Below, piece by piece: positions 1 through 36,169 of a stretch of DNA of 36,169 nt. The translations under genes were made by a program, and so were the position numbers. The notes below the pieces were generated by a model, which saw only the letters and a list, made by a program, of their open reading frames with translations, was not told where the DNA came from and searched no databases. The stretch is from Salinivirgaceae bacterium. GTDB lineage: Bacteria; Bacteroidota; Bacteroidia; Bacteroidales; SZUA-534. The DNA lies in assembly GCA_030620515.1 (NCBI GenBank), contig JAUXEM010000013.1, positions 1 through 36,169 on the forward strand, in the 5' to 3' direction. Position 1 is the stretch's first letter, and every line of letters begins with the position of its first letter.

Positions 1-112
1 CAAATGAGATTCAAAGAAGTTATTAACATTATACTGTTGATAATCAGCGTGGTTATAGTTTTCGGGCAAACACTAATTAGCTCTATGCAAATAACTGTAC
101 TTTAGATACGGT

Positions 113-1333
113 TTATTTTATGGTTAAATAAATACTTTTACCACTCAGGTATTCATTAATGGTACCAGCTTTATGAAATCCCATTTCAATTTCTATATCA
201 CCTGTATCGTTAAATAGTATTGGTAAGTCAGCAATTTGTCCTTTTGTTTGGGCATATATTTCATCGCGATTATTGAGCGATCCTATCCAAAATTCCTGTT
301 TGCGTTCATCAACAGTAGGTACAATATTACCATTAGCAGAATTTATCTTTAGGGTTAAAATTAAATCTAGATCATTTGGAAAAGCTGCTGCAAGACTATA
401 AGTTGTTCCTTTGCTTATTTCGTCATTATCATTCATTGCCAACAGGTTTGAACCGTGTTTGCCATTTGATGGAAAAGTAATTTCAGTGGTAGGGTCACCA
501 GAATCGTCGCCAATAAATAATTCAATATATTGTTCAAAATCAGGAATAGTAATGCTTTGGCCTAGCTCGGTGTACTTTTTAGTTAAATTGCTCCTTATGT
601 CTGCAGCCTCTATGCTTTTGGCATTAAATAATAGGTTTGCTAGCATTTCTGCATTGTCAACTGTTCCATTGTCAGAGAAATCGGATTTAAGGTTGCCTAA
701 AAATTGTGTTAGTTCGGCAGCATTGTTATTGCTTTGAATAATAACAGAAATAGCAATAAGTATAGCACTTTCATTATTGTTATTGTCAAGACTTAAAAGC
801 TCGAAAGCATTAATGCTAATATCACTTATTTTAAAAACATCTAAAAGTTCGCTTTGAGCTGTTTGCTTGGCTGTTTCATAGTTGTCGCCCAAAGTAATTA
901 GTTGTTTAATGCGGTCGACTACAAGGTGTGAGAGCAAGTTTATGTTTATAGTTGCTTCTTGATTAATAGTTGCAATAGCTTTTAAATTAAGTTGCGACTC
1001 AGATAATAGGCCACTTACCTCGTTGTAATAGTAACCATTGGCTTTAAGTTCAATGTTTGAACTTTCAAGAGGAATATTATCAAGCTCAAATGAGCCATTA
1101 TTGCTTATTATCTCAGAAGTAAAGGATTTACCCGTTTGTTGAAAGTTTGCATCCAACTCGTAAAGTTCAATTACTGTTCCACTAATAAATGGTCCTTTTT
1201 GTACACAACCTGTTAGTTGGTAAATGGTTGGTTCTATAACTTCGTTGTCAATATTGTTGTTTTCATCGCCATCGTCACAGCCTAGAAAAGTAAAGAGTAA
1301 GGCAGTTAAAAAGAGTAAGGTTTTTGTATTCAT
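113..1333 (-). CDS. Exported lipoprotein with N-terminal beta-sandwich-like region
   Basis: The 406-aa product starts with a lipoprotein signal peptide (hydrophobic stretch, lipobox FLGC, acceptor Cys19) followed by an acidic Asp/Asn tether, so it should sit on a membrane surface. Residues about 40-110 (LTGCVQKGPFISGT, then alternating beta segments) look like the carboxypeptidase-regulatory-like or cna-B-like fold found in Bacteroidota and Fibrobacteres lipoproteins. The middle is helical and the C-terminus is beta-rich. No catalytic motif is visible and I cannot assign a function. It is the last gene of a five-gene minus-strand run, 25 bp after the preceding lipoprotein. The fold is inferred from pattern only. 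Confidence 0.8.
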   Translation of the reverse strand: MNTKTLLFLTALLFTFLGCDDGDENNNIDNEVIEPTIYQLTGCVQKGPFISGTVIELYELDANFQQTGKSFTSEIISNNGSFELDNIPLESSNIELKANGYYYNEVSGLLSESQLNLKAIATINQEATININLLSHLVVDRIKQLITLGDNYETAKQTAQSELLDVFKISDISINAFELLSLDNNNNESAILIAISVIIQSNNNAAELTQFLGNLKSDFSDNGTVDNAEMLANLLFNAKSIEAADIRSNLTKKYTELGQSITIPDFEQYIELFIGDDSGDPTTEITFPSNGKHGSNLLAMNDNDEISKGTTYSLAAAFPNDLDLILTLKINSANGNIVPTVDERKQEFWIGSLNNRDEIYAQTKGQIADLPILFNDTGDIEIEMGFHKAGTINEYLSGKSIYLTIK

Positions 1334-1358
1334 GGTTTATTATTTTAGTGTAAAATAA

Positions 1359-1925
1359 TTAAGGTAATTCTACATGTGCAGGAAAACGATCTACATCAAT
1401 TTCAAATAATTCACCACTATATATTTCATAGGCTATTACGCCATATTTATTGGTATAAAATAATTTCCTAACATCTGTATCGTTTACCTGCTCGTTGTTA
1501 TCGGTAAAACCATTTACATAATTAAAAGTGTATACATAATTAAAAGTATAGCCACCAATAAGATAAGTACTATATGTGCTTGATGGTTGCATGGAACACG
1601 ATTCCATACTTCCCCAACAAACAGTTAAGTTATTAGGATCACGATCGTATCTCCACCATAAACTATCATCTTGCAATGATGTATAAGAGATATATAAATA
1701 CTCAACGTTCAAACTTTTACTCGAATTACTAATACTTCTATTTACATATTCAATAACAAAAGCATCCACCTTATTTTCACAGGAGTAAAATATAGAATCT
1801 CCCTCTTCAAACAAAAACAAGGTATCTTTATCTATATAGCTGTATTGTTTGGGGTCACAAGCCTTAAAAATAAATATTATTGCTGCTATTAAAAAAAGGA
1901 AAAAAAACTGTCTCATATATTTCAT
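1359..1925 (-). CDS. Hypothetical lipoprotein
   Basis: The 188-aa product has a long hydrophobic N-terminus ending in a plausible lipobox (FKAC, acceptor Cys23). The rest is rich in Tyr, Ser and Asp with predicted beta strands, and I recognise no family. It starts 6 bp after the stop of the 602-aa secreted protein, so the two are almost certainly co-transcribed. A short in-frame tandem duplication (TFNYVY then TFNYVN) lies in the middle of the protein. The role is unknown; the context suggests a cell-surface complex with its secreted neighbours. Confidence 0.75.
   Translation of the reverse strand: MKYMRQFFFLFLIAAIIFIFKACDPKQYSYIDKDTLFLFEEGDSIFYSCENKVDAFVIEYVNRSISNSSKSLNVEYLYISYTSLQDDSLWWRYDRDPNNLTVCWGSMESCSMQPSSTYSTYLIGGYTFNYVYTFNYVNGFTDNNEQVNDTDVRKLFYTNKYGVIAYEIYSGELFEIDVDRFPAHVELP
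1515..1550. repeat. 18-bp in-frame tandem duplication inside the 188-aa lipoprotein
   Basis: Two adjacent 18-bp copies, TACATAATTAAAAGTGTA and TACATAATTAAAAGTATA, differ at one base and encode TFNYVN and TFNYVY. The length is a multiple of three, so the reading frame is kept. Confidence 0.85.
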
Positions 1926-1931
1926 GTTTAA

Positions 1932-3740
1932 TTATTCTTGCATTGAATTATTTCTAACTGGTAAATGTTCGCATCCAGTGTAGTTTTCAGTTGAATAGAC
2001 CTTAAATGTAAGATTATTTATATTTGTATTTGCAAAAAAACTATTCCCGTTTGTAATATCCACTTTAAAACCAGGTCCAAAATAGATACTATTAGCCGCA
2101 TTGAGTTCTAATGAATTGTTATTTAGTAAAATTGGGGAAGAACAAGTTATGCTATTGTCAGCATATACAATGCTATTGGAGTTTGAACTTTGACTATAAG
2201 TAATATTGTCTGAATAATTTTTATTTAAAGTTGATAGCCAATACAGATTATGCAATAACATATAATCTAAGCCATTGTATTGGCCTCGCTCTACATCTTC
2301 TAAATTCCGTTCGGGCCAAACCAAACGCGAGTGATATGCCCATTCTCCACCATTATTATCAGGGTTAAAATAAAATGGTCCACATTTGGGGGCTTTACTT
2401 AAAAGCTCATGTATAAACGATGAATGATCGGTTGTAATACGAGAATAATCGTTATTTAGTATACACCAAATTAAAGGTAAATGTTCGTATTTTGCTACTA
2501 TATTTTGATTTTGCTTATCTATTAATATTTCATATGGTGGTTTATTATCTTCATCGGTAAGGTTAGCCGTTGCACACAGGGTTCGCAATTCATAATCATC
2601 ATCAACAATATCATGTAAACAAGTGTATTTTGATCTAACCGTTGATACTCTATTTATAGGTACAAAATCATATATCTTTTCATGATACCCACCTCCTTTT
2701 ATAGACAGTTCCACATCTACAAAAGAAAATGGAGCTGGGAGTGGTGTATAAATAACGCCAACAGCCTCATATACATCTAAAGAAAGGCATGTTTGTATAA
2801 GCGGTGTTGCCAACATTTTTTTATAAATAAGTTCCGAATAATTTGGAGGCAAAAAGCTACTATTACCAGTTAGTCTGTTCCCTGCTTTTGCAAAAGCATA
2901 AGCCATATAAAGCATAGTTCCATCTGTACCATCTCCATCTGGCACAAGATTATTTGTTGCAGGATTTTCAACATACCACTTGTAGGCTAAATCATCCTTA
3001 ATATTCGATGGTGGCATTATGTCCCAAGCAATAGTATGAACCATATTGTTGTGTTGCATCATATTCATAATTCTGTCAATATCTGCTTGAACTTCACTTT
3101 TAAAATAAATTAATTGTCCATCAACGTATTCATTATCTACTAAAGCAATTATCAACGAGTATGCCTCCAGTAAATGCCAAACATTGTCTTCGCTCATTTC
3201 ATTATTACCATTTTCATAAACACTATCAGGATCAAAAACAGATCCAAATTTTACTGAATTTTGTTTAAAATAACTATCGTAACCATCATTAGCAAATTTT
3301 GAGATAAAGTCAGGAGTAATATCCGATCGAATAAAAAACCCATTTAAGTCTGAGCTTTGGTTTACTTGTGGATCTCTATAATACATTTCTGCCTGAGCGT
3401 CAAGCCTATCAAATGTTTTTAATGCATAATATAAATCTTTTACAGTTTGTGTATAATCTTGATTATATGTTTTTAATAATTTATACTCAGTGGCTAACAT
3501 TCCAATATAATGACTAAATGTACCATTCCCATCATCCCAATGAATATCAGTTCCGGATTCAGAAATTCTAGCAGCCGGTAAATTAGTTCCTTGCTCATGA
3601 TAAAAACTGCTAACTTTTACAAAGTTTTTTAACCTTTCACGATAGTACCAGTATTTTTCAAGATTCTTTTCTTTTGATTGTGAATAACCTTGTGCTGTTA
3701 TACTAAACAATATTATTGTTATTATTAATATCTTTTCCAT
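1932..3740 (-). CDS. Large secreted protein with C-terminal coathanger-like region
   Basis: The 602-aa product has a signal peptide (MEKILIITIILFSITAQGYSQ). A largely helical region with repeated Trp/Tyr-rich motifs (YWYYRERLKNF, LATEYKLLKTYN, HLLEAYSLIIAL) covers most of the chain and may form an alpha/alpha arrangement as in some Bacteroidota glycan-active proteins. I see no catalytic motif I can name. Residues about 525-580 (SPILLNNNSLELNAANSIYFGPGFKVDI) resemble the short beta repeats that Bacteroidota secreted proteins carry before their end and that are often annotated as 3-coathanger stack. It lies between the tail-fibre/T9SS protein (47 bp upstream) and a lipoprotein (6 bp downstream). 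Function unknown. Confidence 0.8.
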   Translation of the reverse strand: MEKILIITIILFSITAQGYSQSKEKNLEKYWYYRERLKNFVKVSSFYHEQGTNLPAARISESGTDIHWDDGNGTFSHYIGMLATEYKLLKTYNQDYTQTVKDLYYALKTFDRLDAQAEMYYRDPQVNQSSDLNGFFIRSDITPDFISKFANDGYDSYFKQNSVKFGSVFDPDSVYENGNNEMSEDNVWHLLEAYSLIIALVDNEYVDGQLIYFKSEVQADIDRIMNMMQHNNMVHTIAWDIMPPSNIKDDLAYKWYVENPATNNLVPDGDGTDGTMLYMAYAFAKAGNRLTGNSSFLPPNYSELIYKKMLATPLIQTCLSLDVYEAVGVIYTPLPAPFSFVDVELSIKGGGYHEKIYDFVPINRVSTVRSKYTCLHDIVDDDYELRTLCATANLTDEDNKPPYEILIDKQNQNIVAKYEHLPLIWCILNNDYSRITTDHSSFIHELLSKAPKCGPFYFNPDNNGGEWAYHSRLVWPERNLEDVERGQYNGLDYMLLHNLYWLSTLNKNYSDNITYSQSSNSNSIVYADNSITCSSPILLNNNSLELNAANSIYFGPGFKVDITNGNSFFANTNINNLTFKVYSTENYTGCEHLPVRNNSMQE

Positions 3741-3787
3741 AATACTTCAATTTAAATAATTCAATAGCCTTATTTGAGAAAGTACTA

Positions 3788-5035
3788 TTACTCGGTTAAT
3801 ATCATTCTTTTTGTATCCACCAACTGCCCATTAACAATTAGCGAATACAAATACATACCTGCAGTTAATTCATGAGCACTAATAATCTGTGTGCCAATGC
3901 CAGTTTGGTTTATTTCATAACATTTAAGCTGTGTACCATTTAAATCGTAAATGCAAATCATTGCATGGCTAGCTTCACTCATAACAGTATAATTTATACT
4001 GGTTGATTGAGAGAATGGGTTAGGGTTGTTTTGCTCAATGCTATTCGCAGTTGTTAGTTCTGTAGTGCCACTTTTCTGGCATCCACTATCTTTTGTTTTC
4101 AACTTTGATATTTCGTAATCAAGTTCATCGATTATAATCTGTTGCTCTTTAATAGCTTCAACTAAATAAGGAATTACTCCACTGTAATTTACAAATTTCT
4201 CTCCTTTTTCATTTGTTTCAACAACTTCAGGTATTATTTTCTCAATATCTTGAGCTAGAAATCCACTTTTATCCTTCTTAATTTTCTCTTTAAAATTCTC
4301 AATATCACCGCTATAATCAATTAGCCCATTAATTATTGAATCGTTCTTCAGCTCTTCGTCTGGGGTTAAAATAAACTTATAAGTAACGCCTTTTAGGTTT
4401 TTAACTTTGTTTAAAGAACCATTTATTTTTTTAATATCCTTTTTCTTGTTTTTGTCGCTATTGGTAAATGCATTGCCACTCCCATCAAGATACCATTTTA
4501 GATTCATTCCATCTTCATCGAGTACTTTTAGTAAATACCCATAATCACCCGCACTCCAAATTACAGCAAAGTCGCTATCTCCATAAAAACCACTACTTTC
4601 AGAATGGGTGTGTTCAAATATAGTTCCCATATAGCTTGTATTACTTTTATTAGGATTAAAATCATAGCTTGTAGTTTGGCCACCAGAACCTTTGTAGTCT
4701 CTATGAATTATTCCATTTCCGTTTCCAACTCTTAATTTGTTGTGAATATAGGTAGCATCTTGTCTAAATTCCATTACAAGTCTTGCGCTTGTTTCATCGT
4801 AGATCGCTAATGTGTTAGGAGCTGACCATGGCGAGGTGTGATAGTTTCCAATAATCCAAGAATGATTATTACCATTTAACATACGAATTAATGTAATATG
4901 ATCACCCCCAAGTGTAAGCCTGGCATCTGTAGGTGTAGTTCCTATTCCTGTTTTTCCACTGGAATTTACTTCAATTTGCGCACTTCCTATAGCGGAAATA
5001 GATAAAACACATGCTAAAATTATTAGTTTTTTCAT
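3788..5035 (-). CDS. Tail-fibre-like protein: S74 chaperone domain plus T9SS sorting domain
   Basis: The 415-aa product has a signal peptide cleaved near AIGSAQ, then a beta-rich N-terminal part (about 25-190) of the kind found in trimeric fibre proteins. An intramolecular chaperone of endosialidase (peptidase S74) domain follows at about 193-308: SDKNKKKDI start, FLAQDIEKIIPEVV and YSGVIPYLVEAIKEQQ are hallmark segments, ending in a coiled coil. The last 80 residues are a type A T9SS sorting domain (NNPNPFSQSTSINYTV, LTAGMYLYSLIVNGQLVDTKRMILT). It is therefore probably exported through T9SS and anchored or released at the surface. It is second in the minus-strand run after the HTH gene. In S74 proteins of phages, self-cleavage occurs at the Ser-Asp that begins the domain, here Ser193-Asp194; whether it happens here is unknown. 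Confidence 0.9.
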   Translation of the reverse strand: MKKLIILACVLSISAIGSAQIEVNSSGKTGIGTTPTDARLTLGGDHITLIRMLNGNNHSWIIGNYHTSPWSAPNTLAIYDETSARLVMEFRQDATYIHNKLRVGNGNGIIHRDYKGSGGQTTSYDFNPNKSNTSYMGTIFEHTHSESSGFYGDSDFAVIWSAGDYGYLLKVLDEDGMNLKWYLDGSGNAFTNSDKNKKKDIKKINGSLNKVKNLKGVTYKFILTPDEELKNDSIINGLIDYSGDIENFKEKIKKDKSGFLAQDIEKIIPEVVETNEKGEKFVNYSGVIPYLVEAIKEQQIIIDELDYEISKLKTKDSGCQKSGTTELTTANSIEQNNPNPFSQSTSINYTVMSEASHAMICIYDLNGTQLKCYEINQTGIGTQIISAHELTAGMYLYSLIVNGQLVDTKRMILTE

Positions 5036-5114
5036 AGTTGTAATTTTTTTGTTTTGTTTAATACAACTAAGTTAGCTTGTTTCAGGATCGGAGGTTGTCC
5101 CTTTCAAACTCACG

Positions 5115-5378
5115 CTAGTTTAAACAGATTCTAAATAAGGGGGGTAGTTTTTGTTTGTTATTTTCTAAAATAGTATAGCTTCCTCTTTGTCGGCAGAAAG
5201 GTATTTTTACACCTAACACTTGTTCTATTTTCTTTTTATGCGCGCTTAACCTTCTTGAGCTAATTTTCATTCGCTTAGCAAAGTCATTGCGGCTGCCAGT
5301 ATTCTCTAGGCTAAGCTCCATAAGTATTCTAAGTGTGGTTTCTGAGCTTTTTAAGTCTTCCATATTGGTGTTTTTCAT
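5115..5378 (-). CDS. Small helix-turn-helix DNA-binding protein
   Basis: The 87-aa product is made up mostly of a predicted winged or simple HTH (TLRILMELSLENTGSRNDFAKRMKISSRRLSAHKKKIEQVLG, roughly residues 15-58) followed by a possible wing (IPFCRQRGSYTILE). It should bind DNA as a dimer. It is the first gene of the minus-strand run encoding four exported proteins, 79 bp before the tail-fibre gene, so it may regulate that operon. An internal Met6 (MEDLKSS) is an alternative start. A perfect TAnnTTTG box lies about 80 bp upstream. The exact family is not recognised and the target is inferred from position. Confidence 0.75.
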   Translation of the reverse strand: MKNTNMEDLKSSETTLRILMELSLENTGSRNDFAKRMKISSRRLSAHKKKIEQVLGVKIPFCRQRGSYTILENNKQKLPPLFRICLN

Positions 5379-5457
5379 GAGTGTGGTTAAATGGCTTGTT
5401 ATGATAAATAAATGTACAAAAGATATTTTATAAAGTAAAATCGTTATTTCTGTTATG

Positions 5458-5465
5458 CAAACATA
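5458..5465 (-). promoter_or_regulatory. Bacteroidota -7 box for the HTH/secreted-protein operon
   Basis: On the minus strand this reads TATGTTTG, a perfect match to the Bacteroidota -7 consensus TAnnTTTG, giving a leader of roughly 70 nt before the HTH gene. The region where a -33 element would lie is occupied by the end of the mobile element at 5477-5732, and no TTTG is seen there. Confidence 0.5.
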
Positions 5466-5476
5466 AAAACTATAGT

Positions 5477-5732
5477 AGGGCTTGCTGAAAAAGTCAGAAG
5501 TGATTTAGCTACAAACATAGCAAGACGTAGATGTATTAATATACTTCGAGTCGCAGATAGTGAAGTAGATGAATCACTTCTGACTAACATATTAGAATAT
5601 AAAATAAGGAAAAATTGTAAAAAGAGGTGCATGGGAATTGGTAAAATATCATAAGAAACCTTGCACCTAAAGATTGAAAAGTCTTTGTAACTAATTGAAT
5701 TTATATGATGTATGTGTTTTTCAGCAAGCCCT
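5477..5732. mobile_element. MITE-like element with terminal inverted repeats and internal hairpins
   Basis: A 256-bp non-coding element bounded by perfect 16-bp terminal inverted repeats (AGGGCTTGCTGAAAAA and TTTTTCAGCAAGCCCT). ATAGT lies directly outside both ends (5472-5476 and 5733-5737), consistent with a 5-bp target-site duplication; the match extends to the 9-mer CTATAGTAG if it is allowed to overlap the repeat ends, so the exact duplication length is ambiguous. Inside, GTCAGAAGTGATT (5493-5505) pairs perfectly with 5572-5584 around an imperfect longer stem, and AGGTGCATGG (5625-5634) pairs 9/10 with CCTTGCACCT (5659-5668). No ORF of useful length exists. It looks like a non-autonomous derivative of an insertion sequence, mobilised in trans. 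The parent family cannot be named from sequence alone. Confidence 0.85.
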
Positions 5733-5756
5733 ATAGTAGTTTTGTAGACAGGAGAT

Positions 5757-5792
5757 AAAAAAGAAAGGCTGTCTCAATATCTTGAAACAGCC
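5757..5792 (-). terminator. Rho-independent terminator of the GT117-family gene
   Basis: GGCTGTcTCAAtatcTTGAaACAGCC forms a strong stem-loop. On the minus strand it is followed by TTTCTTTTTT. It lies 28 bp after the stop of the 1024-aa gene. Confidence 0.85.
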
Positions 5793-5819
5793 ACTTTTTA
5801 GTATACTATATTTATTTTA

Positions 5820-8800
5820 TTAGTTCATTGAAATGGAATATAACTGGTACATTTCTTCAAGAATTGGTTCAAGCTCTTTAACTAATTCTGTTTGATTATT
5901 GCGCTTAGCTACATCGTGTAACCATTGAACGGTTACAAAAGCCAGTTGCTTGTCTTGATTTGAAGCCCCTTTATATGTTTTATCTAATTCAACATAGTAA
6001 GTAATATCATGTAACGCATCGTTAGCCATTACAAGCGATAACTCAGCACCTTTCTCATTTAAGCCAGCGGCAAAAAAGGCTTCAATAAAATGATTATCGA
6101 AATATTCAATCTTCATTTTATCAGTTGGTAAAATCTCCAAACATCGGTTTAGTACAAGTTGAGCCGAATCTATTTTATTCTCTTTGGATAATTCTTTTGC
6201 TAAACGCCCAAAATTATTTCTAATTTTTACAATACGAATAGTTCTACGAGTATTTTCATTAAGATAAACTTTTGGTTTACCCATGTTTCCCCAACGGAAT
6301 TTATTCATTAAATTATCGTAAAGAATATCAGAATTAATTCTTCCAATTGCTTGAATATCATATTTTGTTTTTATTGGAACAAAGCGAGATGCAAAACCCT
6401 CAAGTTGGAAATAGTCTTTCATGTTGGTTTCGTTACCCGAACCTACCGAAACAAAATATATTGGTCGTTCCCATTCTGAATTAGCAAGTAAATCGAGAAT
6501 CATCATATCGTTTTTAAGCACATAATTTGATCCCATGCTCCATAAAATCTCATCTTCAATAAGGTGTGCATCTTCAGGCCTAACCACATTGTTAGCCATA
6601 ACCTTTGCTGAGTCAACAGTAATTTTAAACTTTTTGGTTGGGAAGTAATCTGTTTTATCATTCATATTAGTTGATAGCTTTGTTCTATCGTCGTTACTTC
6701 CAACAAAATCAATAATTGACTTTAATTCAACATGCTCAGTAAGGCGTTTATCTTCAAATACCGGAACCTGATCGCGCTTGCCAGTAACATATTGGTCTCG
6801 TGTAAGGCTAAAAGGTATTGGTTCTGACTCGTAGTACTTAGATTTCATTTGATCGATATACCAATCGGTAATTAAGTAGGGCAAACATATTACCCTTACA
6901 TCGGTTCTAACCTCTTCCACCTCTTGAATATACCAAAGGGGGAAAGTATCGTTATCGCCATTGGTAAAAATAACCCCATCTTTTTCACAGGTTTGTAGGT
7001 AGTTATAGGCAAAATCGCGAGCAATATAACTATCTGACCTATCGTGATCGTCCCAATTTTCAGCAGCCATTAATCCAGGAATAAAGAGAGTAACAACAGT
7101 TGCTACAGCAGCACTCGGTAAATCGCTAAGATATTTCTTTAAAATATCGTATAAAGCAAAGGTTCCTAATCCAATCCAAATAGCAAAGGCATAAAATGAG
7201 CCGGCAAATGCGTAATCACGTTCACGCGGTTGCCTTGGGTACTGATTTAGGTAAATTACAATGGCCAAACCTGTTAGAATAAATAAGGCCATTACTATCC
7301 AGGCGTTCTTTTTATCTTTATTAAAATGATATATAAGCCCTAATAATCCTAACAAGAAAGGAAGCATATAATATTTATTGTGTGCTTTGTTATTGGCATA
7401 AACCGAGGGTAAATTTTCTTGCGAACCTAGTTTAAGAAAGCTTTGGTCAAAAAAGTCTAATCCAGTTAGCCAGTTTCCTTTTAATGGGCCACCATGTCCT
7501 TGAATATCGTTCTGCTTTCCGGAAAAGTTCCACATAAAATATCGAACATACATATGCCCTATCTGATAGCGGAATAGAAAACGTAGATTTTCGCTAAACT
7601 TTGGTTTAATGAACGTTTCCATTTCGCCACGGTTATTCAATGCTTTTACCTTGTAGCCTTTAACTTTTGCCCACATTTTATAATCGTTTACATGGTGAGC
7701 TTGCGAGCTGTACATTCTTGGGAAGAAGGTAGTTAGCTTATTGTTATAGTTATATTTAATTTTTTTACGGCCTTCAACATACTTACCGTCTTTTTTAACC
7801 CATGTTTTAGCACCGTCGGCATAAGGGTTTTTTGTGTCAATGGGTGTATTGTAGTATTGTCCCGAAAATAAGGGACGGTCCCCATATTGTTCACGGTTTA
7901 AGTAACCTAGTAATGAAAATGCATCTTCCGGATTATTTTGATCGATTGGAGGAGTGGCGTTAGAGCGTATTACAATAACAGCGTACGAACTGTAACCTAT
8001 CATCATAAATGTAAACGATATTAGTATGAGGTTAAATATTGGATGTTGTTTTTTGCGAGTGTAATAAATTAACCAGGTTAAAATACCAGCCATAGCAATT
8101 ATAAAAAATAACATACCACTATTAAAAGGCAATTTAAGTGTATTAACAAATATTAAATCGAAAATAAATGCGGTTTTAACAACACCAGGTACAACACCCC
8201 ACATAATAAAACCAAGTATTATACCTGAAATAATTAGCGACCAAAAAACTCCTTTTGGAGTTGTTTCGTATTTTCTAAAATAGTAAACCAATACCATTGC
8301 CGGAATTGCCAATAGGTTTAGTAGGTGTACACCAATTGATAAGCCTACAACATAGGCAATAAGTATAATCCATCGTTCACTGTATTTATCATCGGCAATA
8401 TTTTCCCATTTAAGGATTGCCCAGAAAATAAAAGCAGTAAACAAAGAGGATGTTGCGTAAACTTCCCCTTCAACAGCCGAAAACCAGAAAGTGTCAGAGA
8501 AAGTATAAGCTAAAGCTCCAACCAATCCACTACCTAATATTGCAATGGTTTGTCCTTTGGTTAATTCCTGACCAGCCTTAATTAATTTTTTAGCTAAATG
8601 GGTAATAGTCCAGAATAAGAATAATATAGTGAAAGCACTTGCTAATGCCGACATTATATTCGCCATCATAGCTACTTTTTCAAGATTACCACCTGCAAAA
8701 AGAGTAAAGAAGCGAGTAAGCAACATAAAGAATGGAGCCCCAGGTGGGTGTCCTACTTCTAATTTAAAGCCTGTAGCTATAAACTCACCACAATCCCAGA

Positions 8801-8894
8801 AGCTGGCTGTTGGCTCAATCGTTAAAATGTAAACAACAGCTGCCACCGCAAAAGCTACCCAGCCTAGAATAATATTAAGTTTTTGATATTTCAT
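5820..8894 (-). CDS. DUF2723 / GT117-family multi-pass membrane protein
   Basis: The 1024-aa product has an N-terminal half with about a dozen membrane spans and a long soluble C-terminal part. The start (ILTIEPTASFWDCGEFIATG then EVGHPPGAPFF) is the signature of the Bacteroidota DUF2723 family, now classed as glycosyltransferase family 117. The Asp/Glu in FWDCGE sits in the position used by GT-C enzymes of the PMT/ArnT type, which use lipid-linked sugar donors. Related proteins have been linked to O-glycosylation of exported proteins; the acceptor here is inferred. The family is normally about 1000-1150 aa, so this is full length. It is 73 bp downstream of a flippase gene and probably co-transcribed with it. 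A terminator follows the stop. Confidence 0.93.
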   Translation of the reverse strand: MKYQKLNIILGWVAFAVAAVVYILTIEPTASFWDCGEFIATGFKLEVGHPPGAPFFMLLTRFFTLFAGGNLEKVAMMANIMSALASAFTILFLFWTITHLAKKLIKAGQELTKGQTIAILGSGLVGALAYTFSDTFWFSAVEGEVYATSSLFTAFIFWAILKWENIADDKYSERWIILIAYVVGLSIGVHLLNLLAIPAMVLVYYFRKYETTPKGVFWSLIISGIILGFIMWGVVPGVVKTAFIFDLIFVNTLKLPFNSGMLFFIIAMAGILTWLIYYTRKKQHPIFNLILISFTFMMIGYSSYAVIVIRSNATPPIDQNNPEDAFSLLGYLNREQYGDRPLFSGQYYNTPIDTKNPYADGAKTWVKKDGKYVEGRKKIKYNYNNKLTTFFPRMYSSQAHHVNDYKMWAKVKGYKVKALNNRGEMETFIKPKFSENLRFLFRYQIGHMYVRYFMWNFSGKQNDIQGHGGPLKGNWLTGLDFFDQSFLKLGSQENLPSVYANNKAHNKYYMLPFLLGLLGLIYHFNKDKKNAWIVMALFILTGLAIVIYLNQYPRQPRERDYAFAGSFYAFAIWIGLGTFALYDILKKYLSDLPSAAVATVVTLFIPGLMAAENWDDHDRSDSYIARDFAYNYLQTCEKDGVIFTNGDNDTFPLWYIQEVEEVRTDVRVICLPYLITDWYIDQMKSKYYESEPIPFSLTRDQYVTGKRDQVPVFEDKRLTEHVELKSIIDFVGSNDDRTKLSTNMNDKTDYFPTKKFKITVDSAKVMANNVVRPEDAHLIEDEILWSMGSNYVLKNDMMILDLLANSEWERPIYFVSVGSGNETNMKDYFQLEGFASRFVPIKTKYDIQAIGRINSDILYDNLMNKFRWGNMGKPKVYLNENTRRTIRIVKIRNNFGRLAKELSKENKIDSAQLVLNRCLEILPTDKMKIEYFDNHFIEAFFAAGLNEKGAELSLVMANDALHDITYYVELDKTYKGASNQDKQLAFVTVQWLHDVAKRNNQTELVKELEPILEEMYQLYSISMN

Positions 8895-8967
8895 TGTTTA
8901 TAATTTTTTTCTATAATTTACTATAAATGAGTTAATGTGTTTTTATTTATTAGGTGTCTATTACTAG

Positions 8968-10434
8968 TTATTTGTCGTGTTTTATAATTTGATAAATGCT
9001 TTTTACTTTTATTAAGCCTATACTAAATGCTAATATTCCACTTAATGTTACCATTATGCCTAAACTAACTATCCAGTTATAAGGTAAGTCGCGCGAAATT
9101 ACACCAATTAAAATTACTCCGGCTGCAAATATCAGTAATAAAATTAAAAGTTTATAATTTACTCTAAGTTTAAACACTCTAAAAACTAAAATTATTTGAA
9201 TCAGAGCAATAAACGATTGAGTTATTAAGGCTGAAATTGCAGATCCAAGAGCTTGGTGTTTTGGTATTAACACTAAGTTTAGAACAACGCTTAATACTAC
9301 ACCAATAGCTGCCAATATATTAAGTTGTTTCAAATTGCCATTCGCTGTTAATAATGTTCCGAAAATATAGGTTGACGAAATAAACACAAAACCTGTCATT
9401 AATATACCAAAAATATCTGCTGAGTTTTGCACATGACTATGATATAGCACATTGATTATTTCGTTTCGGTAGAATACGCAGCTAGCAGCAATAATAACAG
9501 CTGGAATTATTATTAAAACAAAAGAAAGTTTTGTAAGCTGCCCAATTGGTTCCTTTAGTTTTAACATGCGCGAAAACATTGGCAATAATAAACCTGCAAA
9601 TAGCAATGCAAAATTTAATGCTCCATCTAAAAACACATAGCCTTGTGCATAAATTCCTGCTTGTTGGTTCCCATTAGGTAATAAGCGTTCTAGTAAAATT
9701 GAATCTATTCTTGTGTAAGCACCCATAAGTAATGCTAAAATAGCAAACGGATAACTTTTTTTGAGAATGGCTATTATAAACCCAAAGTCGAATTTAGGTT
9801 TTATTCTACCGCTATGAACAAGGACTAGAACAAATGTAATTATTGCTGTCAATACATAAGCCGCTGTTTGGGCAAATACAAACCATTTTATTTGAAATGG
9901 AGTTTTTGTAAAGTTTCCCCACAATAAAATACTGCAAAATAGTATCATGAGGGCACGATCTAATACTGAAATAAAACTGTCGGTTTTAAACAGATGTAAA
10001 CCGGCTAAATTAGACCTTAAGTAAAGAACAAAGGATAATAGAAACTGATTAAAAACAAGAAATAGTAGGAAAGTAATTTGTGTAGCATTATACCCTGAAA
10101 CCCAGGCAATGGAAATGCTAATTATGAAATATACTATGGATAAAAGTACTTTGAGTACAATGATATTGGAGAAATGCTTATTCAGTAATTTACTGTTCTG
10201 AGAAATATTGCGGTTATTAAAATTATTGATTCCCAAATCGAGAAACATATTAAGAATAACCGAAAAATTGAATAGAGCAAAATAAAATCCATACTCTTCT
10301 GGCCCAACAGCATTCTGTACACTAATGTTAATTCCAAATATCCAAAATGGCTTAACAAGTAGGTTAAGAAATAATAATAATGCCAGATTTGTTATAAATT
10401 TTCGCTTCACACTTCCCCTATTAGTGAATAGCAA
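8968..10434 (-). CDS. Polysaccharide flippase (MOP superfamily, Wzx-like)
   Basis: The 488-aa product has about 12-14 predicted membrane helices along its whole length, a basic N-terminal end (RGSVKRKFITN) and the sequence feel of the oligosaccharide flippase branch of the MOP superfamily (AVGPEEYGFYFALFNFS, YTRIDSILLERLLPN, QQAGIYAQGYVFLDG). Such proteins move lipid-linked oligosaccharides across the inner membrane. Its downstream neighbour is a GT117-family membrane protein, consistent with surface glycan or glycoprotein assembly, although no full glycan cluster is present. The substrate cannot be told. Confidence 0.9.
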   Translation of the reverse strand: MLFTNRGSVKRKFITNLALLLFLNLLVKPFWIFGINISVQNAVGPEEYGFYFALFNFSVILNMFLDLGINNFNNRNISQNSKLLNKHFSNIIVLKVLLSIVYFIISISIAWVSGYNATQITFLLFLVFNQFLLSFVLYLRSNLAGLHLFKTDSFISVLDRALMILFCSILLWGNFTKTPFQIKWFVFAQTAAYVLTAIITFVLVLVHSGRIKPKFDFGFIIAILKKSYPFAILALLMGAYTRIDSILLERLLPNGNQQAGIYAQGYVFLDGALNFALLFAGLLLPMFSRMLKLKEPIGQLTKLSFVLIIIPAVIIAASCVFYRNEIINVLYHSHVQNSADIFGILMTGFVFISSTYIFGTLLTANGNLKQLNILAAIGVVLSVVLNLVLIPKHQALGSAISALITQSFIALIQIILVFRVFKLRVNYKLLILLLIFAAGVILIGVISRDLPYNWIVSLGIMVTLSGILAFSIGLIKVKSIYQIIKHDK

Positions 10435-10632
10435 CGAATATAGTATAATATGCTAGAATGAAAAAGAATTCCTTGCAAATTATCGGTAATATTTTGTTAT
10501 GAAGAATATTAGTATAAGTCTGGTTTTATTGGTTTGTTTTAAATTTGTAATGTTCTTATGAAATTGCCTGCATTCACCCAACTATTAAATATATTGCAAT
10601 AAATATCAAAAAGAACGAGTAAAGGGAATTTT
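10435..10632. other. Intergenic stretch without recognised feature
   Basis: AT-rich spacer between the flippase and methyltransferase genes, both on the minus strand. Only very short ORFs are present, and no strong hairpin with a T-run was found. Confidence 0.5.
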
Positions 10633-11484
10633 CTATTTGTGTATTTTAATCCAAAACGAACCACCATGCCTTTCAACACCCTCTAAATTAGGGTGATTCC
10701 AAATCGGTTCAATTTGTTTTTTTAGTTCTTGATCCTCATATATGAAATAATTTGGCAGTATAGATTCATATTTTTCGCTGTTTGCTAGTAAATACATTGC
10801 TAAACCATATTGTTCTGAATAAAACCTATCACACATAAACTGTGGATAATCATATGGCAAATAAATATCATGAATGTGGACTATTACGCCCTTTTTTAAA
10901 AAAGGAAGAACCTCTAGATAAAAAACAAGCGAATCGGAATTAGGGAGTATTCTGTGAGAATTGTCTATAAATAAAATATCATTTTCCTCAAGTTCATGTA
11001 GAAAACTAAAATCAATATCTTCAAAAGGTTTTCTAATTACTTCATCTGCTAATTCATCAATTTCAGCTCTTGGTTGTGGATCAATTGAAATAATTTTTGT
11101 GTTAAGATTATTATCTTGCTTTGCTTTATAGGCAACTTTTGTTGAGTTTCCAGATCCAATTTCAATATATTTATTTGGTTTAATCTCAGATATTAGGGTA
11201 TATATACCAATAATATCTAAACCTGGCAAAAAATTATTATTCCAAACAGGAGCCAAATTATTTGTGGTAGAAATGCTTTTTCTTATTTCGTGGATTTTAT
11301 TAGAATATGACAATGCTTTATTTATGTAATGCACATATGTTTCTCTATTCGAGTTTATTATATTATATAGTAATTTATGCGGAGGATTACCATGACCATA
11401 TCGAGGTTTAAAATTAACCTTGTACTCAAGAAAAAGATTTTGATGTTTAAGAGATAAAAACCTATATATTTCTTTAATATTCAT
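10633..11484 (-). CDS. Class I SAM-dependent methyltransferase
   Basis: The 283-aa product has a Rossmann core with motif I KYIEIGSGNSTKVAYKA (about 108-123), an acidic strand end IISIDPQPRAE, motif LFIDNSHRILPNSDS and a post-core histidine-rich HIHDIYLPYDYP. This pattern is that of the Methyltransf_24-type proteins often found in glycan and natural-product loci. The substrate is unknown. It follows no tight operon: 198 bp separate it from the flippase, and the next gene upstream (rnhB) is divergent. Its lower GC and loose spacing would fit a recently acquired surface-glycan gene, but that is inference. Confidence 0.82.
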   Translation of the reverse strand: MNIKEIYRFLSLKHQNLFLEYKVNFKPRYGHGNPPHKLLYNIINSNRETYVHYINKALSYSNKIHEIRKSISTTNNLAPVWNNNFLPGLDIIGIYTLISEIKPNKYIEIGSGNSTKVAYKAKQDNNLNTKIISIDPQPRAEIDELADEVIRKPFEDIDFSFLHELEENDILFIDNSHRILPNSDSLVFYLEVLPFLKKGVIVHIHDIYLPYDYPQFMCDRFYSEQYGLAMYLLANSEKYESILPNYFIYEDQELKKQIEPIWNHPNLEGVERHGGSFWIKIHK

Positions 11485-11612
11485 ATTAAATTATTACTAA
11501 GAATGGGTGTTCAATATTCGTACTTCCAAAATTAAAATATTTTTTTATAATTACTATTTATTAGTTCCATTTTCGAGAATATTACATGTTTTTTATTCAA
11601 CGAATAATCTTT

Positions 11613-11620
11613 TACATTTG
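11613..11620 (+). promoter_or_regulatory. -7 box for rnhB
   Basis: TACATTTG matches the Bacteroidota -7 consensus TAnnTTTG exactly and lies 15 nt before the chosen ATG of rnhB at 11636. This argues that the longer ORF-track start at 11507 is too early. No clear -33 element is visible. Confidence 0.6.
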
Positions 11621-11635
11621 CTCAAAATCAAACTA

Positions 11636-12241
11636 ATGGCAAATTTACTTCCGTATTTTAAAAAGGGTGTTATTGAAGCAGGGTGTGATGAAGCAGGGCG
11701 AGGTTGTTTGGCGGGTCCCGTATATGCGGCTGCTGTAATTTTACCTGTAGATTTTAATCATAGTGTGTTAAACGATTCAAAACAACTTTCTGAGAAAAAG
11801 CGCTACCAAGTAAGAGAGTATATACTTGAAAATGCTATTGAATGGGCTGTTGGGGTCTGCTCAGCTCAAGAGGTAGATCAGCATAATGTATTAAATGCGT
11901 CTATTATTAGCATGCAAAAAGCTCTAAGCCAATTAAAAGTAGGTTTTGAGCACATTATAATTGATGGAAATAAGTTTAAACCTTATGGTACCATTCCTTA
12001 TGAAACTATTGTAAAAGGCGACGGTAAATATTTCTCGATTGCTGCGGCTTCAGTTCTGGCAAAGACTTATCGCGACGACTATATGCTTGAATTACACGAA
12101 AAGTATCCGGAGTATAATTGGAAGAGAAACAAAGGGTATCCAACAAAAATTCATCGAGCTGCTATTAAAGAGTTTGGAATTTCGCCTTTTCATAGAAAGA
12201 CATTTCGTTTGTTAGACAAACAGTTGAAATTAGAATTTTAG
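11636..12241 (+). CDS. rnhB: Ribonuclease HII
   Basis: RNase HII cleaves the RNA strand of RNA-DNA hybrids and nicks at single ribonucleotides misincorporated in DNA. The signature CDEAGRGCLAGPVYAAAVIL (residues 17-36 of this start) carries the Asp-Glu metal ligands; IIIDGNKF and KGDGKYFSIAAASVLAKTYRD supply the remaining active-site Asp and the conserved Lys/Ser region. The ORF-track start gives 244 aa, with 43 extra residues unlike the family. Starting at ATG 11636 gives 201 aa, the usual length, and sits just behind a consensus -7 box. It stands alone, divergent from the methyltransferase gene. Confidence 0.96.
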   Translation: MANLLPYFKKGVIEAGCDEAGRGCLAGPVYAAAVILPVDFNHSVLNDSKQLSEKKRYQVREYILENAIEWAVGVCSAQEVDQHNVLNASIISMQKALSQLKVGFEHIIIDGNKFKPYGTIPYETIVKGDGKYFSIAAASVLAKTYRDDYMLELHEKYPEYNWKRNKGYPTKIHRAAIKEFGISPFHRKTFRLLDKQLKLEF

Positions 12242-12317
12242 CTCTTGGAGTATAATTCCCCGAGAATTATTTACTGTATATAATTGAATACCAACAAAAA
12301 GACAGATAAATGCTCAG

Positions 12318-12478
12318 GGCAACCGCATTCAAAAATATAAAAACAATCCACTACTTGCTCAAATCTGCACTAAAATAATTAAAAATCAACTTTAGTTGAT
12401 TTAAATTCGTGTTAATTTAGTGTAATTCGTGGAGAAACAAACTGTGTTTCATTAATTTAAATTCTAAATGCGGTTACC
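12318..12478. repeat. Nested inverted-repeat element downstream of rnhB
   Basis: AACCGCATT (12322-12330) pairs with AATGCGGTT (12467-12475). Inside lie CACTAAA (12368-12374) against TTTAGTG (12416-12422) and a near-perfect hairpin AAATCAACT/AGTTGATTT (12383-12402). The stretch is non-coding. The nested symmetry suggests a dispersed structured repeat, but ends and target duplication are not clear. Confidence 0.5.
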
Positions 12479-12498
12479 ATGGCTAAATGCTGCCTCTT

Positions 12499-12765
12499 TT
12501 ATTTTATTAATTTGCGTAGTTTCTCAAATATTTTGTCTGCTTCGGTAATTAATTCTTGTCTTACCTTTCTGAAATATTTAGTTGACACTTCCTCTGGATT
12601 GTTAATTTTCTTAATCAATGAATTCCGCAATTCAACGGCTTCTTCAACTAATTTTACTGCCTTATCTCTTTTTTCAGGATGTAAAGACATGTAAGTGTTA
12701 CAATCTGAAATTATTTCGTAAGAAAGATAATTTACCTCGTTTTTTAGATCTCTAATTTTAGCCAT
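12499..12765 (-). CDS. Small conserved helical protein of Bacteroidota
   Basis: The 88-aa product is predicted almost entirely helical and highly charged (MAKIRDLKNEVNYLSYEII, DKAVKLVEEAVELRNSLIKKINNPEE). It resembles a widespread uncharacterised Bacteroidota family that begins with an M-x-K-I-x-D-L-K-x-E-V/I-N-Y pattern and has a conserved HPEK segment. No signal peptide or catalytic motif is visible. It is isolated, with rnhB on one side and a repeat-rich gap plus the Mrp gene on the other. The function is unknown. The overlapping plus-strand ORF 12479-12694 is a shadow. Confidence 0.8.
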   Translation of the reverse strand: MAKIRDLKNEVNYLSYEIISDCNTYMSLHPEKRDKAVKLVEEAVELRNSLIKKINNPEEVSTKYFRKVRQELITEADKIFEKLRKLIK

Positions 12766-13159
12766 GCTATAAAATATTTATTATAAAGCGAAAATACAAA
12801 TTGGGCACGAATTATTAAAATATTTACCCCTATTTATTTTTCTTGTTTTTTTGTTTTGTTTTTTCCCGACTAACCAGTCGGGCAGGTTGAATTTTAAAGC
12901 CTAGTGGGCCTGCCCCGAGGATTTTTTATTGTCAAATTATAGGTTAAAACCCTGCTAACTACCCTAGCGGTAGTCAGGTTTTATTGCAGCTACTTTAGTT
13001 TCTATAAATTTCCTCTTTTAAGGGCAAAGCCACTAAGGTACTAAGACACAAAGTGAAAAAGTCCATTAACAATACTCTTAGTGACTTTGTGTCTTCGTAG
13101 TAAAAAATGTGCGAATTTCATTCGCTTTCAAAACCTATGGATTTTTAATCCATAGTGGT
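12766..13159. repeat. Repeat-rich intergenic stretch with several palindromes
   Basis: No gene is seen. It holds CCCGACTaaccAGTCGGG (12865-12882), the imperfect palindrome AAAACCcTG...CAGGTTTT (12946-12982), and TACTAAGACACAAAGT (13039-13054) against ACTTTGTGTCTTCGTA (13084-13099), one mismatch, with CACTAAG/CTTAGTG nested near it (13031-13037, 13077-13083). A GCGAAtttcaTTCGC hairpin (13111-13125) follows. These look like dispersed non-coding repeats of the kind scattered through Bacteroidota genomes. Confidence 0.7.
13130..13159 (-). terminator. Possible terminator of the Mrp gene
   Basis: CTATGGATT (13135-13143) and AATCCATAG (13147-13155) form a perfect 9-bp stem with a 3-nt loop just after the Mrp stop. 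The minus-strand tail is only GGTTTTG, so termination efficiency is uncertain. Confidence 0.5.
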
Positions 13160-14281
13160 TTAGTTTGTACTACAACCTTTGCTATTTTCATCAATTAGAA
13201 CTCTCTGGGTTGTTAAACGGTTTGTGTTTCTACTTTCAACAATATCGATAAAATTACTTGCCATATCATAAAAAGCCTTACCAGTAATTGTATTTTCATC
13301 AACCGCAACAGGAGTTCCAGAATCTCCCCCCTCGCGAATACTTTGTACTATTGGAATTTGACCCAATAAAGGAGTATTTATTTTTTCAGCCAATTCTTTA
13401 CAACCATCTTTGCCAAATATATAATATTTGTTTTCAGGCAGTTCTGCAGGAGTAAACCAAGCCATGTTTTCTACAAGACCAAGTACAGGGACATTAATTT
13501 TTTCTCCTTTAAACATGTTTATTCCCTTTATAGCATCGGCTAAAGCAACACTTTGCGGCGTGCTTACAATTACAGCACCTGTTACTGCAAGTTCTTGTAC
13601 TAGTGTTAAGTGAATGTCGCTTGTGCCAGGTGGTAGGTCAATTAATAGGTAATCTAACTTTCCCCAGTCGCCTTGAAAAAGTAATTGCTTAAGTGCGCCA
13701 GAAGCCATTGGGCCTCGCCAAACTAATGCATCTACCGGATTAACAAAAAAGCCAATAGATAACATTTTCACTCCATATTTTTCAGCAGGAGTAATTATCT
13801 CCTTCCCATTTCTATTTGTAACCTCAGGTTTAGCATCTTCTAATCCAAACATTTTTGGCACCGATGGTCCAAAAATATCGGCATCAACTAAACCAACCGA
13901 TTTGCCTTGTTTTGCTAAAGCGACAGCCAAATTTGAAGCAACAGTTGATTTTCCAACGCCACCTTTACCTGATGCAATAGCAATAATATTTTTCACACCT
14001 TCTAAAGAAGATTCTGTTTCGTCTTCTTTTATTGTCATGGCTTTTATATTGCCTCGAATCTCAACAGTATTGCCTAAGCCTGCTTCAATAGCAGCAACGC
14101 AGTCTTTTTTAAGATTTGCAATGTTTGTTGTATTTGCTTTATTGAATACCAAAGAAAATGAAATCTTATTATCTTCAATAACTAATTCTTGTACCATCCC
14201 TAAAGAAATAATATCTTTTTTGTGTTCGGGGTGTATTACCTTGCGTAAAGCCGCAAAAACTTGTTCTGTTGAATATGACAT
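13160..14281 (-). CDS. apbC: Mrp/ApbC (Nbp35-type) Fe-S cluster carrier ATPase
   Basis: The 373-aa product has an N-terminal MIP18/DUF59 domain (about 1-90) and a P-loop ATPase domain with deviant Walker A SGKGGVGKST (about 104-113), LVDADIFGPSVPKMFG and LLIDLPPGTSD. Family members carry and transfer Fe-S clusters. The canonical CxxC that bridges a cluster between monomers is not seen where expected: the segment after VENMAWF reads TPAELPENKYYIFGKDGC. A lone Cys is near the C-terminus (SKGCSTN). This CxxC-less form is, from memory, common in Bacteroidota. The gene stands alone between repeat-rich gaps. Confidence 0.94.
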   Translation of the reverse strand: MSYSTEQVFAALRKVIHPEHKKDIISLGMVQELVIEDNKISFSLVFNKANTTNIANLKKDCVAAIEAGLGNTVEIRGNIKAMTIKEDETESSLEGVKNIIAIASGKGGVGKSTVASNLAVALAKQGKSVGLVDADIFGPSVPKMFGLEDAKPEVTNRNGKEIITPAEKYGVKMLSIGFFVNPVDALVWRGPMASGALKQLLFQGDWGKLDYLLIDLPPGTSDIHLTLVQELAVTGAVIVSTPQSVALADAIKGINMFKGEKINVPVLGLVENMAWFTPAELPENKYYIFGKDGCKELAEKINTPLLGQIPIVQSIREGGDSGTPVAVDENTITGKAFYDMASNFIDIVESRNTNRLTTQRVLIDENSKGCSTN

Positions 14282-14345
14282 AACTATTTTTACATTTTAA
14301 CTTATTAGCAGAATTAACGGTTTAAAACGTTTTTTGTTCCTTGCA

Positions 14346-14378
14346 AAAAGATAAAACCGGCAATAATTAAGCCGGTTT
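14346..14378 (-). terminator. Orphan rho-independent terminator
   Basis: AAACCGGC (14354-14361) and GCCGGTTT (14371-14378) form a perfect 8-bp stem with a 9-nt loop. On the minus strand it is followed by TTATCTTTTT. It lies upstream of the Mrp gene on the same strand, so it must end a transcript from further right, where no intact gene is annotated. Confidence 0.75.
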
Positions 14379-15266
14379 CAATTTATATGACAAATTAACT
14401 TAGAATCTGTTTAAGCTTGGTATAATTTGTTTCCATCTAAAATAAACGCATGACTTAACTCCTGTGTGAGCAGAAATGTCGAATTTTATCCTTTATCTCT
14501 GTTACAATGGTTCGGCATACTTTTATATCTATCTGATATATAATTAATTACAATAATTGGCACAATATGACTAATTGACCTGTCTGCGGCAAGGCAGACT
14601 TAATATAAAATTTTTGCAACTTAGCGGCTTTGTGAGAAACAAAGACCTGTCTGCCACAGGCAGGTTTAACGCAGTAATACTATTAAAAACATCGTTAAAA
14701 TAAATAGTTCTTTGCATAAAGCTGTTTCACAAGACACAAATAAATATCGCAAATAATTATAAATAGAAATTTCATAGTAATAGTAGGTTTTGAAAGGATT
14801 AATATTTGAAATATGATTTTGCTTTTCAATATAGTGAAAGAGCACTATAAAATAGCCTGCCTGATGGTAGGTAGGTGATTCAAACCTCAACATAAGCACA
14901 AATTTTAAACGGATGAAACCATCATGCGAGGGAGGCCCGCCTGAACAAATCGAGCAGGCAAATATTTACAGTCAAGCCTGCCAGTAGCAGACAAGCTCGC
15001 ACTAAAGGATATGATTAAAAATGAATACTTAACTAATTTTTAAACGGATGAAAGAATTTATCTTTAAAGAAAATATAAACTATGGTAAAAATTTAATGAA
15101 AATATAACAAATGGCTTATACTTACAGGCGTTCAAGTATGTAGATATGTGGATAAAGCAATCAATTAATTTGAAGAAACTAATGTAAATAGAAAATAAAA
15201 TGATTTTTATGCTAAACAGTTGTTATTATGTTATGTTTTTTTTAGAAATTGTAAAAAATTATAAAT
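14379..15266. repeat. Gene-free stretch rich in GC-rich palindromic repeats
   Basis: Between the orphan terminator and the response-regulator gene I see no convincing gene. It holds GTCTGCggcaagGCAGAC (14582-14599), ACCTGTCTGccaCAGGCAGGT (14645-14665, one mismatch), the degenerate CCTGCCTG...TAGGTAGG (14856-14875), further CCTGC-rich copies (14934-15000), and a direct repeat AATTTTAAACGGATGAAA (14901-14918) / AATTTTTAAACGGATGAAA (15035-15053). The ORF-track entry 14666-14899 is made partly of this repeat family and is probably not a gene. Confidence 0.7.
14411..14485 (-). pseudogene. Possible 3'-end remnant of a lost gene
   Basis: A 24-codon open stretch with no start codon encodes LLTQELSHAFILDGNKLYQA and then stops 33 bp before the orphan terminator. 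The composition is protein-like, unlike the surrounding repeats. It could be the tail of a dead gene or part of a small non-coding RNA. I do not recognise the parent. Confidence 0.3.
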
Positions 15267-15671
15267 ATGGATTTTAATTGGCAAGGAAAAGTTATATTGA
15301 TAGCAGAAGATGAACTAGCAAATTTCCTTTTTGTTGAAAAAATATTTGAGGGAACAAAAGTCTCAATTATTAGAGCTCACGATGGTTCTGAAGCGATAGA
15401 TTTCGTTCTCAATAATTCAAATATAGATTTAGTATTAATGGATATTTATATGCCAAATGTTGACGGGTTTGAGGCAACTAAAATTATAAAAGAAATGAAG
15501 CCAAATTTACCAGTTATTGCTCAAACCTGCTACGATAAGGATATTGACATAAAAAAAATAGAGCAAGCACAGTTCAGTGCTTTTATTAGAAAGCCAATAA
15601 ATATTAATAAATTATTAGTTGTTGTCGAAAAGTATTTAAAACCCTCGTTAATTGCGGATGCGGATATTTAG
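15267..15671 (+). CDS. Single-domain response regulator (CheY-like)
   Basis: The 134-aa product is a lone receiver domain. The acidic pair Glu14-Asp15 (LIAEDELANF), phospho-acceptor Asp59 (LVLMDIYMPNVDGFEA), conserved Thr87 (AQTCYD) and Lys109 (IRKPI) are all in place, so phosphorylation should be possible. There is no output domain, so it probably acts by protein-protein contact, for instance with a histidine kinase phosphorelay or motility partner. No kinase lies in the window and the nearest neighbour is convergent. A chemoreceptor gene occurs 17 kb away but a link is speculative. Confidence 0.92.
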   Translation: MDFNWQGKVILIAEDELANFLFVEKIFEGTKVSIIRAHDGSEAIDFVLNNSNIDLVLMDIYMPNVDGFEATKIIKEMKPNLPVIAQTCYDKDIDIKKIEQAQFSAFIRKPININKLLVVVEKYLKPSLIADADI

Positions 15672-15699
15672 AATAGGTTAAACAAATTAATAATTTGTA

Positions 15700-16422
15700 T
15701 TACATATTATCAAGTTTCAAATTTGAGAATGACAGCTTTTCATGCTTTCTGTATACGTATACAACTCCATAAGATGCACACTTTACCCGTTTTTCTTCAG
15801 CATCTAAATCGTTGTAGGTATTTTCAATTTCATTCCAAAGGGTTAAAATAATACGATCGGCATTATCGCGTAAGACAGAAATTTTTATGAGAGCTTTGTT
15901 GTGCGACTCCTGTAGATATTTCTGATTTTTATGTATCCTTAAGAAATCCTCATAATGAACCTTTACTCTTGCAATTGATGGGTTAGTTACTGGAGACTGC
16001 CCAGTGAAAAGCCTTTTTTCTTCTCCTGCAATTATTCTTTCTCCCCATTTAATAATATCGTTCTCAGTATTTAGTCTAGGTAGCTTTTTATCATATTCCT
16101 CTAAATTAAATAGATTTCTCGTTTCTAATTTTAGTTCACCACGAATAATGGAAAAATTTAATACTTGTATAAAATGCGAAATAAATAAACGTGCTTTTCT
16201 TAAATATTCAATATGTTTTTTATTTTTCTCAGCTTGCCGTTCTAAAGATTCTTTCTGAATATCAGTAGTTTGTTTGAATTCAGGAAAGAAATACTTTAAT
16301 TCTTGATAAGTTGAAATATTATAGGCTAATTGGTATGGGGGTATTTTTTCAGCAATTACTAGTGCCTTTTGCATAGCTCGTAATCGGGCACTGTCTGTAT
16401 TCGGAAGTCGACGATAAGGCAT
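15700..16422 (-). CDS. Conserved Bacteroidota protein of unknown function
   Basis: The 240-aa product is soluble with no signal peptide. It starts MPYRRLPNTDSARLRAMQKA, a motif I associate with an uncharacterised Bacteroidota family. It is mostly helical with a long central charged section (SLERQAEKNKKHIEYLRKAR) and a C-terminal segment ending ASYGVVYVYRKHEKLSF. No catalytic residues can be named. It converges with the response-regulator gene, 28 bp apart. The long 16004-16258 plus-strand ORF is a shadow. Confidence 0.75.
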   Translation of the reverse strand: MPYRRLPNTDSARLRAMQKALVIAEKIPPYQLAYNISTYQELKYFFPEFKQTTDIQKESLERQAEKNKKHIEYLRKARLFISHFIQVLNFSIIRGELKLETRNLFNLEEYDKKLPRLNTENDIIKWGERIIAGEEKRLFTGQSPVTNPSIARVKVHYEDFLRIHKNQKYLQESHNKALIKISVLRDNADRIILTLWNEIENTYNDLDAEEKRVKCASYGVVYVYRKHEKLSFSNLKLDNM

Positions 16423-16747
16423 ACCTTAGATATTTGTAAGTACGAATATAACAACCTAAACTATAAAATGCAAGCCATTCGCAATTTAAATGTGCTGAAA
16501 TACAAAAAGATAACCTAATTTTTATGTTTTTATACTTAACCTTTATAGAAAAAATATTACAGTAGTTCCTAATTAACATAAGTTACCCAAATAGAACAAA
16601 ACGACTTTTTTTGCGTAATAGCTGTAACGTATTCAAAAAAAAGGAGACTTAATAAGGACGATATGTACTATTGTATACAACATATAGTACATATTAGTAA
16701 TAACATTTTTTTATATTTTATTTGCACTGAATTTTAAATTTTTTTAA
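16423..16747. other. Divergent intergenic region upstream of the S46 peptidase
   Basis: This 325-bp spacer separates two divergent genes. It holds the inverted repeat at 16661-16694 and, just before the peptidase start, TTTATTTG (16717-16724), one base off the -7 consensus at a suitable distance. No gene is seen; the 16349-16579 ORF is a shadow or noise. Confidence 0.55.
16661..16694. promoter_or_regulatory. Nested palindrome, candidate operator of the S46 peptidase gene
   Basis: ATATGTACTA (16661-16670) and TAGTACATAT (16685-16694) are perfect 10-bp inverted repeats, and the spacer contains the palindrome TTGTATACAA (16671-16680). It lies 23 bp before the near-consensus -7 box, where an activator could bind. 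Binding protein unknown. Confidence 0.5.
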
Positions 16748-18940
16748 ATGAAACGTATTTCAATTTTTCTTATCGGATTGTTTTTGTTCACTTCATTTGT
16801 TTCAAAAGCTGATGAAGGCATGTGGCTACCAATCCTAATTAATCAGAATATGGCAACCATGACTGAAAAAGGGTTGCAATTATCAGCTGATGATATTTAT
16901 AATATTAATTCATCAAGCTTAAAAGATGCAATAATTGCATTAGATGGTGGAAATTGTACTGGTGAGATAATTTCTGGTGAGGGCTTAGTTTTAACTAACC
17001 ACCATTGTGGATATGGTGAAATTCAAGCGCATAGTTCTAAAGAACATAATTATCTTGCTGATGGTTTTTGGGCAATGAGTAAAAAAGAAGAACTCCCGAA
17101 TCCTGGAAAAACAGCTTCTTTTTTAATTAGAGTAGAAGAAATAACCAAGCAAATATTATCTCAAATACCTGAAACTGCAACACAAGCTGAAAGGAATAAG
17201 TTGGTAGATAGCATTGCAAGCACAATTGCAGATGAGGCAACAAAAGACAGCCACTATAAAGCAGACGTAGAGAGCATGTTTAAAGGAAATGCTTATTACC
17301 TTTTTATTTATGAGGTTTTTCAAGATGTTCGTTTAGTAGGAGCACCACCTGAAACTATTGGAAAATATGGTGCTGATACTGACAACTGGATGTGGCCGCG
17401 CCATACAGCTGACTTTAGTTTGTTTAGAGTGTATATGGGTGCTGATGGCAAACCAGCTCCTTACGCTGAAGATAATGTGCCTATTAAGCCAAAGCATTTT
17501 TTGCCTATTTCAATTGATGGTATTGAAAAAAACGATTTTGCTATGATTATGGGCTATCCTGGTCATACACAACGCTATATGACATCTTATGAATTAAAGT
17601 ATACAATTGAGCATATTAATCCAAATATATCGAAAATTAGAGGGGTTAAGCAAAATGCTTGGAAAGCTGATATGGATAAAGATGTTGATGTTTATATTAA
17701 GTATGCATCAAAATTTGCTCGTTCATCAAACTATTGGAAATATGCAATTGCACAAAACAAAGCTCTTAAAAGACTAGATGTTTATGGGCAAAAACAAGAA
17801 TTAGAAAATGAATTTATTTCTTGGATAAATGAAGATGATGTAAGACTAAAGAAATATGGCTCTGCTCTTTCGTTAATTGAGGACGCCGTAAACACAAGTA
17901 GTGATACTAAAACTGCTCAGTTGTATTTTCGCGAAACACTAATACAAGGAGCGGAAGCGTTTCTATTTGCTCGTAAAGCAAATAAACTTAATAGCGCATT
18001 AATAGCAGTAGATAACGTAGATGCTAGTGTTGACAAATTTAAGACTTTCGCAAAAGCCTTTTTTAAAGATTATAATGCACCAACAGACAAAGCAGCTACT
18101 AAAGTTTTAATAAAACTATTTATTCAAGATGTACCAGAAAAGTATTATCCTGAATATATTAAAACTGTAATACAAGGAAAATATAAAGGCAACGTAGATA
18201 AATATGTAGACGATTTGTTTAAAAAATCGATTTTTGTTGATGAGGTTAAATTGAATGCTTTTCTAGAAAAACCTAGTGCTAAAGCACTAAGTAAAGATCC
18301 TGTATTTTCAGCTTCGGCAAGTATTTTTTCTACTTATTTTATGACTTTTAATATGCAGGAACAAGCAAATCTTAATAAACAAGAAGGTATGCGTTTATTG
18401 GTTAGTGGTTTATTAGAAATGAAATCTGATAAAGTGTTTTATCCTGATGCAAACTCAACTATGCGTTTAACATATGGGTCGGTGGGCGATTACTTTCCAG
18501 CTGATGCAAAACATTACGACTATTTTACCACACTAAAAGGTGTTATGGAGAAAGAAGATCCAGATGTGAAAGAGTTTAATGTACCAGCTAAGCTTAAAGA
18601 GATTTACAAAAATAAAGATTACGGTAGTTATGGCAATGAAGATGGAACAATGAATGTTTGTTTCACTACAAATAATGATATTACTGGCGGAAACTCAGGT
18701 AGTCCGGTAATTAATAGTAAGGGCCAATTAATTGGTTTAGCTTTTGATGGAAACTATGAGGCTATGAGTGGAGATATTGCTTTTGAGCAAGTAATGCAAA
18801 AGTGTATTAACGTTGATATTCGTTATGTTTTATTGCTAATTGATAAATTTGCAGGAGCCCAAAATTTAATAGACGAATTGAATATAGTTAAAACAATGCC
18901 TACCCAGGTAGTTAAGGAAGAAGCTGTACCTGTTCAATAA
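16748..18940 (+). CDS. S46 family dipeptidyl-peptidase (DPP7-like)
   Basis: The 730-aa product has a signal peptide (MKRISIFLIGLFLFTSFVSKA) and the family start DEGMWLP. The catalytic His region is GLVLTNHHCGYGEIQ (about 80-93), and the nucleophile is Ser650 in TGGNSGSPV. Eighteen residues later is Gly668 (FDGNYE); in the Porphyromonas enzymes a Gly there goes with DPP7 and an Arg with DPP11, so a preference for hydrophobic rather than acidic P1 residues is inferred. S46 enzymes take dipeptides from the N-terminus of oligopeptides in the periplasm. It is monocistronic, with a terminator behind it and a palindromic candidate operator in front. Length matches the family. Confidence 0.95.
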   Translation: MKRISIFLIGLFLFTSFVSKADEGMWLPILINQNMATMTEKGLQLSADDIYNINSSSLKDAIIALDGGNCTGEIISGEGLVLTNHHCGYGEIQAHSSKEHNYLADGFWAMSKKEELPNPGKTASFLIRVEEITKQILSQIPETATQAERNKLVDSIASTIADEATKDSHYKADVESMFKGNAYYLFIYEVFQDVRLVGAPPETIGKYGADTDNWMWPRHTADFSLFRVYMGADGKPAPYAEDNVPIKPKHFLPISIDGIEKNDFAMIMGYPGHTQRYMTSYELKYTIEHINPNISKIRGVKQNAWKADMDKDVDVYIKYASKFARSSNYWKYAIAQNKALKRLDVYGQKQELENEFISWINEDDVRLKKYGSALSLIEDAVNTSSDTKTAQLYFRETLIQGAEAFLFARKANKLNSALIAVDNVDASVDKFKTFAKAFFKDYNAPTDKAATKVLIKLFIQDVPEKYYPEYIKTVIQGKYKGNVDKYVDDLFKKSIFVDEVKLNAFLEKPSAKALSKDPVFSASASIFSTYFMTFNMQEQANLNKQEGMRLLVSGLLEMKSDKVFYPDANSTMRLTYGSVGDYFPADAKHYDYFTTLKGVMEKEDPDVKEFNVPAKLKEIYKNKDYGSYGNEDGTMNVCFTTNNDITGGNSGSPVINSKGQLIGLAFDGNYEAMSGDIAFEQVMQKCINVDIRYVLLLIDKFAGAQNLIDELNIVKTMPTQVVKEEAVPVQ

Positions 18941-18969
18941 GAACTAAACACAATACTATAATTAAAGAG

Positions 18970-18996
18970 AGTGTCCGAATAAGGGCACTTTTTTTA
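18970..18996 (+). terminator. Terminator of the S46 peptidase gene
   Basis: AGTGTCC (18970-18976) pairs with GGGCACT (18983-18989, one G-T pair), followed by a seven-base T-run. It lies 30 bp after the stop. Confidence 0.85.
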
Positions 18997-19124
18997 CTGC
19001 AAATTCTATTACAATAGCCCTTTACGCTTTCGTATATATCTTATTTTAAGCCTTTTGTATTGAGAGATATATTTTTCTATATACTTGCTTATTAGGTATA
19101 TATAATCGCACTACCTTCCCGAAT

Positions 19125-19185
19125 AAGTCAGCCTGACTGGCGGCAGAAAGAGCGGGCTCAAACCTGTCTGGCGCAAAGGCATATC
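19125..19185. repeat. Degenerate copy of the CCTGTCTGCC repeat family
   Basis: On the minus strand CCAGACAGGTTTGAGCCCG followed by CTGCCGCCAG closely matches the perfect palindrome at 25015-25063. The ORF-track entry 19046-19258 runs through it and is probably not a gene. Confidence 0.65.
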
Positions 19186-19254
19186 TCATAATATAACATG
19201 CTATTGTATAACTAGTTACCATAAATAATGCTAAATAAATAATTTTTGAAATAG

Positions 19255-19485
19255 CCAAATAATGAAGTATTTTGCATTTTTCCTAATCCTTGTAAGAATA
19301 TAATTAGTGTTGAAACAAACAGTAACTTTATAATTAAACAACTTAATATAAACAATTTATCAGAACAATTAATTTTATAAAAAACGAACAAGAAAATGAA
19401 TGTCTCCGCTTTGAATGAGGGTGTTTATATTTTAATAGAGGGCAATGCTGGTACGTTCAGAAAAAATATAAGAAAAACTAATTAA
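19255..19485 (+). pseudogene. Relic of a T9SS C-terminal sorting domain
   Basis: Reading in one frame from 19255 gives NEVFCIFPNPCKNIISVE, then NSNFIIKQLNINNLSEQLIL, a TAA stop, then KTNKKMNVSALNEGVYILIE and a basic end FRKNIRKTN. This is the pattern of a type A sorting domain: [IV]-x-PNP near its start, a beta sandwich, then L-x-x-G-VY and a basic C-terminus. The in-frame TAA sits where Tyr is usual. A TAG precedes the block, so the cargo protein is gone. The tail from ATG 19396 could still be translated as 29 residues, and its stop TAA overlaps the ATG of the zinc-ribbon gene (TAATG). Confidence 0.75.
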
Positions 19486-19643
19486 TGAACTACTCCTGTA
19501 AAAAATGCCAGTGGACTGGCTCAGAAAAAGAATTGGAATACGATGATGTTGATACTTGCGGGGGGAACGACAAAATTGAAATGTGCCCAAATTGTGGTAG
19601 CTATGAGGTGAAAATCGTTAACGATTCAACCAACGTAAAATAA
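19485..19643 (+). CDS. Small zinc-ribbon protein (52 aa)
   Basis: This gene is too short for the ORF track. It encodes MNYSCKKCQWTGSEKELEYD, a middle with one more Cys, and IEMCPNCGSYEVKIVND. The two knuckles CKKC and CPNC about 30 residues apart suit one structural zinc. It shares one base with the stop of the sorting-domain relic (TAATG), so it may be translated by coupling or may have been its own gene before the relic decayed. Its role is unknown; small zinc ribbons often bind nucleic acid or a protein partner. Codon use looks normal and the frame is uninterrupted. Confidence 0.7.
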   Translation: MNYSCKKCQWTGSEKELEYDDVDTCGGNDKIEMCPNCGSYEVKIVNDSTNVK

Positions 19644-19925
19644 CAATATATTTCTTTCTTGTAGTCAATTATTATGAAATATGCTACCCTAAGCTATCTT
19701 AGGATGATTGGGATTTTATACAAAATATTTACGCGTAAACTTTACAAAAACAGAATCGTACTTATGAAAATTTGGCTTACATAGCAATAAAATGAATTGT
19801 AAATTTTTAAAGCACATCTAGTTTTAAACTATGCAGCTAATTTTTTGTATAAACTCACCATCACGCTCCACGAGCTTCCCCAATGACACATAAAAACAAT
19901 CTGCATTTTATACTTTTAAAATTTA
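19644..19925. other. Intergenic stretch without recognised feature
   Basis: AT-rich spacer between the zinc-ribbon gene and the convergent helicase gene. A 36-codon plus-strand ORF from 19674 has no recognisable homology pattern, and no strong terminator was found. Confidence 0.45.
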
Positions 19926-21251
19926 TCAAATAAGGCTAACCCTAACTTTTTTTTTCTTTAGTTTCGTATTTGTAACCACTTCAATAACACTCTCCGCTTT
20001 ACTAGCAGCAACACCAACAAAAGCACAATCTTGTTTAATTTCGATAATGCCCAACTCGTCTTTATTAAGTTTTCCTTGCTTAAAGAATAAGCCTGCAATA
20101 TCGCCTTTAGATATTTTATCTTTCCTGCCACCTGAAATATACAAAGTCTGCCATTGTGTTTCATTCGGATTTTGCATCTTCTGAATCTCTTCAGTTTTAT
20201 AACTTTTAGGATTTAATTCTTGAATAAAATCAGGCAACTCATCTTTCTCCCAAAGTAAAATATAAGCCGTTCCATCTTTTTTCATTCGAGCCGTTCTACC
20301 ATTTCGGTGGGTAAACTCCTTGCTTTTAAGTGGAATATGATAATGAATAATAAACTTTAACTCAGGAATATCGATACCACGAGCAGCCAAATCGGTAGCA
20401 ACCAAAAGCTGATGTGTTCCGTTACGAAACTTAATTAAAGCACGCTCCCTGTCAACTTGCTCCATACTACCATGAAAACAACCATGGCTCATTCTATTTA
20501 CTGTTAGATATTCGCTAACTCGATTAATAGTTTCCTTAAAACTACAAAACACTATCCCAGGTTGGTCGCCTAATTGTTCAAGCAAATCAGTTAATGTATC
20601 CAGCTTATCCTTTTCAGGAGAAAGAATAGTTTTAATAGTTAGACTCACAACACCATCGTCCAAGTAATCAATATAAAGAGGGTTTTTTAGCTTAACAAAA
20701 TCAGGAATCTTAACTTTTTGAGTAGCAGAGGTTAGAATTCTTTTTTCCACATTTTGTAGGGCCTGAGCAATTTCTGTCATTTCATTTTCAAAACCCACTT
20801 CTAACGACTTGTCAAATTCATCGAGCACAAGCGTTTTAACGCTTTTACCAGAAAAGTTCTCTCTTCGTAAATGGTCAGCGATTCTACCTGGAGTACCAAC
20901 AAGAATAGCTGGTCTATGCTTAATGTCAATTTTATCGAGCGAGCCTGAACGACCACCATAAACAGAATTTGCCTTAAATCCCGTACCCATCTGGCGAATT
21001 ACTTGTTCTATTTGAATAGCTAATTCCCTAGATGGCACAATAATAAGTGCTTGAACTTCTTTACAATCAGTATCAAGATTCTGAATTATTGGTAATAAAA
21101 AAGCTAGTGTTTTACCAGTACCTGTTGGTGATAGTAAAACTATTTCATTATTAGAATGTATAGCTAAGCCTGCTTCTTCTTGCATTGCATTTAGCTTTTC
21201 AATACCAAACTTATCGAGAATTTCTTTTTGATTTTTTATAGTACTTACCAT
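19926..21251 (-). CDS. dbpA: DEAD-box RNA helicase, DbpA-like
   Basis: The 441-aa product has a Q-motif (FGIEKLNAMQEEA, about 15-27), Walker A SPTGTGKT (41-48), motif II DEFD (144-147, the second Asp kept but Ala replaced by Phe), SAT (175-177) and HRNGRTAR. A C-terminal DbpA RNA-binding domain (WQTLYISGGRKDKISKGDI onward, about 365-441) is of the type that in E. coli DbpA targets 23S rRNA hairpin 92. It therefore probably assists large-subunit ribosome assembly. It stands alone. DEFD in place of DEAD is, from memory, seen in several Bacteroidota relatives and should not abolish ATPase activity. Confidence 0.93.
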   Translation of the reverse strand: MVSTIKNQKEILDKFGIEKLNAMQEEAGLAIHSNNEIVLLSPTGTGKTLAFLLPIIQNLDTDCKEVQALIIVPSRELAIQIEQVIRQMGTGFKANSVYGGRSGSLDKIDIKHRPAILVGTPGRIADHLRRENFSGKSVKTLVLDEFDKSLEVGFENEMTEIAQALQNVEKRILTSATQKVKIPDFVKLKNPLYIDYLDDGVVSLTIKTILSPEKDKLDTLTDLLEQLGDQPGIVFCSFKETINRVSEYLTVNRMSHGCFHGSMEQVDRERALIKFRNGTHQLLVATDLAARGIDIPELKFIIHYHIPLKSKEFTHRNGRTARMKKDGTAYILLWEKDELPDFIQELNPKSYKTEEIQKMQNPNETQWQTLYISGGRKDKISKGDIAGLFFKQGKLNKDELGIIEIKQDCAFVGVAASKAESVIEVVTNTKLKKKKVRVSLI

Positions 21252-21309
21252 TTTGCAAATGTAAGGTTAATTCAAGTTAATTGAGATTTTAATAACAAAG
21301 GAATATAAC

Positions 21310-21954
21310 TTATTTTGAAAAAGATATTAGTCTATCTTCTATCGTTACTTTAGAAAACCCTATTTCACTCTTAATCCATTCAATAGTATTCCTATGGTAA
21401 AAAAATACATGTGTATCATCGTTTTTATAATACCATTTATGAAAATCAATACTTTCATCATATATATCAGTCATACAATATAATATACCACCTAATTGTA
21501 ATGCATTATTTAATATTATAAATTCTTTTTTAGGATTTAATAAGTGTTCTATAACTTCGCAGCAAGCTATGTATTTATACTTACTTTCTAGCAATTCAGG
21601 GTAATTGTGAAAAAAGGGGTCGTATTGTTTAATGGAATATCCATGGTCCGTTAATATTTTAGAAATTACCGGTCCTGTTCCAGCGCCAAAGTCAAGACCT
21701 TTATCATCTTTAGTGTATTTACTTAGTATGGCATTTGTAATGGGCGAAACAAAATTTTGATAACCCTTATTCTCTACATCATTATTGTGTTCCTCGTATC
21801 TGGCTTTCTCGTCATTTGAATTGAGCCTAAGGTTTTCATCTACATAAATACCACTACAATTTTTGCATTGGTAATATAATCGTTTCTTAAACTGATAAAA
21901 AATTTCACCAGAACTTTGGCATAAAGGACAAATGTTTTGAGAATTACTCGACAT
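21310..21954 (-). CDS. Class I SAM-dependent methyltransferase with N-terminal zinc ribbon
   Basis: With the start at Met14 of the ORF-track entry, the product is 214 aa. It opens with two CxxC knuckles (CPLCQSSG and CKNCSGIY) and continues with a methyltransferase core: GLDFGAGTGPVISKIL (motif I), QYDPFF, then CCEVIEHLLNPKKEF typical of the Methyltransf_23 group, and CMTDIYDE. This layout resembles proteins that methylate sugars or lipids; the substrate is unknown. I prefer the start at 21954 because the upstream ATG at 21993 lies inside a dispersed inverted-repeat element. It is separated from the trmB operon by that element. Confidence 0.83.
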   Translation of the reverse strand: MSSNSQNICPLCQSSGEIFYQFKKRLYYQCKNCSGIYVDENLRLNSNDEKARYEEHNNDVENKGYQNFVSPITNAILSKYTKDDKGLDFGAGTGPVISKILTDHGYSIKQYDPFFHNYPELLESKYKYIACCEVIEHLLNPKKEFIILNNALQLGGILYCMTDIYDESIDFHKWYYKNDDTHVFFYHRNTIEWIKSEIGFSKVTIEDRLISFSK

Positions 21955-21986
21955 AAAAACTAGTTTATAGTAACCATTCAAAAATG

Positions 21987-22102
21987 AGTTCACTCCGGAA
22001 AGTCATCGGATGAATATGTTAATAAAGTATTTAACTAAAGTGTGACAATTAATTAAGAATTAATTAGATAACTAAATATACATTTTCTATTCGGAGTGCT
22101 CT
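21987..22102. repeat. Inverted-repeat element carrying the GTCATCGGATGA motif
   Basis: CACTCCG (21991-21997) pairs with CGGAGTG (22092-22098). Inside, GTCATCGGATGA (22002-22013) and the following TGTTAATAA resemble the left arm of the repeat at 33514-33592. It sits in the gap between the ATL gene and the methyltransferase gene. Confidence 0.5.
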
Positions 22103-22181
22103 CAATAATACACATTAAATTATAAGATGAATTAAATATATTTATAGTTCTCTATGTAAGGTGTATATAATAATTTTCCAC

Positions 22182-22511
22182 TTAAAGTTCTGTATTTGGA
22201 TTCCAAAATATATCTTTAAAATTTAGAATTGTGTTGTCTTCAATAATAGCGCCTTCGCATTCTAATAATTCTTGCATGGTGTTAGAACCATCAAAAAAGT
22301 GTTTGCCCGTTAGCTCTCCATTCCTATTAACCACACGGTGTGCCGGAACAAATTCTATTTGCGTGCTTGAACCGTTCATGGCATAACCAACCATCCGCGA
22401 CGATTGTGGCGAACCAACATAGCGTGCAAGAGCACCATAACTAGTAACTCGTCCTTGAGGTATTAATCGGGTTACTTGATAAACCTTGTCAAAAAAGCCT
22501 GTATCACTCAT
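22182..22511 (-). CDS. Alkyltransferase-like protein (MGMT family, no catalytic Cys)
   Basis: The 109-aa product is the C-terminal DNA-binding module of O6-alkylguanine-DNA methyltransferases. The helix-turn-helix (VTSYGALARYVGSPQSSRMV) contains the Arg finger that flips the base, and the active-site motif reads VPAHRVV, with Ala57 in place of the alkyl-accepting Cys. Such alkyltransferase-like proteins bind O6-alkylguanine and hand it to nucleotide excision repair rather than repairing it themselves. Its start overlaps the 3' end of trmB by 8 bp, so the two are translationally linked. Confidence 0.92.
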   Translation of the reverse strand: MSDTGFFDKVYQVTRLIPQGRVTSYGALARYVGSPQSSRMVGYAMNGSSTQIEFVPAHRVVNRNGELTGKHFFDGSNTMQELLECEGAIIEDNTILNFKDIFWNPNTEL

Positions 22512-23214
22512 CTTCTTGTATTAGCGGCTCAATTAATACCTTATCTTTAGGTAGCCTGAAGCTTACATAATTAATGGTATCTCCGTCGTCAATATGTAAA
22601 CGTTCGTAGTGAGTTTGAATACTCAATATTTCGTCAGTCCAATTTTCTTTGTAAAGATTATTGGTATTTTTAATAATTTCTAACTCGTTTAGTTTTATAA
22701 GTTCAAGCGTGTATTCATACAAAAAAGTGCTATCCGATTTTAGATGTACAATTCCATTATCCTTTAATAAGAGTTGATATTTTTTTAAAAAAACTGATGA
22801 GGTAAGTCGTTTATTTGCTCTGCGCTTTTTCATTTGTGGATCAGGAAAAGTAATCCATATCTCATCAATTTCATCAAGAGCAAAAAATGAATTTATAAGT
22901 TCAATGCGTGTTCGCAAAAAACCAACATTATTTAAATGTTTTTCATTACTATCAGTTGCTCCCTTCCAAATACGGGCTCCTTTTATATCAACACCAACAA
23001 AGTTTTTATTTGAGAATAATTGTCCCAATCCAACAGTATATTCTCCTTTGCCACAACCAAATTCAACAACTATTGGGTTTTTGTTTTTAAAGAAATTGGA
23101 ACACCATTTTCCTTTTAATGAATGACTATGTGAAACATATTCTTCAACTTCTGGCTCAACAACATGCTTGTATTCAGCAATTTGCTGAAATTTTTGCAGT
23201 TTTCTTTTTCCCAC
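22504..23214 (-). CDS. trmB: tRNA (guanine-N7-)-methyltransferase
   Basis: TrmB makes m7G46 in the variable loop of many tRNAs. The 236-aa product has motif I VEFGCGKGEYT (about 49-59), FVGVDIKGARIWKGA, and the signature WITFPDPQMKKRRANKRL with the substrate-binding FPDP. The N-terminal extension is basic. It is third in the operon ricT-gldH-trmB-atl, 29 bp after gldH and overlapping the next gene by 8 bp. Length is normal for the Bacteroidota form. Confidence 0.96.
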   Translation of the reverse strand: MGKRKLQKFQQIAEYKHVVEPEVEEYVSHSHSLKGKWCSNFFKNKNPIVVEFGCGKGEYTVGLGQLFSNKNFVGVDIKGARIWKGATDSNEKHLNNVGFLRTRIELINSFFALDEIDEIWITFPDPQMKKRRANKRLTSSVFLKKYQLLLKDNGIVHLKSDSTFLYEYTLELIKLNELEIIKNTNNLYKENWTDEILSIQTHYERLHIDDGDTINYVSFRLPKDKVLIEPLIQEDE

Positions 23215-23243
23215 TTCAACTACATTTAAACTAAAAATATTAT

Positions 23244-23714
23244 TTATTTTACTGCCTTCTCAATAATAATTCCCGCATCAAGAACATAAGGGAGAATATC
23301 AGATCGCATAGCCTGCTCTATCTCAAAAGAATAAACCCCTGTATAAGGAAACTTAATATATTTGCGATATACTATTTTATTCGACCAAATATTTCCAAAG
23401 CCTTTCCCTAACCATTCACCATCCGGTTTTGCTAAAATACATTCGAGTGTATCGCGTGTATTTATTTCATTGGGAAACGCAGTATTTACAAATAAAAACA
23501 AATTACTATGTTCGTACTGCCCGGTTATTCTAGTATTAAAAAATATATGATAAATCTGATTTGTATCTGTAATATTAACATTAAAAGTAAGTGTACTATC
23601 CTTATGCCAAGCTTCATTTTCAAAATCGTGGTTCATTTCATAAACCACATTTTGTGTACAGCTAATTAATCCAAATATAAGGATTATACTAAATACAAGG
23701 CTATTTGTCTTCAT
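23244..23714 (-). CDS. gldH: Gliding motility lipoprotein GldH
   Basis: The 156-aa lipoprotein has lipobox LISC (Cys19) and the GldH pattern NVVYEMNHDFENEAWHKDS early and LAKPDGEWLGKGFGNIWSNK late. In Flavobacterium GldH is one of the lipoproteins needed for gliding and is tied to T9SS function. Many non-gliding Bacteroidota also keep it, so motility is not proven by this gene. Its start overlaps the end of ricT by 14 bp. The ricT-gldH pairing is, from memory, conserved across the phylum. Confidence 0.92.
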   Translation of the reverse strand: MKTNSLVFSIILIFGLISCTQNVVYEMNHDFENEAWHKDSTLTFNVNITDTNQIYHIFFNTRITGQYEHSNLFLFVNTAFPNEINTRDTLECILAKPDGEWLGKGFGNIWSNKIVYRKYIKFPYTGVYSFEIEQAMRSDILPYVLDAGIIIEKAVK

Positions 23715-24840
23715 TTCTCCTAGGTGGTTTTCTGCGTTTTTTCTTTTTATTCTTTTTAGGACTTTTTTGATCGAACCGAGTTAAACTCTCTTGTCCAACA
23801 ACATTTTTAAAATCAAGAGTTTCAGCCTCAGCTATATTCACTTTTTCAATTTCTGCCTCAGGTTTTTCACCTCGCTTATTCTTTTCAATAATCTCTTTTA
23901 CTCTCTCAACAGCTAAAGGCATAAAAGAAGTTTTAACGCCATTGTCAAAAGCATACCACATAATACCTCTAAAAACATCCGTTTTCATATGAATAGCTCT
24001 ACCTTGCTCCGTCTCTAATCGTATCTCTGTTGATGGGAAGTCTTTGCGTTCGTCCATGTAAGCATCTATCTCGTAATTTAAACAACACTTTAGCTTACTG
24101 CACTGACCTGCAAGCTTTTGTGGGTTTAATGAAAGCTCTTGATAGCGAGCAGCATTGGTTGTTACCGAAACAAACTTATTAACAAAAGTAGCACAGCAAA
24201 GCTCACGTCCACAAGATCCTATTCCTCCAATTCTTCCAGCTTCTTGTCTTGCACCAATTTGACGCATCTCTACTCTAATTCTAAATCGATCGGCCAATAC
24301 TTTAATCAATTGGCGAAAATCGACACGTTCATCGGCTATGTAGTAAAATATGGCTTTTGTTTTATCGCCTTGATATTCTACATCACCAATCTTCATGTTA
24401 AGCTTTAAGTCACTGGCAATTTTTCTCGACTCAATCATGGTTTCGTGCTCCATACCAATAGCCTCTTTCCATTTATCAATGTCGTTTGGCTTAGCTTTAC
24501 GATATACTGTTTTTAAATCGGATGTAGATTGTTTCAGTTTCCTAAGCTGGTGCATAACCAAGGCACCTTTTAACGAAACAATTCCAATGTCGTGACCTGG
24601 CGATGCTTCAACAGCAACAATATCACCCGTTTCTATACGAATACCACCTGTGTTGCTAAAGTAACCTTTGCGTGTATTCTTAAACCGAACTTCGTAAATC
24701 TCCTCATTAGCTATCTGTATTGGTGTGTTGTTTAACCAGTCGAACACATTCAATTTACCTGCGTAAGATATTTTACAGTTTGTTGTAGCTTCGGAGTCAA
24801 TATTTTTTAGCGGTAATCCGCGTGAGTATTCATCGTGCAT
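23701..24840 (-). CDS. ricT: RicT/YaaT-like PSP1-domain protein
   Basis: The 379-aa product contains a PSP1 C-terminal domain. The conserved cysteines are visible in SCGRELCC and GQCSKLKCCLNYE; in the Bacillus RicAFT complex such cysteines hold Fe-S clusters and the complex affects RNase Y activity. RicA and RicF are not in this window, so its role here is inferred from the family only. The C-terminus is a lysine-rich tail (KKNKKKKRRKPPRR) that may bind RNA. It is the first gene of the operon with gldH, trmB and atl. A 19-nt palindrome lies in its leader. Confidence 0.92.
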   Translation of the reverse strand: MHDEYSRGLPLKNIDSEATTNCKISYAGKLNVFDWLNNTPIQIANEEIYEVRFKNTRKGYFSNTGGIRIETGDIVAVEASPGHDIGIVSLKGALVMHQLRKLKQSTSDLKTVYRKAKPNDIDKWKEAIGMEHETMIESRKIASDLKLNMKIGDVEYQGDKTKAIFYYIADERVDFRQLIKVLADRFRIRVEMRQIGARQEAGRIGGIGSCGRELCCATFVNKFVSVTTNAARYQELSLNPQKLAGQCSKLKCCLNYEIDAYMDERKDFPSTEIRLETEQGRAIHMKTDVFRGIMWYAFDNGVKTSFMPLAVERVKEIIEKNKRGEKPEAEIEKVNIAEAETLDFKNVVGQESLTRFDQKSPKKNKKKKRRKPPRRNEDK

Positions 24841-24859
24841 TTTTATATATAGTTTTGTT

Positions 24860-24878
24860 ATTGTCTGAAACAGACAAT
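24860..24878 (-). promoter_or_regulatory. Palindrome in the ricT leader
   Basis: ATTGTCTGaaaCAGACAAT is a perfect 8-bp stem with a 3-nt loop, 20 bp before the ricT start. It could be an RNA hairpin or an operator. Confidence 0.4.
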
Positions 24879-25298
24879 TCCTAAATTAACTGGTAAAGAT
24901 AATAATTAATTACAACGGTGAAAACCTCATAGAGAAGCAACAATTTTCAGAATAGCTTAGCAAATAATAAGTACTTAACTATCGTATAATAATAGCACGT
25001 TACATTTTGAGACCTGCCTTGGCGGCAGACAGGTTTGAACCCGTCCTGTCTGCCGCCAAGGCAAGCGAAAAAAATGCAGTTTTCTTGCAGAGGCTAGTTA
25101 GTATTTAATTACAACCACACGAAAGATTCGTGCGTTAACGGGCTTGGACAAGTGCCGATTGCAAATCCGCGCCATTAGTATGTCTGACAAAGGCAGTTTC
25201 CGAAGACCCAAAGTATGTATTCGCAACGACCACTAAAAGAAAATTTAAAACCCCAAATCAAATTAAGACTTGAGGTTTATCATATTGTTAGAATAAGA
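24879..25298. other. Gene-free stretch between ricT and the C1 peptidase gene
   Basis: No gene is supported; the ORF at 25215-25412 is a shadow. It contains the perfect palindrome at 25015-25063, the small hairpin CACGAAagaTTCGTG near 25120, and a GC-richer segment (25135-25180) with the partly symmetric GATTGCAAATCCG. Confidence 0.6.
25015..25063. repeat. Perfect 19-bp-arm palindrome (best copy of a dispersed family)
   Basis: TGCCTTGGCGGCAGACAGG (25015-25033) and CCTGTCTGCCGCCAAGGCA (25045-25063) are exact reverse complements around an 11-nt loop. Degenerate relatives occur at 14582-14599, 14645-14665, 14856-14875 and 19125-19185. Its GC content is far above the surroundings. Confidence 0.9.
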
Positions 25299-26504
25299 TT
25301 ATTTTATTCCCAATTTCTTTTTCAGTTCGTTTGGTATTGCATCTTTATGTATGGCAGCACTCATAGTTTTGTATTTTACAAATGTTTCAGATGCATAAAA
25401 ATATCCACCTAAATCGTTATAAGTAGTTCCCCATGAATTCTTTACGTAAAAATACTTAGTTCCATTCTGGTCTTTAGCTAAGCCCGTTAAAACCATTCCG
25501 TGATCGTCGGTGGTTTGGTAGTTATCAAAAGCATCTTGACGAATCTCTTGAGTAATCTTTTTCTCTTGAACTGGCTTATCAAAACTGTAAAGCTGCTTTT
25601 GACGTTCTTTTTTATCCATGGTTTCCCATTTTAAACGCTCTTCGCCATCCATTTCATCCAAATCTTCTTCAGGAACAACTGCAATACCGTTTTTCGATGA
25701 AAATCCTTTTTCACTTATGTCGCTTGCCCATGCAATTGTATATCCACTATTTATTGAGTTTTCAAACATAGAAACTAACTCATCAATAGGAATATTTAAG
25801 TATTGTGCCCATATCCAGTTGTCAGGAACCTCCAATACAAAAGAAGTATAAAATGGGTGATGTGTGAACGATGTAAAATAATAATAATCATTAGGATTAA
25901 TACCTACTAATTCATCAGCAAACGTTCTTGGATTATATTTTTTACCATTCCATTCAAAAGTTTCAGGAACTTCTCCTAAATATGCATCTAAAATACCTTT
26001 ATATCCCTCAAACCATGCTGTGGTAAGCTTTTTATTTTTGTTTTTAAGAACAGCATCCAAATAGCTAATCAAAACAGCATCTAATTCACCGTGAGTATGA
26101 ACATCGGTCCCATAGTTTAGGCCTTTGTATATTTCTTGAGGAATTGCACCATAGCTTTTGTAAATGTTAAAAACATCGTTTACTGCACCACCGCCACCAA
26201 AATTATAGGCACCATGCATGCGAATATAATTCCATGCTTTTTCTTCGTACGATTTACGTACAACAAACATTTCCGAAAGATCAATTACTTCTTTCCCTTG
26301 GCGAAGCATTTCAGCCTCAATCATTCCCATCGAAGAATAACTCCAGCAAGTACCAGCACGCTGTTGATTGTTAACATCACTTCCAGTTAGCTCTTTTACC
26401 ATTGTAAATAGGTATCCTTCTTCATCCTTTTCCTCTTCTTGTGCAAATATAGTTCCAGTAAATAATGAAACAACAATTACCAATGCAAATAAATTTTTAA
26501 ACAT
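25299..26504 (-). CDS. Secreted C1-family cysteine peptidase (bleomycin hydrolase/PepC type)
   Basis: The 401-aa product has a signal peptide (MFKNLFALVIVVSLFTGTIFA). Catalytic residues are Cys53 in QQRAGTCWSYSS, the His in DDHGMVLTG and the Asn in VKNSWGT, matching peptidase C1B (aminopeptidase C / bleomycin hydrolase). Cytosolic PepC is a hexameric aminopeptidase with a C-terminal arm in its active site. Here the protein is exported, as in several Bacteroidota paralogues, so it probably trims peptides in the periplasm. The C-terminus is LKKKLGIK. It stands alone, flanked by gaps. Confidence 0.93.
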   Translation of the reverse strand: MFKNLFALVIVVSLFTGTIFAQEEEKDEEGYLFTMVKELTGSDVNNQQRAGTCWSYSSMGMIEAEMLRQGKEVIDLSEMFVVRKSYEEKAWNYIRMHGAYNFGGGGAVNDVFNIYKSYGAIPQEIYKGLNYGTDVHTHGELDAVLISYLDAVLKNKNKKLTTAWFEGYKGILDAYLGEVPETFEWNGKKYNPRTFADELVGINPNDYYYFTSFTHHPFYTSFVLEVPDNWIWAQYLNIPIDELVSMFENSINSGYTIAWASDISEKGFSSKNGIAVVPEEDLDEMDGEERLKWETMDKKERQKQLYSFDKPVQEKKITQEIRQDAFDNYQTTDDHGMVLTGLAKDQNGTKYFYVKNSWGTTYNDLGGYFYASETFVKYKTMSAAIHKDAIPNELKKKLGIK

Positions 26505-26537
26505 ATCTTTTTGTTTTTTTGTTTTACTTTTAGTCTA

Positions 26538-26545
26538 CAAAAATA
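26538..26545 (-). promoter_or_regulatory. -7 box for the C1 peptidase gene
   Basis: On the minus strand TATTTTTG matches TAnnTTTG exactly, 33 bp upstream of the start. No clear -33 element at the usual spacing. Confidence 0.45.
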
Positions 26546-26665
26546 ATAAATAGTAACAGGAATACTGTACAATTGTTTATAAACACGTTTGTTTATTAGA
26601 ACCTCTTGATTCCACAACGGTTAAAGTTTAATGCTTGATATTCAGGGCGTGAGTGCATTTTTTAA

Positions 26666-27182
26666 ACTGATATATCTTTAAAAGGAAGCATTTGCAAATA
26701 TTATACAAATGATAATCTACACACGCTTACAAGGTCATGTATGCAACAAGCCTTAGAGCAAATGAGTAATGAATTAAGGTTACCTAATTAATTTAGCTAA
26801 AGTAAATCAAATTGATTTGGCAACTCATTTTATCATGAATAGACCTATACCAAAATATTACCCATATTTAGGAAGTAAGCGTTATTTTAAGCGATTGCAA
26901 GCAACAAATGATACTTTATATTACAATACATCTGCAAGGCAATTAATCTTTTATAATAAACTTAAAGAAGCAAAGTCAAAAGGTGTAATTATTCCAGAGG
27001 TATATAGAAATGAATATTTATTAAGATATGAAAGCAAGAAAGGGTTACCCTGCCCCAAAGTATTATTCAGGCTAAAAAAGAAATTAACCGTTTTAGCAAA
27101 CAAACCTGAAATATCTGAACAATCTGAATTAATAACAGAGTTGAGTAAAAATATAAAATCAATTAAAGGTTATTACAGGTAG
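26666..27182 (+). pseudogene. Broken phage/plasmid replication initiator (gene II/X family)
   Basis: Two frames make one protein. Frame one (26666-26791) gives ISLKGSICKYYTNDNLHTLT and ALEQMSNELRLPN before a stop. Frame two (open from 26778) continues LAKVNQIDLATHFIMNRPIP, YLGSKRYFKRL, TLYYNTSARQLIFYNKLKEA and IPEVYRNEYLLRYE. This order and wording fit the Bacteroidota branch of the gene II/X replication protein used by filamentous phages and small rolling-circle plasmids. The N-terminus is missing, a frameshift lies near 26780-26790, and the section after LLRYE is much shorter than expected. It is therefore dead. No other phage gene is recognisable nearby. The TTG start in the ORF track is an artefact. 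Confidence 0.75.
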
Positions 27183-27412
27183 AAAGTTATAGGTTCTGTA
27201 AAACGCCTACAAGATGGAATTATATTCCCTGGAAGAGAGTTTGCAAAAAAAAGTATGAATCATTAAAGTTTCTTGTTGTAAAAAAGCTGTAAAACACTTA
27301 CGTTAAACATGCTTATCACTACTTATACCTCTTGTTTATCCTTATATCAAAAAACACAACGGTTATTCATAAAATACTCCTTAACTAAAGACTTGTGTGT
27401 ACTTTTGTTTGT
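27183..27412. other. Spacer downstream of the replication-gene relic
   Basis: No gene is seen. A short open stretch (VKRLQDGIIFPGREFAKKS, near 27195-27265) looks protein-like and could be another fragment of the same mobile element, but it is too short to assign. Confidence 0.35.
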
Positions 27413-27454
27413 ACCTTAAAAAAAAGCCTTACAAAAATTAATCTGTAAGGCTTT
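27413..27454 (-). terminator. Terminator of tRNA-Ala (works in both directions)
   Basis: AAAGCCTTACA (27423-27433) pairs perfectly with TGTAAGGCTTT (27444-27454). On the minus strand an eight-base T-run follows. It is 12 bp past the tRNA 3' end. Confidence 0.9.
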
Positions 27455-27465
27455 GATTTTTAGTG

Positions 27466-27539
27466 TGGAGAATATCGGAATCGAACCGATGACCTCTTGA
27501 CTGCCAGTCAAACGCTCTAGCCAACTGAGCTAATCCCCC
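27466..27539 (-). tRNA. tRNA-Ala (anticodon GGC)
   Basis: The minus strand folds as a complete cloverleaf: acceptor GGGGGAT/ATTCTCC containing the G3-U70 pair that identifies tRNA-Ala, D-arm GCTC/GAGC, anticodon loop CTGGCAG (anticodon GGC, codon GCC) and T-arm ATCGG-TTCGATT-CCGAT. The 3' CCA is not encoded. A strong terminator follows. Confidence 0.95.
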
Positions 27540-27571
27540 ATAAATGTTTGAACGTATTCTAAATATTTTCA

Positions 27572-27621
27572 GGATTAGCGAAAGTTGCCTGTCCCGAACT
27601 TGCTTCGAGAAGCTAATCCCC
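27572..27621. repeat. Hairpin element upstream of tRNA-Ala that repeats its 5' end
   Basis: GGATTAGC (27572-27579) pairs with GCTAATCC (27612-27619), with AAGTT/AACTT continuing the stem. The right arm AGCTAATCCCC (27611-27621) is an exact 11-bp copy of the tRNA 5' end as read on the plus strand (27528-27538). Confidence 0.55.
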
Positions 27622-27667
27622 TATCATTTTTAGAACTTTGCTTATAAAGCGAGGCAAATATATAAAA

Positions 27668-28282
27668 TCATTTCAATCTTCGGAAATTATATCCTTTGTC
27701 TTTAAATATTTTTAAAACAACAGGTAGTATTGCATATAAATTCTTGCTAGCTTTTATTGAGTCGTGAAAAACAATTATTGAACCAACAGTCGAATATTTA
27801 AATACATATTCTAGACATTGTTCAGGTGTTTTATCCTCGTTATAATCCTCAGAAAGAACATCCCACATAAACATTTTATACCCATGGTTCTTTAAATTCT
27901 TAATCTGGCTTTGCCGTATCTTGCCATATGGTGGTCTAAACAACTTAGAGTCGATAAAATGAGATGCTAGTTCAACATCATCAATATATTCGTTATTCCA
28001 GGTTTTCCATCCCTTTAAATGACTATAAGTATGATTCCCTACAGAATGCTTTGCTTTAACTATACGATTGTAAATATCGGTGTGCCGTTCCACATTTCTA
28101 CCAATACAAAAGAAAGTAGCCTTCGCATCATATTCATCCAACAGCTTTAAAACCCAGTCGGTAACTTCTGGTGTAGGTCCATCGTCAAAAGTTAAATATA
28201 TATCTTTTGAGGTGTCGATAATTCGCCAATGAAAGCTGTAATACAATTTACGAATCCAATTAGGTGGTTTATGAATATTCAT
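27668..28282 (-). CDS. Polysaccharide deacetylase family protein (NodB domain)
   Basis: The 204-aa product is almost all one NodB homology domain (carbohydrate esterase 4). Motifs: TFDDGPT (31-37, base and metal Asp), HTYSH (metal ligands His84 and His88), RPPYG, and IIVFHDS near the end. Enzymes of this family remove acetyl groups from peptidoglycan, chitin or exopolysaccharide. No signal peptide is seen, only a short basic N-terminus, so its compartment is unclear. It lies directly upstream of tRNA-Ala on the same strand. Confidence 0.93.
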   Translation of the reverse strand: MNIHKPPNWIRKLYYSFHWRIIDTSKDIYLTFDDGPTPEVTDWVLKLLDEYDAKATFFCIGRNVERHTDIYNRIVKAKHSVGNHTYSHLKGWKTWNNEYIDDVELASHFIDSKLFRPPYGKIRQSQIKNLKNHGYKMFMWDVLSEDYNEDKTPEQCLEYVFKYSTVGSIIVFHDSIKASKNLYAILPVVLKIFKDKGYNFRRLK

Positions 28283-28421
28283 ACCTAAATTTTTAACAAA
28301 GATGTTTACTTTTTTCTGTAATTAAAAGCTGCTAATGTAAAAGATCAATCAACTTTGATAAAAGCTTCTTGTATTAGCTTAAAAAAGTATTGAAAACAAA
28401 ATGAATATTTTTTTAAAATTC

Positions 28422-28452
28422 TTTGGCAATTAAAAAAAATGTTTTACTTTTG
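28422..28452 (+). promoter_or_regulatory. Promoter of tRNA-Gln
   Basis: TTTG (28422-28425) and TACTTTTG (28445-28452) match the Bacteroidota -33/-7 consensus with a 19-nt spacer. The tRNA begins 20 nt after the -7 box. Confidence 0.75.
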
Positions 28453-28471
28453 CCGCCACGATAATCGGAAT

Positions 28472-28542
28472 TGACCCATGGTGTAATGGTAACACTTCTG
28501 TTTTTGGTACAGGCATTCAAGGTTCGAATCCTTGTGGGTCAA
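28472..28542 (+). tRNA. tRNA-Gln (anticodon TTG)
   Basis: A complete cloverleaf: acceptor TGACCCA/TGGGTCA, D-arm GTGT/ACAC, anticodon loop TTTTGGT (anticodon TTG, codon CAA), T-arm CAAGG-TTCGAAT-CCTTG. The U1-A72 acceptor pair is typical of tRNA-Gln. CCA is not encoded. It has a consensus promoter in front and a terminator behind. Confidence 0.96.
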
Positions 28543-28547
28543 CAAAG

Positions 28548-28574
28548 AAACCTTCTGAAATTCAGAAGGTTTTT
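28548..28574 (+). terminator. Terminator of tRNA-Gln
   Basis: AAACCTTCTGA and TCAGAAGGTTT form a perfect 11-bp stem with a short loop, followed by a T-run. Confidence 0.92.
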
Positions 28575-28606
28575 TTACTTTTAGGGCATTATAAAATGCT
28601 TTGCAC

Positions 28607-29200
28607 ATGAGAATTACTATAGTTCTATATCTGTCCTTATTTTTATTAATTGGTTGTACTCAAAACTTCCAGACTAAAAAACAAATAATAAAATTCGAAA
28701 TTTCAAACAATTGCCAAATTCACGAATTTATTTTAATAAACAATTTTAAACCATATTTTAGCAACGATAGTGCAATAGCTCTACAAATAGAAATGGACAG
28801 CTTTTTGCTTGAAAAAATGCACGCTCTTAACCAAGAATTAGCTAGCATTAACCAACGTATTATCAGAACAGAAAAAGAGCAGAACGAGTCTGAAAATCCA
28901 CAAATGAAAAAAGCAATAGCATATAGCCTATACCAATTAGATGGATTAAAAAAGCAACAGAATGAAATAATTAGCATTTATGAAACCCAACCTGAGCTCA
29001 CTCAGATGGGATGGTACAAAAATCAAATTCAAAAATACAAAACTACCCCAAAACAAATAATTGCACAATCAATAAAAGTGACATTTATAGGTACACAAGG
29101 AAAATTACCTTTTGCTAATTACGAATGCGAATATTTTTTTGACCCAGATAAGAGAATCTTATTAGCAAGATATAACAAGATTCAAACTTGCTTACATTAA
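28607..29200 (+). CDS. Hypothetical lipoprotein with coiled-coil segment
   Basis: I start at ATG 28607 rather than the track's TTG 28601, giving 197 aa with a clean lipoprotein signal (MRITIVLYLSLFLLIGC, acceptor Cys17). Residues about 60-125 are a charged helix likely to form a coiled coil (EKMHALNQELASINQRIIRT, then KKQQNEIISIYE). The end is beta-like with a Cys near the C-terminus. I recognise no family. It converges with the serpin gene, only 3 bp between the stops. Confidence 0.72.
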   Translation: MRITIVLYLSLFLLIGCTQNFQTKKQIIKFEISNNCQIHEFILINNFKPYFSNDSAIALQIEMDSFLLEKMHALNQELASINQRIIRTEKEQNESENPQMKKAIAYSLYQLDGLKKQQNEIISIYETQPELTQMGWYKNQIQKYKTTPKQIIAQSIKVTFIGTQGKLPFANYECEYFFDPDKRILLARYNKIQTCLH

Positions 29201-29203
29201 ATT

Positions 29204-30397
29204 CTATTGCTCTCCTTTTACGTATCGCCCAACAAACAAAATAACTCCAGTTTGAATATCAGTAATTAGGTAAACAAAGGGATGATTTGCAGTAAAATAA
29301 ATATCCTTTACTATAGCAGTTTTTCTGGCCATGGTAATAGCAGTTGCAGCAGCAGCTTCAGTTCCTTCTTCCGAAACTTCAATAAACGATTTGTGTATAA
29401 CTTTGTCAATTTTTAAATCAGTGCCACCTGTCATTCCTGAAAAATCAGCAGTGTCGGAAAAAGCTAAGCTCATTCCCATATTACGCAAAACAGGCTTAAG
29501 CTTCAGGTCTGATTCTTCTTTAAACTTTGGAAAACTAAGCTGAACTTCATTGCTTAGCATCTTTTTGTCAATAATGCTTAAAAACTCGCTATTCAAATCT
29601 TTTTCAATGCGTAAAAAACTATCTTTCTCTTTGGGAAGAATAACTGTCATTGCCATTTTATCACCTTTATAAGGCAATTTAATAACTTGAATGTCTTCAT
29701 TCTCAAAATACTCAAATTTGCCTTTTTGAGTCATCATTTGAACACTGCTTTTGCTTTCATCAATATTAAAAAATTCTACTCTCTTAGTCTCATCCTTTTT
29801 AAAAGCTAGCTTCCACTGTGCATTAAACCATATTGCATTAACCAAAACTAAGCGTGTATTTTTAACTAAATAAGCAGGTTCTAGCAGTTCTTCAATTTTC
29901 CCATTAGTAGACTTTTTTACCCAACTATTTATTACTTTGGAAACACCCTTTCTGCCACCCCTTGTCTTAAAATTTGCATATTCTAAGGGAGCATTATAAT
30001 ATCTACTAACCAATTCAAAATACTCTGGTATAAACCTATATTCTTTTTGCGCCCAAAGACCATTACTAATATTTAAGCTTACGGTATCTGTATTACAAAT
30101 TATTCTATTATTAACTTTAGAGAAAAGAGGTCCTATTGCTTCATTGTTTTCTGGAAAACCCAAAACATTTTGCATTTGCGTACGGGTTTCATTCCTTGCC
30201 CCTTCATAAGTCATTCCCAGTGCTTGCGAAATACTAAATGGCGATAAAACCAAATTATTGTTCACATTCTCAATTACTAGCTGTTTATATAAATTTATTG
30301 AAAAGCTATTAGTATCCTCAAAAATTGATTTGTTTTCAGGAACTACTCCACAAATAAATATTATTGCAATTGCAAATAAGTATAAAAAAATTTTCAT
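29204..30397 (-). CDS. Serpin-family serine/cysteine protease inhibitor
   Basis: The 397-aa product has an N-terminal signal-like segment (MKIFLYLFAIAIIFICG) and a full serpin fold: NLVLSPFSISQALGMTYEGA, LVLVNAIWFNAQWK, and the hinge of the reactive centre loop EEGTEAAAATAITMARK. Counting from the hinge Gly as P15 puts Lys at P1 and Arg at P2, so trypsin-like or papain-like targets are predicted. The small-residue hinge fits an inhibitory serpin. The closing segment HPFVYLITDIQTGVILFVGR is also typical. It lies after the Xaa-Pro aminopeptidase gene on the same strand but a terminator separates them. The lipobox-like FIC is weak. Confidence 0.95.
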   Translation of the reverse strand: MKIFLYLFAIAIIFICGVVPENKSIFEDTNSFSINLYKQLVIENVNNNLVLSPFSISQALGMTYEGARNETRTQMQNVLGFPENNEAIGPLFSKVNNRIICNTDTVSLNISNGLWAQKEYRFIPEYFELVSRYYNAPLEYANFKTRGGRKGVSKVINSWVKKSTNGKIEELLEPAYLVKNTRLVLVNAIWFNAQWKLAFKKDETKRVEFFNIDESKSSVQMMTQKGKFEYFENEDIQVIKLPYKGDKMAMTVILPKEKDSFLRIEKDLNSEFLSIIDKKMLSNEVQLSFPKFKEESDLKLKPVLRNMGMSLAFSDTADFSGMTGGTDLKIDKVIHKSFIEVSEEGTEAAAATAITMARKTAIVKDIYFTANHPFVYLITDIQTGVILFVGRYVKGEQ

Positions 30398-30446
30398 AAG
30401 CTATTTTTAAGTATGTGTAACAAATTTAAATCTGATTTTTAGATAA

Positions 30447-30475
30447 AAAAAGGTCTTTGTAAAAAAGACCTTTTT
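30447..30475 (-). terminator. Terminator of the Xaa-Pro aminopeptidase gene
   Basis: AAAGGTCTTT and AAAGACCTTT pair perfectly with a short loop. A T-rich tail lies on both strands, so it can act either way; it is placed 20 bp after the peptidase stop. Confidence 0.85.
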
Positions 30476-30492
30476 CAGAATTCTATAATGTT

Positions 30493-31881
30493 CTATTTTC
30501 CAACCGTGTTTTCAATCTCTTCAATAGTAATTGGAATCCTATCACCTAATAAACGGCAACCATCGTCAGTAACTAACAAGTCGTCTTCTAAGCGAATGCC
30601 GCCAAAATCTCTATATTGATTTACTTTATCGAAATTTATAAAGTCGTTATTTATTTTCTCAGCTTTCCACTTATCAATTAACGATGGAATAAAATAAATA
30701 CCCGGTTCATTTGTAATTACAAAGTCAGACTCAAGCTTTCTACCTAAACGTAAATAGGCAGTTCCAAACTGGTCAATTGGGCGAACCTCATCGTCGTAAC
30801 CAACATATATTTGATCATAATCTTCCATGTCATGCACATCAAGTCCCATCATATGGCCTAAACCATGAGGGAAAAACATTGCATGTGCCCCTGCTTTAAC
30901 AGCTGCATCTACATCGCCTTTCATTAATCCCAGATCTTTTAACCCTTGAGTAATAACTTTAGCAGCCAATAAATGCACTTGCTGATAAGTTACTCCAGGT
31001 TTTGATGCTGCTGTACCAGCATTGTTTGCATCTAAAACTATTTGGTAAATTTCTTTTTGCTTTTGCGTAAACTTCCCTCCTACTGGATATGAGCGAGTAA
31101 AATCTGAAGCATAACGCATTAAAGTTTCTGCACCACAATCTGTTAACACCATTCGTCCTTCCTGTAAAGTTCCGCTATGGTCGTGGTTGTGCAAAGTTTG
31201 CCCGTTCTGACTTAATATAACTGGGAAAGAATAGTGTCCACCATACTGCAATGGAATTGATTCAACAATACCCGCAATTTTTTGCTCCGACTCGCCAGCT
31301 ACAGCCATTCTCATGGCAGTAACATGCATGTCGTAACCTACAGCACAAGCTTTCTCAATTTCAGCAATTTCGTATTTATCCTTAACCGATCTTAACTTAA
31401 TTATTGCCTTTACTAACTCTAGTGAACGGTAATTATTAATTCTTGATGGATTAATACCGAACATATCGCCCAAAATTATTTTACTCTCACCACGGTATGG
31501 AGGTAAGAAATGCACTTTTCGTCCTTGTGCAATAACTTGTTCAACCTTATCGATAACTTTATTAAAAGGAGCAGTGTTTTCCATTCCAATTTTTGCAGCT
31601 TTATCTGTTAGTTTTGGCTGCACGCCCATCCATATTATATCTTCAATGTCAACATCGTTGCCATAAATAAACTCTTCACCCGATTCAAAATCGATAATAG
31701 CAGCCATTCCTGGATGCTCAATACCAAAAAAGTATAAGAACGAGCTATCTTGCCTAAAATGAAAAATATTATCCGGATAATTCATTGGAGAATCAACATT
31801 TCCTAAAAACAATGCCACTCCTTTATTCATGAGCTTCTTTAAATCAGCTCTACGCTTTACATAAACTTCTTTCTGAAACAT
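30493..31881 (-). CDS. pepP: Xaa-Pro aminopeptidase (aminopeptidase P, M24B)
   Basis: The enzyme removes the N-terminal residue from peptides with Pro in second place. The 462-aa product has an N-terminal creatinase-like domain and a pita-bread catalytic domain whose metal ligands are visible: Asp in TDCGAE, Asp in ASDFTRSYPV, His in FPHGLGHMMGLDVHD, Glu in ITNEPGIYF and Glu in GIRLEDDLLVT. No signal peptide, so cytosolic. Length fits the family. It is monocistronic, with a terminator behind it and a divergent chemoreceptor gene in front. Confidence 0.96.
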   Translation of the reverse strand: MFQKEVYVKRRADLKKLMNKGVALFLGNVDSPMNYPDNIFHFRQDSSFLYFFGIEHPGMAAIIDFESGEEFIYGNDVDIEDIIWMGVQPKLTDKAAKIGMENTAPFNKVIDKVEQVIAQGRKVHFLPPYRGESKIILGDMFGINPSRINNYRSLELVKAIIKLRSVKDKYEIAEIEKACAVGYDMHVTAMRMAVAGESEQKIAGIVESIPLQYGGHYSFPVILSQNGQTLHNHDHSGTLQEGRMVLTDCGAETLMRYASDFTRSYPVGGKFTQKQKEIYQIVLDANNAGTAASKPGVTYQQVHLLAAKVITQGLKDLGLMKGDVDAAVKAGAHAMFFPHGLGHMMGLDVHDMEDYDQIYVGYDDEVRPIDQFGTAYLRLGRKLESDFVITNEPGIYFIPSLIDKWKAEKINNDFINFDKVNQYRDFGGIRLEDDLLVTDDGCRLLGDRIPITIEEIENTVGK

Positions 31882-32108
31882 ATTTTAAGTTTTTAATTTT
31901 CTGTGCGGTCAAATTAACACACATTTTTATTATTACCAATTTTCTGTACTTATTGTTTAGCATATTGTATTTTGCAATTCGCAAATTGTTAAGTTATTTA
32001 TATTTCTACTATAATAAGACAACTAAACTGCGTAATTATTTGTATTTTTAATAAACACAATGAATTGTAATTTGTTGAATATAATTATAAACCTAACTCG
32101 AAATAAAG

Positions 32109-33422
32109 ATGAATAATATAGTTGTTTTTTCCCTAGTCGTTCTATCGGGCATTCCTGTTACATACTTAATTCTAAAATTCTTTTACAAAAAGTCTATTTT
32201 AGTACCTGTAACCATGACAATTGCTGTTGCTTATTGTGCGGTGCTTATTTTAGCCTACATTGTGGGGCTTTATGGCGTAAAACATTTGCTTTGGGGTTTT
32301 CCAGTGGCAATGGTTTTATTAACTGCAGCATTTTATTACAATAACATAATTGTACGAAAGCCATTTGCCAGTATTATTGATAATGTGGTTAAAGTTGGAG
32401 AAGGTAATCTTGGACAAAAAATAGACGGAGATTTATTAAAACACAATAATGAAATTGGAACTTTAGCTCAAGCTACAAAAAACACTTTAGACAAACTATC
32501 GGAGGTTATTTATGAATTTCAAGAAGCCTCAGCAGCAATAAAAATGGCAAGTGCCGAATTAAGCAATGGTTCGCAACAAATTGCACAAGGAGCCAATGAA
32601 CAAGCTTCCTCAATTGAAGAAGTGTCGGCAACTATTGAGCAAGTTTCGGCTAATATAAAACAGAATACAAGCAATGCCAAATTAACACAAGATATTTCGC
32701 AAAAAGCTTCACTTGGTATTACCGAAGTAAGCAAAAGTTCAGGCGAATCGCTTAGTGCAAATAAAACCATTTCGGAAAAAATACAAGTAATTAACGACAT
32801 TGCTTTTCAAACAAACATACTTGCTCTTAATGCTGCTGTTGAAGCTGCTCGTGCAGGTGAACATGGAAAAGGATTTGCAGTAGTTGCTGCCGAAGTACGC
32901 AAGCTTGCCGAAAACAGTAAAAAAGCTGCCGACGAAATAGTACACTTGGCTAAAAAGAGTTTTGATTTAGCCGATAGTTCAGAAAAGAAAATGTTGGAAA
33001 CACTACCAAACATTGACAAAACTACTCAATTGATTACTGAAATATCTGCAGCAAGCGAAGAGCAATATACCGGTATTGAACAAGTAAATAACGCTATGCA
33101 ACAGCTCAATAGTGTAACTCAACAGAATGCCTCATCGAGCGAAGAGTTTTCAGCTAATGCTGAGGAGCTAGCGGCTCAATCGGAAAAACTGATAGAACAT
33201 GTTGCCTTTTTTAGCTTTAATGAGGAGAAAAAGACTACTACAACATTTAAGTCTAAAAAAACAGAACCTATTAAGCAACAAGCTCCTAAAGCAAAACCTA
33301 CAAACAAAATGAAAAAAGAGGCCGCACCTATAGCGAAGCAAAGCCAGCCAGACATATCACATAAAGGAGCCAATATAGTTATGTCAAATACAAAAAGCGA
33401 TGATGAGTTTGAAAGTTTTTAA
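32109..33422 (+). CDS. Methyl-accepting chemotaxis-type receptor without a periplasmic domain
   Basis: The 437-aa product starts with three closely spaced membrane helices (about 4-24, 31-53, 58-77) and no room for a periplasmic sensor. A HAMP-like stretch (about 80-130) and a signalling domain follow, with the hairpin tip [20 protein letters not shown] and [14 protein letters not shown] intact, so CheA/CheW coupling should be possible. The tail is basic and Pro/Lys-rich and ends in DDEFESF. No che genes are in this window. It may sense a membrane or cytoplasmic cue, or act through a partner protein. Confidence 0.93.
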
Positions 33423-33448
33423 ACGTAAAAAATAAAATATTTTGTAAG

Positions 33449-33487
33449 CCCAATAGGATTCAATTAGAAACTCTTATTGGGTTTTTT
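33449..33487 (+). terminator. Terminator of the chemoreceptor gene
   Basis: CCCAATA (33449-33455) pairs with TATTGGG (33475-33481), followed by TTTTTT. The loop of 19 nt is long. Confidence 0.7.
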
Positions 33488-33513
33488 ATTGAGTGAAAAC
33501 CCTATATCCGCGA

Positions 33514-33592
33514 GTCATCGGATGAGTTTGTTGATTAATAGCTCTATAGCCTTTAATTTCTTTCGCCTTAATTATTCTACTCATCCGATGAC
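33514..33592. repeat. Inverted repeat of the TCATCGGATGA family
   Basis: GTCATCGGATGAGT (33514-33527) and ACTCATCCGATGAC (33579-33592) are exact reverse complements, and ATTAA/TTAAT extends the symmetry inward. The core motif also occurs at 22002-22013. Confidence 0.8.
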
Positions 33593-33658
33593 AATCAATG
33601 CTTTAATAAATAACTTGCGGATTTAAGGAAAAAAATCATATTTGTTTTCTGATTATCT

Positions 33659-33666
33659 TATTTTTG
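33659..33666 (+). promoter_or_regulatory. -7 box for the lipoate ligase gene
   Basis: TATTTTTG matches the Bacteroidota -7 consensus exactly, 19 bp before the lplA start. The nearest TTTG upstream (33641-33644) is 14 nt away, shorter than the usual spacer. Confidence 0.5.
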
Positions 33667-33685
33667 CTTAAAATTATTTCACACA

Positions 33686-34663
33686 ATGCTATTCTATAAA
33701 TCCACAACTAACAATCCCTATTTTAATATTGCCGCCGAGGAGTACTTTCTAAAAAACTTTGACGACGATTACTTTTATCTTTACATTAATGAACCCTGCA
33801 TCGTTGTAGGCAAACATCAAAATACTACTGCAGAAATAAATGTCGCTTATGCCTATGAAAACAAGCTAAAAGTAGTAAGACGATTATCAGGCGGTGGAAC
33901 TGTTTTTCACGATTTAGGAAATTTGAATTATTGCTTTATCCAAAAAGGAAAAGAAGGATTTTTAGTTGATTTTAAGAAATACACTCAACCTATACTCGAC
34001 ACATTACAAAATTTAGGTGTTAATGCTGTGTTAAAAGGTAAAAGCGATTTAGTTATAAACGATTTAAAATTTTCAGGCAACGCTGAACATATTTTTAGAA
34101 ATAAAGTTTTGCATCATGGTACAATGTTATTTTCATCGGAACTAAGTAAGCTAAACGAGGCAATAAAAACCGATTGGTCGAAATTTACCGATAAAGCTGT
34201 GCGCTCTAACAGAAGCAAGGTAAGCAATATCATTGACCATCTGAATCCTAAAATGGCAATAGATTCTTTTAGCAATTTAATAACGAAAACAGTACTTGAA
34301 GAAAATTTAGAGGCAAAAGAATACATATTAACTACTGCAGATATTGAAAATATTAACCAACTAGTAAATGAAAAGTATAACACCTGGAAATGGAATTTTG
34401 GCTACTCTCCAAAATACAGCTTTAAACAAAAGGTAAATTTAAATTGTGGTGAACTTGGTTCATTATTAATGATTGAGAAAGGGAAAATAACAAGAGCTAT
34501 TTTACAAGTAAACAATAAAGAAGATGCTACTCTAAATACATTAACGGAAATGCTTGTTGGAGAAAAACATGAATATGATACCCTGCTGGTAATTGTTAAC
34601 GATTTCTGTATACGTACTAATAATTATTTTACTAAGGAAACAATAATTAAGTCGCTCTTTTAA
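33686..34663 (+). CDS. lplA: Lipoate-protein ligase
   Basis: LplA activates free lipoate with ATP and attaches it to the lipoyl domains of 2-oxoacid dehydrogenases and GcvH. The 325-aa product has the N-terminal YFNIAAEEYFL, the lipoate-binding RRLSGGGTVFHDLGNLNYCF (about 66-85), the catalytic Lys in INDLKFSGNAEH, and a C-terminal accessory domain (WKWNFGYSPKYSF). It therefore probably performs both steps. A -7 box lies directly upstream. The next gene, mnmD, is 78 bp downstream on the same strand and may share the transcript. Confidence 0.95.
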   Translation: MLFYKSTTNNPYFNIAAEEYFLKNFDDDYFYLYINEPCIVVGKHQNTTAEINVAYAYENKLKVVRRLSGGGTVFHDLGNLNYCFIQKGKEGFLVDFKKYTQPILDTLQNLGVNAVLKGKSDLVINDLKFSGNAEHIFRNKVLHHGTMLFSSELSKLNEAIKTDWSKFTDKAVRSNRSKVSNIIDHLNPKMAIDSFSNLITKTVLEENLEAKEYILTTADIENINQLVNEKYNTWKWNFGYSPKYSFKQKVNLNCGELGSLLMIEKGKITRAILQVNNKEDATLNTLTEMLVGEKHEYDTLLVIVNDFCIRTNNYFTKETIIKSLF

Positions 34664-34741
34664 AATGAACAGTATATGCCTGAGATACTCCAGAATAATT
34701 GTGGAATTAAGAATCGCAACTTACACTAATAAATTAATTAG

Positions 34742-35425
34742 ATGAGTAATAAGCCTTTAAAACGAAATATAATTACTACTAAAGATGGTTCTCAAACTCT
34801 TTTTATTCCTGAGCTAAACGAAAACTATCACTCAATTAATGGTGCATTGCAAGAGTCGATGCATATTTATATTAATACAGGACTAAAGCTTTTTGATAAA
34901 AAAAGTGAAGTAAAAATATTTGAAGTAGGATTTGGAACCGGTTTAAATGCTCTGGTAACTTATTATTACCGGAATGAAATAGGGAATAAAACGATTTTCC
35001 ATAGTGTGGAAAAGTACCCTCTCACAAAAAAGGAATATTCAACACTTAATTATCCATCAATTATCACATCAAATAATGAATTAGTTGGGGTTTTTGATAA
35101 AATGCATTCTTGTTCTTGGGATGAGATAACAAAAATTGATTCGGACTTTTTATTAAAAAAAATAAGTGGTGCCCTTTCTGATAATATACTAGAAAACAAT
35201 TACCACATAGTTTATTTTGATGCATTCGCTCCTGAAATTCAACCTAACTTATGGACGGTTGAAGTATTTCGGAAAATGTACAATGCACTTACAAAAAATG
35301 GAGTATTGGTTACCTACTCGGCAAAAGGGCAAGTAAGGCGTAACTTACAATCAGTTGGTTTTAATGTAGAAAGGCTTCCTGGTCCGCTCGGAAAACGTGA
35401 AATGATTAGAGCAACAAAGCCTTAG
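34742..35425 (+). CDS. mnmD: tRNA (mnm5s2U34) methyltransferase, stand-alone MnmD
   Basis: MnmD makes the last methylation of the wobble uridine modification mnm5(s2)U34. The 227-aa product has motif I IFEVGFGTGLNALV (59-72), HSVEKYPL, YFDAFAPEIQPNLWT and a signature end VRRNLQSVGF and PGPLGKREMIRA. In enterobacteria this domain is fused to an oxidoreductase as MnmC; here it is alone, as is usual in Bacteroidota. It ends in a 4-bp overlap with the convergent ArsR gene, so the two transcripts oppose each other at their ends. Confidence 0.95.
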   Translation: MSNKPLKRNIITTKDGSQTLFIPELNENYHSINGALQESMHIYINTGLKLFDKKSEVKIFEVGFGTGLNALVTYYYRNEIGNKTIFHSVEKYPLTKKEYSTLNYPSIITSNNELVGVFDKMHSCSWDEITKIDSDFLLKKISGALSDNILENNYHIVYFDAFAPEIQPNLWTVEVFRKMYNALTKNGVLVTYSAKGQVRRNLQSVGFNVERLPGPLGKREMIRATKP

Positions 35426-35721
35426 TGAAGTGGGCAGTTGCCAACACAATCAATAACCTTAGCAAAATTTTCGTGCCTTAAAAAATAGTAAGTGTTTTTA
35501 CCTTCACGTTTCGAAGATAATATGCCCTTATCTTTTAAAATACCTAAATGATGCGAAGTGCTTGATTGCTCAAGACCAAGTTGCTGGTGTATCTCACTTA
35601 CTGTCATTTTATTTCCACTTTCAAGCATATTCAAAATTGCAATACGCATAGGATGTGCAATTGCTTTTAGCATATTAGCAGCACCTTCAAGCTTTTCAAT
35701 ATTTAAATCGCTAATACTCAT
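35422..35721 (-). CDS. ArsR-family winged-helix transcriptional regulator
   Basis: The 99-aa product has the ArsR/SmtB core: LKAIAHPMRIAILNML, MTVSEIHQQLGLEQSSTSHH as recognition helix region and SSKREGKNTYYFL as the wing. The classical alpha-3 metal motif ELCVCD is absent. Two cysteines near the C-terminus (DCVGNC) could bind metal or react with sulfur or redox signals. The target is unknown since it has no co-directional neighbour; it may control itself. The overlap with mnmD is antisense at the stops. Confidence 0.9.
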   Translation of the reverse strand: MSISDLNIEKLEGAANMLKAIAHPMRIAILNMLESGNKMTVSEIHQQLGLEQSSTSHHLGILKDKGILSSKREGKNTYYFLRHENFAKVIDCVGNCPLH

Positions 35722-35786
35722 TGTTTATTTGTTTTATTGAATTTTAGATATTGATTAACAAATTAGGATAAATTTTTTCAGAGTTG

Positions 35787-35794
35787 CAAATATA
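35787..35794 (-). promoter_or_regulatory. -7 box for the ArsR-family gene
   Basis: On the minus strand TATATTTG matches TAnnTTTG exactly, 65 bp before the start codon. No clear -33 element. Confidence 0.5.
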
Positions 35795-35946
35795 TTCATA
35801 ATTAAATACGTTTTACATATTTTGCAAAAAATCTTTTAATACGCAGATTAACAATCTATTAATATCACTCAGTACATATTAACAATTCCAAAACATGCAT
35901 TTTAGATTTAACTGTTTTTGTTACTTTTATAAAAAATATAAACCAA

Positions 35947-36169
35947 ATGAGAATTGTAATACAAAAAGTTAGTGAAGCATCTGTAACTATAGACTCAAAA
36001 AAAGTAGCCCATATAAATAAAGGCATGTTAATATTATTAGGTATTGAAAATGCCGATAGTATTGAAGACGTTGAGTGGCTTTGTGCTAAAATAATTAAAC
36101 TAAGGATATTTAACGATGAAAACCATGTTATGAATAAATCACTTATTGATATACAAGGTGAAGTATTGG
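35947..36169 (+). CDS. dtd: D-aminoacyl-tRNA deacylase (5' part, cut by the window end)
   Basis: The first 74 codons are present and open to the edge. MRIVIQKVSEASVTID, a Gly-rich INKGMLILLGI, and LRIFNDENHVMNKSLID with GEVL at the edge match Dtd, which hydrolyses D-aminoacyl-tRNAs (and misloaded glycine on tRNA-Ala). The catalytic SQFTL motif would lie just beyond the window. TACTTTTA (35922-35929), one base off the -7 consensus, is a possible promoter. It is divergent from the ArsR-family gene. Confidence 0.95.
   Translation, partial: MRIVIQKVSEASVTIDSKKVAHINKGMLILLGIENADSIEDVEWLCAKIIKLRIFNDENHVMNKSLIDIQGEVL

Follow-up and report, generated by a model that had tools for sequence, protein, structure and literature searches.

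Bacterial MITEs are usually seen as passive deletion products, with stem-loops that arise from their inverted repeats. Transcripts of MITEs have been described as stable stem-loops, and regulatory roles have been raised for them (review, PMC10969869). The BOX, RUP and SPRITE elements of Streptococcus pneumoniae are, like the element studied here, small interspersed repeats and have been proposed to be MITE-like with structured transcripts; these sources do not describe them as a single structured core common to two transposase families (PMC3049150, PMC10969869). BrickBuilt and MITE239/464/700 of Porphyromonas gingivalis are, as is our element, Bacteroidota MITEs with IS5-family-like ends, and long stem-loops have been predicted for BrickBuilt, but their TIRs (GAGACC..., ACGTC...) are different and the stem-loop comes from tandem direct repeats (PMC4596501).

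The ISs and MITEs of the IS5 type NF033578 (transpos_IS5_1) agree with our element in the TIR GGG[CT][CT]TGCTGAAAA, the TANNTA TSD, the leader hairpin TGCAAGG...CCTTGCA and the existence of non-coding derivatives of about 200–310 bp. Unlike the full-length IS5_1 ISs and the cyanobacterial MITEs, however, our element holds a covarying structured module in its left part. Literature searches, which subscription papers mostly lay outside, returned no published description of this module, and this is weak evidence of novelty; the TIR sequences, searched as words in papers, led to no mobile-element paper. What appears to be new here, as judged from sequence comparison, is a strand-specific conserved fold common to MITEs of two transposase families.

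An IS5-type miniature element and its parents

The window, the whole 36,169-nucleotide stretch of a Salinivirgaceae contig that was analysed, carries the element at positions 5478–5731, 254 bp in length and free of genes. Its two TIRs, GGGCTTGCTGAAAAA, at 5478–5492 (+ strand) and 5717–5731 (− strand), match over 15/15 bp; with up to two mismatches allowed, the TIR pattern occurs only twice in the window, both times exactly, against an expectation of 0.19. Copies of the 7-bp TSD TATAGTA, of the TANNNTA class, flank it at 5471–5477 and 5732–5738. The conserved GTC after the left TIR identifies this as the end located, in full-length ISs, downstream of the transposase gene, and the right TIR is the transposase-upstream end, the one with the ...ACACATA side. 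No ORF of at least 80 aa is found inside the element and an intact transposase ORF is absent, so this is not an autonomous IS5 element; no promoter was identified within it. When the whole element is folded as RNA, the + strand reaches −85.5 kcal/mol, shuffled sequences averaging −44.5 (z −10, 0/200), and the − strand is less extreme at z −7.5. Two hairpins stand out, at 5492–5585 and about 5625–5668.

The initial annotation had described a MITE-like non-coding unit with TIRs, direct repeats and two hairpins, and all of this is present where it was placed; its view of the interior as unusual and perhaps able to make a stable RNA is supported in so far as the interior is indeed unusual and RNA-like. 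The TIRs are indeed perfect, but the proposed 256 bp and 16-bp repeats were slightly too generous, the sixteenth base being the outer A/T of the TSD. A sequence with only one copy, or the lack of any IS with matching ends, would have spoken against the same annotation, and neither is the case: related copies occur in the source genome and in its relatives, and full-length ISs exist.

One of the latter, L091, measures 1,694 bp, shares the ends and has TAATTA as its TSD; it encodes a 491-aa transposase of the IS5 family (NF033578, 438.7 bits with a cut-off of 275). Among the Bacteroidota, full-length ISs at two loci (L149, L150) have the same ends and exact TANNTA TSDs, and two further full-length elements (L152, L154) have the same ends. 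At L149 and L150, the transposase start falls within or next to a hairpin with the pattern AAGTGCAAG...CGTGCAYC. By comparison with L091, L149 and L150, hairpin 2 of the window element, AGGTGCAAGG...CCATGCACCT at about 5625–5668 on the − strand, is recognizable as a relic of this transposase-start hairpin of a full-length IS5_1, without the gene.

The source genome, a draft of 3.93 Mb in 319 contigs, contains six copies of the hairpin-1 module described below, the window copy included, plus fragments; the copies are diverged and fall into two sequence types. A complete copy with 79% identity is present in another genus of the same family (G001), at a different site and with a TSD of its own, TACTTA. 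A scan of our genome collection with the left end gave at least 115 stretches, mostly from filamentous cyanobacteria and some from Cyclobacteriaceae; among the matches listed, the copies with both ends are mostly non-coding and 200–300 bp long. Of the 71 copies examined with both ends, 60 have an exact TSD of 6 or 7 bp: 56 of 6 bp, with 55 of these being TANNTA, and four of 7 bp, TANNNTA, the class of the window copy. The IS5-type MITEs of Okeania, Trichodesmium and Nostocales (L031–L145) are very abundant and have TANNTA TSDs and a different, GGGAGTAGGGA-rich interior, which may have a conserved structure of its own. One draft genome, G108, holds 13 near-identical full-length module copies in different places, several of them with exact TANNTA TSDs, and elements with the module have thus moved recently; a search of the draft for an IS5_1 transposase with such ends found none. 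Neither was an NF033578 transposase found in the source genome, where repeats may be missing from the draft, and the window copy is therefore probably immobile today. With IS5-family TIRs, a TSD of the parental type, a short length without transposase and dispersed copies, the element is an IS5-derived MITE, and we regard it as practically certain that it is an IS5-type MITE, an ordinary kind of element.

The conserved fold of hairpin 1

Hairpin 1 (5492–5589, + strand) starts directly inside the left TIR and makes up a module of ~97 nt, consisting of P1 with 16 bp, a 2x2 loop, P2, a 3x2 loop and the apical stem GAUGUAU-UAAU-AUACUUC. When eight Bacteroidota copies are aligned by sequence only, 95.8% of the cells pair in the consensus fold and double-sided changes are seen at 22 of the 33 pairs; with the partners slid by 1–3 columns as a control, pairing falls to 30–39%. 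A larger alignment of 39 sequences has changes on both sides at 31/33 pairs; as it was fitted to a covariance model, the covariation among the eight sequences, which were not structure-aligned, is the cleaner result.

The fold also has a direction. The + strand folds better in 39/39 copies, the consensus energy of the eight sequences being −38.6 kcal/mol versus −18.0 for the reverse complement, and 21 columns have more G-U pairs than A-C mismatches, with the reverse in three. A symmetric DNA palindrome gives no reason for such an asymmetry, and the selected form should thus be a single strand, either RNA or ssDNA. G-T pairs are tolerated in ssDNA too, and with DNA folding parameters the + strand is better in 37/39 copies; these data therefore do not separate the two. 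Judging from the alignments, it is very probable that selection maintains hairpin 1 as a single-stranded fold of one orientation.

Neither the element nor the module gave an Rfam match above the gathering score, and relaxed thresholds gave nothing credible. The 3x2 loop was considered as a kink-turn; this reading was dropped because C-G compensatorily replaces A-U just inside the loop. Some copies carry additional sequence. Those of the B type in the source genome (L015, L023, L226) have a further stem, about 20 nt long, inserted close to P2. In two other genomes, a short extra palindrome TCCGATAGCTATCGGA (G045; L174, L185, L191) or an extra GCTATGCGTTGAGCTTGTCGAAA (G731; L235, L241) separates the TIR from the module or takes the place of part of P1, and in both the module core is left undestroyed.

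Carriers of the module

A covariance model built from eight IS5-type copies (R1) located the module in 6/148 relatives, and a broader model (R2) in 14/344 genomes of the order; in an even draw of 396 genomes across the phylum, the latter recovered it only in the source genome, and the distribution is thus patchy. The module is also known from five contigs of Cyclobacteriaceae (L036, L045, L095, L102, L127), with Indibacter alkaliphilus and Arthrospiribacter ruber (L036 and L102) among the hosts. Viral contigs, phages and plasmids, scanned by BLAST and for exact motifs, did not contain it. A weak partial match to the module core, 42 nt at 25.7 bits (E 0.011), lies beside an IS5-type end in a Lentisphaeria contig (L136:61-102), possibly a distant version of the module in another phylum. 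Apart from this match, the module was absent from all full-length ISs searched and from the cyanobacterial MITEs that share the ends, and it is thus not needed for IS5 transposition.

Trained on IS5-type copies only, R1 nevertheless matched five places in genome G071, the best with an E value of 1.7e-6 under rough calibration, and these matches sit in a different, abundant MITE with the ends TTAACCCGCATTATTCAT, of which the genome has 121 end matches. The ends resemble those of two IS1380-family elements of the same genome (L222, L223), one of which, L222, is assigned to the family with 338 bits and has ends matching at 15/18. A second genome, G667, also has the module in an IS1380-type MITE. 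The IS1380-type MITEs of both genomes share with the window element the core GAAGCUGUAU...AUACUGC but differ in their unrelated TIR (TTAACCCGCATTATTCAT or TAACCTGAATAATTCAT) and in the outer sequence of P1. When the core common to the IS5- and IS1380-type copies was aligned directly, 0/20,000 shuffles were as good, and in both types of carrier the module is located just inside one end, the left, and in the same orientation. The 3.5-Mb G071 assembly (loci L192–L221) has about 60 copies of the IS1380-type MITE, many of them at contig ends, and internal deletions have removed the module from some.

We suspect, although only tentatively and with somewhat more doubt than confidence, that hairpin 1 represents a new class of structured RNA, a module moving between the IS5- and IS1380-type non-autonomous elements of Bacteroidota and advantageous to them.

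Possible roles of the module

Our best overall reading, which we consider probable but far from secure, is that of an IS5-type MITE with a strand-specific structured module that acts as RNA for the element. A non-autonomous miniature element of the IS5 family (NCBIfam transpos_IS5_1 type) was inserted at a TANNNTA site, probably moved by a transposase provided in trans; its right third is the part of the parent IS that leads into the transposase, and the window copy would now be immobile in its own genome. The module RNA would be produced by read-through of flanking transcription and could form a compact helix stacked on a TIR:TIR stem. It might serve the element by protecting or processing the transcript, or by binding a factor that aids persistence or movement. 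That the module acts as RNA is, on the sequences available, rather more probable than the contrary. Service to the element rather than to a host gene is, in our judgement, the most likely role, although with no better than even odds; it is suggested because the carriers are MITEs whose transposases belong to two unrelated families and because, among tandem genes, the module does not favour either orientation.

The strongest rival, which we nonetheless consider unlikely, is that the module works as ssDNA, with the + strand folding in replication or transposition and being bound by the transposase or a host factor. The position immediately internal to a TIR, seen in both families of elements, would suit such a role, as does the tolerance of G-T pairs in DNA that lies behind the 37 copies folding better on the + strand with DNA parameters. 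On the other hand, the full-length ISs and the cyanobacterial MITEs with the same ends do without the module, which moreover has several internal loops that are conserved and, like its purine mismatches, resemble RNA motifs. The substrate of IS5 and IS1380 transposases is, furthermore, double-stranded ends, and a folded single strand fits this poorly.

Still less probable is a plain deletion MITE in which hairpin 1 is a functionless, accidental palindrome and the arms are kept paired by template-switch correction. Stable stem-loops are common in MITEs (PMC10969869), and hairpin 2 is just such a simple relic of an IS leader. Correction of one arm by the other would, however, yield perfect palindromes without strand preference, whereas hairpin 1 retains particular internal loops and mismatches, and every copy folds better on the same strand; the core is, moreover, present also in the IS1380-type MITEs. 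We thus disfavour the arm-correction reading of hairpin 1.

Similarly improbable is a cis element useful to the host, such as a terminator, an mRNA stabiliser or a UTR element, that is kept in particular positions. A simple ORF rule called both neighbours for 38 copies, and 17 of these are found between convergent genes, more than one in four (p 0.008), but such an excess would also result from purifying selection against insertions in promoters. Tandem contexts are split into 8 '++' and 7 '--' cases and, with the low power of 15 informative cases, do not point to selection of the module on the sense strand of host transcripts; hairpin 1 also has no T-run after it.

The last alternative, a highly improbable one, comes from the initial annotation, which held that the insertion had replaced a −33 box and might so have silenced or rewired the adjacent operon. 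The gene adjoining the element (5115–5378, − strand) encodes 87 aa and has distant homologues in the source genome (C294, C262) and in four relatives. A TAnnTTTG match, TATGTTTG, does exist as a candidate −7 box of this gene at 5458–5465, 12 bp from the element and on the correct (−) strand, but the motif is near chance frequency, with 35 occurrences along the − strand over the whole 36-kb window, about one per kb. When the empty site is rebuilt by joining the flanks, the best −33 match to TTTG at a spacing of 17–23 is 2/4, poorer than the 3/4 of the occupied site (TTTC/TTTT, from the TIR), and TAnnTTTG is absent upstream of the clearly read homologues in three relatives (L246, L247, L249); neither replacement of the box nor silencing or rewiring of the operon is supported. 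The homologues of three relatives have in common an upstream motif, TTTTTGSAATTAATA, that is absent at the 87-aa gene of the window.

Overall, a fold maintained by compensatory change on one strand and common to carriers whose ends and transposases are unrelated would mean that a non-coding module is itself an object of selection and passes from one mobile element to another. If hairpin 1 is indeed a structured RNA that travels in this way, it would be an RNA-based aid to parasitic elements and not a by-product of deletion. The use of the module to its element would become testable, and the covariance-model signature would help in finding more of its carriers.
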